From Comamonas testosteroni (GTDB lineage Bacteria; Pseudomonadota; Gammaproteobacteria; Burkholderiales; Burkholderiaceae_C): DNA of 64,000 nucleotides. Made by a program: the position numbers and the translations under genes. The stretch lies in NCBI GenBank assembly GCA_008727115.1, contig CP044131.1, forward strand, positions 4,030,001 through 4,094,000, given 5' to 3'. Under the pieces are notes generated by a model. The model searched no databases, was not told where the DNA came from, and worked only from the letters and a program-made list of their open reading frames with translations. Positions 1 through 64,000 of this stretch are shown piece after piece. How positions within the stretch are numbered: the first letter of the stretch is position 1; each line of letters starts with the position of its first letter.

Positions 1-828
1 CATGGAGCCGCCACCTTGTCCATTGGGCACATCCGAGAAGTCACGAACGGCTGCAATGAAGTCGGAGTTGCTGCGCGCAGCTTCTGCGGCCTGCTTGGCC
101 TTGGCTTCGCGCTCCGCCACCACCGTTGCGCTGGCGTCCTCTGGCACGGTAATCAAAATGTGTCCCAGTTCCACCATCGCTGTAGCTGCCGCTTCTCCAG
201 GACGCTTTTGCTCCTTGAGATAGCGGTCGATATCAGCCTCAGTCACTTTGACACGTCCGTCCACATCACGCTCACGCACTCGCTGCATCAGCATCTGGTT
301 ACGGATTTCTGAGCGGAACTGCGTCTCGGAGATTCCGTCGGCCTTCAGGCGTGAGAGCAGACCTGCCTTGTCAACATTGTTCTGGCGCGCCACATTGGCT
401 ACTGCTTGATCAATGGTCAGGTTGTCCACATTGATGCCCGTGTCCTTCGCTTCCTGCAACTGCACGCGCTCAACAATCAGGCGCTCCAGCACCTGACGAG
501 CCAGCTCACTCTGTGGAGGCAACTGCCCACCCTGCTCGGTCACATTCTGGGCTACACGCTCCATGCGCGCGCGTACTTCATTGTTGGTAATCGGCTCGGA
601 GTTGACCACGGCCACGATGTGATCGGCCGAGCGAATACCTGAAGCAGCTGCAGGTGCCTGACGCCCCGAGGGCTGGGCCGTAGCCTCCAAGGCACGCGAC
701 AAAGACTGCTCATTGCCAGCCTTGCCCTTGCCCGGGCTCTTCAAGCCCTGAGCCTGCACACCGCTCGTCATTACAGCCAGCGCCATGGCAACTGCACATG
801 CATTGGATGTCTTGGAGAAAAAACGCAT
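1..828 (-). CDS. surA: Periplasmic chaperone / peptidyl-prolyl isomerase SurA (partial, 3' end outside window)
   Basis: Only the first 276 codons are present; the gene runs off the left edge. SurA is the periplasmic chaperone that carries outer-membrane proteins such as LptD to the BAM complex. The frame opens with a signal peptide (MRFFSKTSN, then a hydrophobic stretch ending near VQAQ at residue 27). It continues with the SurA N-terminal domain at about residues 60-190 (VNSEPITNNEVRARM, IDQAVANVARQN) and reaches the beginning of the first parvulin domain (VELGHILITVPEDA) at about residue 210. It lies 14 bp downstream of lptD on the same strand, the usual lptD-surA order, and is probably cotranscribed with it. 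Confidence 0.93.
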   Translation of the reverse strand, partial: MRFFSKTSNACAVAMALAVMTSGVQAQGLKSPGKGKAGNEQSLSRALEATAQPSGRQAPAAASGIRSADHIVAVVNSEPITNNEVRARMERVAQNVTEQGGQLPPQSELARQVLERLIVERVQLQEAKDTGINVDNLTIDQAVANVARQNNVDKAGLLSRLKADGISETQFRSEIRNQMLMQRVRERDVDGRVKVTEADIDRYLKEQKRPGEAAATAMVELGHILITVPEDASATVVAEREAKAKQAAEAARSNSDFIAAVRDFSDVPNGQGGGSM

Positions 829-842
829 GAAAAAAGCCTTGA

Positions 843-3317
843 TTAATCGTAATTGGTAAAGCGGCTGGGCGGCTCGACCGCCTCACGCAAATATTCGTAG
901 CGCGGCACATTGCGCTTGAGGCTGGCCGTGGGGTCCGAGCCAAAGCTCAGACGCGAAAAGCCCACAAACTCCATCTGGAACAACAAGCGCAAATTGGACT
1001 GGATCATCGAGCTTTGCAGACGCTCGAGCACCACGCGGCCAATCCAGCAGCAGCCGTCATATTCCAGGCCGACAACGGTATCCACCAGCTTGCTGTCCTT
1101 GATGGAATAGTTGAGGCGGCCCACTGCATACCAGCGACCACCGCCCTGGCCACGACCTGCGCCCAAGTCCTTGCCCTTGTCACCCCAAAGGTCGTTGATA
1201 GGCCATTGCCAGCCCACATCCACCAGCTCGCTGGAGGGCTTTTTGGTGACCGTATCCAGCTGTGTGCGATAGCCGATATTGAAAGTCCGGTAGTTACCCG
1301 GGCTGTAGCGCGCCGTGGCCGTGGTTCGAACCGTGCGATTCAAATCCTTGTTGTATTGGGTTGTGCCTTCCAGCGACCACTTGTCGGTCCAGTTGAAGGA
1401 TGCGCCCAGCAAAATATCCGACAGCTTGCTGGTGGCTGCTACCTCACCAGGCAGCAGCACACGCTGGTCTGACAGGCGCACACGCTGCGCCACAGCGAAC
1501 TTGAGCTTTTCCGCTCCACTTTCAGGATCAATAAAGCGCGAGGTGGCGCCCAGTGTCATCAGATGGTTGTCCGCAATGCGGTCCTGGCCGACATAGTCGT
1601 TCTCGGAAAAAATACTCGCAAAATTGAAGTCACTGCGCCCCGTGTCATATAGCGGCAGCATGCTCTGGTCGCGATAAGGCGTATAGGCATAGAACGCCCG
1701 CGGCTCAAAGGTCTGCAGCAGGTTCTGGCCAAACCAGGAAGTGTCGCGCTCAAAGATCAAGCCGCTGTCGAGACTGAAGGTGGGCAAGGTGCGATTGGCG
1801 CTCTTGCTGCCGTTGCTCATCAGCTGATCGGTCTGATACATGGAGGTATGCAGCATCAGCTTGGGGGTGATGAATGCTCCCGGAGACAGAAACGGCCGAC
1901 TCAGTTGCGCATGCACGTAGCTCCGTTGCCCATTGTTGGCCTGCTGATACTGAATAGGACGAATCAGCTCAAAGCGCGTGGTATCAGCCACCACAGAAAA
2001 GTCCAGGCTATGCGGCAAATCCAGCGGCGTATAGCGATACTGCAGCTGCGGCACCATGCTGTAAGGAGGAGCAATCGGAGAGTCCAAGTCCTGCTGCACC
2101 TGATAGCGCAGTACATTGAGGCTCAACACCCCATCGCCCTTGGCCCAGCTCAGGTTCGCCGTACTTGGCAGCAGTCGCTGGCGCAGCGCCACTGGAGCAA
2201 GCCGGAAGTCACGCCAGTAATCTCCATCGCTGACGCGATTCAAATCCATGCTCAGGCCTAGGCCTCCAATAGGAGTGTCAAAGGTAGCCCTATGCTGCCA
2301 AGCATATCCCCAGCGATCACGATCGCGCAGGTTGTCGCCTGGCATATAGCTGCCGTAAGCCTCACCAGAGTAGCCTGGCTCCAGATAGCGGAACTGTCCT
2401 GACAGATTCACTCCACGCTTGCTCATCAGCGTGGGGATAACCGTCATGTCGCGATTGGGAGCAATATTCCAGTAATAAGGTTGCGAATACTCAATACCGC
2501 CAAGCTTGTCTATGCCGAACATCGGCGGCAGCAGGCCCGACTTGCGCTTGTCCGACAGCGGAAAGCTCATGCGTGGCACAGGCAGTACCGTTACGCCCTT
2601 GAACTGCAGGCGCGCTCCTTCGGCCACGCCCACATCTTCGGCCATATCCAGGTGAATGGTCTTGGCCTTGAGCACCCAGCTCGGCTCCCAGCTGGCCTCG
2701 TTATCACGCTGGCAGGTGGTGTAGGTTGCGTCATGGACGACCGAGTGGTCCTTGTCGATGAAATCCACACGGGACGATTCACCATGCCCACCCGTGGCCA
2801 GAAAGCGGTAGTTGGCATTATCGAACTGGCCCTTGAAGGCATCCATCTGCAGATCCAGGGCCGTGCCCTGATAGACATTGCCGGCCTGGTTGATATGAAC
2901 CGAGCCAACTGCATTGACCTTGTCGTCAGGCACGGCATAGTCTAGGGTTTCAGCACGGATCATGGTGTCACCACGCCGTATTTCAGCATCGCCATGCACA
3001 GATGCCTTGATATCAGGCTGCCCGGACAGGCTGTCACCCTTGATATAGATCGGCTGCTGATCCCGAACTTCTTTCGGATAACTCTCCTGCAGCAGGGGGC
3101 TGGATTTGAGCTGTAGTGGAGGCAGCCCAGCGGCCTCGGCAGAAACTGACGGCTCACTCTCCTGTTCAGCCTGAGCATGGGCCTGCATGCCAGCACCAGC
3201 CCACGCCAGCATCACGGCCCATGCCAAGGGGCGAATCACTGGCCGAGCGCCTCCCACCCGCTTGTCACGGGAGAAGCTGGCAGATAAGGAGTCTCGCGAA
3301 TGGGATGGGGATTGCAC
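843..3317 (-). CDS. lptD: LPS-assembly outer-membrane protein LptD
   Basis: LptD is the beta-barrel that, with the lipoprotein LptE, inserts lipopolysaccharide into the outer leaflet. The 824-residue product has a long N-terminal region with a hydrophobic signal segment near residues 30-50 (AWAVMLAWAGAGMQAHAQ). An OstA/LptA-like jellyroll domain follows at about 85-235, then the C-terminal barrel. Only three cysteines are visible: one in TTCQRDNE near residue 200 and the CC pair in DGCCWIG near 755, so the first cysteine of the E. coli protein seems absent. The first codon is GTG; a shorter start at Met36 would spoil the signal peptide. Its chaperone surA follows 14 bp downstream, and amgK is divergent. 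Confidence 0.95.
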   Translation of the reverse strand: MQSPSHSRDSLSASFSRDKRVGGARPVIRPLAWAVMLAWAGAGMQAHAQAEQESEPSVSAEAAGLPPLQLKSSPLLQESYPKEVRDQQPIYIKGDSLSGQPDIKASVHGDAEIRRGDTMIRAETLDYAVPDDKVNAVGSVHINQAGNVYQGTALDLQMDAFKGQFDNANYRFLATGGHGESSRVDFIDKDHSVVHDATYTTCQRDNEASWEPSWVLKAKTIHLDMAEDVGVAEGARLQFKGVTVLPVPRMSFPLSDKRKSGLLPPMFGIDKLGGIEYSQPYYWNIAPNRDMTVIPTLMSKRGVNLSGQFRYLEPGYSGEAYGSYMPGDNLRDRDRWGYAWQHRATFDTPIGGLGLSMDLNRVSDGDYWRDFRLAPVALRQRLLPSTANLSWAKGDGVLSLNVLRYQVQQDLDSPIAPPYSMVPQLQYRYTPLDLPHSLDFSVVADTTRFELIRPIQYQQANNGQRSYVHAQLSRPFLSPGAFITPKLMLHTSMYQTDQLMSNGSKSANRTLPTFSLDSGLIFERDTSWFGQNLLQTFEPRAFYAYTPYRDQSMLPLYDTGRSDFNFASIFSENDYVGQDRIADNHLMTLGATSRFIDPESGAEKLKFAVAQRVRLSDQRVLLPGEVAATSKLSDILLGASFNWTDKWSLEGTTQYNKDLNRTVRTTATARYSPGNYRTFNIGYRTQLDTVTKKPSSELVDVGWQWPINDLWGDKGKDLGAGRGQGGGRWYAVGRLNYSIKDSKLVDTVVGLEYDGCCWIGRVVLERLQSSMIQSNLRLLFQMEFVGFSRLSFGSDPTASLKRNVPRYEYLREAVEPPSRFTNYD

Positions 3318-3433
3318 GATGATGTTTGAGCGTCAAAAAGCGCGCGTGCCAAGCACGCGTCAACAGCAAAACCGAGAGCCTAGCACCACTGTCCACAGCT
3401 ACTGTGGCATCGGTTTGTAAAATCCGATTATCC

Positions 3434-4540
3434 ATGACCGCATCTATCACCCCCACAGTTGGCGTTGCCTGGGCAGATTCTGCCCGCCACGCCGCATTTG
3501 ACGCCTGGCTGGCTCCGCTGGCTGAAAAGCACCAGCTGCTTCCCGCAACCCTGCGCCCTGCTTCGGCCGATGCCAGCTTTCGCCGCTATCTGCGACTAGA
3601 GCGCGCCGACGGCAGTAGCCTGATCGTCATGGATGCCCCTCCTGACAAGGAAGACTGCGCGCCGTTCGCCAAGGTTCAAGGCCTGATGGCACAAGCCGGC
3701 CTGTGCGTGCCCGAAATCCTGGACTGGGATACCCACAACGGCTTCATGCTGCTGAGCGACCTGGGCGGACAGACCATTATTGAGGCCCTGAACCCGGAAA
3801 AGCCTCAGAATGCCGAAGCCTGGTACCGCTCAGCGCTGGAGGTGCTGTTGGACTGGCAACTGGCCTCCCAATCCGGCAATGTGGGCAATCTGCCCCTCTA
3901 CAACGAAGCCTTGCTGCGCCGCGAGCTGCAGCTGTTCCCAGACTGGTATATCGCCCAGCACCGCCAGTTCACGCTGGACGACAAGCAGCAAGCCTTGCTG
4001 AGCAAGACCTTTGATCAGATCGTGGCGCACAACCTGCAGGCGCCCAGCGTCTATGTGCACCGCGACTTCATGATGCGCAACCTGATGCAGCCGGTCAGCG
4101 AAGGCGCTCCTCTGGGCGTGCTGGACTTCCAGGATGCCGTCTATGGCCCCATCACCTACGACATTGCCAGCCTGCTGCGTGATGCCTTCATCACCTGGGA
4201 AGAGGACTTTGTCATCGACATCACCATTCGTTACTGGGAAAAAGCCCGCAAGGCGGGCCTGGTCGGCACCAACAGCGCCAGCGGCTGGGGCGATGACTTT
4301 GGCGAGTTCTATCGTGGGGTCGAATGGATGGGCCTGCAACGCCATCTCAAGGTTGCTGGTATCTTCGCCCGCCTGACGCTGCGCGACGGCAAGCCCAAGT
4401 ACCTGGCCGATACGCCGCGCTTTATCCACTACATCCGCACCACCTGCGACCGCTACCGCGCTCTGGGGCCCTTCCTGAAGTTGATTGACGAGATCGAGGG
4501 CATTCAGACGCAGGTTGGCTATGCCTACGGAAGGATGTAA
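3434..4540 (+). CDS. amgK: Anomeric sugar kinase AmgK-like, aminoglycoside phosphotransferase fold
   Basis: AmgK phosphorylates MurNAc and GlcNAc at the anomeric position for peptidoglycan recycling in Pseudomonas and related bacteria. The 368-residue product has the phosphotransferase fold: the catalytic HxD...N loop (YVHRDFMMRN, about residue 210) and the metal-binding DFQDAVYGP segment about 25 residues later. The ATG at 3434 was preferred because the 36 codons upstream in frame look like non-coding leader. The gene diverges from lptD, which matches the lptD/amgK neighbourhood known in Pseudomonas, but the usual partner murU (nucleotidyltransferase) is not here; a GC-rich repeat and rsmE follow. 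Substrate is inferred from family and context. Confidence 0.78.
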   Translation: MTASITPTVGVAWADSARHAAFDAWLAPLAEKHQLLPATLRPASADASFRRYLRLERADGSSLIVMDAPPDKEDCAPFAKVQGLMAQAGLCVPEILDWDTHNGFMLLSDLGGQTIIEALNPEKPQNAEAWYRSALEVLLDWQLASQSGNVGNLPLYNEALLRRELQLFPDWYIAQHRQFTLDDKQQALLSKTFDQIVAHNLQAPSVYVHRDFMMRNLMQPVSEGAPLGVLDFQDAVYGPITYDIASLLRDAFITWEEDFVIDITIRYWEKARKAGLVGTNSASGWGDDFGEFYRGVEWMGLQRHLKVAGIFARLTLRDGKPKYLADTPRFIHYIRTTCDRYRALGPFLKLIDEIEGIQTQVGYAYGRM

Positions 4541-4547
4541 AGACTAC

Positions 4548-4647
4548 GCCCCCTGAGCCGCTATGCGGCTTCCCCCTCTCTGGCGCTTCGCGCCGGAGGG
4601 GGACAACACCTTCGCGGCGGGGCGGCCCTTGCTCGGTGTTTCTGGCT
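4548..4647 (+). repeat. GC-rich multi-hairpin intergenic repeat, copy 1 of 3
   Basis: It begins CCCCCTGAGCCGC directly after amgK, continues with GC-rich palindromes (GGCGCTTCGCGCC is one) and ends CGGGGCGGCCCTTGC. Copies 2 (29850-29957) and 3 (58376-58469) align with its reverse complement. It always starts just after, or at, a stop codon, so it may act in 3' end formation or RNA stability. Confidence 0.8.
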
Positions 4648-4686
4648 TGAGCCACGCCCTACTTCAGACTATTGCTATCTATTCAA

Positions 4687-5427
4687 ATGCCGCGCTATCA
4701 CTGCCCCATTCCACTGCATATTGGCACCGAGCTGGACCTGCCCGCAGGCGCTGCCCGCCATGTGCAGGTTCTGCGTCACCAGCCCGGCGATGTCATCACC
4801 CTGTTCGAGGGCCAGACGGGCAATGGCTTCATGGGCGGCGAGTTTGATGCCGTCATCACCCATATGGGCCGCAGCGATGTGGGCGTGCGCATTGAATCGC
4901 ACCGCGCAACTGAGCGTGAAGCGGCGCGTGCCGTGCATCTGGTGGTGGGCATGCCTGCCAACGAGCGCATGGACTGGCTGGTGGAAAAAGCCACTGAGCT
5001 GGGCGTAGCCAGCATCCAGCCCGTAATGGCTGCACGCAGCGTGCTCAAGCTCAAGGGCGATCGCGCCGACAAGAAGATTGAGCGCTGGCAGTCGATTGCC
5101 GTCTCGGCCTGCGAGCAATGCGGCCGCAACCAGGTACCCGTGATCCACGCCCCTCAGTCACTGGCCGACTGGCTGCGCAGCAGCGATGCTCCGGGCCCTG
5201 ATGCCAAGCGACTGGTGCTGTCGCTGCGTGAAGGCAATCAGCCGCTGCGCGCCGCCACGGGCGAGGCTCAGGCGGTCTGGGTGCTGCATGGCCCCGAAGG
5301 CGGCCTGACCGCGCAGGAAGAAGACTGGGCGCTGGAGCGCGGCTGGCAACCCGCCAGCCTGGGCCGCCGTGTGCTGCGTGCCGAAACGGCCTCTGTGGCC
5401 GCCCTTTCATTGCTGGCCCTGGAGTAA
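4687..5427 (+). CDS. rsmE: 16S rRNA (uracil(1498)-N(3))-methyltransferase RsmE
   Basis: RsmE methylates N3 of U1498 in 16S rRNA using S-adenosylmethionine through a SPOUT knot fold. The 246-residue product has a PUA-like N-terminal domain (residues 1-70, RHVQVLRHQPGDVITLFEG) and a C-terminal trefoil knot with the family motifs ERMDWLVEKATELGV, RWQSIAVSACEQCGR, VLHGPEGG and LGRRVLRAETA. Length and motif order match the family. The ATG at 4687 was chosen over a TTG at 4672 because it places MPRYHCP at the N-terminus. The SRAP-like gene follows after only 3 bp, so the two are probably translated from one mRNA. Confidence 0.95.
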   Translation: MPRYHCPIPLHIGTELDLPAGAARHVQVLRHQPGDVITLFEGQTGNGFMGGEFDAVITHMGRSDVGVRIESHRATEREAARAVHLVVGMPANERMDWLVEKATELGVASIQPVMAARSVLKLKGDRADKKIERWQSIAVSACEQCGRNQVPVIHAPQSLADWLRSSDAPGPDAKRLVLSLREGNQPLRAATGEAQAVWVLHGPEGGLTAQEEDWALERGWQPASLGRRVLRAETASVAALSLLALE

Positions 5428-5430
5428 ATC

Positions 5431-6165
5431 ATGAGCAGCTGTCACCTCTCTCTGGCCAAGCCCGAGTTCTATCCCCAAAACTTTCGCGTGGAGGCTCCCG
5501 AGCCTCTGCCCGAAAAAATCCTGACCCCACGTCGCATGGGCTGCATCATCATCAATGCAGCCGCAGAATCCTCTGCAACGCTTTTGGGTCGTACGTTTAC
5601 AGCTCCTGAAGAAGGAGCACCTCCAGCCCCTGTGGAGCGCGTCGTCGTGCCCGCCAGTTTTGGTCTGGTGCCGCACTGGGTCAAATCGGCCTCGGACGGC
5701 CGCCTGCGTGCGCTCAAGCTGGTCAACGCAAAGATCGACAGCCTGACCACGGGCACAGCATTTCGGGATGCCTGGCTGGCCGGTCAGCGCTGCATTGTTC
5801 CGCTGCAGGCTTTTCAGGTCGATGATCTGCGCCCTGGCAAGCCAGTGCCCACACGCATTACCCGCGTAGACAACCAACCCATGGGCGCTGCCGGTGTCTG
5901 GGCCCGCTGGGTAGGCGCAGACGGGGAAGTCATCACCAGCTACGCCCTCATCACCATCAACGCCAATGCCCATGCGCTGATGAACCGCTACGGCCAGCCC
6001 GGCAACGACAAGGCCATGCCCGCCATCCTCAACGAAGGTGCGTATGACGCCTGGCTCAACGCCAAGGTCAACAAGGCCAAGGAATTTCTGCGCCCCTATC
6101 CCACCGAAAAGCTGCGCGCCAACCCTGTGGAAAAAGGCCGCAAACAACCACCCCCTCAGTGGTAG
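5431..6165 (+). CDS. SRAP/YedK-like protein lacking the canonical catalytic residues
   Basis: SRAP proteins (YedK, HMCES) form a thiazolidine crosslink to abasic sites using Cys2, with conserved Asn, Glu and His. The 244-residue product follows the family framework: FGLVPHW, LVNAKIDSL, TAFRDAWLAGQRCIVP, YALITINANA and KAMPAILNEGAYDAWL. The N-terminus, however, is MSSCHLS, with no Cys after Met1. The family GFYEW segment reads AFQVDD, without the Glu, and the HDRMP segment reads NDKAMP, without the His. Only the Asn of the NAR motif (VNAK) is kept. It may be a DNA-binding or structural relative rather than an active crosslinker. It lies 3 bp after rsmE and converges on the hydrolase gene with 3 bp between stops. 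Confidence 0.75.
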   Translation: MSSCHLSLAKPEFYPQNFRVEAPEPLPEKILTPRRMGCIIINAAAESSATLLGRTFTAPEEGAPPAPVERVVVPASFGLVPHWVKSASDGRLRALKLVNAKIDSLTTGTAFRDAWLAGQRCIVPLQAFQVDDLRPGKPVPTRITRVDNQPMGAAGVWARWVGADGEVITSYALITINANAHALMNRYGQPGNDKAMPAILNEGAYDAWLNAKVNKAKEFLRPYPTEKLRANPVEKGRKQPPPQW

Positions 6166-6168
6166 GCG

Positions 6169-7044
6169 TCAGGCCTGCGGAAACTGCTGCCCCAGCCACT
6201 GCTCGAGTCGTGCAAACACCGGCTCGGCCAGCTCGGGGCTTTCGTTGAAGATCTCGTTATAAGACTGCTCAAAGCATTGCGCCTGCAGCGTCTGTGGCGG
6301 CACATGCTCGGCAAAGCTCCGACTGCCTGAGGGATCGACCAGCTTGTCCTGCCCGGCCCAAAGCAGCAGCGTAGGCACGCACCAGTTGCGCGCCTTGGCC
6401 TGCACGCGCAGGCCTGCCTCCGCCATATAGCGAGCCAGCCGCGCACTGATGCGGTTGTGCTGCAACCCATCACTGTCATAGGCACTCACCACGGCAGCAT
6501 CATGAGAGAGATGGCGAGACTGCACGCCGTTGGCCACGCGCAGATTGGGCACCAGCTTGGGCAAGCTGTTCATCAGCGCCTTCTGCGCGCCGGAAAGGTG
6601 CAAGGCCAAGGCTGGCGAAGACAGCACCAGTGCATCCACATGGCGCAGGCCAGACGCTACAAAATCAGAAGCTACCAGCCCGCCAAGGCTATGCCCCAGA
6701 AGCACGAGTGGCTGATTGCGCGGCATGGCAGAGCGGGTGGCATCCAGCACAACCGCCAGGTCATCCAGCAGGCGCGTATCACTGCTCAGTCCTCCTTGCG
6801 GGCCGCCAGACAGCCCATGCCCGTACTGGTCATAGGCGCGTACGGCAAAGCCCCAGTCATTGAGCCTGTGCGCCAGCGCTGCATAGCGGCCACTGTGCTC
6901 GCCCAGGCCATGAACGATCAGCACTGTGGCACGGGCCACAACTGCGCCAGCCAGCGGCCAATCACGCACGGTCAGCGGTATTCCATCCGGTGCATTGAGA
7001 TGGCTGATGTCCATCTCTGCATGACAAGGCTTGCGACTGTTCAT
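6169..7044 (-). CDS. Alpha/beta hydrolase of the monoacylglycerol lipase (S33-like) type, unusual triad
   Basis: The 291-residue product is a serine hydrolase fold protein of the lysophospholipase/monoacylglycerol lipase group. Visible are the oxyanion strand VLIVHGLGEHSGRY (about residue 42), the cap entry YDQYGHGLSGG, the nucleophile elbow GHSLGG (Ser near 118) and the acid loop WAGQDKLVDP (Asp near 232). The third triad position, where relatives normally read YHEIFNE, here reads YNEIFNE: Asn instead of His, which one base change (CAC to AAC) would explain. It may be inactive, use another base, or reflect a sequence error. Substrate is unknown. It stands alone, convergent with the SRAP-like gene. 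Confidence 0.82.
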   Translation of the reverse strand: MNSRKPCHAEMDISHLNAPDGIPLTVRDWPLAGAVVARATVLIVHGLGEHSGRYAALAHRLNDWGFAVRAYDQYGHGLSGGPQGGLSSDTRLLDDLAVVLDATRSAMPRNQPLVLLGHSLGGLVASDFVASGLRHVDALVLSSPALALHLSGAQKALMNSLPKLVPNLRVANGVQSRHLSHDAAVVSAYDSDGLQHNRISARLARYMAEAGLRVQAKARNWCVPTLLLWAGQDKLVDPSGSRSFAEHVPPQTLQAQCFEQSYNEIFNESPELAEPVFARLEQWLGQQFPQA

Positions 7045-7178
7045 GATTTGCGTCTCCCATCGGCTCTGCGGGGGTCTGACCCGAAGTCTTGAGGATGGCC
7101 GCGCAAACCGCAGGCGTCAACCAAGGCCAGTGAAGTCGGGTGCAGACCCACTTACCTCCGCCTTGCGCACTTCATATC

Positions 7179-7229
7179 AAAAAAAATAGCTGCCAGCCCT
7201 TTCTGCAATTGGGCTAGCAGCTATTTTTA
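7179..7229 (-). terminator. Terminator hairpin formed by the dispersed TAGCTGC repeat (M20 peptidase 3' end)
   Basis: The arms AATAGCTGCCAGCCC and GGGCTAGCAGCTATT pair with one mismatch and are flanked by A and T tracts. It lies 18 bp beyond the peptidase stop codon, so it probably terminates that transcript. It belongs to a repeat family seen elsewhere in the window. Confidence 0.75.
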
Positions 7230-7246
7230 ATGAAAATTCAGAGGCT

Positions 7247-8740
7247 TCAGTCCTGCTGAGCAGTCTCTTGCTCACGTGCCATGGCGGCAATCACTTCGGC
7301 CACCGATGCGGTCAGCTTCTTGGCATAAGGCACATGCAGAAACTCATTGGGGCCGTGGGCATTGCTCTTGGGGCCGAGCACGCCGCAGACCATCATCTGT
7401 GCCTTGGGGAAACCCTGGCTCAGCTGATTCATCAGCGGAATCGTGCCGCCTTGGCCGATGTAGCCACAGTCCGCACCAAAGTGGGCCTGGCTGGCCGAGT
7501 TCAGCGCCTTCTCGAACCAGCTGTCCATGCCCGGCGCATTCCAGCCGCTGGAACTGGACATTCCTTCCCAGGTCACCTTGGCTTCATAGGGTGCGTTGTC
7601 TTCCAGCAGGGCCTTCATCTCCTGCACACAGGCTGCGGCATCGACCAGCGGCGGCAGGCGCAGGCTGAGCTTGAAAGCCGTGTAGGGGCGCAGCACATTG
7701 CCGGCATTTTGCAGATTGGGGATGCCGTCCACACCGGTCACGCTCAACGTGGGCTCCCAGGTGCGGCGCACCAGCGCGTCAACGGGGTCGGTGGTGGTGG
7801 GCAGAGAGATGCGGGCCGAGCCACCGCAGTCATAGTGCGCCCAGGGAAAGCGCGCATAGGCGTCCTCGCCCAGAATCTCCGCCGTGGCACGGATCTGGGC
7901 CATGCGGTCCGCAGGCACCTCGCAATGAAAGCTCTCGGGCAGCACGCGGCCGTTCTTGCTGTCTTCCAGGCGGTCCAGCACCTGGCGCATGATGCGAAAC
8001 GACGAAGGCACCACGCCAGACGCATCGCCAGAGTGCACGCCCTCCGTCAGGATCTGCACCTTCAGCGTGCCGCTGGCCATGCCGCGCAGGCTGGTGGTCA
8101 GCCACAGCTGGTCGTAGTTGCCCGCACCGCTATCCAGGCAGATCACCAGCCCCACATCGCCCAGGCGCGGGCGCAGCAGCTCGATATAGGGCAGCAGGTC
8201 GGCAGAGCCGCTTTCCTCGCAGGTTTCGATGATGCCCACGATGCGCGGGTGGGCCACGTTCTGGCGCTTGAGTTCCTGAATGGCGGCAATGCTGGCGTAG
8301 ACCGCATAGCCATCATCGGCACCGCCACGACCGTAGAGCTTGCCGTCTTCGTACTTGGGCGTCCAGGGGCCCAGATCGCTTCGCCAGCCATCAAACTCGG
8401 GCTGCTTGTCCAGATGGCCGTACATCAGCACCGTGGGGCTGGTCGATGACTTCTCGGCCGTTCCCTCGACTTCAAAAAAGATCAGCGGTGTGCGGCCAGC
8501 CTGTTGAATCACTTCCAGCTTCAGGCCTGCCACTTTCTGCGCCTCCACCCAGGCCGCGGCATTGCGCACCACGGTGGAGATAAAGCCCTGCTGCTCCCAG
8601 TCGGGTGCAAACATGGGGGATTTGGCAGGAATGGCGATGTAGTTCGTCAGCTCGGGGACGATGCTCTGGTCCCACTGCTGCGTGATGCGCTGCAGCGCCT
8701 CCTGGGGCTGCAGCAGATTGGCGGGAGTGCGTGCGTTCAT
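7247..8740 (-). CDS. M20 family metallopeptidase (dipeptidase-like)
   Basis: The 497-residue product is a dinuclear zinc peptidase of the M20 family, expected to hydrolyse small peptides or N-acyl amino acids. Metal ligands and neighbours can be read in order: MYGHLDKQP (first His, Asp partner), GRGGADDGYA (bridging Asp), ETCEESGS (catalytic Glu pair), CLDSGAGN and, near the C-terminus, AHGPNEFLH (last His). A dimerisation lid domain lies between (about 215-370). The ATG at 8740 is preceded by AAGGAG at good spacing, so an upstream in-frame start at 8839 is not needed. Monocistronic, with a hairpin terminator downstream. Exact substrate cannot be told. Confidence 0.9.
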   Translation of the reverse strand: MNARTPANLLQPQEALQRITQQWDQSIVPELTNYIAIPAKSPMFAPDWEQQGFISTVVRNAAAWVEAQKVAGLKLEVIQQAGRTPLIFFEVEGTAEKSSTSPTVLMYGHLDKQPEFDGWRSDLGPWTPKYEDGKLYGRGGADDGYAVYASIAAIQELKRQNVAHPRIVGIIETCEESGSADLLPYIELLRPRLGDVGLVICLDSGAGNYDQLWLTTSLRGMASGTLKVQILTEGVHSGDASGVVPSSFRIMRQVLDRLEDSKNGRVLPESFHCEVPADRMAQIRATAEILGEDAYARFPWAHYDCGGSARISLPTTTDPVDALVRRTWEPTLSVTGVDGIPNLQNAGNVLRPYTAFKLSLRLPPLVDAAACVQEMKALLEDNAPYEAKVTWEGMSSSSGWNAPGMDSWFEKALNSASQAHFGADCGYIGQGGTIPLMNQLSQGFPKAQMMVCGVLGPKSNAHGPNEFLHVPYAKKLTASVAEVIAAMAREQETAQQD

Positions 8741-8850
8741 GGTCGGCTCCTTCAATGACGGGGCTGCGGGCCATGACCAGCCCGCGCCATGACCATGATT
8801 GTGCGCCAATGCCAGTGGCTGTGCCGCTGGCATTGGCATGGCCTGCAGGC

Positions 8851-10392
8851 TTAGCGCAGGCCCAGCGCTGCGCGCTCCAGCTGAAAGCGCGAAACCGCTG
8901 TCAGCAGACTTTCGGCCTGCTGGCGCAAGCCTTCGGCAGCGGCAGCGCTTTCTTCCACCAGCGCCGCATTTTGCTGTGTGGCCTGATCCATCTGCGTAAT
9001 GGCCTCGCCAACCTGGGCCACGCCCGCGCTTTGCTCATGGCTGGCAGCACTGATCTCACCCATGATGTCGGTCACGCGATGGATGGCGCTGACGATTTCG
9101 CTCATGGTCCGGCCTGCCTGATCAGCCAGAGCGCTGCCGCCCTCTACCCGCTGCACGCTGGCAGTGATGAGCTGCTTGATCTCCTTGGCCGCATCGGCGC
9201 TGCGCCCTGCCAGGGCCCGCACCTCGCTGGCCACCACCGCAAAGCCACGACCTTGCTCGCCCGCACGCGCAGCTTCTACAGCAGCATTGAGCGCCAGGAT
9301 ATTGGTCTGAAAGGCAATGGCATCGATGACACCAATGATGTCGGCAATGCGCGAGCTGCTGGCATTGATGTCCTGCATGGTCTGCACCACCTGGGTCACC
9401 ACATCACCGCCCTGGCTTGCCACTTGCGAGGCATGCTGGGCCAGCTGATTGGCGGTCTGGGCGCTGTCTGCGTTCTGGCGCACGGTGGCATTGAGCTGCT
9501 CCATGCTGGCCGCCGTTTCCTCCAGCGCACTGGCCTGGTTTTCGGTACGGGCGGAGAGGTCGGCATTGCCCTGGGCAATTTCACTGGAGGCATGGTGCAT
9601 CTGCACCGAGGCGCCGTGCACGCGCTGCACAAGATCACGCAGCGAGCCCCGCATGGTTTGCAGATCGGCCATCAACCCCTGCGCCGCGCCCTGGGCTCGG
9701 TCCTCGGTCAGGTCACCCTCTGCCACACGGCGCAGCGCCTTGCGGGCATCGGCCGGATCTCCGCCCAGTTCGCTGCGCAGCGTGCGCACCATCACCCAGA
9801 GCATGACGGCCGACGTCAGCACCGCCAGCAATGCCAACAGGCCCGACCACAGCTGCATGCGCTGGGCACTGGCGCGTGTGGCGACATGCGAGGCTTCGGC
9901 AGCCTCGCGTGCGGCCTTAAGCTCTTGCAGCAACGCAGAGCGCAGCTTGCGCCAGGCAGGTGTTTCTTCGGTCTTGAGGGCCGCCGCCGCCGCGTCGTAG
10001 TCTTCGGCAGCCAGCATCACGATCCGGTCCTGCGCGACAGACTGCGCTTGCCTGAGCGCCTGCATCTCCTGCACCGCAGCCGCCAGCGCACTGCCTTGCA
10101 CGCCCTGACTCAGCTGCGCATATGCCGCGTCATAGGCATCGCGGGATTTCCTCAGGTTCTGCACCGCCTGGCTGTCGGAGGGATCCATCACGATGTTGCG
10201 CAGCGCCTGCCCCGACTGCAAGCCCTGTGCATACAGCTCCTGCAACTGCTCCACCATCACCTGATTGCCCCGCAGGTAAGCATCGAAGTCTGCCTGCGTG
10301 CGAGTCAGCCCCCATTGGCTGCTGAGCAAGGCAAAAACAAACAAGGCTGCAGGTGCAGCCGAGCAGAAAATCAGGCGGGAACTAAAACGCAT
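8851..10392 (-). CDS. Methyl-accepting chemotaxis protein
   Basis: The 513-residue membrane chemoreceptor would signal to CheA/CheW. It has an N-terminal membrane segment (residues 8-28), a short periplasmic helical bundle of the four-helix type (about 30-185), a second membrane helix (about 187-210, [18 protein letters not shown]), a HAMP region (about 212-265) and a long signalling coiled coil. The hairpin tip [17 protein letters not shown] and the upstream [30 protein letters not shown] are diagnostic. No C-terminal NWETF-type pentapeptide for CheR/CheB docking is present. The gene stands alone; no chemotaxis genes adjoin it. The ligand is unknown. Confidence 0.95.
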
Positions 10393-10530
10393 GGGAAGGC
10401 AAACTCGGCAGCGGCCAAAGGAAAATTGACTGGAATCAAGAAAAGCGACTGATTATGAAACAGTCGCTCACATTTTTTCACATTCAAGCCAACCTCGGCC
10501 ACTCTACGGCTACCGCCTTTCCGCTCTCAA

Positions 10531-10622
10531 ATAAAGAGCTGTCTGCGCTTGTTAATCAATGGATTCAACGTATATTGAATCCACATTGCTTATCTATCAG
10601 GCGCTGACAGCTATTCTTTTTA
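10531..10622. repeat. Double-hairpin dispersed repeat between metW and the chemoreceptor gene
   Basis: The outer arms AGCTGTCTGCGC and GCGCTGACAGCT pair with one mismatch, and an inner stem of TGGATTCAA with TTGAATCCA is perfect. The layout is the same as at 42215-42308. It lies 12 bp downstream of the metW stop codon and probably serves as its 3' end structure. Confidence 0.75.
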
Positions 10623-10633
10623 AAGAGTCATCC

Positions 10634-11218
10634 TCAGGCGTGCTCAAAGTGGAACACCGCCGTCGTTGCCAGCAGGTTGGGCAGGCTGCGCACGACCTCA
10701 CCGCTTTGTAGGCCGAAGGAGTCCAGAATGCGCAGGCGGTTCTTGGTCGCCAGCACCTCAAAGTCCTTGTAGGTGCCCACGCGGATATTGGGCGTGTCGT
10801 ACCACTGATAGGGCAGGCGGCGCGTCACAGGCATGCGCCCGCGCAGCACGGACAGGCGGTTGTGCCAGTGCGCAAAGTTGGGGAAGGCGACGATGCCCTG
10901 CTTGCCGATGCGGGCCGTCTCCTGCAGCATCACCTCGGCATTGCGCAGATGCTGCAGCGTGTCGATCTGCAGCACCACATCAAAACTGTTGTCGCCAAAG
11001 ATGGCCAGGCCGTCTTCCAGATTCAGCTGCAGCACGTTCACGCCGCGCCGCGTACAGGCCAGCACATTGGCGTCGTTCAGCTCCACGCCATAGCCGCTGC
11101 AGCCGCGCTCACGCACCAGATGCTCGAGCAACGCGCCGTCGCCGCAACCCAGGTCCAGCACGCGCGAGCCCTGGGGCACCAACTGGGCAATGGCTTTCAT
11201 GGTGGTCAACTCGGTCAT
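10634..11218 (-). CDS. metW: Methionine biosynthesis protein MetW
   Basis: MetW is a SAM-methyltransferase-fold protein encoded next to metX and thought to assist or activate homoserine acetylation. The 194-residue product has the Rossmann motif [15 protein letters not shown] (about residues 20-34), the acidic strand-2 region [10 protein letters not shown] and the strand-4 segment [14 protein letters not shown]. It continues to the family C-terminus with [20 protein letters not shown]. The start overlaps the metX stop by 4 bases (ATGA), which indicates translational coupling, so it should share the SAM-II leader control of metX. Confidence 0.93.
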
Positions 11219-12381
11219 GCGACTTCTCCCTGGAGTTTTTCTGCGCGTTTGGTGATGTTCAGTTCCTTGGCAATGCCCTCGAAATAAGAGCGCATCACGC
11301 TCATGTAGCGCGGGTCGTCAAGCAAAAACGCATCATGGCCATGGGGCGCATCGATCTCGGCATAGCTCACGTCGCGGTTGTTTTCCAGCAGCGATTTGAC
11401 GATCTCGCGGCTGCGGTCCGGGGCAAAGCGCCAGTCGGTGGTAAAGCTCACCAGCAGGAATTTGGCCTGGGCAGCAGCCAGTGCCTGCGTCAGGTTACCG
11501 CCGTGATTGCGGGCCGGGTCGAAGTAGTCCAGTGCGCGGGTGATCAGCAAATAAGTGTTGGCGTCGAAATAGCCGCTGAACTTCTCGCCCTGATAGCGCA
11601 GATAGCTCTCGATCTGGAACTCCACATCCTGCGTGCTGTATTTGAGGTCGATGCCATCACGCAGCTGGCGGCCGAACTTCTGGTTCATCACGTCGTCGCT
11701 GAGGTAGGTGATGTGACCAATCATTCGCGCAATGCGCAGGCCACGAGCGGGCACCACGCCATGCTCATAGAAATGACCGCCGTTGAAATCCGGGTCGGTC
11801 ACGATGGCGCGGCGCGCCACCTCGTTGAAGGCAATGTTTTCGGCATTCAGATTGGGCGCGCTGGCCACCACCACGGCGTGGCCCATGCGCTCGGGGTAGC
11901 GCAGCGACCAGGACAGCGTCTGCATGCCGCCAAGGCTGCCGCCCAGCACGGCGGCCAGCTTCTGGATACCCAGGCGGTCCAGCAGGCGGGCTTGCGAATC
12001 CACCCAGTCCTCCACCGTCACCACCGGGAAGTCCGCGCCATAAGGCTTGCCTGTGGCGGGGTTGGTGTGCATGGGGCCCGTGGAGCCAAAGCAGGAGCCC
12101 AGGTTGTTGATGCCAATGACGAAGAACTTGTTGGTATCCACGGCCTTGCCCGGGCCAATCATGTTGTCCCACCAGCCCGTGCTCTTGGGCTGACCTTCGT
12201 AGTAGCCGGCAACGTGGTGAGAAGCGTTCAGCGCATGACAGACCACGATGGCGTTGCTCTTGTCGGCATTGAGCTGGCCATAGGTCTCGAAGGCGAGGTC
12301 GTAGTTGGCGATGGAGCCACCACCCTGCAAGGGCAGCGCCTCATCGAAATGCATGGATTGCGGTGTGGCGATGAAGGACAT
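11215..12381 (-). CDS. metX: Homoserine O-acyltransferase MetX
   Basis: MetX activates homoserine by O-acylation (acetyl- or succinyl-CoA), the first committed step of methionine synthesis. The 388-residue product has an alpha/beta hydrolase fold with nucleophile elbow GGSLGGMQ (Ser near 148), Asp in [13 protein letters not shown] and His in DAPHGHDAF. The family segments YDLAFETYG and [13 protein letters not shown] are present. The chosen ATG at 12381 lies 3 nt beyond the T-run of a terminator hairpin; there is no clear Shine-Dalgarno sequence. The longer open frame up to 12534 would read through the riboswitch and is rejected. metW overlaps its 3' end by 4 bases. Confidence 0.94.
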
Positions 12382-12384
12382 ATG

Positions 12385-12419
12385 AAAAAACCCGGCATCG
12401 CTAAAAACGAGGCCGGGTT
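12385..12419 (-). terminator. Intrinsic terminator in the metX leader (riboswitch expression platform)
   Basis: On the minus strand AACCCGGC and GCCGGGTT form an 8-bp stem, with TCG/CGA pairing further inside, followed by a T-run that ends 3 nt before the metX ATG. Its place between the SAM-II-like aptamer and metX suggests transcription attenuation when SAM is abundant. Confidence 0.8.
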
Positions 12420-12424
12420 CTCTG

Positions 12425-12480
12425 GTTTCGTCTTTAGCAGGATTTATAGAGCGCCCGCAAGCAGAAGCAAATCGGCGCGT
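12425..12480 (-). ncRNA. SAM-II (SAM-alpha) riboswitch aptamer upstream of metX
   Basis: Read on the minus strand, the leader contains, in order, GCGCC, GATTTG, CTTGCGG, GGCGC, TAAA and GCTAAAGA. GCGCC and GGCGC form stem P1, and CCTGC can pair back to GCGGG in the loop side to give the pseudoknot. The invariant-looking GATTTG, CTTGC, TAAA and GCTAAAGA are those I know from the SAM-II/metA motif, an S-adenosylmethionine-binding RNA described mainly in alphaproteobacteria upstream of metA and metX. It lies 44 nt before metX with a terminator in between. Not tested by covariance search. Confidence 0.82.
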
Positions 12481-12585
12481 TGAAAGGTCAGTGTACTGCA
12501 TCCACCACAACCGCCCGGGGGCTAAGCACGTCAAAGCACCATAGCCCTTCAGCAGAAAGCGCGGGAAGCTACACCTTTTATAGCG

Positions 12586-13155
12586 TCATACCTTAGTCAA
12601 GAGTGCTGCAATGCCCAGCACCAGAAAGATCACGGCACAAACGCGGTGAATCGTCTTGATGGGCAGCCTCTTCGTGATCTTCTCGCCAAACCACACCACC
12701 GGCGCATTGGCCAGCATCATGCCCAGCGTCGTCCCCAACACCACCCAGTAATAAGACAGCGGATATTTAGCCGCCAGTCCCACAGTCGCCAACTGGGTCT
12801 TGTCTCCCATCTCCGCCAGGAAGAACAGCACCAGCGTGGTACCGAAAATGCCCCAACGCCCCGTGCCATTGCCGGTATCGTCATCGTCAAGCTTGTCAGG
12901 GATCAGCATCCAGCCAGCCATGAGGATGAAGGACACGCCCAGAATCCAGCGCAACGTATCCGGACCAAGCACCGTAGTGATCCAGTTGCCGACCGCTCCA
13001 GCCAGCGCATGGTTGACCACCGTGGCCGCAAAAATTCCCGCCACGATGGGCCAGGGCTTGCGAAATTTGGCCGCCAATACCAGTGAAAGGAGTTGGGTCT
13101 TGTCTCCCATCTCGGCCAAAGCGACGATGGAGGTAGAAATCAGAAAAGCTTCCAT
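12586..13155 (-). CDS. GDT1/UPF0016 (TMEM165) family manganese exporter
   Basis: GDT1 family proteins are Mn2+/Ca2+ exporters; Vibrio MneA is a bacterial example that protects from Mn excess. The 189-residue product has six likely membrane helices and the two family signatures, ALAEMGDKTQL near residue 13 and FLAEMGDKTQL near residue 115, whose acidic residues carry the cation. An acidic linker (KLDDDDTGN) joins the halves. The ATG at 13155 puts MEAFLIST at the N-terminus; the 12 in-frame codons upstream lie in the leader hairpin. A yybP-ykoY riboswitch precedes it, supporting Mn2+ as substrate and Mn-induced expression. Confidence 0.92.
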   Translation of the reverse strand: MEAFLISTSIVALAEMGDKTQLLSLVLAAKFRKPWPIVAGIFAATVVNHALAGAVGNWITTVLGPDTLRWILGVSFILMAGWMLIPDKLDDDDTGNGTGRWGIFGTTLVLFFLAEMGDKTQLATVGLAAKYPLSYYWVVLGTTLGMMLANAPVVWFGEKITKRLPIKTIHRVCAVIFLVLGIAALLTKV

Positions 13156-13169
13156 GAGGGGATAGAAAT

Positions 13170-13213
13170 GGCCGGAGTTGCCAAAACGCATTGACCACGC
13201 ACCGACTCCGGCC
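13170..13213 (-). promoter_or_regulatory. Expression platform hairpin between the Mn riboswitch and the GDT1 start
   Basis: On the minus strand GGCCGGAGT and ACTCCGGCC form a perfect 9-bp stem. Within its loop GTGGTCAATG (13189-13198) is the exact partner, with one G-U, of CATTGACTAC in the 3' arm of the aptamer. The two pairings exclude each other, as expected for a switch. Confidence 0.65.
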
Positions 13214-13233
13214 TATCTCTTCATAGGTTTTCT

Positions 13234-13380
13234 CGGTACGTAGTCAATGGTCTCGACCAGTCACACCCATGAATTGCTCATGGTGCCGCATGCGCCATAG
13301 ATCACAAGGATCCAAGTCTGTTGACGCATGCATCCGGCAGATGGCTGCCGAACGGCCTACTCCCCAAAGACAGTAGACCG
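13234..13380 (-). ncRNA. yybP-ykoY (Mn2+) riboswitch upstream of the GDT1 gene
   Basis: Minus-strand landmarks are TTTGGGGAGTAG near the 5' end, GTCAACA in the middle, and GGTCGAGACCATTGAC near the 3' end, closed by CGGT/ACCG. These are the conserved loops of the manganese-sensing yybP-ykoY class. Mn2+ binding is expected to turn on the downstream exporter. Confidence 0.9.
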
Positions 13381-13382
13381 CC

Positions 13383-13410
13383 ATTCTATCTGTTTGGATT
13401 TGTAAGACAA
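13383..13410 (-). promoter_or_regulatory. Possible sigma-70 promoter for the Mn riboswitch / GDT1 transcript
   Basis: On the minus strand TTGTCT (13410-13405) and TAGAAT (13388-13383) are separated by 16 bases, which would start transcription within a few bases of the 5' end of the aptamer. Confidence 0.5.
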
Positions 13411-13653
13411 CAACGTATGTAGATATTCCATTTTTCGTATTTCAGGGTAACTCCTATCGAGCCGCTGTTGTTACAAGCACGAAATTTGATCTTTTCGTAA
13501 TACGACGGCTTCTCTTGTGACTCATAATGCTTGAGTCTTTGTCTGAGAAGCAATTTTCGGGCGGGGGCAAGTGCGTTAGCGTCTCTAATGTTGTCATCCA
13601 AGGCTGACTCCCTAGGGCTCCATCGCGTTTTCAAGTTTTTTCAGGAGTCCAGC
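13411..13653 (+). other. Leader region of the first RRM gene, no gene seen
   Basis: About 240 bases of AT-richer DNA between the riboswitch promoter and the RRM start. A ribosome binding site AGGAG lies at 13643-13647. No convincing reading frame or promoter pair was found. An 82-codon minus-strand frame here has no ribosome binding site and looks accidental. Confidence 0.5.
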
Positions 13654-14040
13654 ATGGGCAACAAGCTTTACGTAGGCAATCTGCCTTATTCTTTCCGCGA
13701 CCAAGACCTGGAGCAGGCCTTCAGCGAATTCGGTACTGTGAACAGCGCCAAGGTGATGATGGAGCGCGACACAGGTCGTTCCAAGGGCTTTGGCTTTGTG
13801 GAAATGGGCAGCGATGCAGAAGCACAAGCCGCTATCCAAGGCCTGCACGGCCAAAACCACGGTGGTCGTGACCTCGTTGTGAACGAAGCACGCCCCATGG
13901 AACCCCGCCCCCCCCGCTCCGGCGGCTTTGGTGGTGGCTTCGGTGGCGGCCGTGAAGGCGGCTTCGGTGGTGGCCGTGGTGACGGCGGCTTCGGCGGTGG
14001 CCGTGGCGATGGCGGCTACGGTCGTCGCAATAGCTACTAA
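13654..14040 (+). CDS. Single-RRM glycine-rich RNA-binding protein, paralogue 1
   Basis: The 128-residue product has one RNA recognition motif (residues 3-80) with RNP2 KLYVGNLPY and RNP1 KGFGFVEM. A low-complexity tail follows, built from FGGG, RGDGG and related glycine/arginine/phenylalanine repeats. Similar small proteins in cyanobacteria and proteobacteria bind RNA and are often cold-induced. The ATG at 13654 follows AGGAG by 6 bases. A strong terminator lies 19 bp downstream. Its first 88 residues match 74 of 88 in the second copy at 15404, so they are duplicates now separated by an IS30 element. Role in cold adaptation is inferred from the family. Confidence 0.92.
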   Translation: MGNKLYVGNLPYSFRDQDLEQAFSEFGTVNSAKVMMERDTGRSKGFGFVEMGSDAEAQAAIQGLHGQNHGGRDLVVNEARPMEPRPPRSGGFGGGFGGGREGGFGGGRGDGGFGGGRGDGGYGRRNSY

Positions 14041-14058
14041 GCAGTTATTGCAAATAAC

Positions 14059-14085
14059 AAAAAAGGATCTTCGGATCCTTTTTTT
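14059..14085 (+). terminator. Intrinsic terminator of RRM gene 1
   Basis: AAAAAAGGATC and GATCCTTTTTTT pair around a TTCG tetraloop, 19 bp beyond the stop codon. Confidence 0.93.
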
Positions 14086-14133
14086 GTTGCCAATCGTTAA
14101 AACTGCGGTTTTCGAGCATATATTTTTTTCATG

Positions 14134-15255
14134 GGCGGATTCAAATGTGAAGTGCAACACCCTTGAATTCAATGGATGAGGGTGGAGTGCTGGGGAGAGT
14201 TGATCAGTAGCTCTCGATAAACCGACAGCGGTGATCGTACCCCAAGGCCCTTGCGAGGGCGGTTGTTGATTTCATCAGCAATCGCATCGAGTTGCTCTTG
14301 GCTGTAGATGCTCAGATCCATGCCTTTGGGCAGGTACTGGCGCACCAAGCCATTCATGTTCTCGTTGGAGCCACGCTGCCACGGGCTGTGTGGGTCACAG
14401 AAGTACACCGCCACGCCCGTGTTGGCGGTCAATTGCTTGTGTAGCGCCATCTCCTTGCCCTGGTCGTACGTCATGCTTTGGCGCATGGGCTGCGCAATGC
14501 CCAGCAGCTTATCTGTAAAGGCTTGCATGACATTGGCTGCACTGGCTGGTTTGAACGCAGGCAACTTGACCAGCATGAGCAGTCGGCTGGTGCGCTCGAC
14601 CAAGGTGCCTACGGCACTTGCATTGCCAGCACCCTTGATGAGGTCACCTTCCCAATGCCCTGGGAACTGCCGATCCTCAACTTCAGGCGGACGTACGTGG
14701 ATGCTGAGCATGTCTGGGATCTGTCCACGACGATCCTGTCCTTTGCTACGGGGCAGCCGTTTGTTGTGAGCATGGCGCAAAGTGGCAATCAATTCCTTGC
14801 GCAACTCACCCACGGGCTGGGCATAGATGCAGTTGTAGATGGTTTCGTGCGACACGCGTAGCTCATGGCCTTTGGGGTACAGGCGTGCAAGTGTCAGCGC
14901 AATTTGCTCTGGTGACCAACGCAAACGCAAGAAATGCAATACCAAGAACCACAAGATCCCTTGTGAATGAAGCTTGGGATCAGATCTTGTGCTGCGTCTT
15001 CTGTAAAGCCACTGCTGTTGCGCTTGCCTGCTGGCATATCCATCGCTGGATACTGAGTTGCGAGCAATCTCACGGCTGACGGTGCTGGCACTGCGCCCTA
15101 GCAAACGCGCAATGCTGCGTACGCTATGACGCTGCAGCAGCAAACTGGCTATGGTGACTCTGTCTTCTGGTTGAAGTTGGCGATAGGACGAACGACTTGC
15201 TGACATCTGCTGACCTTAACGGTTGCAGGTGTTGCACTTCACATTTGAATCCGCC
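14134..15255 (-). mobile_element. Complete IS30-family insertion sequence (1122 bp)
   Basis: The ends are perfect 28-bp inverted repeats (14134-14161 and 15228-15255, starting GGCGGATTC). ATG at 14131-14133 and 15256-15258 forms a 3-bp target duplication. One transposase fills the element. Intact ends, duplication and frame suggest a recent simple insertion. It sits between the terminator of RRM gene 1 and the promoter region of RRM gene 2. Confidence 0.95.
14169..15206 (-). CDS. IS30 family transposase
   Basis: The 345-residue transposase has an N-terminal helix-turn-helix (LQPEDRVTIASLLLQ, SIARLLGRSASTVSREI, about residues 12-50). A DDE core has D in HWEGDLIKG (near 185), D in MTYDQGKEM (near 245) and E in RGSNENMNGLVRQYLP (near 280). 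The family end RPRKGLGVRSPLSVY is present. Length is normal for IS30 members and no frameshift is seen, so it is probably functional. It starts 22 bp inside the right terminal repeat. Confidence 0.96.
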   Translation of the reverse strand: MSASRSSYRQLQPEDRVTIASLLLQRHSVRSIARLLGRSASTVSREIARNSVSSDGYASRQAQQQWLYRRRSTRSDPKLHSQGILWFLVLHFLRLRWSPEQIALTLARLYPKGHELRVSHETIYNCIYAQPVGELRKELIATLRHAHNKRLPRSKGQDRRGQIPDMLSIHVRPPEVEDRQFPGHWEGDLIKGAGNASAVGTLVERTSRLLMLVKLPAFKPASAANVMQAFTDKLLGIAQPMRQSMTYDQGKEMALHKQLTANTGVAVYFCDPHSPWQRGSNENMNGLVRQYLPKGMDLSIYSQEQLDAIADEINNRPRKGLGVRSPLSVYRELLINSPQHSTLIH

Positions 15256-15403
15256 ATGTTTATCCCCCATAATCCATTTCTCGGGAATTCCCCGTTCACC
15301 AGCGAATAGTTATTTAGGATTTCTTGCATGTTTTCCTGTGGATATACAGCGAATGTCCTGAATGCATCGCGCCATTGAAGCATTGAGGAGCTAGGAGTTA
15401 TTA

Positions 15404-15859
15404 ATGGGCAATAAGCTGTATGTCGGAAACCTTCCATATGGTGTACGCGACAACGATCTGGAGCAAGCATTCAGCCAATTTGGAGCTGTAGAAAGTGCAC
15501 GCGTCATGATGGAACGTGACACAGGTCGCTCCAAAGGCTTTGGCTTCGTAGAAATGGCCAGTGAAGCAGAAGCACAAGCCGCCATTCAAGGAATGAATGG
15601 TCAGCCATTGGGTGGTCGCAGCCTGGTCGTCAATGAAGCTCGCCCCATGGAGCCACGCCCTCCACGTACAGGCGGCTATGGTGGCGGCTTCCGCAACGAA
15701 GGTGGCTATGGCGGTGGCCGCAATGATGGCGGTTACGGCCGTGGCGATGGAGGCTACGGCAGTGGCCGCAGCGATGGCGGCTTCCGTAGTCCCTACGGCT
15801 CCGGCCCACGCCATGGCGGTCGTGGAGGCTATGGCAACGGCAATAACCACAGCGAATAA
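15404..15859 (+). CDS. Single-RRM glycine-rich RNA-binding protein, paralogue 2
   Basis: The 151-residue product repeats the architecture of the upstream copy: RRM at residues 3-80 with KLYVGNLPY and KGFGFVEM, then a low-complexity tail. Here the tail is richer in tyrosine (GGYGGG, GDGGYG, RGGYGNG) and longer. GAGG and AGGAG motifs precede the ATG. The IS30 element ends 148 bp upstream, so at least part of the original promoter region may have been moved away; expression could now depend on sequence inside or near the element. A terminator follows directly. Confidence 0.92.
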   Translation: MGNKLYVGNLPYGVRDNDLEQAFSQFGAVESARVMMERDTGRSKGFGFVEMASEAEAQAAIQGMNGQPLGGRSLVVNEARPMEPRPPRTGGYGGGFRNEGGYGGGRNDGGYGRGDGGYGSGRSDGGFRSPYGSGPRHGGRGGYGNGNNHSE

Positions 15860-15873
15860 TTTTTAAGCATTAA

Positions 15874-15907
15874 AAAATAAAGGCACTTGAAAGTGCCTTT
15901 ATTTTTC
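15874..15907 (+). terminator. Intrinsic terminator of RRM gene 2
   Basis: AAAGGCACTT and AAGTGCCTTT pair across a two-base loop and are flanked by A- and T-rich tracts. Confidence 0.93.
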
Positions 15908-15970
15908 TTTTCATACGTTTAGAAAGTCAAATTTCTTTACCGCTTTTGGCAGAGAAAGATATTTCTCATA

Positions 15971-16045
15971 TCAATCCCTTTGAAGATGCCTGGGCTTGCG
16001 AGTCTTTCCATAAGCGAGCTTATCCCACACCAATGCAGGCAAGAC
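15971..16045 (-). pseudogene. Detached 3' end of the SDR gene, cut off by the ISL3 insertion
   Basis: If the IS and one copy of the 8-bp duplication are removed, the minus-strand SDR frame continues from MGIVARLMRVLP into ALVWDKLAYGKTRKPRH and stops at 15971-15973. These 75 bases are therefore the original carboxyl end. Confidence 0.85.
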
Positions 16046-17510
16046 GGCTCTATGCCGTTTTGTGTGGAAACGCTTCGCGTCATGTCGGCATGGCTGGCGC
16101 GAACGGACTGGCCGGCAGGTGCTTGAGCTTGGACATGCGCAGGTAGGCGATGGCGATGAAGTTCTGGCTCGTCCTGAAGCCGCGCGCGGCGCGCTTGGCC
16201 TGCTGCAGCAGCCCGTTCATCGCCTCGACGAAGGCGTTGCTGCGGTGATCGACCATGCCGCGCACCACCGCGTCGAACCGCTCCTTGAGCGTGGCGGCCA
16301 GCTTCTTGAACGGCTCGAGCCGACAGCGCCGCGCCCAGCTCAGCCAGGCCCTGAGGTCGGATGCGGCCTGTTCGATGCTGTTGTGCGCTGTGGCCCGTGC
16401 GTACACCGCGCGCAGCGCCATCTTCAGCCGCCACGCCCGCGCGCTCTTGAGCGTCGAGCGCTGCAGCCAGTGCATGGCATCGAGCTGGCGGGCGCTCCAG
16501 GTGCTGGGGTTGCGCCGCATGCCCCACAGCAGCTGCCTGAGCGTCTTGCGGCCGCCAGCGCCCAGCGCGGCTCGCACCGCCTGCGCGTCGGTGGCCATCT
16601 CCGCGCGGCGCACCTGGTCCATCGCATCGATGGCCATCGAGACGACGTGAAAGCGGTCGTAGCTGATCTGCGCCTCGGGCAGCGCCAGCGCCACGCCCTT
16701 GGCGTAGGCTGCGCTCATGTCCATGCACACGTGCCGCACCTGGGCGGGATCGCCGCCATGGGCCTTCAGATCCTCGGCGAACTCCACCACCGTGCGGTGC
16801 TCGCGCCCCTCGGTGGCGAACAGCAGCCGCTTGCGATCCAGGTCGTGCACGACGGTGATGTAGTGCTGCCCGCGCCGCAGGCTGGTCTCGTCGATGCCCA
16901 CCGTGCGCACGCCGGCGAAGTCTTCCAGCGCACGCGCCTGCGCGACGTAGAACTCGATGCGCCGCCACAGCCGCTTGTCCTTGCAGCGCAGCAACTCGGC
17001 GGCCTGGCGCACCGGCAGGTCCAGGCACAAGGTCAGCGCCAGCGCTTCGAACGCCGCGGTGAAGCCCGAGCCCGGACGCGCCCAGGGCACGGCCACCTGC
17101 GTGGTCTTGCCGCAGGCACCGCAGGCCACGCGCGGCACGTCGCAGTGCAGCCAGGCCTCGAACTGGAAGAAGTCCAGGTGCCGCCAGGATCGGCGCAGCC
17201 GGTCGTGCACCGGTTGCGTGGCCGCACCGCATGCCGGGCAGGCGAGCCTGCTGGTGTGGCAGCCGATCTCGAAGTCGATACGCCGCTTGGCGGTGTCGAG
17301 CCTGACGTCATCGACGACCCACGGCGGCTGCAAGCCCAGCGCGCTGGTGAACAGAGCTTCTACGGCAATGCCCATGGACTCATCCTCCTGATCAAACACG
17401 CCTCGTGGACATGTGCACAGGCCGGCCAGCGGCCTGCACACATGCCCACCGGGCTCAACAACCAGGGGAGCATTGTGAGTGTTGTGTTCCACACGAAATG
17501 ACGAAGGACC
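16046..17510 (-). mobile_element. Complete ISL3-family insertion sequence (1465 bp)
   Basis: Imperfect terminal repeats of 24 bp (16046-16069 and 17487-17510, 17 of 24 matching, sharing GTGTGGAA) bound the element. An exact 8-bp target duplication GGCAAGAC lies at 16038-16045 and 17511-17518. Eight-base duplications are typical of ISL3. It carries one intact transposase and interrupts the SDR gene. Confidence 0.95.
16080..17375 (-). CDS. ISL3 family transposase
   Basis: The 431-residue transposase has an N-terminal zinc-binding region (LACPACGAATQ, then RVACGACGK, residues 40-100), a helix-turn-helix around VRQAAELLRC and a DDE core. D lies in VGIDETSLRRG, D in HVCMDMSAAYAKG and E in FVEAMNGLLQQAKR near the C-terminus (RGFRTSQNFIAIAYL). 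The ATG at 17375 has AGGAGG nine bases upstream and gives the usual family length; the longer frame to 17552 crosses the IS end. GC content is higher than in the interrupted gene. Confidence 0.95.
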   Translation of the reverse strand: MGIAVEALFTSALGLQPPWVVDDVRLDTAKRRIDFEIGCHTSRLACPACGAATQPVHDRLRRSWRHLDFFQFEAWLHCDVPRVACGACGKTTQVAVPWARPGSGFTAAFEALALTLCLDLPVRQAAELLRCKDKRLWRRIEFYVAQARALEDFAGVRTVGIDETSLRRGQHYITVVHDLDRKRLLFATEGREHRTVVEFAEDLKAHGGDPAQVRHVCMDMSAAYAKGVALALPEAQISYDRFHVVSMAIDAMDQVRRAEMATDAQAVRAALGAGGRKTLRQLLWGMRRNPSTWSARQLDAMHWLQRSTLKSARAWRLKMALRAVYARATAHNSIEQAASDLRAWLSWARRCRLEPFKKLAATLKERFDAVVRGMVDHRSNAFVEAMNGLLQQAKRAARGFRTSQNFIAIAYLRMSKLKHLPASPFAPAMPT

Positions 17511-18235
17511 GGCAAGACTCGCATTAGTCGGGCGACTATCCCCATCTGCCAAGGAATAATCACATATCGTGATTTTCTCTCAATGACTCGATATGCACGC
17601 TTCGCAAACACTTCAGAAGAAAGCAAGAAAGGCATTGGGTAAGGATTATTTTGCGTCAGAGGAGTATCAACATAGCCCGGTAAGACGCTAATCACCGAAA
17701 CTCCTGTCCTCTGGAGTTCAACCCTCAAGCTTTCACTATAAGCAATAGCAGCCGCCTTGCTGGCTGAATATGCAGCATGCCCCGGCAAGCCTCTTACGCC
17801 AGCCACACTACAAATACTGACCAAGCGACCTGCGCCATGCAGTTTCATAGGCTCTATAAATGGTTGAAACGTAGCAGCCAAGCCTAAAGTGTTGCTGGCA
17901 AGCACCTGTTGCATGACATCAAGATCCTCACGCAAAGAGGTATCTACGCCCCAACTAACCCCTGCATTGGCAATTACGACATCAGGCACGCCCTGACGAG
18001 CGATGCACTCCTGACCTGCAGCGCAGATGCTGTCGATATTCGTGACATCCGCACCATAAGCAGTCCAGCGAGACGCATCCAACTGCATGATCTGCGCCCA
18101 CTGCTCAATCACAGCAGTACGCCTTGCCACCAGTGCAAGCGACCACCTAAGCTGATAGTAGTGCCAAGCCAAAGCCTGCCCTATGCCACTGGAAGCGCCA
18201 GTGATATAGATGAGATTTGACCGAGCTTTTGCCAC
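17360..18235 (-). CDS. SDR family oxidoreductase, 3' end interrupted by ISL3 element
   Basis: The product is a short-chain dehydrogenase with the NAD(P) motif TGASSGIGQ (near residue 13), NAG in IANAGVS, the catalytic Ser in SICSVAG and YSASK (Tyr/Lys near 157). Native sequence ends at about residue 240 (IVARLMRVLP); the last 50 residues are read from IS DNA. Loss of the native C-terminal 22 residues may or may not abolish activity. It starts with GTG, 3 bp after lptC, as last gene of the kdsD-kdsC-lptC group. Its DNA is visibly less GC-rich than the window average. Substrate unknown. Confidence 0.85.
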   Translation of the reverse strand: MAKARSNLIYITGASSGIGQALAWHYYQLRWSLALVARRTAVIEQWAQIMQLDASRWTAYGADVTNIDSICAAGQECIARQGVPDVVIANAGVSWGVDTSLREDLDVMQQVLASNTLGLAATFQPFIEPMKLHGAGRLVSICSVAGVRGLPGHAAYSASKAAAIAYSESLRVELQRTGVSVISVLPGYVDTPLTQNNPYPMPFLLSSEVFAKRAYRVIERKSRYVIIPWQMGIVARLMRVLPVLRHFVWNTTLTMLPWLLSPVGMCAGRWPACAHVHEACLIRRMSPWALP

Positions 18236-18238
18236 GAC

Positions 18239-18859
18239 TTATTGCTTTGCACTCGGCTGGATGATGCCCTTGACTCGCCCCTGCATCTGCAGAATTTGAT
18301 CCAGGTGGGTGTACTGCATGTGATCACCGGTAAACCGGTCCTGACCACGTGTCATGATGACTGGCTTGTTTGTACTGACACGCTCTTCATTGGGCCATAT
18401 TTGCAAAAACTCACTCTCCAGCTGCATCATTGGCAATGCCTTCTGAGTTGCCGTTGCAGGCAAAGGTTCTCTGGTGATGACGGCCTGTCCAAACATCTGG
18501 ATTTCTGAGCCATCTCCATTGCTTAGCGCACGATTTGAGCTACCCACTGTCCTGCGACCATCTGGCGTAAAGCTCAGCATCCGCGCATCATCGATTTCCA
18601 ACGTATCGGTATCGGGAAAGTGCTCTCCGGCGGAGCCGTTCAAGCGACTTTTGAGCCTTCCGGAAGCCTCGAAATTTTTGATGACAAAGTCTTTTAAAAA
18701 ATAATCGGGCTCATGACGCGCAACCTTTTCTGCCCCACTGCTAATAGGCTTGGGTGCATTGCGCACCAGCCACCAAGTTCCAAGGGCTAGCAACCCCATG
18801 ATGAGAACCGGCAGATACATTGAAGCTTTATCACTGATTCGACGCCATTTCGCGATCAT
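18239..18859 (-). CDS. lptC: LPS export ABC transporter periplasmic protein LptC
   Basis: LptC is the bitopic inner-membrane protein that receives LPS from LptBFG and passes it to LptA. The 206-residue product has one N-terminal membrane helix (residues 14-32, MYLPVLIMGLLALGTWWLV). A periplasmic jellyroll follows with family features (EPDYFLKDFVIKNF, SRLNGSAGEHFPDTDTLEID, TRGQDRFTGDHMQYTHLD). Its ATG overlaps the kdsC stop by 4 bases. lptA and lptB, which usually follow in related bacteria, are not found in this window; an SDR gene follows instead. Confidence 0.92.
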   Translation of the reverse strand: MIAKWRRISDKASMYLPVLIMGLLALGTWWLVRNAPKPISSGAEKVARHEPDYFLKDFVIKNFEASGRLKSRLNGSAGEHFPDTDTLEIDDARMLSFTPDGRRTVGSSNRALSNGDGSEIQMFGQAVITREPLPATATQKALPMMQLESEFLQIWPNEERVSTNKPVIMTRGQDRFTGDHMQYTHLDQILQMQGRVKGIIQPSAKQ

Positions 18860-19416
18860 GAGCCATACCTCGCCAGCTGGGTCGCATAAGAGCCATTCGC
18901 TATCAGCAACAAATCACAAAGCTGACGTACCGCCCCCTCGCCACCACTCTTGCCGCAAACCCAATCCGCCATATGCATGACCTCTTCGTGTGCATTGGCA
19001 GGCGCACATGCGAATTGGCTTCGGCGCATCACTGGTAGATCAGGCCAATCATCTCCCATGGCTGCAGCCTGCCCCCATTGCAAGCCCAGCTCAGCCAGAA
19101 TGGACTCGGCAGCTGGCACTTTGTCCTCTGTGCCAAAACGGGCATGTCCAATGCCCAGCTGCTTCAGGCGGAGCCGCAGCGGCGCTGAGTCTCTCCCCGT
19201 CACTACGGCCGGAGTGATACCTGCTTGTTGCAGCAACTTCAGGCCATGACCATCCAGGGTATGAAAGCGCTTGAGCACTTCACCATCACCCGAAAAGTAG
19301 AGCCCTCCATCCGTCAGCACACCATCCACGTCAAAAAAAGCCACGCGGATGCCTTGCGCCTTAAGCAGGAGTTCGGGAGCCCATTGCTGAAGAGGGGCCA
19401 GGGCGGGTCTATTCAT
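18856..19416 (-). CDS. kdsC: 3-deoxy-D-manno-octulosonate 8-phosphate phosphatase KdsC
   Basis: KdsC removes phosphate from Kdo-8-phosphate in Kdo synthesis for LPS. The 186-residue HAD-family product carries motif I DVDGVLTDGG (near residue 28), motif II in VVTGRDSAPLR, the Lys of EDKVPA and motif IV GDDWPDLPVMR. It lacks a cap domain, as expected for the tetrameric C0-type phosphatases. It shares one base with the kdsD stop codon (TGATG) and overlaps lptC by four, so the three genes are translationally linked. Confidence 0.95.
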   Translation of the reverse strand: MNRPALAPLQQWAPELLLKAQGIRVAFFDVDGVLTDGGLYFSGDGEVLKRFHTLDGHGLKLLQQAGITPAVVTGRDSAPLRLRLKQLGIGHARFGTEDKVPAAESILAELGLQWGQAAAMGDDWPDLPVMRRSQFACAPANAHEEVMHMADWVCGKSGGEGAVRQLCDLLLIANGSYATQLARYGS

Positions 19417-20417
19417 CAGATCACCTTGGAGCGCATCAGGTCACGAATATGTATCACGCCCTGCAAATGCTGACGCTCATCCGTCACAGGCACTGCAGTG
19501 ATGCCGTTCTCCTCCATCATCCGAGCTGCAGCTACTGCCAGTAACTCAGGCTGAATGGTCAGAGGTTTGGCATGCATGACATCTTGTGCCTTGCAACTAC
19601 GCAAATCTACGCCCGCCTCTACGCAACGTCGCAAATCGCCATCCGTAAAAATACCCACCAGTTCACCCGTTGCATTGACTACAGCAGAGCAACCCAGCCC
19701 TTTGGCACTCATCTCACGCATCAAATCAACGCAGCTGACATCCTGAACAACTTGAGGCACATCGCGACCACTGCGCATCACATCACGCACATGGGTCAAC
19801 AGGCGGCGTCCCAGCGCTCCACCGGGATGAGAGCGCGCAAAGTCTTCAGCCCCAAACCCTCGTGCATCCAGCAAGGCCACAGCCAAGGCATCACCCATCG
19901 CCAGTTGGGCTGTAGTGCTGGCAGTCGGAGCCAAGTTCAGTGGACAGGCCTCTTGGGCCACATGCGTGTCAAGAACCCAATCCGCGTGCTTGGCCAAAGT
20001 AGACGCCAGCCCCCCTGTCACAGCAGCCAAAGGCACTCCCATACGCTTGATCGCAGGTAACACGCCCGTCAGTTCGTCCGTCTCGCCACTATTGGATAAG
20101 GCCAGGACCAAATCATCTGCAGTCAGCATGCCGAGGTCACCATGACTTGCTTCGGCGGGATGCACAAAGAATGAAGGGGTGCCGGTCGACGCAAGTGTTG
20201 CTGCCACTTTCCTGCCCACATGACCACTCTTGCCCATCCCCATCACAACCACACGGCCAGGCAATTGCAGAATTCGCTGCACAACATCGGTAAATGCGCC
20301 ATTGAGACGCTCAGACATAGCGCTCAAGGCACTGGCCTCAATCTCCAGAGCCTCACGGGCTAAGCTCAAAGCACGCGGTGCGTCAATCAAACGCGAATGG
20401 GCAGCATCAAAATTCAT
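19416..20417 (-). CDS. kdsD: D-arabinose 5-phosphate isomerase KdsD
   Basis: KdsD converts ribulose 5-phosphate to arabinose 5-phosphate, the precursor of Kdo. The 333-residue product has an N-terminal sugar isomerase (SIS) domain (about residues 40-180; VVVMGMGKSGHVGRKVAATLASTG, HPAEASHGDLGML, LSNSGETDE). Two CBS repeats follow (about 210-330), including FTDGDLRRCVE and GVIHIRDLMRSKV. Order and length match the KpsF/GutQ/KdsD family. First gene of the kdsD-kdsC-lptC operon, divergent from apt with a 112-bp gap that must hold both promoters. Confidence 0.95.
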   Translation of the reverse strand: MNFDAAHSRLIDAPRALSLAREALEIEASALSAMSERLNGAFTDVVQRILQLPGRVVVMGMGKSGHVGRKVAATLASTGTPSFFVHPAEASHGDLGMLTADDLVLALSNSGETDELTGVLPAIKRMGVPLAAVTGGLASTLAKHADWVLDTHVAQEACPLNLAPTASTTAQLAMGDALAVALLDARGFGAEDFARSHPGGALGRRLLTHVRDVMRSGRDVPQVVQDVSCVDLMREMSAKGLGCSAVVNATGELVGIFTDGDLRRCVEAGVDLRSCKAQDVMHAKPLTIQPELLAVAAARMMEENGITAVPVTDERQHLQGVIHIRDLMRSKVI

Positions 20418-20529
20418 GCATGGATTTTAGCGATCCCATACTTGATGGTCAGCAGGCAACACCCCTTTTACCTGTATTTCCTGCCCCACCCAATACACTG
20501 ACAGACATTCCAAAATCACAGACGGCCCC

Positions 20530-21087
20530 ATGCAAACTTCCACCAGCGTCAACGACTATCTGCGCGACCACATTCGCACCGTGCCAGACTGGCCTGCACC
20601 TGGCGTGCAGTTCCGTGACATCACTCCTTTACTGCAGGACCCCAAGGTTTTTCGTGTCATGACCGACGCATTCGTGCATCGCTATATGGAGCCCAAGCTG
20701 CGCCCCGATGTGGTTGCAGGTCTGGATGCCAGAGGCTTTATTTTGGGTGCCGTGATCGCGCATGAACTGAACGTCGGCTTTGTCCCCATCCGTAAAAAAG
20801 GCAAGTTGCCCTTCACCACTGTGGAGGAAACCTACGAGCTGGAATATGGCAGCGCCACAGTGGAGCTACACACCGATGCCGTCAAGCCCGGTGACCGTGT
20901 TCTGCTGATTGATGATTTGATTGCCACTGGTGGAACCATGATGGCAGGCAAAAAATTACTGGAAAAGCTGGGAGCCACCGTGATCGAAGGGGCGGCAATT
21001 GTGGATCTGCCGGAGTTGGGCGGCTCCAAGCACCTCAAGGACAGTGGCCTGCCTCTATTCACACTGGTCGATTTCGCAGGTCATTGA
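20530..21087 (+). CDS. apt: Adenine phosphoribosyltransferase
   Basis: Apt salvages adenine to AMP using PRPP. The 185-residue product has the family start ([27 protein letters not shown]), the flexible-loop region RKKGKLPF and the PRPP-binding motif [13 protein letters not shown] (about residues 120-132). Length is typical. Single gene, divergent from kdsD and convergent with the unknown gene at 21128 (40 bp between stops). Confidence 0.96.
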
Positions 21088-21127
21088 AGCGAATCTGGCA
21101 AGCCCCGGCTTTGCTTTAAGTCAGCAG

Positions 21128-21793
21128 TCAACGCAGCTCACCATACTGAGTCGCCCCCAGGGACCCCAGACCCGAGACTGCAAACTCGCCTCCTTCCTCA
21201 TGCCCAGAACCGGGCCCGAGCAAGGGGGCATGGCGAGAAGATCGGACACTGGTTGGAGACGCAGCAGCCATAGCCACAGCCTGCTTGAAAGCATCCATTT
21301 CATTCGCATCAATGGGTTCGAAAGATCGGCCCGTACGTGCCCTCCCATCGGGATAAGGCGCCGGATTTGCAGGAGGCATGAATCCTTCAGGCTCGGGGGC
21401 AATAAAGCCGGGGGCTGGGGGCGTCTGAATCTGCCCATTCACTCGCCAATACACTGCATGCACTCCCGCATCCATTCGGGATCTGGCCAGCTCCGCGATC
21501 AACGCCTCAATTCGTCGCTGCTGGGAAGCATCGGCAGCATAAGCCGGTGCCAAGTCCACCATAACGACAAAGCGCTGACCAGTGCTATCCAATGAAAGCA
21601 CCTTGAACTTATACCCAGCAGAGAGAATGCCAACCCGCACCATGGCCTCACGCACGATGACGTAAAGCTGCTCACGTCTTGCAGACCGCTCTCGGCGCTG
21701 TGACAGGCGCGCCCCCGAATCATCCTCGTGGCGCGGCGCTTGCGAGCCACTTTCCTGGCGTGACCCGCGAGAAAACCATCGAAACAGGGACAT
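21128..21793 (-). CDS. Conserved-looking protein of unknown function, basic N-terminus and proline-rich middle
   Basis: I do not recognise this 221-residue protein. It starts MSLFRWFSRGSRQE, has a charged arginine-rich stretch (about residues 25-42) and a compact alpha/beta-looking segment (about 42-125, LYVIVREAMVRVGILSAGYKFKVLSLD, FVVMVDLAP, RRIEALIAEL). A proline-rich linker (QTPPAPGFIAPEPEG) and a low-complexity tail follow. There is no signal peptide or membrane helix. The ATG at 21793 was preferred over GTG two codons upstream. Coding appearance is good (codon use like neighbours). Confidence 0.75.
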   Translation of the reverse strand: MSLFRWFSRGSRQESGSQAPRHEDDSGARLSQRRERSARREQLYVIVREAMVRVGILSAGYKFKVLSLDSTGQRFVVMVDLAPAYAADASQQRRIEALIAELARSRMDAGVHAVYWRVNGQIQTPPAPGFIAPEPEGFMPPANPAPYPDGRARTGRSFEPIDANEMDAFKQAVAMAAASPTSVRSSRHAPLLGPGSGHEEGGEFAVSGLGSLGATQYGELR

Positions 21794-21934
21794 GAGCACA
21801 CTCGACTAGGCAGAATTTACAACAAGACACATTCTGCCTTCGCGTCCAAGGCAGCTCGTGACATTTGAAGAAATATTAGCCTCTGTCCGACATGGATCAA
21901 GGAGAAAAAACAGACTAGCGATAAATATTGCCCG

Positions 21935-22414
21935 TTAAGTGCTGGCAATGCGACGACGACTATCACCTGCACGACGAGCCAGCACCTGACCTGCCATCGT
22001 CAGCAATGCCAGAGCCAAGGCTGGCTGGCGGTTTGCCATCTCAGAATAGCGCAGCGCTGTCAGGCACCAAAGACGACTGGGTGCTGCGGCCTGAACGGTC
22101 GCTTTGCGCGGACGATGGGCAAAGAAAGCGCCCTCTCCCACAATTGACCCAGCACCGACCAAGGCAAGACGGATTCTTTCCTTGGAATCCTGATAGTGCA
22201 CGCTCAGCGAACCATATTCGACCATGTACAGGTTGCGATCCAGCGCACCTTCCGCAAAGAGCACCTCACTGGCAGCCAGGTTGATAGGCTGCAGATACGG
22301 CGCCAACAACTCCCACTGTCCGGCATTGAGTACGTTCTGAGCAGTATCAGTGGCAACGGACGTAGTCATGGCCTGAATCAGTGCAGACAAGTCCTGAGGT
22401 GTTGAAGCAGACAT
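21935..22414 (-). CDS. Stand-alone cyclic nucleotide-binding domain protein
   Basis: The 159-residue product is a single Crp-like cyclic nucleotide-binding beta-roll (about residues 30-140; ELLAPYLQPINLAASEVLFAEGALDRNLYMV, GAGSIVGEGAFF). The phosphate-cassette position reads GEGAFFAHRPRKATVQA, close to the GELAL...RxAT pattern. No helix-turn-helix follows, so it is not a complete Crp/Fnr regulator and may sense c-di-GMP or cNMP for a partner. The start is uncertain: ATG at 22414 has no good ribosome site, and in-frame TTG at 22477 is possible. Confidence 0.75.
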   Translation of the reverse strand: MSASTPQDLSALIQAMTTSVATDTAQNVLNAGQWELLAPYLQPINLAASEVLFAEGALDRNLYMVEYGSLSVHYQDSKERIRLALVGAGSIVGEGAFFAHRPRKATVQAAAPSRLWCLTALRYSEMANRQPALALALLTMAGQVLARRAGDSRRRIAST

Positions 22415-22625
22415 AAGCAGTGATAAGAAAGCAGCGAGTCCGTCTTCCAGGTCAGTTGGCCGGAATCTGCAACGCAAGCTGCTTATACAAAAGAGGAATC
22501 ATGACGCCATGACTCTGTGCAGGCGCAAGCTGAATGCTAAGCGACTCTGGCAGTCCCGCCAATCACTTGCTGATCCACGTTACTTTTCCCTACTTTAATT
22601 CACCTGTATTCGCTCTTGACAGGCA

Positions 22626-22655
22626 CAAAAAAGGATCGACAAGTCGATCCTTTTT
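22626..22655 (-). terminator. Intrinsic terminator of pgk
   Basis: AAAAAAGGATCGAC and GTCGATCCTTTTTT form a perfect stem, 27 bp after the pgk stop. It is symmetric and could work from both sides. Confidence 0.92.
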
Positions 22656-22681
22656 TGATAGCTGAGACCTCACCACCAGCA

Positions 22682-23875
22682 TCAGCCGTTGGCGCGCTTT
22701 TCCAGAATCTCGAAAGCGGGCAGCTTCTTGCCTTCCAGCACTTCCAGGAAAGCGCCGCCGCCGGTGGAGATATAGCCCACGTCTTTTTCGATGCCGTACT
22801 TGGCAATAGCAGCCAGGGTGTCGCCGCCGCCAGCGATGCTGAAGGCGGGGGATTCGGCAATCGCCTGGGCCACCACCTTGGTACCGTTGGCAAACTGGTC
22901 GAACTCAAACACACCCACGGGGCCGTTCCAGACGATGGTGCCGGCTTTTTTGAGCATTTCGGCCAGCTTGGCAGCGGTCTCTGGGCCAATGTCCAGAATC
23001 ATGTCGTCGTCGGCCACTTCGGTGGCTTTCTTGACGGTGGCCACGGCGTCGGCAGCAAAAGTCTTGGCGCAGACCACATCGGTGGGCACGGGCACGGCGG
23101 CGCCACGGGCGGCCATGGCGTCGATCACGGCCTTGGCTTCGGCCACCAGATCCGGCTCGGCCAGGCTCTTACCAATCTTCAGGCCGGCAGCCAGCATGAA
23201 GGTGTTGGCAATGCCGCCGCCCACGATCAGCTGGTCCACCTTGTCGGCCAGCGACTTGAGGATGGTCAGCTTGGTGGACACCTTGGAGCCGGCCACGATG
23301 GCAGCCAGGGGACGTGCGGGTGCGGCCAGCGCCTTGTTCAGCGCATCAATTTCGGCCGACAGCAGCGGGCCGGCGCAGGCGATGGGCGCGTACTCCGCAA
23401 TACCGTAGGTTGTGCCTTCTGCGCGGTGGGCCGTGCCGAACGCGTCGTTCACAAAGATGTCGCACAGCTGGGCCAGCTTCTGGGCCAGTTCGGGCTTGTT
23501 CTTCTTCTCGCCCACGTTCACGCGGCAGTTTTCCAGCAGGACGACCTGGCCGGGAGCGACCTGCACGCCATCCACCCAGTTGGCAACCAGAGGCACATCG
23601 CGACCCAGCAGCTCGCCCAGGCGCTTGGCCACGGGGGCCAGCGAATCGGCAGGCTTGAATTCACCTTCCGTAGGGCGGCCCAGGTGGCTGGTGACCATCA
23701 CGGCCGCGCCAGCCTTCAGGGCCATCTCGATGGCAGGCACTGAGGCGCGCACGCGGGTGTCTTCGGTGATTTCACCGGCGTCGTTCAGCGGCACGTTCAG
23801 GTCAGCGCGGATGAAAACACGTTGACCCTGGGCCTTGCCCTGAGCGCACAGATCGGAGAAGCGAATGATGTTCAT
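22682..23875 (-). CDS. pgk: Phosphoglycerate kinase
   Basis: Pgk interconverts 1,3-bisphosphoglycerate and 3-phosphoglycerate with ATP formation in glycolysis and gluconeogenesis. The 397-residue product has the family signature [14 protein letters not shown] at the N-terminus, the substrate arginine region TSHLGRP, the hinge and nucleotide-binding segments ([21 protein letters not shown]) and the C-terminal GGGDTLAAI with [14 protein letters not shown]. It is monocistronic here. A terminator-like hairpin lies 5 nt before the start codon and a true terminator follows the gene. Confidence 0.97.
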
Positions 23876-23880
23876 GCAGC

Positions 23881-23903
23881 AAAAAAGCGACTCCGAAAGT
23901 CGC
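23881..23903 (-). promoter_or_regulatory. Terminator-like hairpin immediately before the pgk start
   Basis: On the minus strand GCGACT and AGTCGC enclose TTCGG and are followed by TTTTTT, then 5 nt, then the pgk ATG. An independent terminator for the upstream gene azlD already exists at 24055-24084, so this hairpin belongs to the pgk leader. It may attenuate pgk or shape the ribosome entry site. Confidence 0.6.
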
Positions 23904-24054
23904 CCATACAGAAGTTGGAAAACAAAAAATCTGTCTGCATTCTAGGGCGTCAATTCTTTTCAAGCACGGCTTTTACATGCTTACTCGACTCAAAAACAGG
24001 AGCATAAAGCACGCACCGTAACTAGGTTTCAAGTCTTTTTTACTTCAAAAAATA

Positions 24055-24084
24055 TAAAAACAGGAGCAGTCTGCTCCTGTTTTC
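24055..24084 (-). terminator. Intrinsic terminator of azlD
   Basis: On the minus strand AACAGGAGCAG and CTGCTCCTGTT pair tightly and are followed by a T-rich tract, 14 bp after the azlD stop codon. Confidence 0.88.
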
Positions 24085-24097
24085 TCTAGCCTTGGAG

Positions 24098-24430
24098 CTA
24101 CCAACCCAAGCCTATATGCAATGGCAAATAAATCGCCATGCCTAAAGCAATGGTTCCAAGAATGCTTCGCTTGTAAAAAAAGTACAGCACCGCAGCAAGC
24201 AATGCAGGCAGTCTTGCATCCGCAAGACTGCCGATCAACTGGCCATCGCTCATCACAATCTCAGGAGCAATCACGGCCGCCAGTGCCGCCAGCGGCGCGT
24301 ATTTAAGCCCGCGCTTGAGCCAATTGGGCAGCGGCAGCTCGCGTTCGGGAATCATGAAGAAAGCTCGCGTCACCAAGGTAATCACGGCAAGCCCGATACA
24401 AGCCACGATGATCCAAAAGCTACTCATCAT
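24098..24430 (-). CDS. azlD: AzlD-family branched-chain amino acid exporter subunit
   Basis: The 110-residue hydrophobic protein has about four membrane helices (SFWIIVACIGLAVITLVTRAFF, YAPLAALAAVIAPEIV, ALLAAVLYFFY, TIALGMAIYLPLH). It is the small partner of AzlC; such pairs (AzlCD, BrnFE) export branched-chain amino acids or their analogues. Its ATG overlaps the azlC stop by 4 bases. It is the last gene of the def-lipoprotein-fmt-azlC-azlD series. Confidence 0.9.
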   Translation of the reverse strand: MMSSFWIIVACIGLAVITLVTRAFFMIPERELPLPNWLKRGLKYAPLAALAAVIAPEIVMSDGQLIGSLADARLPALLAAVLYFFYKRSILGTIALGMAIYLPLHIGLGW

Positions 24431-25197
24431 GGTTGCTCCTTGTGGCAGTCGATTCGAGGCAGTTTGTCAGCCTGCTTTTGCAGCTGCTCAACCAGCAGAC
24501 CTGCCGCCACAGCCGCAGCAATCGCCACCAAAATATTGAGCTTCAGCGGCAAGGCAAAGGCGGCCACAGCGGCTGTGCAGGCCACGATGGAGGCAACCCA
24601 GGTTGCCTTGTCCTTGAGCATGGACAGCAGCACGCCCAGCAGCGCCAGCACGCCTGCAAAGCCCAACCCCCAGGACAGAGGAATCTGATCGGCGAGGAAG
24701 ATCCCCAGCGTGGACGGAATCTGCCAGGCCAGCCAGTTGGTCAGCGCAGCGCCCCAGAAATAAGGCAGTTGCTCTGCCTGTGGCTTGGCATCCGGGTAGC
24801 GGCGCATGAAGTTCACAAAAATCACATCACCGCTGAAATAGGCCACGGTCAGACGGTGACGCAGACTCAGGTGCGCAAAATAGCTGCGCCACATACTGGA
24901 CAGAATCACAAAACGCAGGTTCACGCAAATGGCAGTGAACCAGACGACCCACAGCGGTGCGCCCACGGCCATCAGCGGCAGCACCGCCAACTGGGCGCTG
25001 CCTGCATAGGCCGTAAAGCCCATGAACAGCGCCAATGGCACAGACAAGCCGCTTTTGACCATGGCCACGCCTGTGACCAGCCCCCAGGCGGCAATGCCCA
25101 GCGCCGTGCCACTCATTTCCTTGCAGCCCAGCCAGAAGAACGGATCTTTGACGATCGATTTGGCGCGCTGGCTCAGCGTCGCAGCCGTGCTTGTCAT
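24427..25197 (-). CDS. azlC: AzlC-family branched-chain amino acid exporter subunit
   Basis: The 256-residue membrane protein has the AzlC/YgaZ fold with about six to seven helices. Family-like segments are [47 protein letters not shown] and [14 protein letters not shown]. It forms a two-component exporter with AzlD, encoded directly downstream with a 4-base overlap; it also overlaps the fmt stop by 4 bases. The methionine-related neighbours are coincidental or hint at export of a related amino acid; the substrate is not shown by the sequence. Confidence 0.9.
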
Positions 25198-26153
25198 ACC
25201 TTGGCCGAACCCAGAACTGCTCCAGCAGGTAGTTCAAAACCACGCAGGAAATCACCGGCTGCCAGGCGTTTACCGCCAGCACGCTGCAGCAGCGTCATAT
25301 TGAGCACGCCCTGACCGCAAGCCACGCGCACGCCTTGCGCATCGGCAGACAGCACCGTGCCCGCTGCGCCAGCGCCTTCTTCAGCCACAGCTTCCCAGAC
25401 CTTGATGGCTTCGCTGCCCAAGCTGGTGGCACCACCGGGGAAGGGATTGAAGGCGCGCAGTCGACGAGCGATGACTTCGGCGCTTTCGCTCCAGTCGATC
25501 AGGCTCTCGGCCTTCTCAATTTTGTGAGCATAGGTCACACCATCGGCGGGCTGTGGCGTGCGATTGAGGCCCCCACAAGCCGCCATCTCCAGCGCCTCGA
25601 CAATCAATCGACCACCCAGCGTGGCCAGCTTGTCATGCAGGCTGGCCGTGGTGTCGCCGGGCGCAATCGGCAGACACTCGATCACGCACATATCGCCGGT
25701 ATCCAGGCCCGCATCCATCTGCATGATGGTGACGCCGGTCTCGGCGTCACCCGCTTCAATCGCGCGATGAATGGGTGCAGCGCCGCGCCAGCGCGGCAGC
25801 AAAGAGGCATGGATATTGAGGCAGCCCAGACGCGGCGTATCGAGCACCCACTGCGGCAGGATCAAGCCATAGGCGGCCACCACCATCACATCGGCCTGAG
25901 CGGCATCAATGGCAGCCTTGGCGGCTGCGGCTTCTTCGGGGTATTTGCCATCCAGGCGCAGGCTCATGGGCTGAACCACGGCAATGCCATGCTCTAGCGC
26001 GCACTGCTTGACCGGTGAGGCCTGCAGCTTCATGCCGCGTCCGGCCGGACGGTCGGGCTGGGTCAGCACCAACGGAACTTCAAAGCCTGCGGCCAGCAGA
26101 CGCTCCAGGGCCACGCGCGCAAATTCGGGTGTGCCGGCAAAAATGACTTTCAT
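25194..26153 (-). CDS. fmt: Methionyl-tRNA formyltransferase
   Basis: Fmt formylates initiator Met-tRNA from 10-formyltetrahydrofolate. The 319-residue product has the hydrolase domain with [10 protein letters not shown] (residue 3), the catalytic Asn/His/Asp region ([24 protein letters not shown], then [16 protein letters not shown]) and the C-terminal OB-like domain (RAFNPFPGG). ATG at 26153 was preferred to GTG at 26162 because it gives the family N-terminus MKVIFAG. A terminator hairpin ends 11 nt before the ATG. Works with the deformylase encoded two genes upstream. Confidence 0.96.
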
Positions 26154-26164
26154 GGGACTCACAA

Positions 26165-26190
26165 AATAAAAAGGCAGCCATCGGCTGCCA
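26165..26190 (-). terminator. Intrinsic terminator between the lipoprotein gene and fmt
   Basis: On the minus strand GGCAGCC and GGCTGCC pair around GAT and are followed by TTTTTATTTT. It ends only 11 nt before the fmt ATG, so fmt expression must come from read-through or a very short leader. Confidence 0.85.
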
Positions 26191-26195
26191 GGTGT

Positions 26196-26696
26196 TCAAC
26201 GATGCGGCTCTCTGAAATACATGCTCTCGTCGGTGAACATGGTTTTTTGCACCACGCCCTGCGCGTCTATGTGCACATGGGCGCGTCTAGGGTTGCCATT
26301 GTCCATAAACCGGTAGGTCCAGATGTCGCCTTTAAAGCTGTAGACCCCTTCGACTTTCGCAGGCGGGCCAAACACACGATAGACATCGTCCCGGGTATCC
26401 ACACCATTGCGCAGCGCAAAGAAATGGGCGGTATCCAGCACCTGCTCCACACGAGTCAGCTTGTGCTGGGCATCAAAGTCCATGTGATAGACCTGCTGGC
26501 CCGCGGGCTGCTGGCTATAGATGAGGCGTGTACCGCCATCCGGCAGAGGCACAACCACCGTGGGCTTGCCCATGCCCTTTTCCACCTCGGCCTGAGGCAT
26601 GCCTGGCTTTTGCCACTGCGGCACCATGCACGCTGTCAAAGCCAGAGCCATCACGCTGGCTACGAGGCTGCGGCACAGGGTCTGGAATCGCGGCAT
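26196..26696 (-). CDS. Outer-membrane-type lipoprotein with two BamE/SmpA-like repeats
   Basis: The 166-residue product starts with a lipoprotein signal peptide (SLVASVMALALTAC, lipobox LTAC, Cys near residue 23). Two similar halves follow, each with a helix, a G-x-P turn and three strands: QAEVEKGMGKPTVVVPLPDG...HKLTRVEQVL and RDDVYRVFGPPAKVEGVYSF...GVVQKTMF. This resembles the SmpA/OmlA (BamE) fold in tandem. It sits between def and fmt, 18 bp after def, which is a family-specific context rather than a functional clue. Exact role unknown. Confidence 0.8.
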   Translation of the reverse strand: MPRFQTLCRSLVASVMALALTACMVPQWQKPGMPQAEVEKGMGKPTVVVPLPDGGTRLIYSQQPAGQQVYHMDFDAQHKLTRVEQVLDTAHFFALRNGVDTRDDVYRVFGPPAKVEGVYSFKGDIWTYRFMDNGNPRRAHVHIDAQGVVQKTMFTDESMYFREPHR

Positions 26697-26714
26697 GGGG
26701 GTTCCTTGGGGAAA

Positions 26715-27227
26715 TCAGTCCCGAGCGGCCGCTTTCTGGGCCTTGACCAATTTGGTCTTGATGCGGTTGCGCTTCAGTGGCGACAGGTACTCGACAAACA
26801 CCTTGCCCAGCAGGTGGTCCATCTCATGCTGCATGCAGATGGCCAGCAGACCTTCAGCGGCAATCTCGCGGCTCTTGCCGTTTTCGTCCAGCGCCTTGAC
26901 CTTGACCGAAGTGGAGCGCTCCACACCGTCATAGATCCCGGGCACGGACAAGCAGCCTTCTTCGCCCAGCTGCTTTTCCTCGCTGGCCCAGGTGATTTCG
27001 GGGTTGATAAGAACCAGCGGCTCGTTACGCTCTTCAGACACATCGATCACTACCACACGCTCGTGCACGTCGATCTGCGTGGCAGCCAAGCCGATGCCCT
27101 GGGCGTCATACATGGTCTCGAGCATGTCTTTCACCAGGGTCTGGATGCGCTCATCCACCTGCGCCACGGGCTGGGCGACCTTGTGAAGACGGGGATCGGG
27201 GTAGCAGAGGATGGAAAGAATGGCCAT
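26715..27227 (-). CDS. def: Peptide deformylase
   Basis: Def removes the N-formyl group from nascent proteins. The 170-residue metalloenzyme shows its three motifs in order: GIGLAATQI (residue 45), EEGCLSVPG (metal Cys) and QHEMDHLLG (metal His pair and catalytic Glu). Length and C-terminus are normal for type I deformylases. It is the first gene of the minus-strand series leading to fmt and diverges from the LysM gene. Confidence 0.97.
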
Positions 27228-27431
27228 GATATCTCGGTAAAACTGTCGTTATTGTCCCAACATTTGCGCTCAAACGCTTGGCCGCGTCCCAATAAACATT
27301 GATCTATCCAGGCCTTGCATCGAGAATTTAGACACATTTGTAAGACTTGCGGGGTCGCTTATGCCAAGATCGCCCACAGTGCAGCGACGCGAGGGACGCT
27401 GCAGTAAACGAATCCCGCCAGAAGGAATTTC

Positions 27432-28622
27432 ATGACCGCATTTGCCACTGCACGTGCCCTGAGTATTGGCGCCACGCTGCTTGCCGCCCTAACCTCGGCT
27501 CACGCCCAGAGCTACCCAGTGACTGCCGCTCAGCGCACTACCGCCCAGCAAGTCGCTCAACAAGGAATCCCCGAGCAAGAACTGACTGCCAATGCTCCCG
27601 CCCAGTACACCGTCAAGCGGGGCGACACGCTGTGGGCAATTTCAGGCATGTATCTGCGCCAACCCTGGCGCTGGCCCGACCTGTGGGGCATGAACCTCTC
27701 CAGTATTGCCAACCCTCACCTGATCTATCCGGGTCAAATGCTGTATCTGGTCCGCAGCAACGGCTATGCACGCCTGTCGACCACAGCACCCAATGGAGAC
27801 CCAGGCGTAGTGCGCCTCTCGCCTCAGGCTCGCGAGTCCTCGCTCAATGAGCTTGCACTCCCTACCTTGCCGCCCCATCTGATCGAGCCATTCCTGGCCG
27901 AGCCGCTGGTAGTGGACAGCCAGGCGCTGACGCAGGCTCCACGCATCATTGCGACACAGGATAAGCGCGTGCTCATGGCCAAGGGTGATAGGGCTTATGT
28001 ACGCAACTCTGGTGGTCAGCTGATCAGCACTGACAAGCATCAACCCAGCAGCTATCGCATCTTCCGCGACGCAACTGCACTCAAAGACCCGGTCAGCGGG
28101 GAAATTCTGGGCTATGAAGCCAAGTATCTGGGGAGTGCGACTGTGGTGCGCGGTGAGACCGTGCTTGAATCTGCAGACGGCCAGCCCGCTCAAGCTACCC
28201 CGGGAACCGTGGACATCACGCGCTCGAAGAACGAGATTCGCGCTGGCGACCGCTTGCTGCCATCGCCCGCACCTCAGTACCTGAGCTATGTGCCCCACGC
28301 ACCTGTCAAGAACGTCGAAGGTGCAGCCGTCGTCTCCATCTATGGCGACTCTGTGGGCTACAACGCCGCACAAAATCAGGTGATTGCCATCAACAAGGGC
28401 GCGCAAGACGGTATGGACATTGGCACAGTGCTGGAGCTTGTCAGCAAGGGCAATGTCATTGTGGACAAGACCAGTCCTACTCGCGACACCGTCAAGCTGC
28501 CTGATGAGGCCAATGGCTATGCCATGGTCTTCAAGGTTTTCGACCGCGTGTCGTACGCGCTTATCACCACCGCCCAGCGCGGCGTGAATGTAGGCGACGG
28601 CCTGCACTCACCTCAACGCTAA
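27432..28622 (+). CDS. LysM-domain periplasmic/envelope protein
   Basis: The 396-residue protein has a Sec signal peptide (residues 1-26, cleavage near AHAQ) and one LysM peptidoglycan-binding domain (about 57-107; YTVKRGDTLWAISGMYLRQPWRWPDLW, NPHLIYPGQMLYLV). A long beta-rich region without a recognised catalytic motif follows. GAAGG precedes the ATG. Proteins of this kind lie next to dprA in many Burkholderiales; dprA follows here after 12 bp with its own AAAGGAGG site. It probably binds the cell wall; enzymatic activity is not evident. Confidence 0.9.
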   Translation: MTAFATARALSIGATLLAALTSAHAQSYPVTAAQRTTAQQVAQQGIPEQELTANAPAQYTVKRGDTLWAISGMYLRQPWRWPDLWGMNLSSIANPHLIYPGQMLYLVRSNGYARLSTTAPNGDPGVVRLSPQARESSLNELALPTLPPHLIEPFLAEPLVVDSQALTQAPRIIATQDKRVLMAKGDRAYVRNSGGQLISTDKHQPSSYRIFRDATALKDPVSGEILGYEAKYLGSATVVRGETVLESADGQPAQATPGTVDITRSKNEIRAGDRLLPSPAPQYLSYVPHAPVKNVEGAAVVSIYGDSVGYNAAQNQVIAINKGAQDGMDIGTVLELVSKGNVIVDKTSPTRDTVKLPDEANGYAMVFKVFDRVSYALITTAQRGVNVGDGLHSPQR

Positions 28623-28634
28623 AGGAGGCCACGC

Positions 28635-29828
28635 ATGGTGCCCACCTCCCTACCCGACGTGCACCATGCCTCGCCCGATGCCGAAACGCTGGCCTGGCTG
28701 CGTCTGCTGCTGACGCCGGGCCTGGGCCGCGCCACGGCCCGCAGGCTTCTGGCCCGTGCAGGCGGCGCCGAGGCCATCTGGCAATTACCGCTGCAAGCCT
28801 GGGCGGAGTGCGCGACACAACCCCAGATCAAGGCACTGAGTGAGCTTCCTGCGGACTGGGACAAGCACTGCAATGTCTTGAGGCAATGGCTGGCGTCACC
28901 CGCCCCAGGCACCTTGCATACCGTAATCCAGCTAGGAGGCTCTCAATACCCCGACTGCCTGCTGCAGACCGAAGATCCGCCCCTGCTGCTGTTTATCCAA
29001 GGTCCTGCCTCCCTGCTTTCCTCCGCCAGACCCTGGTTTCCCTACCCGGCCACCTTCGCCATGGTCGGCAGTCGCAACCCATCGGCTCAAGGCGTCATCA
29101 ATGCCCGAAACATGGCGCAGGCACTGACTGAGCGAGGTCTGTGCATCGTCTCGGGGCTGGCCCGCGGTATCGATGCCGCAGCGCACGAGGGAGCCCTACA
29201 CAGCCCGTCAGGCCCAACACCTCGTACGATTGCCGTAGTCGGCACCGGACTGGATCAGGTCTATCCACGCGCCCACATCAAGCTGGCGCATCAAATTGCG
29301 CTCAATGGCCTGCTCATCAGCGAATATCCTCTTGGCAGTGAGCCTCTTCCACGTCATTTCCCGCAGCGCAATCGCATCATCTCAGGCCTGTCGCAAGGAA
29401 CTCTGGTCGTGGAAGCGGCACTGAAGTCCGGCTCCCTCATCACGGCCCGCCTGGCCAGTGAACAGGGGCGTGAGGTCTTTGCCATTCCCGGCTCCATCCA
29501 CGCGCCGCAGGCCAAAGGCTGCCACGCCCTGCTGCGCCAGGGAGCAAAGCTGGTGGAAACCGCAGCCGATGTACTCGAAGAACTTCAGGGATTAAAAGCC
29601 GCTCAAGCACTTACAGATAAAGCGCAAGCAGCTATCAAAGATGAAGCCCCTGCAACTGAGCACCCGCTGCTGCAGGCGCTAGGCCACGACCCCATGGCTC
29701 TGGAATCTTTGAGCGAGCGCACAGGCTGGGATGCCGCCCACCTGCAGGCCCAGTTGATGGAGCTGGAACTGGATGGCCTAGTCGCCCGCCTGCCCGGCGG
29801 TCTGTATCAGCGGCTGACACAGAGCTAG
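28635..29828 (+). CDS. dprA: DNA-processing protein DprA
   Basis: DprA protects incoming single-stranded DNA and loads RecA during natural transformation. The 397-residue product has an N-terminal helical region (LLLTPGLGRATARRLL) and the Rossmann-like DprA core (about 110-305; MVGSRNPSAQG, GLARGIDAAAHEGAL, GTGLDQVYPRAH, FPQRNRIISGLS, SGSLITARLA). A C-terminal winged helix follows (about 340-395). Between core and winged helix, residues about 320-336 (LKAAQALTDKAQAAIKD) are encoded by a copy of the dispersed TAGCTGC repeat (29591-29640). The gene is otherwise intact. Confidence 0.95.
   Translation: MVPTSLPDVHHASPDAETLAWLRLLLTPGLGRATARRLLARAGGAEAIWQLPLQAWAECATQPQIKALSELPADWDKHCNVLRQWLASPAPGTLHTVIQLGGSQYPDCLLQTEDPPLLLFIQGPASLLSSARPWFPYPATFAMVGSRNPSAQGVINARNMAQALTERGLCIVSGLARGIDAAAHEGALHSPSGPTPRTIAVVGTGLDQVYPRAHIKLAHQIALNGLLISEYPLGSEPLPRHFPQRNRIISGLSQGTLVVEAALKSGSLITARLASEQGREVFAIPGSIHAPQAKGCHALLRQGAKLVETAADVLEELQGLKAAQALTDKAQAAIKDEAPATEHPLLQALGHDPMALESLSERTGWDAAHLQAQLMELELDGLVARLPGGLYQRLTQS
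29591..29640 (-). repeat. Dispersed TAGCTGC-type repeat inside dprA
   Basis: On the minus strand the copy reads GATAGCTGCTTGCGC, a short loop, then GTGCTTGAGCGGCTTTTA, the same pattern as the intergenic copies. It is in frame and adds a short alanine-rich linker to DprA. Confidence 0.75.
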
Positions 29829-29849
29829 CCCAAAAAACTGGCGTAACCT

Positions 29850-29957
29850 GAAACCAGAGACAGCGAGGAAGGGCCGCCCCGCACCGAAGCTGTCGTCCCC
29901 CTTCCGTAGCGCGCAGCGCGTAGAGAAAGGGGGAAGGCGCAACGCGCCTCAGGGGGT
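29850..29957 (-). repeat. GC-rich multi-hairpin intergenic repeat, copy 2 of 3
   Basis: On the plus strand it contains GAAGGGCCGCCCCGC, internal GC palindromes around TAGCGCGCAGCGCGTA and ends GCCTCAGGGGG next to the DUF1631 stop. It is the reverse complement of copy 1 and points 3' of the DUF1631 gene. Confidence 0.8.
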
Positions 29958-32320
29958 TAAGCCAACCTTTCCGGATTCGCCTGAATCTTCTGCAGCGCAT
30001 CACGCGTAGCGCGCACCGTCAGAGCCTCGGCGTCATGCACAGCCAGCAGACCTGCCTGCAGGTACGTTGCCATGCGCTGGGCCTGCAGCAGATAGCAATG
30101 GCCATCCAGAGAGGCAAACAAGTGCAGATGCTTGCGGCGGCTGCGCCACACATATTGCACCTGTACGCGTGCACCGTTGTGGTCGAGCGTAAACCAGCGC
30201 CCGCTCTCCAAAGACTGCGCCCACTCCAGCATGGCGGGCTCCACAGGCGTGTCCGTATTGGAGATGACATTCAGATCGGCTGTATCCACACCTAGCATCA
30301 TCTCTATGCTTTCGCTGGACAAAGGCAGATCGTCAAGCTTGCCATCCTCGCTGATGTACTTTTCCAGCTCCGACAGCCGCTTGGCCATGGCATCGATCCT
30401 CTCTGCCGGAATAGCCGCCGTCTTGGACATAAAGGCTTGTGCCAATGTATCCGTCAACACCTTGACCACTGCAGCCTGCTCGTCGCCAGACACGCTGATC
30501 AGCTCCAAGCCCTCTCGCAAGGTCTGCAGCAAGACCGGCAGACCCTGAATGACACGTGAACGTTCCTGACGTGATGGCTTGGCACTGGCCGACCAGACCA
30601 GCTCGCTGGCAGCCTGCTTGAAGCGCATGGCCCGCGCATCCTTGGCGCCATAGCGCACCGTGGCCATGGCCAGCACATCGGCCCAGGACTTGAACAAGAA
30701 ATCCCTCACCTCTTCACGCACCGGCATGTCGGTGAGCATATTGCGCAGCTCGATGGTGTACTGAACGGCCAGCGTTTCCTTTTGCTCCACCTGCTGCGCC
30801 ACACTGGTGATCTTGGCTGTGGACTGATTCTGCGCAAGGTGCTTGGAGAGAAAGTCCTCAAATTCGCGCAGCACCAGAGCGAACACCTTCTGCCCGGTCT
30901 CCGGATACTGCTCGATCACCTGCACCACACGGCGGATTTCAGTCTCCAGCGCATTGCCATTGATGCTGCTGGCATCAAAGCCCATGACGCAAGACCCCAT
31001 GCGATCAATCAGCTTACGCGCCGGATGATTGAGGTCGCTGAAAAACTGCGGCTCTGCCAGAGCCACACGCAGCACCGGCACTTGAAGACGGGCAAACCAG
31101 ACCCGGATGGAGGGCGGCAGCCTGTCCTCGGACAGAATGCTCTGGAACATCAGCGCAACCACCTCGATGGTTGCCTTTTCCCCCTTGGTCTCGGCCTTTT
31201 CCTTCCAGTCTGCAGAGCGCTCACGCACCAGATTGACCAATTGCCCTATGGCGGCTGGACTGTAGTCCATCGCAGGCACAGCCAGGACTGGACCTGCAGT
31301 CACCGGAAACTGCGTCTGGATTTGCGTTGCAAGCATTTGCTGCTCCTGCAGCGCTTGCGCCAACGCGGCAGAGGCGGGTGGCATAGGGGCCATGGGCACG
31401 CCAGACACCAGACCCGTCATACCTACCGCGGGCTGACTCAGCACCTGACGCAGCTGGTTCATTGCGTCCAGCGCCCTATGGCGTGCTCGCGCCAGCATGC
31501 CCAGGCCAACACTGGAGCCTGGAGGAAGTGCAAAGCCTTGCCCGCCTGCAGGCATTGGCATGTACTGCATGGCAGAAGAAGTCCAGCCAGAGTCATCAAC
31601 ACCGGCATAGCCGCTTGCCAGATGCATGGCACCTGTGGAAGGACCTCCTTCGGTGCGGCGCACGCGCAGCGGAGCCTCTTGCGCCTTGCTCACGCCTTTG
31701 GCATCGAGCAGCTTGTGCAGGATGCCGTACTCAGACTCCATCAGAGGAGCCAGAGCATTTTGCAAAGGCTCCACCGCCTTGAGCAAATGCTTGCGCTCCA
31801 TGCCGCTGGCAAGCCATTGCTCGATCAGATGCAGGCAAATCGTCTCTGCACGGAACATGTCCTGAGACGGCAGCTCCTGAGCTTCCAGCGCCTGAATGCG
31901 CAGCCGCATGGGCTCGAAACCAGGCTGTAGCGTCTCCCCCATGGCCAGCGCCATGCGGGAGGCCAGAATCTTGTTCTCTACAACGTCATCGCTGAGCAAC
32001 TCGAACGTCAGCGGTGCCGAAGAAGAAGAGCTGCTTTCTCTTGCTCCCGTAGGAGACTTGCGGGCGGCCTGCTGCAAGGCCTTGGCACTGGCCTGTACCC
32101 AGGCATTCTGGCTGGACTGAAAGCCCACCCAGACTTCACGCCAGTCCTGCATCTCATGAGTGGCAGACACGGAGCTGCTCTGAGTGGCGAAAAATTCATC
32201 GAGTTGCTGCGCGACTTTGGGCAAGCCCTGACAAATTCCATGAACCCAACGCAAGCGCGCCTGCCAGCCCAGTTGTTGCTGAGCTGCAGGCGCGTTAAGG
32301 GAAGACTGCGAGAGAGCCAT
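29957..32320 (-). CDS. DUF1631 family protein
   Basis: The 787-residue soluble, largely helical protein is assigned by overall recognition to DUF1631, a large family of unknown function in beta- and gammaproteobacteria. Visible features are a Gln/Ala-rich N-terminus, FELLSDDVVENKILASRMA (about residues 110-130), VVALMFQSILSEDRLPPSIRVWFARLQVPVLRVAL (about 390-425) and HPARKLIDRMGSCVMGFD. Near the C-terminus lies a PilZ-like segment (ALEWAQSLESGRWFTLDHNGARVQVQYVWRSRRKHLHLF, quoted in parts), which could suggest c-di-GMP binding; this is a guess. Single gene, between dprA and secF. Confidence 0.8.
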   Translation of the reverse strand: MALSQSSLNAPAAQQQLGWQARLRWVHGICQGLPKVAQQLDEFFATQSSSVSATHEMQDWREVWVGFQSSQNAWVQASAKALQQAARKSPTGARESSSSSSAPLTFELLSDDVVENKILASRMALAMGETLQPGFEPMRLRIQALEAQELPSQDMFRAETICLHLIEQWLASGMERKHLLKAVEPLQNALAPLMESEYGILHKLLDAKGVSKAQEAPLRVRRTEGGPSTGAMHLASGYAGVDDSGWTSSAMQYMPMPAGGQGFALPPGSSVGLGMLARARHRALDAMNQLRQVLSQPAVGMTGLVSGVPMAPMPPASAALAQALQEQQMLATQIQTQFPVTAGPVLAVPAMDYSPAAIGQLVNLVRERSADWKEKAETKGEKATIEVVALMFQSILSEDRLPPSIRVWFARLQVPVLRVALAEPQFFSDLNHPARKLIDRMGSCVMGFDASSINGNALETEIRRVVQVIEQYPETGQKVFALVLREFEDFLSKHLAQNQSTAKITSVAQQVEQKETLAVQYTIELRNMLTDMPVREEVRDFLFKSWADVLAMATVRYGAKDARAMRFKQAASELVWSASAKPSRQERSRVIQGLPVLLQTLREGLELISVSGDEQAAVVKVLTDTLAQAFMSKTAAIPAERIDAMAKRLSELEKYISEDGKLDDLPLSSESIEMMLGVDTADLNVISNTDTPVEPAMLEWAQSLESGRWFTLDHNGARVQVQYVWRSRRKHLHLFASLDGHCYLLQAQRMATYLQAGLLAVHDAEALTVRATRDALQKIQANPERLA

Positions 32321-32376
32321 TCCAGTAGTGTAAGGCGGCCAGACCTCTAAAGCTCTTGCCGCAATTGTTAAAGGAT

Positions 32377-33333
32377 TTAGACCACTGCCCCGGCATTGGG
32401 GTCGCTGGGATCTTGCTCAGTGGTCTTTGCGGGCACCTTGATCAAGTCCTCACGTTTGACACCCAGCCACATGGCAATCGCCGCTGCCACGAACACCGAG
32501 GAATAGATACCGAACAAGATGCCGATCGTCAGTGCCAGCGCAAAGTAATGCAGGCTGGGGCCACCGAAGAAGAACATGGACAGTACCATGGCCTCGGTCG
32601 AGGCGTGGGTGATGATGGTGCGGCTCATGGTCGAGGTAATCGCGTGATCGATGACCTCATGCGTGTTGAGCTTGCGGAACTTGCGGAAGGTTTCGCGGAT
32701 ACGGTCAAAGATCACCACCGACTCGTTGACCGAGTAACCCAGCACCGCCAGCACACCTGCCAGCACGGAGAGCGAGAACTCCCACTGGAAGAAGGCGAAG
32801 AAGCCCAGGATGATGATCACGTCGTGCAAGTTGGCAATGATGGCCGCCACACCGAACTTCCACTCGAAGCGGAAAGCCAGGTAAATGATGATGCCCAGCA
32901 CCACCATGCCCAGTGCCATCAGGCCGTTGTGCATCAGCTCGTCACCCACCTGCGGCCCCACAAACTCGGTGCGGCGCAGCGTGACTTCTGCATCTTCAGC
33001 CTTGAGTGCCGTGAGTACTTGCTCGCTTTGCTGGGCAGTAGTAACGCCCTTTTGCACGGGCAGGCGAATCATCACGTCCTTGGACGTGCCGAAATTCTGC
33101 ACGATCACATCGGGGTAGCCGATCTTGGAGACGGTGTCACGCACCTTGCCAATGTCGGCAGGCTGGGTGTAGGCCACTTCCATGACCGTACCGCCCGTGA
33201 ATTCCACGGACAGGTGCAGGCCGCGCGAGAACAGGAAAAAGACCGCCAGCGCAAAAGTGATGAAGGAAACCGCGTTGAGGAACAACGCGTACTTCATGAA
33301 CGGGATGTCTTTTTTGATACGGAAGAATTCCAT
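32377..33333 (-). CDS. secF: Protein translocase subunit SecF
   Basis: SecF pairs with SecD to pull secreted proteins out of SecYEG with the proton gradient. The 318-residue product has six membrane helices, the first at residues 15-35. Typical motifs are VEFTGGTVMEV, the TM4 region (VLGIIIYLAFRFEW) and the TM5 segment LAVLGYSVNESVVIFDRIRE with its conserved acidic residue. It lies 11 bp downstream of secD. Confidence 0.96.
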   Translation of the reverse strand: MEFFRIKKDIPFMKYALFLNAVSFITFALAVFFLFSRGLHLSVEFTGGTVMEVAYTQPADIGKVRDTVSKIGYPDVIVQNFGTSKDVMIRLPVQKGVTTAQQSEQVLTALKAEDAEVTLRRTEFVGPQVGDELMHNGLMALGMVVLGIIIYLAFRFEWKFGVAAIIANLHDVIIILGFFAFFQWEFSLSVLAGVLAVLGYSVNESVVIFDRIRETFRKFRKLNTHEVIDHAITSTMSRTIITHASTEAMVLSMFFFGGPSLHYFALALTIGILFGIYSSVFVAAAIAMWLGVKREDLIKVPAKTTEQDPSDPNAGAVV

Positions 33334-33344
33334 GATCTTCCTCC

Positions 33345-35246
33345 TTAGTTGTTGCTGCCGCGACCGGCCACAGAGCGGTGGCCAGAGCCATCTTCAGGCT
33401 TCCAGACCTGACCGATGGACAGAGTCTTGAGCTTCTTCTTGCCGCCATACCAGAGGTTGACCAGACCGCGCGAGAAGAACACGGCCGAGAACATGCTGGT
33501 CAGAATGCCGATGCAGTGCACCACGGCAAAACCGCGCACCACGCCCGAGCCAAAGGCCAGCAGCGCCAGACCGGCAATCAGCGTGGTCACGTTGGAGTCC
33601 AGAATGGTGTGCCAGGCGCTCTCGTAACCCGCGTGAATCGCCGCCTGCGGCGAAGCTCCGGCACGCAGCTCTTCACGAATGCGCTCGTTGATCAGCACGT
33701 TCGAGTCAATGGCCACACCCAGCGCCAGCGCCATGGCGGCAATGCCGGGCAAGGTCAGCGTGGCTTGCAGCATGGACAGAATCGCCAGCAGCAGCAGCAC
33801 GTTCACCGACAGGGCAATCGTAGAGAACACGCCAAACAGCATGTAATACACGCACATGAAGCCCGCAATCGCCACCAGACCCCAGACCACGGAGTCCACA
33901 CCACGCTTGATGTTGTCCGCACCCAGGCTTGGGCCGATGGTGTATTCCTCGATGATCTCCATGGGAGCTGCCAGCGAGCCTGCGCGCAGCAGCAGCGAAG
34001 TGTCGTTGGCTTCCATGGTCGTCATGCGACCGGAAATCTGCACACGACCGCCGCCAATCTCACCGCGGATCACAGGCGCCGTCACCACCTCACCCTTGCC
34101 CTTTTCGAACAGGATGATGGCCATGCGCTTGCCCACGTTCTCGCGGGTCACGTCCTTGAAGATACGCGCACCCTTGGCGTCCAGCGTCAGGTTGACGGTA
34201 GGCTCCTGGGTCTGGCTGTCAAAGCCGGGCTGGGCATCGGTCAGGTTCTCGCCGGTCAGCGTCACCTGCTTTTGCACAATGATGGCCTGGCCATTGCGGT
34301 CCAGATATTTTTCGGAGCCAAAAGGCACGGGGCCGGAGCCCAGCTCGGCCGAGCGCGCTTCGGCAGACTCGTCCACCATGCGCACTTCCAGCGTGGCGGT
34401 ACGGCCCAAAATGTCCTTGGCCTTGGCCGTGTCCTGCACGCCGGGCAGCTGCACCACGATGCGGTCCAGGCCCTGCTGCTGAATCACCGGCTCGGCCACG
34501 CCCAGCTCGTTGATACGGTTGTGCAGCGTGACGATGTTCTGCTTGAGCGCCTGCTCCTGCACCTTGCGCAGGGCTTCGGGCTTGATCGTTGCCACCAGCT
34601 TGAAGCCCGTGCCATCAGCCACCGAAGCCGCTGTCAGGTCAGGGAACTGATCGGCAATCAGGTTGCGTGCCGGCGTCAGCGTGGCTTCATCGCGCACACG
34701 GATGCTGACATTGTTGCCATCACGGCTGACACCACCGTGGCGGATGTTCTTGTCGCGCATGGTCGTACGCAGGTCGCCGGCAAAGCTCTCGGCCTTCTTG
34801 GTCAGGGCCGCAGCCATGTCCACTTGCAGCATGAAGTGCACGCCGCCGCGCAGGTCCAGGCCCAGGTACATGGGCTTGGCACCAATGGCCGTGAGCCAGT
34901 CGGGAGAGCGCGAGACCAGGTTCAGCGCCACGATGTAGGTGGGATCGCTTGGATCGGCGATCAATGCCTTCTGGATCACGTCCTTGGCCTTGAGCTGCTC
35001 ATCGGGCGTATCAAAGCGGGCGCGCACCGAAGTGCCTTCCAGCGACAGCGAATCTGCCTGAACGCCTGCCTCTTTCAACGCAGACTCCACCTTTTGCAGC
35101 ACGGAGTCATCCACCTTCACAGTGGACTTGGCCGAGGAGACCTGCACCGCAGGCGCTTCACCAAAAAAATTGGGCAGGGTGTAGAGCACCCCCACCAGCA
35201 GCGCGATCACGATGATCGCGTACTTCCAGACCGGGTATCGGTTCAT
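33345..35246 (-). CDS. secD: Protein translocase subunit SecD
   Basis: SecD is the large RND-like partner of SecF. The 633-residue product has the N-terminal helix (YAIIVIALLVGVLYTLPNFF), the P1 periplasmic domain with LGLDLRGGVHFMLQVD, and five C-terminal helices with ALGVAIDSNVLINERIREE. ATG at 35246 gives the usual start MNRYPVWKY; 15 upstream in-frame codons were dropped. Order is yajC-secD-secF with short gaps, the standard operon; tgt and queA, which often precede yajC, are not seen upstream. Confidence 0.97.
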   Translation of the reverse strand: MNRYPVWKYAIIVIALLVGVLYTLPNFFGEAPAVQVSSAKSTVKVDDSVLQKVESALKEAGVQADSLSLEGTSVRARFDTPDEQLKAKDVIQKALIADPSDPTYIVALNLVSRSPDWLTAIGAKPMYLGLDLRGGVHFMLQVDMAAALTKKAESFAGDLRTTMRDKNIRHGGVSRDGNNVSIRVRDEATLTPARNLIADQFPDLTAASVADGTGFKLVATIKPEALRKVQEQALKQNIVTLHNRINELGVAEPVIQQQGLDRIVVQLPGVQDTAKAKDILGRTATLEVRMVDESAEARSAELGSGPVPFGSEKYLDRNGQAIIVQKQVTLTGENLTDAQPGFDSQTQEPTVNLTLDAKGARIFKDVTRENVGKRMAIILFEKGKGEVVTAPVIRGEIGGGRVQISGRMTTMEANDTSLLLRAGSLAAPMEIIEEYTIGPSLGADNIKRGVDSVVWGLVAIAGFMCVYYMLFGVFSTIALSVNVLLLLAILSMLQATLTLPGIAAMALALGVAIDSNVLINERIREELRAGASPQAAIHAGYESAWHTILDSNVTTLIAGLALLAFGSGVVRGFAVVHCIGILTSMFSAVFFSRGLVNLWYGGKKKLKTLSIGQVWKPEDGSGHRSVAGRGSNN

Positions 35247-35334
35247 GATCGCGCTCTTTGTTTTACAGCAACGCACAACGGGTACGCACACTCTGGCCGA
35301 GCGCCGTACCCCTCAAAACTCACAACAGACAGGC

Positions 35335-35667
35335 TTACTTGGCCGTGCCCTTGGGCAGCACCTGCACCACAGCGGAGCGCTGGATCTGGACTTCCACGCC
35401 AGAAGCCACTTCGATGTAGAGGAACTGCTCGGCAATGCGCGTCACGGTGCCGATGATGCCGCCGGCGGTCGCCACTTCGTCACCCTTGGCCAGGGCCTCA
35501 ACCATGGCGCGATGCTCTTTCTGGCGCTTCATCTGGGGGCGGATCATCACGAAGTACAGCACCACGAACATCAGCACCAGAGGCAGCATGCCGGTGAGCG
35601 AACCCATGAAGCCACCTTCAGCAGCGGCGGCAGGAGCGGTCTGAGCGAAAGCAGAAGAAATGAACAC
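35335..35667 (-). CDS. yajC: Preprotein translocase accessory subunit YajC
   Basis: YajC is the small bitopic membrane protein associated with SecDF. The 110-residue product has a leading short hydrophobic segment (MFISSAFAQT), the membrane helix (about 27-45, MLPLVLMFVVLYFVMIRPQ) and the cytoplasmic domain with QMKRQKEHRAMVEALAKGDEVATAGGIIG. It heads the yajC-secD-secF operon. Confidence 0.96.
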   Translation of the reverse strand: MFISSAFAQTAPAAAAEGGFMGSLTGMLPLVLMFVVLYFVMIRPQMKRQKEHRAMVEALAKGDEVATAGGIIGTVTRIAEQFLYIEVASGVEVQIQRSAVVQVLPKGTAK

Positions 35668-36028
35668 GAAAAGGCTCCGAAAGAGTGAATTTGTCAGGAA
35701 TAGGGTCTGACAGACGCGCGGTTGCAGCGACGGCCAGGTCAGCGGGACATTGTATTCGGCTGGCTTGTTCCCAAGATGGGCAGGGTCAGTCAGATGGCAC
35801 AGGCATTCCCTGATGTAACGGCTTTCGCCCTCTACACACCCATCCAGCCGAATAAAAACATAGCTTCGAGCGCCAATCCTGTATTGCTTTCAGACTGTTT
35901 TGTATTTGAATTTATTGAATAGCGAAGGCTAGCAGCTATTAAAAATATAGCTCAAAGCACTGTCTGTCATTGCCACGAATGCAAAGGCCGGGTCTCCCCG
36001 GCCTTTTTTGTGATGCAAGTTCTCGCAA
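35668..36028. other. Gap between yajC and the indolepyruvate oxidoreductase gene; one repeat half and one hairpin
   Basis: This 361-base gap must hold the yajC-secDF promoter. It contains a half copy of the TAGCTGC repeat (GCTAGCAGCTATT, 35929-35941) and, at 35983-36009, a strong hairpin GGCCGGG/CCCGGCC. The hairpin has six T on the plus-strand side but only three on the minus-strand side, where the oxidoreductase gene ends. No reading frame looks real. Confidence 0.6.
35983..36009. terminator. Terminator-type hairpin downstream of the indolepyruvate oxidoreductase gene
   Basis: AAAGGCCGGG, loop TCTC, CCCGGCCTTTTTT. It is 20 bp past the oxidoreductase stop on the minus strand, though the better T-tract faces the plus strand. 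It may work in both directions. Confidence 0.7.
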
Positions 36029-39000
36029 TTAGTTCACTGGCATTGCTTGCACAGCGACAGGTGCGGCGGCTGCCGGCGCATTCCAGCGCTGCATCAGGCC
36101 CTGCCATTTGGTGCGTGCCACCGCCAGATTGCGCTCCTTCACATGGCCGTAGCCGCGAATTTCCTCGGGGATGGAAGCGATTTCCACGGCCAGCGCCAGC
36201 TTGTCGGTGCTCAAGTCCTTGAGCAAGGTTTCGATGCACTGGCGGTATTCCACGATCAGCGCACGCTCGGTCTTGCGCTCTTCGGTGCGGCCAAACGGAT
36301 CAAGCGCCGTGCCGCGCAGGCCCTTCATGCCCGCCAGCACGCCCATGGCCTTGCGCATCCAGGGGCCATAGGCCTTTTTCTTCAGCTGACCTTTTTCGTC
36401 CTTCTGGGCCGTGGTGGGTGGCGCCAGGTGGTGAACGATCTTGAAATCGCCCTCGAACATCTCGCTGATCTTGCTGGTGAAGGCCGCATCGGTGTGCAGG
36501 CGCGCCACTTCGTACTCGTCCTTGTACGCCATCAGCTTGAACAGATAGCGCGCCACGGCCTGCGACAGGCGTGTGCCCTGGCCCAGCTTTTCCTCTGCAC
36601 CGCGCACCTTGGCCACAAAATCCTGATATTGCTGAGCGTAGGCGGCGTTCTGGTAACCGGTCAAAAACTCCACACGCTTGGCCAGCATTTCGTCCAGCGA
36701 TGGCTTTTTGACGATCTGAATGACCTGCGAAGCCTGATACAGCGCCTGCACCGCAGCCAGATCATGGGCGCAGCGGCGGCCCCACTCAAACGCAGCCTGG
36801 TTGTTTTCGATCTGCACGCCGTTGAGCTCCATGGCCCGCATCAGCGCGGCATGGCTCAGTGGAACGCGGCCTTTTTGCCATGCGTAGCCCAGCATCATGG
36901 GGTTGGCGTATATGCTGTCGCCCAGCAGCGCAGTGGCGGCTTTTTCAGCATCAAAGCTGCCGATGCCGTCCACACCCACAGCGTCGACCAGTGCCTGCAC
37001 GCAGCGTGCATCGGGCGACTGCCAGTCGGGGTTGCCCACAAACGCCGCCGTGGGCGACGCATGGGTGTTGAGCGCGATGAAGGTGCGGCCCGGCTGCATC
37101 ACCGACATGGTGGTGGGCGTAGCCGTGACGATGGGGTCGCAGCCAATGACCAGATCGGCCTTGGCCATGTCCACCTTGGTGGTGTAGATAGCGTCCACAC
37201 GGTTGGCAATCTGGATATGGCTCCAGGTGGAGCCGCCTTTTTGCGCCAGCCCTGCGGCATCCTGCGTAATCACGCCCTTGCCTTCCAGGTGAGCCGCCAT
37301 GCCCAGCAGCGAGCCAATGGTGATGACGCCCGTGCCGCCCACGCCGGCCACCACAATGCCCCAGGCCTGCTCGGCCACGGGAATCACGGGGTCGGGAATG
37401 CCGGGCATGGAATCCAGATTGCCCTTTTTCTCTTTCTTGGGCTTTTTCAGCGTTCCGCCCTCCACCGTCACAAAGCTGGGGCAGAAGCCGTTGACGCAGG
37501 AGTAATCCTTGTTGCAGCTGTTCTGGTTGATGCGGCGCTTGCGGCCAAACTCTGTCTCCACCGGCTCCACCGACAGGCAGTTGGACTTGACAGAACAGTC
37601 GCCACAGCCTTCGCAGACCAGCTCGTTGATGATGACGGTCTTGTCCGGCGTGCTCAGGGTGCCGCGTTTGCGGCGGCGGCGCTTTTCGGTGGCGCAGGTC
37701 TGGTCGTAAATGATGGCCGTGCAGCCCTTGAGCTCGCGGAACTGGCGCTGAATCGCATCCAGCTCGTCGCGGTGATGCACGGTCACGCCCTCGCCCAGCT
37801 TTACGCCGTCGTACTTCTGCGGTTCATCGGTGACGATGACCAGTTTCTGCACGCCTTCGGAGAGCAGGCTGTTCATGATCTGCAGCACCGAATGGCCTTC
37901 GGGACGTTCACCCACGCGCTGGCCGCCGGTCATGGCTACTGCGTCGTTGTAGAGCACCTTGTAGGTGATGTTGGTGCCCGCCGCAATGCTCTGGCGAATC
38001 GCCAGCAGGCCGCTGTGAAAGTAGGTGCCGTCGCCCAGATTGGCGAACACATGCGGCTCTTTGGTAAACGGCGCCTGCCCCACCCAGGTCACGCCCTCGC
38101 CGCCCATTTGCGTGAAGGTGCTGGTGTTGCGGTCGGGCATCCAGGTCGTCATGTAGTGGCAGCCAATACCGGCCACTGCACGCGAGCCTTCGGGCACGCG
38201 GGTGCTGGTGTTGTGCGGGCAGCCGCTGCAGAACCAGGGCGTGCGGTCGCCGGTCGATGCTTCCTTGGCGGCCTTGAGCGCGGCTTCGCGGGCGTCCAGC
38301 ACGGCGATGCGCTCTTGCATACGCGCTTCGATATGCGCGGGCACACCCAGCTTTTTCAGACGCTGCGCAATGGCGCGGGCAATCAGCGCGGGTGTCAGAT
38401 CGGCATTGGGGCGCAGCAGCCAGTCGGAGCTGGGGTTGGGCAGCGACCATTCGCCGCCATGCTCGTCGCAAAACTTGCCCACCACATTGGGGCGCACATC
38501 GTCGCGCCAGTTGTAGAGCTCTTCCTTGACCTGATATTCGATGACCTGGCGCTTTTCCTCGACCACCAGAATTTCCTGCAGGCCGCGCGCAAAGTCACGC
38601 GTGATGGTGGCCTCCAGCGGCCAGACCACGTTGACCTTGTGCAGGCGAATGCCCAGCTGGCGGCAGGTTTCGTCGTCCAGCCCCAGATCGGCCAGCGCCT
38701 GGCGCGTGTCGTTATAGGCCTTGCCGCTGGAGATGATGCCAAAGCGGTCATTCGGCCCTTCAATCACGTTGTGGTTGAGCTTGTTGGCGCGCACATAGGC
38801 CAGGGCTGCGTACCACTTGTAGTTCATCAGGCGCGCTTCCTGCTCCAGTGGCGGGTCGGGCCAGCGGATATGCAGGCCGCCGGGCGGCATGACAAAGTCT
38901 TCGGGAATGATGATGTTGACGCGGTCGGGATCGACCTCGACAGAGGAAGAGGACTCCACCACTTCCTGAATCGTCTTCATGCCCGACCACAGACCCGAAA

Positions 39001-39607
39001 AACGGCTCATGGCAAAGGCATGCAGGCCCATGTCCAGAATGTCCTGCACATTGCTGGGGAAGAACACCGGCGTGCCGCAGGCCTTGAAGATGTGGTCACT
39101 CTGGTGCGCAGCGGTGCTGGATTTGCTGATGTGGTCATCGCCCGCAATCGCAATCACGCCACCATGCTTGGCCGTGCCTGCCATGTTGGCGTGCTTGAAC
39201 ACATCCGAACAACGGTCCACGCCCGGGCCCTTGCCGTACCAGATGCCGAAAACGCCATCGAACTTCTTGGTATCGGGATAAAGATCGAGCTGTTGCGAGC
39301 CCCAGACCGCGGTGGCGCCCAGCTCCTCATTCACACCGGGCTGAAAGACGATGTGGTTCGCCTCCATGTGCTTCTTGGCCGCCCACAGCGACTGGTCGTA
39401 AGTACCCAGGGGCGAGCCGCGATAGCCGCTGATAAAGCCTGCGGTGTTCAGCCCCGCCTGTGCATCGCGCAAGCGCTGCAGCATGGGCAGTCGGACCAAG
39501 GCCTGCACGCCACTCATAAAGGCGCGACCGCGATCCAGGGAATATTTGTCGTCCAGAGTCACGGACTCCAGGGCACGACGGACTTCATCGGGCAAGGGGG
39601 CATTCAT
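36029..39607 (-). CDS. Fused indolepyruvate ferredoxin oxidoreductase
   Basis: The enzyme oxidatively decarboxylates aryl (indole-) pyruvates to acyl-CoA with thiamine diphosphate. The 1192-residue single chain fuses the parts that are separate IorA and IorB in archaea. It has an N-terminal pyrimidine-binding domain (SGYRGSPLGTYD), a ThDP domain (GDGTYFHSGLLAIRQSI, YNDAVAMTGGQ) and an iron-sulfur cluster region with CEGCGDCSVKSNC and further Cys in NSCNKDYSCVNGFC (about 655-710). The gamma domain (GVGGTGVITIGSLLGMAAHLEG) and a C-terminal extension complete it. Diverges from an Lrp/AsnC gene, its likely regulator. A role in aromatic amino acid catabolism is inferred. Confidence 0.92.
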   Translation of the reverse strand: MNAPLPDEVRRALESVTLDDKYSLDRGRAFMSGVQALVRLPMLQRLRDAQAGLNTAGFISGYRGSPLGTYDQSLWAAKKHMEANHIVFQPGVNEELGATAVWGSQQLDLYPDTKKFDGVFGIWYGKGPGVDRCSDVFKHANMAGTAKHGGVIAIAGDDHISKSSTAAHQSDHIFKACGTPVFFPSNVQDILDMGLHAFAMSRFSGLWSGMKTIQEVVESSSSVEVDPDRVNIIIPEDFVMPPGGLHIRWPDPPLEQEARLMNYKWYAALAYVRANKLNHNVIEGPNDRFGIISSGKAYNDTRQALADLGLDDETCRQLGIRLHKVNVVWPLEATITRDFARGLQEILVVEEKRQVIEYQVKEELYNWRDDVRPNVVGKFCDEHGGEWSLPNPSSDWLLRPNADLTPALIARAIAQRLKKLGVPAHIEARMQERIAVLDAREAALKAAKEASTGDRTPWFCSGCPHNTSTRVPEGSRAVAGIGCHYMTTWMPDRNTSTFTQMGGEGVTWVGQAPFTKEPHVFANLGDGTYFHSGLLAIRQSIAAGTNITYKVLYNDAVAMTGGQRVGERPEGHSVLQIMNSLLSEGVQKLVIVTDEPQKYDGVKLGEGVTVHHRDELDAIQRQFRELKGCTAIIYDQTCATEKRRRRKRGTLSTPDKTVIINELVCEGCGDCSVKSNCLSVEPVETEFGRKRRINQNSCNKDYSCVNGFCPSFVTVEGGTLKKPKKEKKGNLDSMPGIPDPVIPVAEQAWGIVVAGVGGTGVITIGSLLGMAAHLEGKGVITQDAAGLAQKGGSTWSHIQIANRVDAIYTTKVDMAKADLVIGCDPIVTATPTTMSVMQPGRTFIALNTHASPTAAFVGNPDWQSPDARCVQALVDAVGVDGIGSFDAEKAATALLGDSIYANPMMLGYAWQKGRVPLSHAALMRAMELNGVQIENNQAAFEWGRRCAHDLAAVQALYQASQVIQIVKKPSLDEMLAKRVEFLTGYQNAAYAQQYQDFVAKVRGAEEKLGQGTRLSQAVARYLFKLMAYKDEYEVARLHTDAAFTSKISEMFEGDFKIVHHLAPPTTAQKDEKGQLKKKAYGPWMRKAMGVLAGMKGLRGTALDPFGRTEERKTERALIVEYRQCIETLLKDLSTDKLALAVEIASIPEEIRGYGHVKERNLAVARTKWQGLMQRWNAPAAAAPVAVQAMPVN

Positions 39608-39794
39608 GGCTTGTTGTCTCCATGGGGGGTGAGCGCCCATCGCAGCTGTTGGCCACCTGGGCAGCTATTTATGCATGACTGCGCCAACGACACAGAGCAC
39701 GAGCTGTTTTCACAAAGTTTACGGAAAACGTCCCGCATAGGGCTTTCTTTTTATTGCCGGGATTAACCTAGTTTTTGAAAGAATCTTGCTGTAA

Positions 39795-39804
39795 ATTGCG
39801 CAAT
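39795..39804. promoter_or_regulatory. Perfect 10-bp palindrome abutting the Lrp/AsnC start codon
   Basis: ATTGCGCAAT ends one base before the ATG at 39805, in the gap shared with the divergent oxidoreductase gene. Lrp-family regulators bind short AT-flanked palindromes and often repress themselves, so this is a candidate operator. It also leaves no room for a Shine-Dalgarno site. Confidence 0.4.
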
Positions 39805-40287
39805 ATGAATCAGCTAGACAAGTTTGACTGGGCCATCCTGAATGAGCTGCAAATCAATGCACGCCTGACCAATGCCGAGCTGGCCCAGCGCGTAGGCCTG
39901 TCCGCCGCGCCCTGCTGGCGGCGCGTGCGAGCCCTGGAAGAGGCCGGCTACATCACCGGCTATCACGCCACGCTGGACCGCCACAAGCTGGGCCTGGGCG
40001 TGCTGGCCTTTGTGCGCGTGGATGCCGCGCAGAACACCGCCGACATCACCGAGCGCATGGAAGAAGCCATACGCCTGCTGCCCGAAGTCACGACCTGCCA
40101 CTACATCAGCGGCGCAGGCACTTTCGAGTTGCAGGTAGTTGCCAAGGATCTGGAGAGCTTTTCGGGCTTTGTGCGCAATGTGCTGCTGCGCCTGCCCAAC
40201 GTCAAAGACGTGCACACGATTTTTTCGCTGGGCGAGGTCAAGTCCAGCAGCTCTTTGCCGCTGCCCAATACGCTGACGCACGCATAA
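39805..40287 (+). CDS. Lrp/AsnC family transcriptional regulator
   Basis: The 160-residue product has an N-terminal helix-turn-helix (residues 4-55; DWAILNELQINARLTNAELAQRVGLSAAPCWRRV, given in family order) and a C-terminal RAM amino-acid-binding domain (about 65-145; LGVLAFVRVDA, PEVTTCHYISGAGTFELQVVA, VKDVHTIFSLGEVK). It diverges from the indolepyruvate oxidoreductase gene with a 197-bp gap. Such pairs are usually regulator and target, with an aromatic amino acid as plausible effector. The longer in-frame start at 39775 was rejected as leader. Confidence 0.93.
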   Translation: MNQLDKFDWAILNELQINARLTNAELAQRVGLSAAPCWRRVRALEEAGYITGYHATLDRHKLGLGVLAFVRVDAAQNTADITERMEEAIRLLPEVTTCHYISGAGTFELQVVAKDLESFSGFVRNVLLRLPNVKDVHTIFSLGEVKSSSSLPLPNTLTHA

Positions 40288-40505
40288 GCCCGACCCACGC
40301 CCGGCTCACATGCTTCTGAAATCGAAGCATGCATCGCTCTACCCTCATCAACTTGAAGTCAAACAGTGCCAAGACCACGACGCCGCAGGCGCAGTAAGCT
40401 CATGATTTCATAGCAAGCTGCGCTCCACTGCTGCGCGCAGCGGCTTGGGGGTTTGAGGAACTACGTATTGGTCATCTGCCGCTTCCTCGGACAGAATCGG
40501 CCTCT

Positions 40506-42212
40506 ATGGCCCATGAAGACTCTCCAGACCACGCAGCACCTCACAGCACTTCACAGCAGGCCCCCAGCCCAGCAGGCAAACTGCTGGAAGACCCTTCAGG
40601 CATGAGCAGCGGCGGGCCGCCTCCCGGCTCTGCCACACCCGGCGTCTGGACGCCGCTGGCCACGCCCACCTTCCGCATGCTGTGGATGATCTGGATGGCG
40701 GCCAATATCTGCATGTGGATGAACGATGTGGCAGCCGCCTGGCTGATGACATCGCTGACTACCTCGCCCGTGCTGGTCGCGCTGGTGCAGTCGGCCTCCA
40801 CGCTGCCGGTATTCTTTCTGGCCCTGCCCAGCGGCGCGCTGGCCGATATTCTGGATCGGCGCCGCTACTTCATCGTCACCCAGTTCTGGGTGGCCGCCGT
40901 GGCTCTGCTGCTGTGCCTGGTCGTGCTGTCCGGCCAACTCACGCCCTATCTGCTGCTGGCTCTGGTGTTTGCCAACGGCATCGGTCTGGCCATGCGCTGG
41001 CCGGTGTTCTCTGCACTGATTCCCGAGCTGGTGCCCAAGCACCATCTGCCGTTTGCCATGGCGCTCAACGGCGTGGCCATGAATGCCTCGCGCATCATCG
41101 GGCCGCTGGTGGCGGGCGCCATCATTGCCAGCCTGGGCAGCGCCTGGGTGTTTGTGCTGAATGCGGCACTGTCCATCGTCTCGGGCTTTGTGCTGCTGCG
41201 CTGGAGACGCCAGCAGCCGGACAATCCGCTGGGCCGCGAGCGCCTGGGCTCGGCCATGCGCGTGGGGCTGCAGTTCATCAAGGAATCGCCGCGCATGCAT
41301 GCCGTGCTGCTGCGCACCATCTGCTACTTTCTGCAGGCCGCCGCCATCATGGCGCTGCTGCCGCTGACTGCCCAGCGCCTGGACCACGGCAGCGCCGCCA
41401 GTGGCAGTGCGGGCACCTTCACGGTGCTGCTGGCCTCCATGGGCGCGGGCGCAATTCTGGGCGCCATGCTGATGCCGCGCATACGCCAGATGCTGTCGGG
41501 CGAGCGCACGGTGCTAGCCGGCGTGGCCGCACAAAGCCTGGCCACGCTGACCGTGGCCTTTGCGCCCCATATTGCCGTCGCCGTGCTGGGCATGATGCTG
41601 TCCGGCGTGGCCCTGCTGGCCACGGCCAACACGCTGGGCGTGGCAGCGCAGATGGCGCTGCCAAACTGGGTGAGGGCGCGCGGCATGTCGATTTATCAGA
41701 TGTCCATCATGGGCAGCACGGCCATTGGCGCGGCCATCTGGGGCAAGCTGGCCAGCCTGGCCACGGTGCAGATCAGCATGGCGGTGGCGGCCATCAGCGG
41801 GCTGACCGCGCTGCTGATCGTGCAGCGCCTGAACCCCGACCGCGACATAGAGGAAGACCTGAGCCCCTCACGCGCCTTCACGCCGCCCGCGCACAGCGAG
41901 CCTGAGCAAGGCCGGGTGGTAGTGACCATCGAATACCAGATCGACCCGGCCAAAGCCGATGCGTTTCGCGAGCTGATGCAGCTCAGCCGCCGCAGCCGCC
42001 TGCGCCAGGGCGCGCTGTCCTGGCAGTTGCTACACAGCATGAGCCAGCCCGAGCGCTATGTGGAGCAGATCACCGACGAGTCCTGGACCGAGCACCTGCG
42101 CCGCTTTGAGCGCGTCACCGCCGACGACGTCGCCCTGCGTGACCGCAAGCTGGCCTTTCACAAGGGCAAGGAGCCACCCCTGGTGCAGCGCTTTTTTGCC
42201 GATGCCAGCTGA
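40506..42212 (+). CDS. MFS transporter (EntS/MFS_3 type) with C-terminal monooxygenase-like domain
   Basis: The 568-residue protein has a 12-helix major facilitator core (about residues 50-440). It includes ALPSGALADILDRRRYFIV (the loop 2-3 motif), NGIGLAMRWPVFSALIPELV and NWVRARGMSIYQMSIMGSTAIG. A soluble tail of about 95 residues (VVVTIEYQIDPAKADAFRELM, ERYVEQITDESWTEHLRRFERV) resembles the antibiotic biosynthesis monooxygenase ferredoxin-like fold. This tail is known in the MFS_3 family. Probably an efflux or siderophore exporter; cargo unknown. The N-terminal 35 residues are low complexity, so MSSGGPPP or later starts are possible. Confidence 0.88.
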   Translation: MAHEDSPDHAAPHSTSQQAPSPAGKLLEDPSGMSSGGPPPGSATPGVWTPLATPTFRMLWMIWMAANICMWMNDVAAAWLMTSLTTSPVLVALVQSASTLPVFFLALPSGALADILDRRRYFIVTQFWVAAVALLLCLVVLSGQLTPYLLLALVFANGIGLAMRWPVFSALIPELVPKHHLPFAMALNGVAMNASRIIGPLVAGAIIASLGSAWVFVLNAALSIVSGFVLLRWRRQQPDNPLGRERLGSAMRVGLQFIKESPRMHAVLLRTICYFLQAAAIMALLPLTAQRLDHGSAASGSAGTFTVLLASMGAGAILGAMLMPRIRQMLSGERTVLAGVAAQSLATLTVAFAPHIAVAVLGMMLSGVALLATANTLGVAAQMALPNWVRARGMSIYQMSIMGSTAIGAAIWGKLASLATVQISMAVAAISGLTALLIVQRLNPDRDIEEDLSPSRAFTPPAHSEPEQGRVVVTIEYQIDPAKADAFRELMQLSRRSRLRQGALSWQLLHSMSQPERYVEQITDESWTEHLRRFERVTADDVALRDRKLAFHKGKEPPLVQRFFADAS

Positions 42213-42214
42213 AA

Positions 42215-42308
42215 CAAAAAAGGAGCTGGCAGTGCTTGCTAATCAACAGTTTCAGGTATGAATAACCTTGAAACCATGAACCAGAAAGCGCCAGCAGCTC
42301 CTGTTTTT
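42215..42308. repeat. Double-hairpin dispersed repeat between the MFS gene and mltA
   Basis: Outer arms AGGAGCTGGC and GCCAGCAGCTCCT, inner stem TTTCAGGT with ACCTTGAAA, flanked by A and T tracts. It fills the 104-bp convergent gap and probably terminates both genes. Same design as the copy at 10531-10622. Confidence 0.75.
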
Positions 42309-42316
42309 AAGATGAC

Positions 42317-43492
42317 TCAGCGCAGATGCGGTGCAGACCTGGCCAGCGCCTTGGGCCAGAAGGCCCACAGCTTGAGCGGCTGCTTGACGCGGCCCGCCAC
42401 ATCGCCGGCCTCGGGGCCCCAGCCCATGAAGTAGTCGGCGCGCACGGCCCCCAGAATGGCGCTGCCCGTATCCTGCGCAAACACCAGGCGGTTGAGCGAC
42501 ACCGTGGGTCCTGGCGTGGACAGCCAGACCGGCGTGCCATAGGGAATGCTGTTGCGATCCACGGCAATCGAGCGGCCCGGCGTCAGCGCCACGCCCTGCG
42601 CGCCCTTGGGGCCGAACTGGGCATCAAACTCGTTGAGCGCCTCTTCCTTGAAGAACACATAGCGCGGATTGCTCCACAGCATCTCGTTCACCCGCGATGG
42701 GTTGGCCGCAATCCAGGCGCTGATTCCAGGCCAGGTCGCGTCGCGCACCAGGTTCTGGTCCAGCAGCCAACGACCCACGCTCTTGTACGGCTGGTCGTTC
42801 GTGCCCGCATAGGCGACGCGAATCATGCGCTGCGTGCCATTGGCCTCGGTCAGCATCAAGCGACCCGAGCCCTGGATGTGCAGCACCAGCATGTCCACCG
42901 GGTCACGCATCCAAGCAATCACGCGGCCCGCCAAGGCGGCCTGTGCCTCGGGCAGGGTGTCGATCTGCTGGCGCGTGTACCAGGGCTTGCGCTTGCCAAA
43001 GCCCATGGGCGTCTGATAAAGCGGCACGTTGAAGCCATCGCCCTGCATGCGGCGGGCCTCGTACACCGGCTCGTAATATGCGGTCAGCATGCCGTCGGGG
43101 CTGCCCGTGGTCGCTTCGATGCGATAGGGCTGCAGGGTGCTCATCATCCAGCTTCGCTGCTCGTCCTCGCCCGCAATGCTCAGGCGGCGTACATCGCTGC
43201 ACAGACCGGCAAACACGGTGCTGGGCCGCTCGCAGTTCTTGATCCAGGCGTTCCAGGCCTCGTTCAAAGAGTCCTGAGGCACCCCGGGCAAATCACCCCA
43301 GTCAACGGGCACCCAGCGGCTCTTGGTCGGTACATTGGCGGTAAACGGAGGCTTGGTTGTAGTGGCAGGCCCGCCATGCGGAGCCATCTCGGGCACCGGC
43401 GTCGGGTCGTTTTTCTGCTTGGTGGTGGTACAAGCCACCAGGGTTCCTACAATCAGCGCCAGTGAAACTCGGCGCAGGAGATGGAAATTCAT
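42317..43492 (-). CDS. mltA: Membrane-bound lytic murein transglycosylase A
   Basis: MltA cleaves peptidoglycan with formation of 1,6-anhydromuramic acid. The 391-residue lipoprotein starts MNFHLLRRVSLALIVGTLVAC (lipobox LVAC). It shows the MltA barrel (DGMLTAYYEPVYEA, LMLTEANGTQRMIRVAYAGTNDQPYKSVGRWL in pieces, NPRYVFFKEE) and the 3D domain with the catalytic Asp region (LVFAQDTGSAILGAVRADYFMG). The start was moved to 43492, since the open frame upstream (to 43981) runs through another gene; the start overlaps that of the small plus-strand ORF. Recycling link with AmgK is thematic only. Confidence 0.94.
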   Translation of the reverse strand: MNFHLLRRVSLALIVGTLVACTTTKQKNDPTPVPEMAPHGGPATTTKPPFTANVPTKSRWVPVDWGDLPGVPQDSLNEAWNAWIKNCERPSTVFAGLCSDVRRLSIAGEDEQRSWMMSTLQPYRIEATTGSPDGMLTAYYEPVYEARRMQGDGFNVPLYQTPMGFGKRKPWYTRQQIDTLPEAQAALAGRVIAWMRDPVDMLVLHIQGSGRLMLTEANGTQRMIRVAYAGTNDQPYKSVGRWLLDQNLVRDATWPGISAWIAANPSRVNEMLWSNPRYVFFKEEALNEFDAQFGPKGAQGVALTPGRSIAVDRNSIPYGTPVWLSTPGPTVSLNRLVFAQDTGSAILGAVRADYFMGWGPEAGDVAGRVKQPLKLWAFWPKALARSAPHLR

Positions 43493-43661
43493 GGGTCTGA
43501 TTTTGCTTGAAGCACTGCTGGCGTTGGCCATTTTGGTCGCTATTGTGTGGTGGACCATGTTCTCTGGTCGAAAAAAGGGTGAGCTTTCCACGTCAAAGAC
43601 GGTCTCCTCCAGCGCCATGGACAAAACCAAACCGGCACCAGACAATGAGCCGCAAGAGTAG
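43491..43661 (+). CDS. Small single-helix membrane protein, 56 residues
   Basis: I do not recognise this product. The frame starts MGLILLEALLALAILVAIVWW, a strong membrane helix, then FSGRKKGEL and a hydrophilic tail of about 30 residues ending in PDNEPQE. This is the layout of many small inner-membrane proteins. AGGAG lies 11 bases before the ATG. The start codon overlaps that of mltA on the other strand (shared CATG), so the two are divergent from the same point and each lies in the other's leader. Function unknown. Confidence 0.5.
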   Translation: MGLILLEALLALAILVAIVWWTMFSGRKKGELSTSKTVSSSAMDKTKPAPDNEPQE

Positions 43662-43832
43662 CGCATGGCAGCAACCACGCCCGGCAAGCCACTGCGCTGC
43701 TGACCGACAGTGACAATCTTTTGCATCCGAATCGGGCTGCTGGCGAGCGTCCTACGTTTTTTGCCTCGTGTTCGCAGTACGCTTGCAGCCGTCGAATCAC
43801 AACTCATCGAAAACCAAGTGAAGGAGTTTCCT

Positions 43833-44492
43833 ATGCGCAAACAAATGGCTGTGACGGCCGCTCTGGCCTCTGCATTGTTCATCACTGGCTGCGCCAGCAC
43901 TGGCGGCATGTCGGACACCACCCGCCGCACCGCCACCGGCGCAGGCGTTGGCGCACTGGGCGGCGCTGCCATCGGCGCCATTGCCGGCGGCCACGCTGGC
44001 TCCGGCGCGCTGATCGGCGCTGGCGTGGGAGCATTGGGCTCCTACATCTGGTCCAAGAACCTGGAAAAGCAAAAGGCGGAAATGGAAGCCGCCACCCAGG
44101 GCACTGGCGTGGGCGTGACTCAGACGGCAGACAACCAGCTGAAACTGGACATCCCCAGCGACATCTCGTTCGCTACCGGCAAGGCTGATATCCAGTCCAA
44201 CTTCGCCCCCATCCTGGATCGCTTCGCGGATGGCCTGCGCAACAACCCCAATGCGGAAGTCCGCATCATCGGCCACACCGACAGCACGGGTTCCGACTCC
44301 ATCAATGATCCTCTGTCGCTGCGCCGTGCCGAAGCCACCCGCAACTACCTGACATCGCGCGGCGTCAACGGCGCACGCATCCATGTCCAGGGCATGGGCT
44401 CGCGTCAGCCCGTCGCTTCCAACGACACCAACGAAGGCCGTGCCCGCAACCGCCGCGTGGAAATCTTTGTGGGCGAGCGTGCCCCTCAGTAA
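43833..44492 (+). CDS. OmpA-family lipoprotein (YiaD-like)
   Basis: The 219-residue protein has a lipoprotein signal (residues 1-20, ALFITGCAS, lipobox ITGC) and a glycine-rich double membrane-like segment (GAGVGALGGAAIGAIAGG, GALIGAGVGALGSYIW; about 38-75). The C-terminal OmpA peptidoglycan-binding domain (about 105-215) carries the binding residues in GHTDSTGS and LSLRRAEATRNYL, ending RARNRRVEIFV. AAGGAG precedes the ATG. It probably tethers the envelope to the cell wall. A strong terminator follows. Confidence 0.93.
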   Translation: MRKQMAVTAALASALFITGCASTGGMSDTTRRTATGAGVGALGGAAIGAIAGGHAGSGALIGAGVGALGSYIWSKNLEKQKAEMEAATQGTGVGVTQTADNQLKLDIPSDISFATGKADIQSNFAPILDRFADGLRNNPNAEVRIIGHTDSTGSDSINDPLSLRRAEATRNYLTSRGVNGARIHVQGMGSRQPVASNDTNEGRARNRRVEIFVGERAPQ

Positions 44493-44508
44493 TCAGACTG
44501 ACTCCTGC

Positions 44509-44537
44509 AAAAAAGCCCCGCGTTGCGGGGCTTTTTT
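44509..44537. terminator. Bidirectional terminator between the OmpA-like and response regulator genes
   Basis: AAAAAAGCCCCGC and GCGGGGCTTTTTT enclose a GTT loop; symmetric, serving both convergent genes. Confidence 0.93.
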
Positions 44538-44559
44538 CATAGCAGCCTCTGCAGACTGA

Positions 44560-45189
44560 TCAAGCGTTTCGCAGCAAATTGGCCAGCTCTACAGCCGACT
44601 TGACCTGCATCTTGTCAAAGACGCGGGCCCGGTGCACCTCTACCGTACGCACACTGATATCCAGCTGATCGGCAATCAGCTTGTTGGGCACGCCTTCGAC
44701 CACCAGCTTCATCACGTCTTTTTCGCGGTCCGTCAGCTCGTTCAGGCGACTGCGCACCTCTTCTCGCCCTTGCAAGGTGGCCAGATGCTGGGCAGACAGC
44801 TCGAGTGCCTGCTCCACACGATCCACCAGTGCGTTATCAGAGAACGGCTTTTCGCAAAAATCAAAGGCTCCGCGCTTGACCGTATCCACAGCCGTTGGCA
44901 CGTCGGCATGGCCGGTCAGAAAGATCACGGGCATGGCCTCGATCTGGCCGCGCTCCAGCATGCGGTTGAACAGCGACAGGCCACTCATTCCCGTCATGCG
45001 CATATCCAGCAGCAGGCAGCAGGGGCGGCGCGTCACCGGGCTGATTTGCAGCACGTTCAATTCAAATTCTTCGGCGTTGCGGTAGCACTCGCTCAGCAAT
45101 CTGCGTGAACGCAGCAGCCATGCCAATGCCTCGCGGACATCCGCATCGTCATCCACAACATACACAACAGCGTCGGTGACTGGTTCCAT
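44560..45189 (-). CDS. FixJ/NarL-type two-component response regulator
   Basis: The 209-residue regulator has a receiver domain (residues 8-125). Its acidic pair is in VVDDDADVRE, the phospho-acceptor Asp in LLLDMRMTGMSG, Thr in FLTGHADV and Lys in CEKPFSDN. A LuxR-type helix-turn-helix follows (about 145-205; LTDREKDVMKLVVEGVPNK, ISVRTVEVHRARVF). This is the FixJ/TodT layout. The gene lies 5 bp after the sensor kinase gene and is the last of the yhdP-nitrilase-kinase-regulator series. Target genes are not evident. Confidence 0.95.
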   Translation of the reverse strand: MEPVTDAVVYVVDDDADVREALAWLLRSRRLLSECYRNAEEFELNVLQISPVTRRPCCLLLDMRMTGMSGLSLFNRMLERGQIEAMPVIFLTGHADVPTAVDTVKRGAFDFCEKPFSDNALVDRVEQALELSAQHLATLQGREEVRSRLNELTDREKDVMKLVVEGVPNKLIADQLDISVRTVEVHRARVFDKMQVKSAVELANLLRNA

Positions 45190-45194
45190 GAAGC

Positions 45195-47270
45195 CTAGTT
45201 CTCTCTGGGTTCCCCATGGGACGGAAGCGTAAAAATAAATTCCGTGCCCTGCGGGAGATGCGGGCGGTAATCAAGATGACCGCCATGTTGTTCCACCACG
45301 GTGCGGCACAGGCTCAGGCCAAGGCCCATGCCTTCGGTGCGCGTGGTGAAGAAGGGGGTGAACAGCTGCGCGGCCACTTCGGCTGAAATGCCTGCTCCGC
45401 AGTCCATGACGGAAAATTCTACCCAACGCTCATTATTCCCGTCGCAGTGGCGCCTGACAGCCAGAGTCAGCACCCTTTCCTTGAGCTCGGGCAAATCCAT
45501 GGCCTGCATGCCATTGCGCGCCAGGTTGAGCAGGACTTGCTCGACCATGGTGACATCGCAAACCACTCTGGGCAGGTCAGGCCCGAGCTCCAGCTGCACC
45601 GTCACATGCAGCTTGTGCGCCTGCAGATACACCAGCGGCATCACCGCATCCACCAGCTCCACCGGTGCCACCAGCTCTCTGGATTTGTCACGTCGACGAA
45701 TGAAGTCGCGCACGCTTTTGATGACCTTGCCCGCACGATCGGCCTGAAAGCTGATGCGCTCCATGGCCATGCGCAAATCCTTGAGACGCGAATCCTGCTG
45801 AGCTTCAGGCTCATGATCGAGCATATTGAGCGAGCCCGTGGCATAGCTGGAGATAGCCGCAAGTGGCTGTGTCAGCTCATGGCTGAGCATGGAAGCCATC
45901 TCGCCCACGGTCGCAAGGCGCGCCGTTGCCTGCAGGCGCTCCTGCGAGGCCCGCGAGACTTCTTCCATGCGGCGCTGCTCGCTGATATCAATGAACGCGC
46001 TCATCCAGCCCGTGTGCTGACCCTGTGCCGTAATCAGCGGAGCCTCGAAAATCAGCACGGGAAAGCGCGATCCATCCTTGCGCATGAACACACTCTCATG
46101 CCCCTGGCGCGGCGTGGACAGCAGGCCCGCAAGGCGCTGATCACGCCGGTTCACATATTCCTGTGCCAGCTCGGGCGGCCAGTAAGGCGCCACATTGAGG
46201 CCCAGCAATTCCTGTGCGCTAAAGCCCACCATGTTGCAAAAGGCCGGATTCACATAGGTGATGCGTCCCTGGAGATCACGAGCCCTCATGCCGGTGACCA
46301 GCGAATCCTCCATGGCCTTTCGAAAGGCCAGCGCATCGCCCAGATCACGCTCTGCCCGCAGGCGCCGCCGGTTGTCACGCACCAGCACCACCACCACGCT
46401 GACCAGTGCAATCGACATGCCGGTCACCAGTGCCGTCATCACATTGGGGAAGACGCTGGGTGCGTGGTGCCAGCTATCCATGCGCAGCACCAGCGTATTG
46501 CCGGGCAGATCCAGCAATTGCTGCGCCGTGAACATGCGCGAGCCACGCCAGGCCGCCCCCACCATGGCCAGGCGCGTGCCATCCGGCTCCGTGAACGAGA
46601 CCTCCTGCGTACGCGGCAGTGCCTTGCCCACCTCGCTCATCAAAATGCCCTGGAGGCTGTACGTTCCAAGGACATAACCGACCACATGGCCGCTTTCCGT
46701 CAGCGGCATGCAGACCTGCATGGTTTCCGTGCCCAGGCCTTCTCCCAGCAGTTGAAAGCGACTGGGGGAATACGAAGGGCCGTTCACGCGCCTGGCCTGC
46801 GTGCAGGTCAGAGTCTCACCAGCGTGTGAGTCCGGAAAATCGCTTTCATCCTCAATAATCAGGGTCCGATAAGGCGTTTCCGCATGCTCGAGCAAGCGCA
46901 TGTTCTCGCTGCGCCATTCCACCCGCATCAAGTCTCTGCGTCGCTGCAGCAAATCGGTGGCGTGCTCGCGCCAGGCGTCGTGGTTGCCGCTGTACACATT
47001 CAGCGCCAGCAAGTCCTGGAGATTACGCCCCAACGCCGCGCGAATATCGCCTACGGCGTTGGCCGTGTCGCGCTCCAGCTTTTCCTGTACCTGCGATGCC
47101 TCATAGCGCCCAGCCAGCCAGACCATGGTGACCAGCATGCTGACCACCAAGGCCACCAGCAAAGTCCACAGCGACCAGCGTTTCCAGGCCATGCGCCAAC
47201 GTCGCCAGGGCCAGTGGGCAAGAGCATCTTCAGTCGTCTCATCAAGAGCGGTATTCAGCGGTTCAGTCAC
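45195..47270 (-). CDS. PAS-domain sensor histidine kinase (FixL-type)
   Basis: The 691-residue kinase has a first membrane helix (about residues 34-54, LWTLLVALVVSMLVTMVWLAG), a large periplasmic sensor region (about 55-280, two Cys-containing segments LTCTQARR and MQVCMPLTE) and a second helix (about 285-310). A PAS domain (about 330-435, GRITYVNPAFCNMVGFSAQELLG) leads to HisKA with MLSHELTQPLAAISSY and an ATPase domain (NLARNGMQAMD, DCGAGISAEV, GMGLGLSLCRTV). The start is taken as the GTG overlapping the nitrilase stop (GTGA). Signal unknown; a periplasmic small molecule is plausible. Confidence 0.92.
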   Translation of the reverse strand: MTEPLNTALDETTEDALAHWPWRRWRMAWKRWSLWTLLVALVVSMLVTMVWLAGRYEASQVQEKLERDTANAVGDIRAALGRNLQDLLALNVYSGNHDAWREHATDLLQRRRDLMRVEWRSENMRLLEHAETPYRTLIIEDESDFPDSHAGETLTCTQARRVNGPSYSPSRFQLLGEGLGTETMQVCMPLTESGHVVGYVLGTYSLQGILMSEVGKALPRTQEVSFTEPDGTRLAMVGAAWRGSRMFTAQQLLDLPGNTLVLRMDSWHHAPSVFPNVMTALVTGMSIALVSVVVVLVRDNRRRLRAERDLGDALAFRKAMEDSLVTGMRARDLQGRITYVNPAFCNMVGFSAQELLGLNVAPYWPPELAQEYVNRRDQRLAGLLSTPRQGHESVFMRKDGSRFPVLIFEAPLITAQGQHTGWMSAFIDISEQRRMEEVSRASQERLQATARLATVGEMASMLSHELTQPLAAISSYATGSLNMLDHEPEAQQDSRLKDLRMAMERISFQADRAGKVIKSVRDFIRRRDKSRELVAPVELVDAVMPLVYLQAHKLHVTVQLELGPDLPRVVCDVTMVEQVLLNLARNGMQAMDLPELKERVLTLAVRRHCDGNNERWVEFSVMDCGAGISAEVAAQLFTPFFTTRTEGMGLGLSLCRTVVEQHGGHLDYRPHLPQGTEFIFTLPSHGEPREN

Positions 47271-48082
47271 AGTACGCGGTGGGTCAAGGCAGGTAATTGT
47301 TGCCGCACTTGCTGCAGCCGGCTGCGCTGGAGCTCGCCCAGAACGACTCCAGGGCCGCTGGCCTGCAAGGCTTGCACTTCTCCCCATGGATCGACCAGCA
47401 AGCTATGTCCCCAGGTATGTCGGCCGTTTTCATGCAAACCTCCCTGCCCTGGTGCCAGCACATAAGCCAGATTTTCGATGGCTCTGGCGCGCAGCAACAC
47501 CTCCCAGTGCGCCTGGCCCGTGGTGTGAGTAAAGGCACTGGGCACCAGCAGCAAATCAGCCCCTTGCGCACTGAGCGCACGATACAGCTCAGGAAAGCGA
47601 AGGTCATAGCAAACACTCAAGCCCAGACGCCAGCTTTCACCGCTTTTTGCTTGAACATCACAAACCACCGGCAGCTTCCCTGCCTGCACGACCGCCGCCT
47701 CGGTATAGCTTTCGCGCCCATTGTCAAACTGGAAAAGGTGAATCTTGTCATAGCGGGCCACGCATTCGCCCTGCGGCGAATACACCAGACTGGTGTTGAG
47801 CACATGCTGCTCGTCATCAGCCTGTAAAGGCAGGGTACCGGCAACCACCCACAGCTGCAGTTCTTTGGCTGCGCGCGCCATGAAGTCCTGAATAGGGCCG
47901 GTGCCAAAAGCTTCGCGATAGGCCAGCTTGTCGGTATCGGTGGCGCCCATGGCACAAAAGTACTCTGGCAGCACCACCAGCTCCGCCCCCAGAGATGCAG
48001 CCTGCTGCATCAGGCTGCGTGCCTGCGCCAGGTTGGTAGTCACATCCTGAGTCGAGACCATTTGTAGCGCTGCAATTTTCAT
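47267..48082 (-). CDS. Carbon-nitrogen hydrolase (NIT2/deaminated glutathione amidase-like)
   Basis: The 271-residue product has the nitrilase superfamily triad: Glu in VVLPEYFCAMG (near residue 42), Lys in YDKIHLFQFD (near 113) and Cys in GLSVCYDLRFPELYR (near 153). The spacing and the sequence RFPELYRALSAQGAD match NIT1/NIT2-type amidases, which repair deaminated glutathione or hydrolyse omega-amides. It overlaps yhdP and the kinase by 4 bases at each end. The coupling to yhdP is common in betaproteobacteria; the biological link is unclear. Confidence 0.92.
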   Translation of the reverse strand: MKIAALQMVSTQDVTTNLAQARSLMQQAASLGAELVVLPEYFCAMGATDTDKLAYREAFGTGPIQDFMARAAKELQLWVVAGTLPLQADDEQHVLNTSLVYSPQGECVARYDKIHLFQFDNGRESYTEAAVVQAGKLPVVCDVQAKSGESWRLGLSVCYDLRFPELYRALSAQGADLLLVPSAFTHTTGQAHWEVLLRARAIENLAYVLAPGQGGLHENGRHTWGHSLLVDPWGEVQALQASGPGVVLGELQRSRLQQVRQQLPALTHRVL

Positions 48083-51000
48083 GGTTCCTCCTGTGAGCGA
48101 ATATCAGCTGCGGGAGCGGCCTGCTGGTTTGCATCTCCGGCCTCGCCCTTGGGCACGCTGCGCTTGGGCAGCTCGGTCACCTGCGGGTCCTCCCAGCTGC
48201 CATGGATATGAAACTCCTTGGTCGTGGCGGCAATCAACGGGCCTCGCAAGATCATCTGCGCCAGAAAGCTGCTCAATCCGACAACGGGGTTGATTGCCGT
48301 GGCGACCAGAGAGGCAGACAAGGCATTGATTTCTGGCACCACCACCACATGCAGATCCTGGGTTTCCTTGTCGATATCAGCCGAACCCTCCATCAGCACC
48401 GCCGCATTGACACCTTTCATCTGCATGTTATTCGTCTTGGCGATGCCGCGCTGAATGGTGACGTCGCCACGCATGAAGTCAAACGAAAAGCCATTGCGGA
48501 ACACATCCCGAAAATCCAGCGTCAAACGCCTTGGCAAAGATTGCAGGCTGAGCACGCCCAACAGCTTGGCCAGACCAGGCTCGGCCTTGAGAAACTGGCC
48601 TTTTTGCACGTCCAGGTGCACCGCGCCGGACATGGTCTTGAACAGTGGCGTAACCGGCGAGCCTGTCCAGCTGATATCGCCCTGCAAAGCGCCCTGGCCA
48701 TTGGCCACTACACCCGGCATGTCAAAGCGGTTGAGCAGCTTTCCGACATCGCGCAGATTGAGCTGAAACTGCAGCTGGGTCTGGCCTGGATGCTTTTTGT
48801 CATTGGAGCGCAGGCCCCAGGAGCCATGGGCTGCCAGAGATGCCTCAGGGGTCGTGATATTGAAGCGCGACAGCTGCCACTCCCGCATTCCCGGCCCCGC
48901 AGAAAGCCAGTGATTGCGAGCCACCACATCCAGCTTGCCCAATGAGCGCTTGCCCAGTTGAAAGTCATCCACACGGACCTGCAGGGCCGGCAACTCACGC
49001 AGCTCACTTTCCTGAGAAGCAGTGGCTGTCAGTTCCTCATCCGGCGCTTCTGGAACCGTCAGTCGCGATAGCTTGGCAATCACCAGCCCACCGGGCTCCA
49101 GGGCTGAGGCCTCACGGTATTCAATATTTCCCGCCAGCTCGCGCGCCTGTATCTGGCTATGCCATATCTGCTCGGTATGGCTGAGCTGCAGCGATACGTC
49201 ATGCAACGAGCGACCGTGAAATTGCACCTGCTGCGCCTTCAGTGTCAGCTGTCCGGGCAACCACTGCCGCCATGGCTCCTGTCCAGGTATGGCCGCACCA
49301 GCGGCCCGATCCGCCTCCTCGGGCAGCAAGGCGCTCCAGGCATCAAGGTCCAGCACGGGGATTTGCACATTCGCCTGCAGACCTGCCTGAGGCAGGCTGG
49401 CCTCGGCTTTGCCGGTCTCCACCAGTTCCACGCTGCCGCGCATGATTCGCGCCTGCTGCGCACTGATATCTCGCTCCAGCACAGCAGCCGCTTTATTGCC
49501 CCATTGCACACTGATCTGGTCCGTCAGCGGCTTGGGCACTGGTGGCACCGTGTGTTGAATCTGCAAGGCCAACGCGCTCTCTGCGGGCTTGTTAAAAGGG
49601 GCGGGCAATTGCACGGCCATGCCCTGCAAGTCCGTCTGCAAGCTGATCTCCGGCAGGCTGTGCTGAACCTTGACCTGCAAGCCATAGCGCGCCTGGCCCT
49701 GGAGGTGCCGGGCCAGCGCTGCCAGCTCACTCACCTCCTTGGCTTCGCGCAAACCCTGCGCTGTCGCTGTGCCATCCACACGCACCATCACAGGAGCAGC
49801 CGCGCCATTTCCTGCAGGCTTCATACCGCCTTCAATACGCACCTCCCCACCCAATGCTCTGGCCTGCACTCCATCTATCTGAAAGCCAACTTCCGAAAAG
49901 TGCACATTGCCCCGAATCTGGCTGAGCACAGGAACCTCGGGCATCAGCTGCAGCGTATTACCTGCCAGCGCCACCTCGCCATGCACCTTGCTGTGATCCA
50001 TATCCATGGTTGGCAAATGCAGCTTGAGGCTGAGCCTGGCATTTCCCGACGCCTTGCTACTATCAAAAACATTAGCAGTCAGCCCAGACAGTGCCGAGGT
50101 CTGGATCAGATTCAGCATATCGCCCAAAGCGCCATGCGCCTTGGCACTGACCTCCACTTCGGTCTGGTTCCAGTCGGCTACCTCGGCTTGCGCCTCATCC
50201 ACCACGATGGCGGTATGTCCCAGAAAGCCCCTGGCCTTGCGAACCTGCATGGAATTACGGTCAAACACCAGCTCCCCTGAGAGCTTGGTCAACGGCGGCC
50301 AGGGCTTTTCACCAGCATTGAGCAGATAAGCGGGCACAAACTGATAGTTCACGTCCTGTACCTGGGCACTGATGTGAAACTCCCCCTGACCCGGCTTCTC
50401 GAACGGGACCTGATCAAGCTCTCCTTTGACACGGAAATTCACGGCGCTGGCTTTGCCTGCGGTGATGGAGTCGCGCACATAACGCAATGCATCGCTGCCC
50501 AACTCCTGCGGCAAATAGCGGTAAATGCGCTCGCCCTTGGCACGACTGAGCTGGCCCTGCAAATCCAGCAATCCCGGCAGACGCGGCTGCTCCTGGGTCC
50601 CTGCTCCCGTCTTCCAGACAGCCTGAGCCAGACCCGCGGTATCTTCATTGGCAAACTTCAGCCTGGGCACCTGCACCGTAATGCTCGGGGCCTTGCTAGG
50701 CCCCTCTCTGTGTACCTGCCAACGGATCTGGCCATCCAGCTGACTGAACGGTATCTCCGGTTCTTCAAAAACTCCAGGGAAGCTCAGCACCGCCTTCTCG
50801 ACATGTAGCGCCTTGCTCAGATCCGCCTCCCCCTTGTCCTGATCCAGCGTGAACTTTCCACTCAGCCCCTGCACACCAGGAATGCCTATGCTCAGCGGCC
50901 CCTCCGCCGAAGCCTGCGATTGCAGGCCCAACTGCTCAAACCTGCCCGAAGCCTTGTACTGCGTGGGCTGCTGCAACGGCCCGCGCCATGAAAGTTGCAG

Positions 51001-52209
51001 ATCGCGTAACTGCCCCTGCGGGGCGAGTGCCCTGAGCTGGGATTGAACTCCATCTGGCAAAGGCAGGCGATGCAGTACCTGCGCGGCAACTGCAAAGTCA
51101 ATACCATCTGCCTGCAGATTGCCATGCTCACCCAGCCTGCCTTGCGCCGCAGCACCTGTAGGCACATAGTTCAGCCGAAAATCTCCGCGCGGCCAGTGCA
51201 AGCCGTCATCAGCCGTGAACTGCAGGCCTTGTACGGAGAGTTGATAGCCGTTTTGATGGCGCGCGCGGAAACGTCCCTGCAAAGCCTGCAAGGACAGTGG
51301 TGCGGGCCTGTCGTCCCATTGCAGCTGCAGCTCCTGCACAGCCACATCTGCAACAACGCCCACGGGCTGGCCATGCTCCAAATCCACCCATGCCCTGACC
51401 GAGCCATTGCCCTGCTCCATCTGCCAGCTCTGTGCGGGCAAGTACGCGCCCAAATGAGACAGGTCGATATGAGCGAAGTCCAGATAGGCCTGCCCACTCC
51501 AGCGCTCCAGCCGCCCCTCATGTACCGACAGCAAGGGCTCCTTGAAGCTGCCCATGACCGTAAAGCGCTTCCCCCACTCTTGCGGCGGTGTGGCATCCAT
51601 TCGCACGGAGTGATGCCAGCGCTTGTTGCGCAACACCAGATCCACCTCCTGCAGTTGCAAAGGTGCCGCCTGACGCATTTCGTCAATCCACTGCAGCCTG
51701 CCGCTGCGAATGGCGATTTCGGGCTGCGAAAAGACCCAGTCGGAATCCGTTCCTTGTGCTGGATCGGCAGATATGGCAATGCCCGCCACAAAAACCTGTC
51801 CATCCGCATCGCGGCGCATGGTCAGATCCGGGCTCTCCAGATAGATTTGCTCCACCCCAAGAGTCATCAGTGAGCGGGCAGAGACTGCCACCACCACCTT
51901 GGGCAAAAGCAATGCCTCACTTTGATCGACAGGGTCATGCAGAATGACATCACCCAGCTCGAAAGTCGGCACTAGACCCGAGCGATGTGCGCTCAATGCG
52001 CCTATGGAAACCGGTATACCCAGAGAGCGTGAGGCCAGGGATTCCAGCTCGGGGCGCCACTGCTCGATTCGCGGCACAATCCAGAAGTGGAGCACCCCCC
52101 AAACGGTGGCCAGCACGAGCCATAGGCTCAGGACCAGTCCAAGAGACCACCGTGCCAAGCTGGCCAGCCTGTGAATTCGGCGAGTTGGGAGAGGTTTCGG
52201 TTCGATCAT
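48079..52209 (-). CDS. yhdP: YhdP-family AsmA-like envelope phospholipid transport protein
   Basis: YhdP and its paralogues TamB and YdbH are long bridge-like proteins that move phospholipids to the outer membrane. The 1376-residue product has one N-terminal membrane helix (about residues 15-40, LARWSLGLVLSLWLVLATVWG). A very long beta-rich periplasmic body follows, with repeated short strands typical of the chorein/AsmA groove. The C-terminal AsmA_2 region contains MSGAVHLDVQKGQFLKAEPG, LGVLSLQSLPRRLTLDFRDVF and EINALSASLVATAINPVVGL. ATG at 52209 is used. First gene of a four-gene operon; divergent from glnE. Confidence 0.92.
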   Translation of the reverse strand: MIEPKPLPTRRIHRLASLARWSLGLVLSLWLVLATVWGVLHFWIVPRIEQWRPELESLASRSLGIPVSIGALSAHRSGLVPTFELGDVILHDPVDQSEALLLPKVVVAVSARSLMTLGVEQIYLESPDLTMRRDADGQVFVAGIAISADPAQGTDSDWVFSQPEIAIRSGRLQWIDEMRQAAPLQLQEVDLVLRNKRWHHSVRMDATPPQEWGKRFTVMGSFKEPLLSVHEGRLERWSGQAYLDFAHIDLSHLGAYLPAQSWQMEQGNGSVRAWVDLEHGQPVGVVADVAVQELQLQWDDRPAPLSLQALQGRFRARHQNGYQLSVQGLQFTADDGLHWPRGDFRLNYVPTGAAAQGRLGEHGNLQADGIDFAVAAQVLHRLPLPDGVQSQLRALAPQGQLRDLQLSWRGPLQQPTQYKASGRFEQLGLQSQASAEGPLSIGIPGVQGLSGKFTLDQDKGEADLSKALHVEKAVLSFPGVFEEPEIPFSQLDGQIRWQVHREGPSKAPSITVQVPRLKFANEDTAGLAQAVWKTGAGTQEQPRLPGLLDLQGQLSRAKGERIYRYLPQELGSDALRYVRDSITAGKASAVNFRVKGELDQVPFEKPGQGEFHISAQVQDVNYQFVPAYLLNAGEKPWPPLTKLSGELVFDRNSMQVRKARGFLGHTAIVVDEAQAEVADWNQTEVEVSAKAHGALGDMLNLIQTSALSGLTANVFDSSKASGNARLSLKLHLPTMDMDHSKVHGEVALAGNTLQLMPEVPVLSQIRGNVHFSEVGFQIDGVQARALGGEVRIEGGMKPAGNGAAAPVMVRVDGTATAQGLREAKEVSELAALARHLQGQARYGLQVKVQHSLPEISLQTDLQGMAVQLPAPFNKPAESALALQIQHTVPPVPKPLTDQISVQWGNKAAAVLERDISAQQARIMRGSVELVETGKAEASLPQAGLQANVQIPVLDLDAWSALLPEEADRAAGAAIPGQEPWRQWLPGQLTLKAQQVQFHGRSLHDVSLQLSHTEQIWHSQIQARELAGNIEYREASALEPGGLVIAKLSRLTVPEAPDEELTATASQESELRELPALQVRVDDFQLGKRSLGKLDVVARNHWLSAGPGMREWQLSRFNITTPEASLAAHGSWGLRSNDKKHPGQTQLQFQLNLRDVGKLLNRFDMPGVVANGQGALQGDISWTGSPVTPLFKTMSGAVHLDVQKGQFLKAEPGLAKLLGVLSLQSLPRRLTLDFRDVFRNGFSFDFMRGDVTIQRGIAKTNNMQMKGVNAAVLMEGSADIDKETQDLHVVVVPEINALSASLVATAINPVVGLSSFLAQMILRGPLIAATTKEFHIHGSWEDPQVTELPKRSVPKGEAGDANQQAAPAADIRSQEEP

Positions 52210-52320
52210 CGGTGGCCTAGCAATGGCAGGAATTATGACCGGCGCCCCTGAGCGCGTTACGGTAACCACATGTTGCCGAGCTGATTACCTGTATGCCAGA
52301 CACCATTTTTTACGGCCCGC

Positions 52321-55122
52321 ATGCAGTCCTCAGAGCAAGTCATGGCAGAAAACGCCCTCAATGTTCCTTCCCCGGCCCAGTACTCGCGCTTTGTGCAGCG
52401 CCTTCACCGCCGCTACGAGAACTGGTTCGATGCCTTGCCGCCCGGCGCCCCCGATCTGGCCTTGATGGAACAAGCTCTGGCCACACTGCAATCGCGCGGC
52501 CTGGACCTCTCGGCTTCGCTACGCGTACTGCGCCAGCTGGTGATGGAGCGCATCATTACTCTGGACTGCGAGCAAAGCGCTCCCCTTGCCATCGTCACCA
52601 AGGCGGTCACCGAGCTGGCAGAGCTGACGCTGGATCGCGCCTGCACCCAGGTTCGGGCCGAGCTGGATGCTCGCCATGGCGCTCCCCTGGGCCCAGAAGG
52701 CCAGCCCGTACAGCTTTGGATCATCGGAATGGGAAAGCTGGGAGCGCGCGAGCTCAATGTCTCCAGCGACATCGATCTGATCTACGTCTACGAGCATGAC
52801 GGCGACACCCAGGGCCTGGCCGACGGCCGCGGTGTCATCTCCAATCATGAATACTTTGGCCGGGCCGTCAAAGGCATCTTCAGCCTGATTGGTGACACCA
52901 CCGAGCATGGCTTTGTCTTTCGCGTTGACCTGGCTCTGCGCCCGAACGGCAACTCGGGGGCACCTGCAGTCTCTTTGGCCTCTCTAGAGGAATACCTGCA
53001 AATACATGGTCGTGAATGGGAGCGTTTTGCCTGGCTCAAGAGCCGCATCGTCGCCCCGCTGGCCGATATTCAGACTCCCAATGTCCAGGCTCTGCGCGGT
53101 GTCGTGCTGCCCTTTGTGTTCCGCCGCTACCTGGACTATGTGGTGTTCGACTCACTGCGCAGCCTGCACCGCCAGATACGCGAGCACGCGACCAAGCGCA
53201 GTGCCGGCCACCCCGAGCGCGCCAACGACGTCAAGCTCTCACGCGGCGGCATTCGCGAAATCGAATTCATCGTGCAACTGCTGCAGGTCGTGCGTGGCGG
53301 CCAGTTCCCAGAGCTGCGCTGCCGCCCTACGCTGGAGGCCCTGCAGCGACTGGTACGCGCCAACCTCATGAGCAAAGAGATTGCCGACGCCCTGACCCGC
53401 GCCTACACCTTCTTGCGTCAGGTAGAGCACCGCATTCAGTACCTGGACGATCAGCAAACCCATGTGCTGCCGACTCGGGACGATGATTTGCTGTGGATTG
53501 CCCGCACCATGGGCTTTGCAGATGCCTGCGCCTTCTTGCACCAGCTCGATGAGCACCGCGAGCTGGTAGCCCAGGAATTCGATACCTTGCTCGGCGGCGA
53601 TTCCCAACAATGCAGCAATGGCAAGTGCCATGCGGCTCAGGCATCCAGCAGCACCGCATCACCCCAGGAAATCGAAGACATGATCGAGCTGCTGCCCCCG
53701 GCATTGGCCGGTCAGGTCGCAGACTGGCGCAGCAGTGCCCGCATTACCGGCCTGCGCGATGAAGCCCGTGCACGCCTGTTCCGCTTGGTCGAGCGCACGG
53801 CTCAATGGGTGGAACAAGGGCAGTCCAGCGAAGAAGCCGCCAAGCGCTTTCTGAACTGGCTGGAGCCTTTGCTGCGCCGCGAAAGCTACCTCGCTTTGCT
53901 ACTGGAACGCCCGGCTGTCCATGAAAGATTGCTACACCTTTTGGGTGCTGCGCGCTGGCCTGCCCGTTATCTGCAGCAGCACCCCGGCGTAATCGACGAA
54001 CTGGCCAGCGACGCCATCTTCAAGGAGCGCTTTGTCGCCGCCGATTTCGAGCGCGAACTGGCACTGCGCCTGGCCGCACTGCAGTCCACGGGCGAGGACG
54101 ACGACGAGACCCTGCTCAATCTGCTGCGCCGCGCCCACCATGCCGAGGTCTTCCGAACTCTGGCTCGAGACATCGAAGGCAGCATCACCGTCGAGCAAGT
54201 GGCCGACGATCTGAGTGCACTGGCCGACAGTGTGTTGCGTGTCACCGCTCAATGGTGCTGGGAACGCCTCAAAAATCGCCATCGCGAAACACCGCGCTTC
54301 GGCATCGTGGGCTACGGCAAGCTGGGCGGCAAGGAGCTGGGCTACGGCAGCGATCTGGATATCGTCTTTGTCTTTGATGACGACGATGACCGCGCCCCCG
54401 AGGTCTATGCCGCTTATGTTCGCAAGCTCATCAACTGGCTCACGGTGAAGACCGGCGAAGGCGATCTGTTCGAGATCGACACCGCCCTGCGCCCCAACGG
54501 CAGCTCCGGCCTGCTGGTGACCAGCTTCGAGTCCTATGCCAACTACCAGCAGCAGCGCGGCAGCAATACCGCCTGGACCTGGGAGCATCAGGCCATGACT
54601 CGCGCCCGCTTTGTGCTGGGAAGTCGCGATTTTCGCTTGCCCACGGGTGAGCCGGCGATCAACCTGCACTTGCACCAGCGCTTTGATACCGTTCGAGAAG
54701 CCGTCATCACCGCAGCGCGCGATGCCATGGCTCTGCGCAGTGAAATTGAAGCCATGCGCGAGCGCGTGCGCAGCGCACACCCCGTACGCAGCGGACTGTT
54801 TGATGTCAAGCACAGCCCAGGCGGCATGGTGGATGTGGAGTTTGCCGTTCAGTACCTAGTACTGGCTCACTCGGGCGAGCATCGTGAGCTGATTGCCAAC
54901 GTCGGCAATATTGCACTGCTGCAGCGGGCCGAGGATGCTGGCCTGCTGCCCCAGGGCGTGGGCTATGCCGCCGCCAAAGCCTACCGGGAGCTACGCCGCC
55001 TGCAACACGTGGCAAGACTCGATGAGCGCTCGGGCCAGCTGGAGCCTGAGCAAGCCAGGGCACAGTGCGAAGCCGTGCTCAAGCTCTGGAGCGCCGTGTT
55101 CACCCCGCCTCTCAATCACTGA
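52321..55122 (+). CDS. glnE: Bifunctional glutamine synthetase adenylyltransferase/adenylyl-removing enzyme
   Basis: GlnE adenylylates and deadenylylates glutamine synthetase in response to PII. The 933-residue product has two nucleotidyltransferase halves. The deadenylylating half shows GMGKLGARELNVSSDIDLIY (about residues 137-156) and VLPFVFRRYLDYVVFDSL with RGGIREIEFIVQL. The adenylylating half shows GYGKLGGKELGYGSDLDIVF (about 660-680) and HSPGGMVDVEFAVQYL near the C-terminus. Length and order fit the family. ATG at 52321 or 52342 could start it. Divergent from yhdP. Confidence 0.97.
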   Translation: MQSSEQVMAENALNVPSPAQYSRFVQRLHRRYENWFDALPPGAPDLALMEQALATLQSRGLDLSASLRVLRQLVMERIITLDCEQSAPLAIVTKAVTELAELTLDRACTQVRAELDARHGAPLGPEGQPVQLWIIGMGKLGARELNVSSDIDLIYVYEHDGDTQGLADGRGVISNHEYFGRAVKGIFSLIGDTTEHGFVFRVDLALRPNGNSGAPAVSLASLEEYLQIHGREWERFAWLKSRIVAPLADIQTPNVQALRGVVLPFVFRRYLDYVVFDSLRSLHRQIREHATKRSAGHPERANDVKLSRGGIREIEFIVQLLQVVRGGQFPELRCRPTLEALQRLVRANLMSKEIADALTRAYTFLRQVEHRIQYLDDQQTHVLPTRDDDLLWIARTMGFADACAFLHQLDEHRELVAQEFDTLLGGDSQQCSNGKCHAAQASSSTASPQEIEDMIELLPPALAGQVADWRSSARITGLRDEARARLFRLVERTAQWVEQGQSSEEAAKRFLNWLEPLLRRESYLALLLERPAVHERLLHLLGAARWPARYLQQHPGVIDELASDAIFKERFVAADFERELALRLAALQSTGEDDDETLLNLLRRAHHAEVFRTLARDIEGSITVEQVADDLSALADSVLRVTAQWCWERLKNRHRETPRFGIVGYGKLGGKELGYGSDLDIVFVFDDDDDRAPEVYAAYVRKLINWLTVKTGEGDLFEIDTALRPNGSSGLLVTSFESYANYQQQRGSNTAWTWEHQAMTRARFVLGSRDFRLPTGEPAINLHLHQRFDTVREAVITAARDAMALRSEIEAMRERVRSAHPVRSGLFDVKHSPGGMVDVEFAVQYLVLAHSGEHRELIANVGNIALLQRAEDAGLLPQGVGYAAAKAYRELRRLQHVARLDERSGQLEPEQARAQCEAVLKLWSAVFTPPLNH

Positions 55123-55318
55123 GCTTCCCACTCGGCGGGGTACTCATGACTGAGCCGGTACCGCCCCGCCGGCGGGCTGGCAGGATTCATCAAAGGCCGC
55201 CTACAGCTAGTACGAATTTGTTACACAAATGAAACCCATTGGATCCGGAACTTCTGCAACAGTGTCGCATCAGATGAACATATGCACTGAGTTGAAAGAC
55301 CTGCAGTACCGTATTTAC

Positions 55319-55416
55319 AGTTGCGAAGCCCTTGGGTCTGCCCATTGAAAATTCCCCGGAGCGCTTCTCCTCCCTCCCTCTCTTAATTCGTTTCGGGAAG
55401 CTTCGCAACTTTTTTA
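55319..55416 (+). ncRNA. Possible small RNA with closing stem, C-rich loop and T-tract
   Basis: AGTTGCGAAGC (55319-55329) and GCTTCGCAACT (55400-55410) are an exact 11-base inverted repeat, directly followed by a T6 run. The enclosed 70 bases contain CTCCTCCCTCCCTCTC, an anti-Shine-Dalgarno-like C-rich stretch seen in some regulatory RNAs. Weak promoter-like TTGAAA (55292) and TATTTA (55312) precede it with a short 14-base spacer. Existence is inference from structure only. Confidence 0.35.
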
Positions 55417-55423
55417 TTCCAGC

Positions 55424-55451
55424 AAAAAGGCCACTGACAAGTGGCCTTTTT
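55424..55451. terminator. Bidirectional terminator downstream of the GST gene
   Basis: AAAAAGGCCACT and AGTGGCCTTTTT pair across TGACA/TGACA-type loop; 20 bp from the GST stop on the minus strand. Confidence 0.9.
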
Positions 55452-55471
55452 CTTTGTATTGGCTGTGAAGA

Positions 55472-56089
55472 TCAATGTGGCACGGTGTTCGCAAAACTGG
55501 GGCGCGCCGCCAGCTTTTTCAGCAATGCATCCAGGTTTGCATGGTCAGCGCGCCAGTCCAGTTCGGGAAAGCGAAAATCCAGCCAGGCCAGTGCACAGCA
55601 CACGCTGACATCTGCCAGCGTCGGATGGGCACCACCACAGCAAAACGGCTTTTCTCCCAGCCCCTGGGACATGACTTGCAATGCGGCCTTTACTTTGCCC
55701 ATCTGTCTGCCCATCCAGGCCTGGCTACGCTGCTCTTGGCTGCGTCCGGGCCAGACCGCTTCCATACGGGCCAAAATGGCCGCATCCAGCACCCCATCGG
55801 CCAGAGCCTCCCAGGTCTTGACCTCGGCACGTTCGCGCCCTGTGCCGGGGATCAGCTTGCCCACGGGCGAGAGCGTGTCCAGATATTCGACGATGACACG
55901 CGAATCGAACATCGCCTCCGTGCCATCCATCTCCAGACGCGGCACCTTGCCCAAAGGGTTGCCCGTTCCGGGGCTGAGCGCTTCCTCCCAGGGGTTCTCC
56001 TCGACAAACTGATAGTCCAGCTTTTTTTCGGCCAGCACGACGCGGACTTTGCGCACAAAGGGGCTGGTGGTGGAGCCTATTAATTTCAT
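55472..56089 (-). CDS. Glutathione S-transferase family protein
   Basis: The 205-residue product has the thioredoxin-like GST N-domain (residues 1-80; MKLIGSTTSPFVRKVRVVLAE, KVPRLEMDGTEAMFDSRVI with the cis-Pro and SR glutathione contacts) and the helical C-domain (about 90-200; TLADVSVCCALAWLDFR). The TSPFVRKVR start resembles the YibF/beta-like bacterial GSTs. The ATG at 56089 gives this start; 41 upstream in-frame codons were dropped. It diverges from purB. Substrate unknown. Confidence 0.93.
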   Translation of the reverse strand: MKLIGSTTSPFVRKVRVVLAEKKLDYQFVEENPWEEALSPGTGNPLGKVPRLEMDGTEAMFDSRVIVEYLDTLSPVGKLIPGTGRERAEVKTWEALADGVLDAAILARMEAVWPGRSQEQRSQAWMGRQMGKVKAALQVMSQGLGEKPFCCGGAHPTLADVSVCCALAWLDFRFPELDWRADHANLDALLKKLAARPSFANTVPH

Positions 56090-56091
56090 AG

Positions 56092-57637
<1,546 letters not shown>

Positions 57638-57639
<2 letters not shown>

Positions 57640-57735
57640 AAAGATAGCTGCTAGCGCTTGATGTACAAGCGCTTCAGCATCAAAGAGCTGCCAAAGCCAA
57701 TATTGATTGGCGCTGGCAGCTCTTGTTTTTGATAG
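57638..57735 (+). repeat. Tandem pair of dispersed TAGCTGC/GAGCTGCC repeats after purB
   Basis: The first unit has AGCGCTTG/CAAGCGCT (8-bp perfect stem). The second has AGAGCTGCCA/TGGCAGCTCT (10 bp) enclosing GCCAAT/ATTGGC (6 bp) and ends in a T-rich tract. It probably terminates purB. Confidence 0.8.
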
Positions 57736-57781
57736 TTTTCAAAATGACTGCCTGCGGGCAGCACCCACCACGGAACCCGCC

Positions 57782-58342
57782 ATGGCCATCAAGTCCACCA
57801 TCTTCAAAGCCAATCTGTCGATTGCCGATATCGACCACAGCTACTACGCCGACCACAATCTGACCCTGGCCCGCCACCCCAGCGAGACCGACGAGCGCAT
57901 GATGGTGCGCCTGGTCGCCCTGGCGCTGAATGCCCACCAGCTGCAGGACCTGTGCAATGGCGACGGTACGCTGGGTTTTGGCGTGGGCCTGTCCGACCCC
58001 GATGATCCGGACGTGCACATCACCGACTTCACCGGCCAGAAGCGTCTGTGGATCGAAGTCGGCCAACCCGACGAAAAGCCCATCACCAAGGCCTGCAACA
58101 AGTCCGACCATGTGCTGGTCTACCCCTTCAACCACGCCGCCCATGTCTGGTGGAAAGGCCTGGAAGGCAAGGTCAACCGCCAGCAAAAGCTGGAAGTGCT
58201 CTACATCGACTCCGAAGTCTCTCAGCAACTCGTTTCCCTGGCCGAGCGCAGCATGCAGCTGCAGGCCACGATTCAGGAAGGGCAACTGACGCTGTCCAGC
58301 AATCTGGGCACGGTGTTTGTCGAACCCACGCGCTGGAAATAA
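57782..58342 (+). CDS. yaeQ: YaeQ family protein
   Basis: The 186-residue product matches YaeQ over its full length: MAIKSTIFKANLSIADIDHSYY, ETDERMMVRLVALALNA, DPDDPDVHITDFTGQKRLWIEVGQPDEKPI in parts, and RSMQLQATIQEGQLTLSSN near the C-terminus. YaeQ has a PD-(D/E)XK nuclease-like fold and was linked genetically to transcription elongation (RfaH suppression), but its activity is not settled. ATG at 57782 was chosen; 25 upstream codons lie in the repeat region. Confidence 0.93.
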   Translation: MAIKSTIFKANLSIADIDHSYYADHNLTLARHPSETDERMMVRLVALALNAHQLQDLCNGDGTLGFGVGLSDPDDPDVHITDFTGQKRLWIEVGQPDEKPITKACNKSDHVLVYPFNHAAHVWWKGLEGKVNRQQKLEVLYIDSEVSQQLVSLAERSMQLQATIQEGQLTLSSNLGTVFVEPTRWK

Positions 58343-58375
58343 GCTACTGAAACACGCACTTGCTTTGGCGCTAGA

Positions 58376-58469
58376 TGCCTGGCAAGGGCGGCCCCGCCGC
58401 GAAGGCATCGTCCCCATCCCGCGAAGCGGGAAAGGGGGAAGGCTCTTAGCGCTTCAGGGGTTCAGGGGG
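58376..58469 (-). repeat. GC-rich multi-hairpin intergenic repeat, copy 3 of 3
   Basis: On the plus strand it reads GGCAAGGGCGGCCCCGCC, a palindrome CCCGCGAAGCGGG and a CAGGGGG end. The end contributes the last codons and TGA stop of the DUF3717/DUF1289 gene. Same orientation as copy 2. Confidence 0.8.
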
Positions 58470-58881
58470 TGTGTTTTCGCTCCACGGCGCGCTCTGCATA
58501 GCGGTTAAAGCGCCAGGAGTCACCCTCCACCGTAATGCGCCGCCACACGGCGCGCTTTTCGGCCGGCTCCATCGCCGTCCACAGCTGCACTTCGTCAAAG
58601 CTGCGGCCACAGCCCTTGCACTTTTCGTCACCCTGGCTGGTGGAGCAAATCGCAATGCAGGGCGTATCGGGGGTGGTGTCAAACCATGTCAGCCAGGCCG
58701 CCATGGCATAGGAAGGAAAGCCCTCCACGGCCACCTCGGACTCGCGCGCATAAATCATCAGTGCATACACCTGGGCCAGCGCCCGCACCTCGGGGGTCAA
58801 CAACACGCCATCCGGAGAGGGAGAGCGATCTCGCCAGTAGTTGATGGCAGCTTCGATGTCGGTGATGTGAATGGCAGTCAT
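58462..58881 (-). CDS. DUF3717 and DUF1289 domain protein
   Basis: The 139-residue product has an N-terminal helical DUF3717 segment (about residues 3-45; ITDIEAAINYWRDRSPSPDG, LAQVYALMIY) and a Cys-rich DUF1289 segment (about 78-120). In the latter, PCIAICS, KCKGCGRSFDEVQLW and EKRAVWRRI hold four closely spaced cysteines that probably bind a metal. Function is unknown. The ATG at 58881 starts MTAIHITD. Its stop codon falls within a GC-rich repeat, so the last residues (KHTP) may have been altered by repeat insertion. Confidence 0.85.
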   Translation of the reverse strand: MTAIHITDIEAAINYWRDRSPSPDGVLLTPEVRALAQVYALMIYARESEVAVEGFPSYAMAAWLTWFDTTPDTPCIAICSTSQGDEKCKGCGRSFDEVQLWTAMEPAEKRAVWRRITVEGDSWRFNRYAERAVERKHTP

Positions 58882-59021
58882 GGAGCGGGAATCATAAGCC
58901 GCCACCGCCAAGCCTGCCCCGACAAGGTTGCTCCATTTTTAGTAGCTAAAAATGCTGCCTGCCAGCTCACCGCAAGACACATGCCCGAGAAAAAACCCAG
59001 AAAACAAATGGGTTTTGAAAC

Positions 59022-59050
59022 TTGTCATCGACGGCGCACTGTGTTGAAAT
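59022..59050 (+). promoter_or_regulatory. Possible sigma-70 promoter of the TerC transcript
   Basis: TTGTCA (59022-59027) and TGAAAT (59045-59050) with a 17-base spacer; predicted start near 59057, at the 5' end of the Mn riboswitch. Confidence 0.5.
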
Positions 59051-59054
59051 CGCC

Positions 59055-59220
59055 CCCTTCGAAGGGGAGTAGCTCAACCAGCCTGTGCGCGCACAAGTCT
59101 GGCAGCGAACTGGTCGTCAATACGAAGCTTCACGCTTCCGGCCATTCGGATTGCAGTCATGCTGCAGTCGAGCAAGACCTTTGATGGACCCGTGACGGTC
59201 GATCAAAGAACTCCCCGAGC
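59055..59220 (+). ncRNA. yybP-ykoY (Mn2+) riboswitch with expression platform upstream of the TerC gene
   Basis: Landmarks are GAAGGGGAGTAGCTC (59061), GTCGTCAATAC (59113), a GAAGC/GCTTC arm and GAGCAAGACCTTTGAT (about 59170-59185), the class hallmark of manganese-sensing yybP-ykoY RNAs. Downstream, GATCAAAG can pair with CTTTGAT(G) of the aptamer, and CTCCCC (59211) is complementary to the essential GGGGAG, so folding of the platform would break the aptamer. 121 bases separate it from the start codon. Confidence 0.93.
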
Positions 59221-59341
59221 CAGGTTTCCTTGCCCGGATGGGTGCTTAGGCTTACGTCGCAATGGTCAATTAGTATCAGCGGCAAGCGCGGCACATGCGT
59301 CACACTTGCTGCGACAACATTCGACAACGAGGAAAAAACAC

Positions 59342-60097
59342 ATGGACCTGGACTTTCTCACCCATGCGCCCTTCTGGATCGCGCTGGGCCAGATCATCAT
59401 CATCGACATTCTGCTGGGCGGCGACAACGCCGTCGTGATTGCGCTTGCCTGCCGCAAGCTGCCACCTGAGCAGCGCCGCAAGGGCATCATTTACGGCACG
59501 GCCGGTGCCATCATCCTGCGCATCATCCTGATCGCCTTCGCCATGGTGCTGCTGGCCCTGCCCTTCCTGAAGGTCGTGGGCGCCATCTTGCTGGTCTGGA
59601 TCGGTATCAAGCTGATTGCTCCCGATGACGACGATCACGACAACATCCAGGGCAGCGACAAGCTGTTTGCAGCCATCAAGACCATCATCGTGGCCGACCT
59701 GGTGATGTCCGTGGACAACGTGATCGCCATTGCCGGCGCCGCACAAAGCTCGGGCGAACACCAGATGCTGCTGATCGTGCTGGGTCTGCTGATCTCGGTG
59801 CCTATCATCGTCTGGGGCTCGCAGCTGGTCATCAAGCTGATGGAGCGCTTCCCCCTGATCATCGTGGCTGGCGGCATGCTGCTGGGCTGGATCGCTGGCG
59901 GCATGCTGGTGACCGACCCCGTGTTCGTCAATACCGAAAAGTGGCTGTGGATGCCCAAGCTGGGTACGACCGATGCACAAGGCCTGGCTGAAATCTCCAG
60001 AGCCCTGTACTGGTCCGCTCACATTGGTGGCGCCCTGCTGGTGCTGGCTCTGGGCAAGTTCATTGCCAGCCGCCGCCCCGCCCCTGCAGCCCACTAA
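59342..60097 (+). CDS. TerC family (YjbE-type) membrane protein, probable Mn2+ exporter
   Basis: The 251-residue product has about seven membrane helices. Family motifs are the two acidic pairs LLGGDNAVVIALAC (about residue 25) and VMSVDNVIAIAGAA (about 120), plus an acidic loop (APDDDDHDN). TerC/YjbE proteins such as Bacillus MeeF/MeeY export manganese, and the yybP-ykoY riboswitch upstream supports that role here. GAGGA precedes the ATG. Together with the GDT1 protein at 12586 it would form a two-pump Mn defence. Confidence 0.92.
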   Translation: MDLDFLTHAPFWIALGQIIIIDILLGGDNAVVIALACRKLPPEQRRKGIIYGTAGAIILRIILIAFAMVLLALPFLKVVGAILLVWIGIKLIAPDDDDHDNIQGSDKLFAAIKTIIVADLVMSVDNVIAIAGAAQSSGEHQMLLIVLGLLISVPIIVWGSQLVIKLMERFPLIIVAGGMLLGWIAGGMLVTDPVFVNTEKWLWMPKLGTTDAQGLAEISRALYWSAHIGGALLVLALGKFIASRRPAPAAH

Positions 60098-60232
60098 GTT
60101 CTGCAAATCCGATCATTCGTGATGAAAGGCGGGAACTGACCGCCCCATTCACGAATCACAACGGAAACAAGCCGGCCCCATGCAACTGCCAGGGGCCGCA
60201 TTCTTCAACCTTCGTTCCAGTTAGGACGCACT

Positions 60233-60706
60233 TTGAATCCCATCATTGTTTACGTGGATGACGCCACATACGCCCAGCCCATGCTCGAGGCGCTGGCGGG
60301 ATCGAGCCAGGCGGCTTCCTCCCACTGGTTGCTGGTGGCCTGTGCTCCGCGCATGACCCATCGTGTGAGCAAGTGGGTCAGTCACCGTGCCCGTGAAAAC
60401 TGGCGTGGCAAATGGGCTGACAAGCTGTTTGCGGCATTGCTGCCCGTCATGGCCACTGCGGGCGGCAAAGTCACCCCTGTCTTGGCCAAGGGCCCGCTGA
60501 CAGAGCTGGTTGCCGAGCTGCAGCAGCAGCATGGCGCAGCCCAGATCATCGATGCTCGCCGCCCCAAGCAAGAAGCCATGCAAGCAGCCCCCGCCAAGGC
60601 CGGCACCAAAGCGGGTACCAGCGAGGGCCGCTGGAATCTGCCCGGCACCATGGCTGCCATTGCGGCCATGATGGGGTTTGTCATCGACGATTCACTCTCG
60701 ATTTAA
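60233..60706 (+). CDS. Unknown protein with universal-stress-like start and C-terminal hydrophobic segment
   Basis: I do not recognise this 157-residue protein. It starts at TTG after AGGACGCAC and reads NPIIVYVDDATYAQPMLEALAG, a nucleotide-binding-like strand-helix start, then VACAPRMTHRVSKWVS and a basic stretch. ELVAELQQQHGAAQIIDARRPKQ follows, then an alanine-rich linker and a C-terminal hydrophobic helix (about 139-152, TMAAIAAMMGFVID). It lies 135 bp after the TerC gene and before a strong terminator, so it may belong to the Mn-controlled transcript. Function unknown. Confidence 0.72.
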   Translation: MNPIIVYVDDATYAQPMLEALAGSSQAASSHWLLVACAPRMTHRVSKWVSHRARENWRGKWADKLFAALLPVMATAGGKVTPVLAKGPLTELVAELQQQHGAAQIIDARRPKQEAMQAAPAKAGTKAGTSEGRWNLPGTMAAIAAMMGFVIDDSLSI

Positions 60707-60726
60707 TAGCCAACAGCCCTTCATAC

Positions 60727-60765
60727 AAAAGCCCTGCATGGTCAAAATCCATGCAGGGCTTTTTT
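60727..60765 (+). terminator. Intrinsic terminator after the unknown gene
   Basis: AAGCCCTGCATGG and CCATGCAGGGCTT form a 13-bp stem followed by a T-run. Confidence 0.95.
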
Positions 60766-60821
60766 CATGGCGAGAATGCCGGCACACTGCAGCAGCACGG
60801 GCTGCTGCTATGCTGGCCAGC

Positions 60822-61172
60822 ATGAAACTTATCGTCAAATGGCTTCTGTGCGCAGTGGCGCTGCTCTGCGTGACCTATATCTACAGCGGCGTACAAGTAC
60901 AAAGCTTTGGCTCGGCCATGATCGCCGCCTTGGTCATTGGCCTGCTCAACACCGTCGTACGGCCCATCCTGATCATTCTGACCCTGCCCGTGACCCTCGT
61001 CACCGTGGGTCTGTTCCTGTTTGTGATCAATGGCCTGATGTTCTGGATGGCCTCCGGCATGCTGGGGGGCTTTCATGTCACAGGCTTCTGGGCCGCCATG
61101 CTGGGCGCACTGATTTACTCGGTGCTGGGTCTATTTATTGATCGCCTTGTCGCGCAACTGTTCTCTGAGTAA
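60822..61172 (+). CDS. Phage holin family (superfamily IV, four-helix) membrane protein
   Basis: The 116-residue protein has four membrane helices: IVKWLLCAVALLCVTYIY, AMIAALVIGLLNTVV, LILTLPVTLVTVGLFLFVINGLMFWMAS in parts, and GFWAAMLGALIYSVLGLFI. It matches the chromosomal family named after mycobacterial 4-TMS holins (PF04020-type). These are widespread in bacterial chromosomes and not evidence of a prophage. ATG at 60822 gives the family start MKLIVKWLL; 60810 is possible. It overlaps the end of the convergent protease gene by 42 bases. Confidence 0.88.
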   Translation: MKLIVKWLLCAVALLCVTYIYSGVQVQSFGSAMIAALVIGLLNTVVRPILIILTLPVTLVTVGLFLFVINGLMFWMASGMLGGFHVTGFWAAMLGALIYSVLGLFIDRLVAQLFSE

Positions 61173-62774
61173 CTCATCCACGGCACGCAAGCGCGTGTCG
61201 ATGATGGACGCCTCGAAATAATCGGCCTGAGCACCGGCCCTGCGGGCCAGATCCTGCGCCGCCTTGAAGCGGTCCACCGCAGCTGCATAGTCATAGTGCG
61301 CGACCTGGGCTTCAGCCTCTGCGCGCAGTGCTCTCATTTCCTGACCCTGACTGCGCCATACGCGCCCCAGCGTCTGCCAGGCCAGACCGTCCCGAGGGTG
61401 GTCTGTCACCCAGGTCTGCAAAGGGCTGGCCATGGGTGCTGCCTGGTTGAGCTTGAGCAAGATATCGGTCTTGAGCAACAACTCAGGCCTGCGCGGTGCA
61501 ACCCGCTCCACCACATCAATCGTTGCCAGGCTCGGCCCCGCCAGGTTGCCGCTGGCCGTCACCTTGGGTGCCTCCTGAGGGGGCTTGCTGGATTGAGAAG
61601 GAAGTGCCGCCAGCGCTGCCTGGGGGTTATCTGCCTTGTATTCCAGCTCGGCATTCAACCACTGTGCCTGGATATGGGCCTGCGCATTGCCCGCTGTCGC
61701 GGCCAACAAGCGCTGCCCCATCTCGCGGGCCAGAGGCCAGTCCCGCAAATACATGGCGCTGAGCGTGGCTGCATACAGCTGCGCCACCTGCTCAAACGAA
61801 CTTTGACTTGCAAAGCTGCCCGAACGTGGCAGCGTGGCCCACTGACGCCGCACTTCCACGCCGGGGTTGGAGATCACACGGGCGCGGGCCGCCATCATCA
61901 CGTGCTCCATCGTGGGCACAGGGTCCGCCACTCGCTTGCCGGGCGGAATGCGTGAGTCCATATCGGCGATACGCTGCGTCGTCAACGGGTGGCTGCGCAG
62001 ATACGGCCAGCTGCCGTTGTCATTGAGCCTGCTGGCCTGCTGCAACTTGCCAAACATACTCACAAAACCCTGAGGAGCAAAGCCGGCTGGAGACATCAGG
62101 CTATAGCCCATGCGATCCGCCTCGCTCTCCATGGCGCGCGAGAAATTCAGCTGGTTCTGCATCACCGCCGCTGGCCCGCCCATCATGATGGCCATGGCCG
62201 CATCGGGGCTGCGCGTCGCGGCCAGGGCGCCCAGCAGCATGGAAGCCAGCATCAGCGGCGTCTGCTTGCCCTGCTGCGCCATCATGCGGGCGATATGGCG
62301 CTGGGTGATGTGACTGGTTTCGTGGGCAATGACCGATGCCAGCTCATCGCCGCTGCTGACCACACTGATCAGTCCCAGATACACGCCCATGTAGCCGCCG
62401 GGCAGTGCAAATGCGTTGACCTGCCTGTCTTTGCCCAGTATCAAAGTCCAGGCAAAGCGCTCTTCCAGCTCTGGCGACAGCTCACCACTTTTGCGCGCCG
62501 CATCCTGCAAATGCAGCCAGATGCCTTCCACATACTCCTGCAGCACCGGGTCATCCAGATAGTCCGGGTCGCGATAGAGCTCCTTGATGATGGAGTCTCC
62601 CAGACGCCGCTCTTCGCCAGTCGTCAGAGACGACGCGCCGTCGCCCAAGGTCGGCAAACCCGCAGCTTGGGCAGTACTCGCCACAGGAGAAGCGATCTGA
62701 ATCGCTATCAAAACAGAAGCTGTCAGCGATTTTAGGGTATGGAGTTTAGGCAGTTTTTGCATCAAAAATGGCAT
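61131..62774 (-). CDS. BepA-like M48 family periplasmic metalloprotease/chaperone with TPR region
   Basis: BepA degrades or helps assemble stalled outer-membrane proteins, notably LptD. The 547-residue product has a signal peptide (residues 1-38, SLTASVLIAIQIASPVASTAQA) and the M48 active site HETSH in ASVIAHETSHITQRHIAR (near residue 152), with the third ligand in AMESEADRMGYSLM. A C-terminal helical repeat region (about 330-545) resembles TPRs. Part of the signal peptide is encoded by a half copy of the dispersed repeat (62706-62740). It overlaps the holin-family gene tail to tail. Confidence 0.9.
   Translation of the reverse strand: MPFLMQKLPKLHTLKSLTASVLIAIQIASPVASTAQAAGLPTLGDGASSLTTGEERRLGDSIIKELYRDPDYLDDPVLQEYVEGIWLHLQDAARKSGELSPELEERFAWTLILGKDRQVNAFALPGGYMGVYLGLISVVSSGDELASVIAHETSHITQRHIARMMAQQGKQTPLMLASMLLGALAATRSPDAAMAIMMGGPAAVMQNQLNFSRAMESEADRMGYSLMSPAGFAPQGFVSMFGKLQQASRLNDNGSWPYLRSHPLTTQRIADMDSRIPPGKRVADPVPTMEHVMMAARARVISNPGVEVRRQWATLPRSGSFASQSSFEQVAQLYAATLSAMYLRDWPLAREMGQRLLAATAGNAQAHIQAQWLNAELEYKADNPQAALAALPSQSSKPPQEAPKVTASGNLAGPSLATIDVVERVAPRRPELLLKTDILLKLNQAAPMASPLQTWVTDHPRDGLAWQTLGRVWRSQGQEMRALRAEAEAQVAHYDYAAAVDRFKAAQDLARRAGAQADYFEASIIDTRLRAVDELLREQLRDKAINK
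62706..62740 (-). repeat. Half copy of the dispersed repeat inside the BepA-like signal-peptide region
   Basis: On the minus strand AATCGCTGACAGCTTCTGTTTTGATAG (shown in part: CGCTGACAGCTTC, TTTTGATAGCG) resembles the GCGCTGACAGCTATT arm found at 10601-10615 and the reverse of TTTTGATAGCTGTCAGCGC at 63461. It is translated as LTASVLIAI. Confidence 0.55.
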
Positions 62775-62965
62775 GGCAATCAGAGCATTGCCAGCATCAG
62801 CCCAGCTGAATGCCGACCGTTCAACACCCTACTATGATGCCTTGATTGATGGACACCGCGACTTGCCAGGCTGATGCACCCAGGTCAAGCCGCAAGAGCC
62901 GCTCCATCCAACCTGTACTTTGAGCCGCAGAGCCTCGCGCATCTGGGGCCGGAAAGAATCACGCC

Positions 62966-63439
62966 ATGTCCTCTCTCACTCACTTCGACGCCCAAGGCCA
63001 GGCCCATATGGTGGACGTAGGCGCCAAGGCCGCCACCCACCGCATCGCCGTCGCCGAAGGCCGCATCACCATGAAGCCGGAAACCCTGGCCATCGTGGAG
63101 GCCGGCACCGCCAAAAAAGGCGACGTTCTGGGTGTCGCCCGTATCGCCGCCATCATGGCCGCCAAGAAGACCAGCGATCTCATTCCCCTGTGCCACCCCC
63201 TGGCCCTGACCCGCGTGGCCGTGGAATTTAAGCTGCAGCCCGAATCCAGCTCCATCCTCTGCACCGCCACCGTGGAGCTAAAGGGCCAGACCGGCGTGGA
63301 AATGGAAGCCCTGACCGCCGTGCAGGTCGGCCTGCTGACTATCTACGATATGTGCAAGGCGGTGGATAAGGGGATGGTGATGGAAGGGGTACGGGTGCTG
63401 GAGAAGCACGGGGGGAAGTCAGGGAGCTGGGTGATCTGA
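62966..63439 (+). CDS. moaC: Cyclic pyranopterin monophosphate synthase MoaC
   Basis: MoaC forms cyclic pyranopterin monophosphate in molybdenum cofactor synthesis, after MoaA. The 157-residue product has the full family pattern: [48 protein letters not shown] (in parts, with the catalytic Lys/His residues) and [29 protein letters not shown]. Length is typical. It stands alone; no other molybdopterin genes are in the window. It diverges from the BepA-like gene. Confidence 0.97.
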
Positions 63440-63455
63440 GGCTATCTGTGCGCTG

Positions 63456-63521
63456 AGAAATTTTGATAGCTGTCAGCGCTTTCTAAGCCTGGGTTTAAGG
63501 CCGATTTGGCCTGAATTTCTT
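63456..63521 (+). repeat. Dispersed TAGCTGTCAGCGC repeat downstream of moaC
   Basis: TTTTGATAGCTGTCAGCGC (63461-63479) is the shared arm; GAAATT/AATTTC and AGGCC/GGCCT give a local stem-loop 17 bp after the moaC stop. Confidence 0.65.
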
Positions 63522-63840
63522 GTTCGGGCTACGTGCCTGATTCACGGACAGAGGGCGGGTCCCGGCCCGCCTGCCGATCTACTTTCTTGTGCAAGAAAGT
63601 AGGCAAAGAGCCAGCCCCTGCTGCCTCATCCCTTCGCTACGTTGCACTTCGCTATGGGCAGACCTGCGCCGTCAACCTCTGCTTGCTATGCGGCAAAGCT
63701 CACTTCGAGCTTGCGCTCTCCGTTCAAGCACATTCCCGCAAGTCCGATCACGATGCGTCTGCACTCTGCGGTGCAGACGCCCGCAACCAGAGGCCGCCGT
63801 CGCAGGCAGGACAGAAGGAGCAATACCAGATGCGGGATAG
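63522..63840. repeat. Non-coding repeat-like block with a perfect 22-base palindrome
   Basis: It contains GGGCGGGTCCCGGCCCGCC and, around 63580-63601, arms TACTTTCTTG and CAAGAAAGTA separated by two bases. That palindrome recurs, from memory, in intergenic DNA of many betaproteobacteria. Frames across the block have no ribosome sites and no recognisable protein features. Confidence 0.5.
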
Positions 63841-63849
63841 CTTCGCTAA

Positions 63850-63890
63850 AAATTAATAGCTGCCAACGATTGATGCGCCTTGGCTGCAAG
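63850..63890. repeat. Half copy of the TAGCTGC repeat near the right edge
   Basis: AATTAATAGCTGCCAACGATTGATGCGCC starts like other family members, but no matching second arm of good quality follows. Confidence 0.45.
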
Positions 63891-63921
63891 CCATTTCATC
63901 ACAGCGCTTGCAGGCCGTCCG

Positions 63922-64000
63922 CTACCGCCCGTCTGTCCGCGCCTGAGGCACGGTGTTCAGGCTGCGGGCATTGGCACCGAAGAGTGCCAATGCTTCGTCA
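63922..64000 (-). CDS. Possible C-terminal end of a gene entering from the right edge
   Basis: A minus-strand frame is open from the right edge to a TAG at 63922-63924 and reads DEALALFGANARSLNTVPQ followed by ARTDGR. The codon usage looks like coding DNA, but 26 codons are too few to identify a product. Confidence 0.35.
   Translation of the reverse strand, partial: DEALALFGANARSLNTVPQARTDGR

Follow-up and report, generated by a model that had tools for sequence, protein, structure and literature searches.

The window, by which we mean the whole 64,000-nt stretch of DNA analysed here, carries on its minus strand a metX gene encoding a homoserine O-acyltransferase, followed by metW, which by its coordinates overlaps the metX stop codon. 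A SAM-II-type element lies upstream of metX-metW on the same strand, and the span 12385-12480 first given for it is right. The first-pass annotation had described a 5-bp P1 stem, the ordered motifs GATTTG, CTTGC, TAAA and GCTAAAGA, and a transcription terminator abutting the metX start, and a check of the coordinates located all of these parts on the minus strand. Protein family matches also bear out the predicted target of control, metX-metW. The features are as follows, in the direction of transcription.

12490..12495, minus strand: candidate -10 box TACACT, from the sequence, with a predicted transcription start at about 12481-12484, just before P1
12416..12488, minus strand: match to the SAM-II (SAM_alpha) aptamer, RF00521, 23.3 bits, E 0.0042 on 501 bases
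12474..12478, minus strand: P1 5' strand GCGCC, forming 5 bp with GGCGC at 12451-12455
12468..12473, minus strand: GATTTG, the third triplex strand of SAM-II, found also in the metX leaders collected by protein similarity, a few of which have AATTTG
12462..12467, minus strand: CTTCTG linker, the expected site of the P2a 5' strand, where the only possible pairing is UUC/GAA with a bulge
12457..12461, minus strand: CTTGC, 5' strand of the core pseudoknot, of which UUGC is able to pair with GCUAAA
12451..12455, minus strand: P1 3' strand GGCGC, from the alignment, with double changes relative to the phylum-level loci
12439..12450, minus strand: A-rich L3 linker with TATAAAT, where some relatives have an extra hairpin
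12431..12438, minus strand: GCTAAAGA, core 3' motif of SAM-II, from the sequence
12428..12438, minus strand: GCTAAAGACGA, 3' strand of the SAM pocket and pseudoknot, alternatively 5' strand of the antiterminator, with 11 contiguous pairs to 12400-12410
12400..12410, minus strand: TCGTTTTTAGC, 3' strand of the antiterminator within the terminator loop, from duplex energy, permutation and covariation
12385..12419, minus strand: intrinsic terminator, with an 8-bp stem of AACCCGGC (12412-12419) and GCCGGGTT (12389-12396), a 15-nt loop and a T-run at 12385-12390
11215..12381, minus strand: metX, homoserine O-acyltransferase, succinyl type by NCBIfam (NF047916, 658.3 bits, cut-off 560)
10634..11218, minus strand: metW (TIGR02081, 229.8 bits, cut-off 189.5)

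The next gene upstream of the leader, 12586-13191 on the minus strand, encodes a cation transporter of the GDT1 family (PF01169). It is directly preceded by a match to the Mn2+ riboswitch (yybP-ykoY, RF00080) at 13245-13377 on the minus strand, scoring 44.1 bits against a gathering cut-off of 45 (E 1.4e-10 on 651 bases); together with the SAM-II element, this would make two successive genes under riboswitch control. Further out, two similar genes for RRM RNA-binding proteins (13654-14040 and 15404-15859, both plus strand) lie on either side of a gene (14169-15206, minus strand) that resembles a transposase and has HTH_38 and rve domains, and an ISL3-family transposase gene (16080-17552, minus strand) follows.

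The assignment of the aptamer to the SAM-II class, made initially from the motifs, was examined with the covariance model RF00521. As a single sequence the leader stays below the gathering threshold, with 23.3 bits against 36, which on the covariance-model side is the outcome that the first pass had named as speaking against SAM-II, but the match at metX is the best that SAM_alpha finds in the whole 4.14-Mb genome, with an E value of 0.008 against 1.3 for the next best; since all 14 control genomes also give matches in searches at E up to 10, only this gap and the location of the match count. Rfam applied at gathering to the whole window gives no match, and the related model RF01726 scores 13.6 bits on the leader against a cut-off of 44. 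Two further matches on the same stretch, to COG2827 (21 against a cut-off of 49.1) and, on the plus strand, to BSR0602 (12.9 against 191), lie well under these cut-offs and were rejected as chance.

Among relatives the signal is much wider. With an E value of at most 0.1, SAM_alpha matches 236 of the 299 genomes searched in the same family, 69 of them above gathering, and 2 of the 14 control genomes at E 0.1, none above gathering; some weak matches are thus due to chance and we do not take all 236 as true. At the class level 105 of 274 genomes match at E 0.01 (24 above gathering), and at the phylum level 57 of 299 match at E 0.001 (49 above gathering, with scores of up to 88 bits), in both cases with no match in the controls; scans over 40 genomes were run with stricter filters, by which weak matches may be lost. 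The Comamonas testosteroni genome is not among the phylum-level matches at E 0.001. One genome of the class, G544, carries five SAM_alpha matches above gathering, one being usual in the list.

A second covariance model, R1, was built from 45 aptamers of the window and its family with P1 as the sole helix. All 30 phylum-level SAM_alpha loci on which it was tried were found (E 2.5e-10 to 8e-4), although these were drawn from the best-scoring genomes and many are near-identical. Its single clear match in the window's own genome lies at 12427-12483, with 75.8 bits against 15.5 for the next, a score that is high by construction as the window sequence is part of the model; neither RF00521 nor R1 gave a convincing second SAM_alpha copy there. 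Moreover, when metX loci were collected by similarity of the MetX protein, 77 of 80 carried the same motif upstream of metX, the exceptions being L085, L087 and L054, whose contig begins shortly before metX. These 77 loci (of L008-L087) and the window constitute the metX set; it comprises mostly Comamonadaceae genera, with some metagenome-assembled genomes placed only at higher rank and one locus, L031, labelled 'Pantoea'. The remaining loci are grouped as family, class and phylum-level by kinship to the window's genome; we infer that the class loci include betaproteobacteria and that the phylum-level loci are probably alphaproteobacterial. The best genome match at metX, the conserved core and the cross-matches of R1 back the SAM-II class, and by sequence comparison we regard it as established that the metX leader shares common descent with the SAM-II riboswitches of other Pseudomonadota.

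A -10-like box within the 21-nt interval that stops 5 nt short of P1 recurs in 75 of the 78 metX-set leaders, against 400 of 1560 mononucleotide shuffles, in all 69 family leaders (205 of 1380 shuffled) and in 20 of 27 class leaders (176 of 540 shuffled). No promoter with a -35 element passed a promoter scan of the metX leader.

The P1 helix encloses GAUUUG and UUGC, as SAM-II requires, and it is paired in 45 of 45 aligned sequences, which were chosen by a pattern favouring paired P1 and among which it is nearly invariant. Compared with ten phylum-level sequences, two of its five pairs are changed on both sides and all 95 cells are paired; this change is a single split between two groups, and it implies at least one change per pair rather than many events. 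In SAM-II, individual bases of GCUAAA and GAUUUG make contacts to SAM in the pocket. The core formed by GAUUUG, UUGC and GCUAAA is conserved in the window and in the 77 metX loci, and the core motifs fall among 28 invariant alignment columns, partly owing to the way the sequences were picked. Pairing of UUGC with GCUAAA in the pseudoknot is possible in all 45 sequences and never varies, an invariance partly built in by the search pattern. In structures of SAM-II and SAM-V both GCUAAA and GAUUUG line the SAM pocket (PMC6061858 among the sources).

The outer pseudoknot helix, P2a, lacks support from covariation in metX-set, family and class leaders alike, and the metX set has the shortest one: mean run lengths for own and permuted partners are 2.32 and 2.31 in the metX set, 3.26 and 3.26 in the other family leaders and 2.63 and 2.76 in the class leaders, and two registers tried on alignment A2 gave no or weak support. 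In the phylum-level control the runs are 3-6 bp long; their mean over 15 distinct cases is 4.60, the permuted mean is 4.03, and 4 of 500 permutations do as well as the observed pairs. P2a length is reported to vary within SAM-II, with 5 bp in 60% of cases and 2 bp in the crystallised metX SAM-II (PMC6061858), and a short P2a was therefore not treated as excluding membership of the class. Corbino et al. (2005) report that disruption of P2 abolished SAM-dependent probing in A. tumefaciens (PMC1273637), a mutation which we take, by its position, to affect the outer part of P2.

In some relatives an extra hairpin, for example CGGAAC...GTTCCG, occurs in L3 between P1 and GCTAAA. It was seen in L033, L040, L042-L045, L056, L057, L059, L061, L062, L064-L066 and others, among them loci labelled Curvibacter, Hylemonella, Variovorax and Pseudorhodoferax; SAM-II is described as lacking a P3 (PMC6061858).

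Downstream of the aptamer, the six Ts that follow the terminator stem end 3 nt before the metX ATG (12379-12381, CAT on the forward strand). The minimum free energy (MFE) structure of the leader, at -36.4 kcal/mol (z -3.03), contains the terminator hairpin together with an inner 5-bp stem. A simple terminator scan of the leader reported nothing, probably because it permits loops of 3-8 nt only. Altogether 181 leaders were examined (the window and L008-L187), of which 175 have an aptamer by pattern, the pattern failing in L054, L085, L087, L163, L179 and L181. A terminator-like hairpin with a T-run within 190 nt is present in 160 of these 175. Counted by group, the metX set has a terminator-like hairpin in 78 of its 78 leaders with an aptamer, and a separate group of 29 phylum-level leaders, probably alphaproteobacterial, has one in 24. 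This last count, together with two papers whose passages on the subject describe SAM-II control as mostly transcriptional (PMC2258182; Huang and Lilley 2018, PMC6061858), speaks against the statement, made in the first pass, that SAM-II control in alphaproteobacteria is often translational.

The part of the metX leader that the earlier reading had missed is an antiterminator. The segment GCUAAAGACGA includes the SAM-pocket strand and forms 11 contiguous bp with UCGUUUUUAGC in the terminator loop (-12.9 kcal/mol), and wider segments yield a duplex of -18.4 kcal/mol which is equalled by one of 5000 shuffles of either side. When the transcript was folded as it grows, every 3 nt, the antiterminator entered the MFE structure from 77 nt, reached 11-12 pairs at 86-92 nt and was replaced by the terminator from 95 nt. 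For the full leader without SAM the terminator is favoured by 4.2 kcal/mol (-36.4 against -32.2), and consequently the switch must be kinetic.

This pairing is conserved and partly covaries among the leaders. Own aptamer strands pair with their own terminator 5' arm and loop at -16.96 kcal/mol in 139 unique leaders, against -13.55 for permuted partners, and at -16.49 against -13.05 in 57 cluster representatives, with none of 2000 permutations reaching the observed value in either case, although shared ancestry inflates this and the other permutation tests and weakens the figures on conservation that follow. Measured against their own shuffled hairpins, 82 of the 139 leaders and 26 of the 57 representatives are significant at p 0.05, and the pairing is thus not equally clear everywhere. 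Covariation was scored in the 38 unique leaders whose hairpin contains UUU(A/G)GC. At the first position following GCUAAA, 37 of these have a base pair (20 G-U, 12 G-C, two C-G, two U-A and one A-U), more than in any of 2000 permutations; the most telling changes are the C-G and U-A pairs of L046/L063 and L047/L078. The second and third positions are paired in 24 and 29 of the 38 leaders (1 of 2000 permutations each) and the fifth in 28 (12 of 2000), while the fourth, with 21 against 20.8 permuted, and positions -1 to -3 are not clearly above permutation in these leaders.

MFE structures computed before the terminator 3' arm show the antiterminator in 66 of 72 unique metX-set leaders, against 290 of 720 with shuffled arms; outside this set the contrast is weaker, with 48 of 60 against 239 of 600 for the family and 19 of 21 against 129 of 210 for the class. 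At full length the terminator is present in the MFE structure in 60 of 72, 43 of 60 and 10 of 21 leaders, respectively. All six bases of GCUAAA take part in the antiterminator in 36 of 63 unique metX-set leaders, and five in 9 more; six are used in 8 and five in 15 of 57 family leaders, and six in 12 and five in 3 of 21 class leaders. Switching thus relies mainly on the pocket strand in the metX set and many members of the class, and less so in the remaining family leaders. At the phylum level the terminator partner pairs mostly with the 3' strand of P2a, and among 24 leaders that have a terminator, counting near-duplicates, not one uses more than four GCUAAA bases. We had considered the pocket-strand antiterminator to be special to Comamonadaceae, an idea that was dropped as 15 of the 21 class leaders also use five or six of the GCUAAA bases.

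We think it quite likely that the metX leader is a riboswitch of the SAM-II class that turns metX-metW off by transcription termination, which in essence upholds the first-pass interpretation. Its anatomy and what is known of SAM-II lead us to infer that SAM is the ligand, that transcription terminates in the cell and that folding proceeds in the following order. At low SAM, the nascent GCUAAAGACGA would pair with the emerging UCGUUUUUAGC, and the antiterminator would occupy the terminator loop and a few bases of the 5' arm until RNA polymerase has passed, allowing read-through. When SAM is plentiful, the pseudoknot of UUGC and GCUAAA on P1 would be stabilised and the pocket strand would no longer be free; the terminator would then form, and transcription would stop just before the metX start codon. 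Judging from its position, the terminator hairpin, were it to form once polymerase has read through, would hide the start region and the ribosome site as well.

The location of the hairpin raises the question of whether control is mainly translational, with the hairpin closing off the start region and the T-run being incidental. The T-run ends 3 nt before the ATG, no good Shine-Dalgarno sequence is seen by eye outside the hairpin arm, and, by pattern, 36 of the 78 metX-set leaders have 0-3 nt between the T-run and the next ATG. However, in the other 42 the next ATG lies 4-69 nt further on with the hairpin and T-run retained, both are kept in 160 of the 175 leaders overall, and the published classification has betaproteobacterial SAM-II mostly with terminators (PMC2258182), so that we regard primarily translational control as unlikely. 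The hairpin might instead terminate transcription constitutively, perhaps serving the GDT1-family gene upstream, with a fixed read-through and no control by SAM. That gene has the same orientation and its end lies some 100 nt upstream of the aptamer, and in the complete leader the terminator is more stable than the antiterminator; against this, loop and aptamer strand match each other from leader to leader, by both permutation and covariation, and a -10-like box stands just before P1, and we consider a constitutive terminator very unlikely.

The short P2a bears on the ligand, as an aptamer so reduced could bind SAM weakly or bind another ligand. Its runs of 2.32 in the metX set are no better than permuted, compared with 4.60 in the 15 distinct phylum-level cases, but the core motifs around SAM are kept in 77 of the 80 metX loci, the crystallised metX SAM-II itself has a P2a of just 2 bp (PMC6061858), and the genes downstream are metX, metZ, metY-type, metK and probably metN; weak binding or another ligand is, on this evidence, distinctly improbable. 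The alternative to which we give least credence is the antiterminator proposed by Leyn et al. in 2014 (PMC4239095), in which GC-rich conserved regions 3 and 4 pair with the terminator stem. GGGCGC is indeed GC-rich and conserved, but in the window the P1 strand stays in P1 in the MFE structure at all sampled lengths except 74 nt, while the partner of the terminator loop is GCUAAAGACGA, and it is for this last pairing, the one scored, that covariation was seen.

SAM-II was defined by Corbino et al. (2005), who noted terminators and a few occurrences outside alphaproteobacteria (PMC1273637), and SAM-II elements followed by terminators were noted in betaproteobacteria in 2007; the class and its mode of action in betaproteobacteria were thus already outlined in print. 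A 2013 survey listed SAM-Alpha among motifs limited to at most three taxonomic groups (PMC3766115), and in the open-licence literature we found no paper on SAM-II in Comamonadaceae or Comamonas, or on SAM_alpha in Betaproteobacteria. The metX leader shares with SAM-II (RF00521) the P1 helix and the order GAUUUG, (C/A)UUGC, GCUAAA, with methionine genes and a terminator downstream, and the models match both ways. It differs in having P1 as GCGCC/GGCGC rather than the GUGGU/GCCAC of SAM_alpha, in a short P2a for which pairing support is lacking, and in an antiterminator that employs mainly the pocket strand and not the P2a strand; its score is also below gathering, which is a database cut-off and not a structural feature. 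SAM-V has the same pocket architecture and a short P2a (PMC6061858), but is translational and has a P3, whereas the metX leader has a terminator and the L3 hairpin occurs only in some relatives. The SAM-II upstream of metZ in S. meliloti, which is alphaproteobacterial, resembles it in a predicted SAM-dependent terminator that yields a leader sRNA (PMC9373788).

Another close counterpart of our leader is the metXZ element, which Leyn et al. (2014) described as a 'novel' RNA element upstream of metXW or metZ in betaproteobacteria, preceding metXW in 10 of 11 Comamonadaceae, with a pseudoknot of two region pairs, a terminator and poly-U (PMC4239095). It agrees with the metX leader in genes, clade, single copy and terminator, but was published as new and apart from SAM_alpha, which the same study reports only from Rhizobiales and Rhodobacterales (PMC4239095). 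Judged by location, clade, copy number, layout and the class loci with metZ downstream (L161, L166, L168, L171 and L175), the metXZ element is very probably the betaproteobacterial SAM-II; no other paper linking the two was found in the open-licence literature.

A more comprehensive proposal, which we rate as a whole slightly above even, is that P2a has dwindled in this branch of SAM-II, that the six nucleotides of GCUAAA serve either in holding SAM or in the antiterminator, with SAM competing directly for one strand, and that the metXZ element of betaproteobacteria is this riboswitch. What is new here is the anatomy of the switch, with its partially covarying antiterminator, the weak P2a and the identification with metXZ. 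If the proposal is true, a separately named RNA element merges with a known riboswitch class, and it becomes clear why the Rfam cut-off misses most family members (69 of 299 pass, while 236 match at E 0.1). Competition for the pocket strand would also be the transcriptional counterpart of the 'direct occlusion' of translational SAM-II, the heading under which a 2024 review places the class, and a ligand pocket and an antiterminator on one strand constitute a simple, testable layout.

The genes downstream of ten related loci extend the range of likely targets. Nine have matches above cut-off, namely five metZ, two metK, one metX and one O-acetylhomoserine sulfhydrylase; for the tenth (L182, 1501-2616), where SAM_alpha scores 35.3 bits, just under gathering, the best NCBIfam match is MetN with 453.7 bits, below the cut-off of 499.7. 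To the likely targets of SAM-II the relatives thus contribute metK, and perhaps metN; SAM would then repress a gene of its own synthesis, and metK would probably be under feedback by SAM, its product. At both metK loci (L165, 1501-2905, and L176, 169-1577) SAM-II stands before metK and an SAH riboswitch (RF01057) after it, both above gathering. The window's own genome has two SAH riboswitches, at G000:C1 97963-98072 and 490462-490562, with 57.6 and 57 bits against a cut-off of 37.
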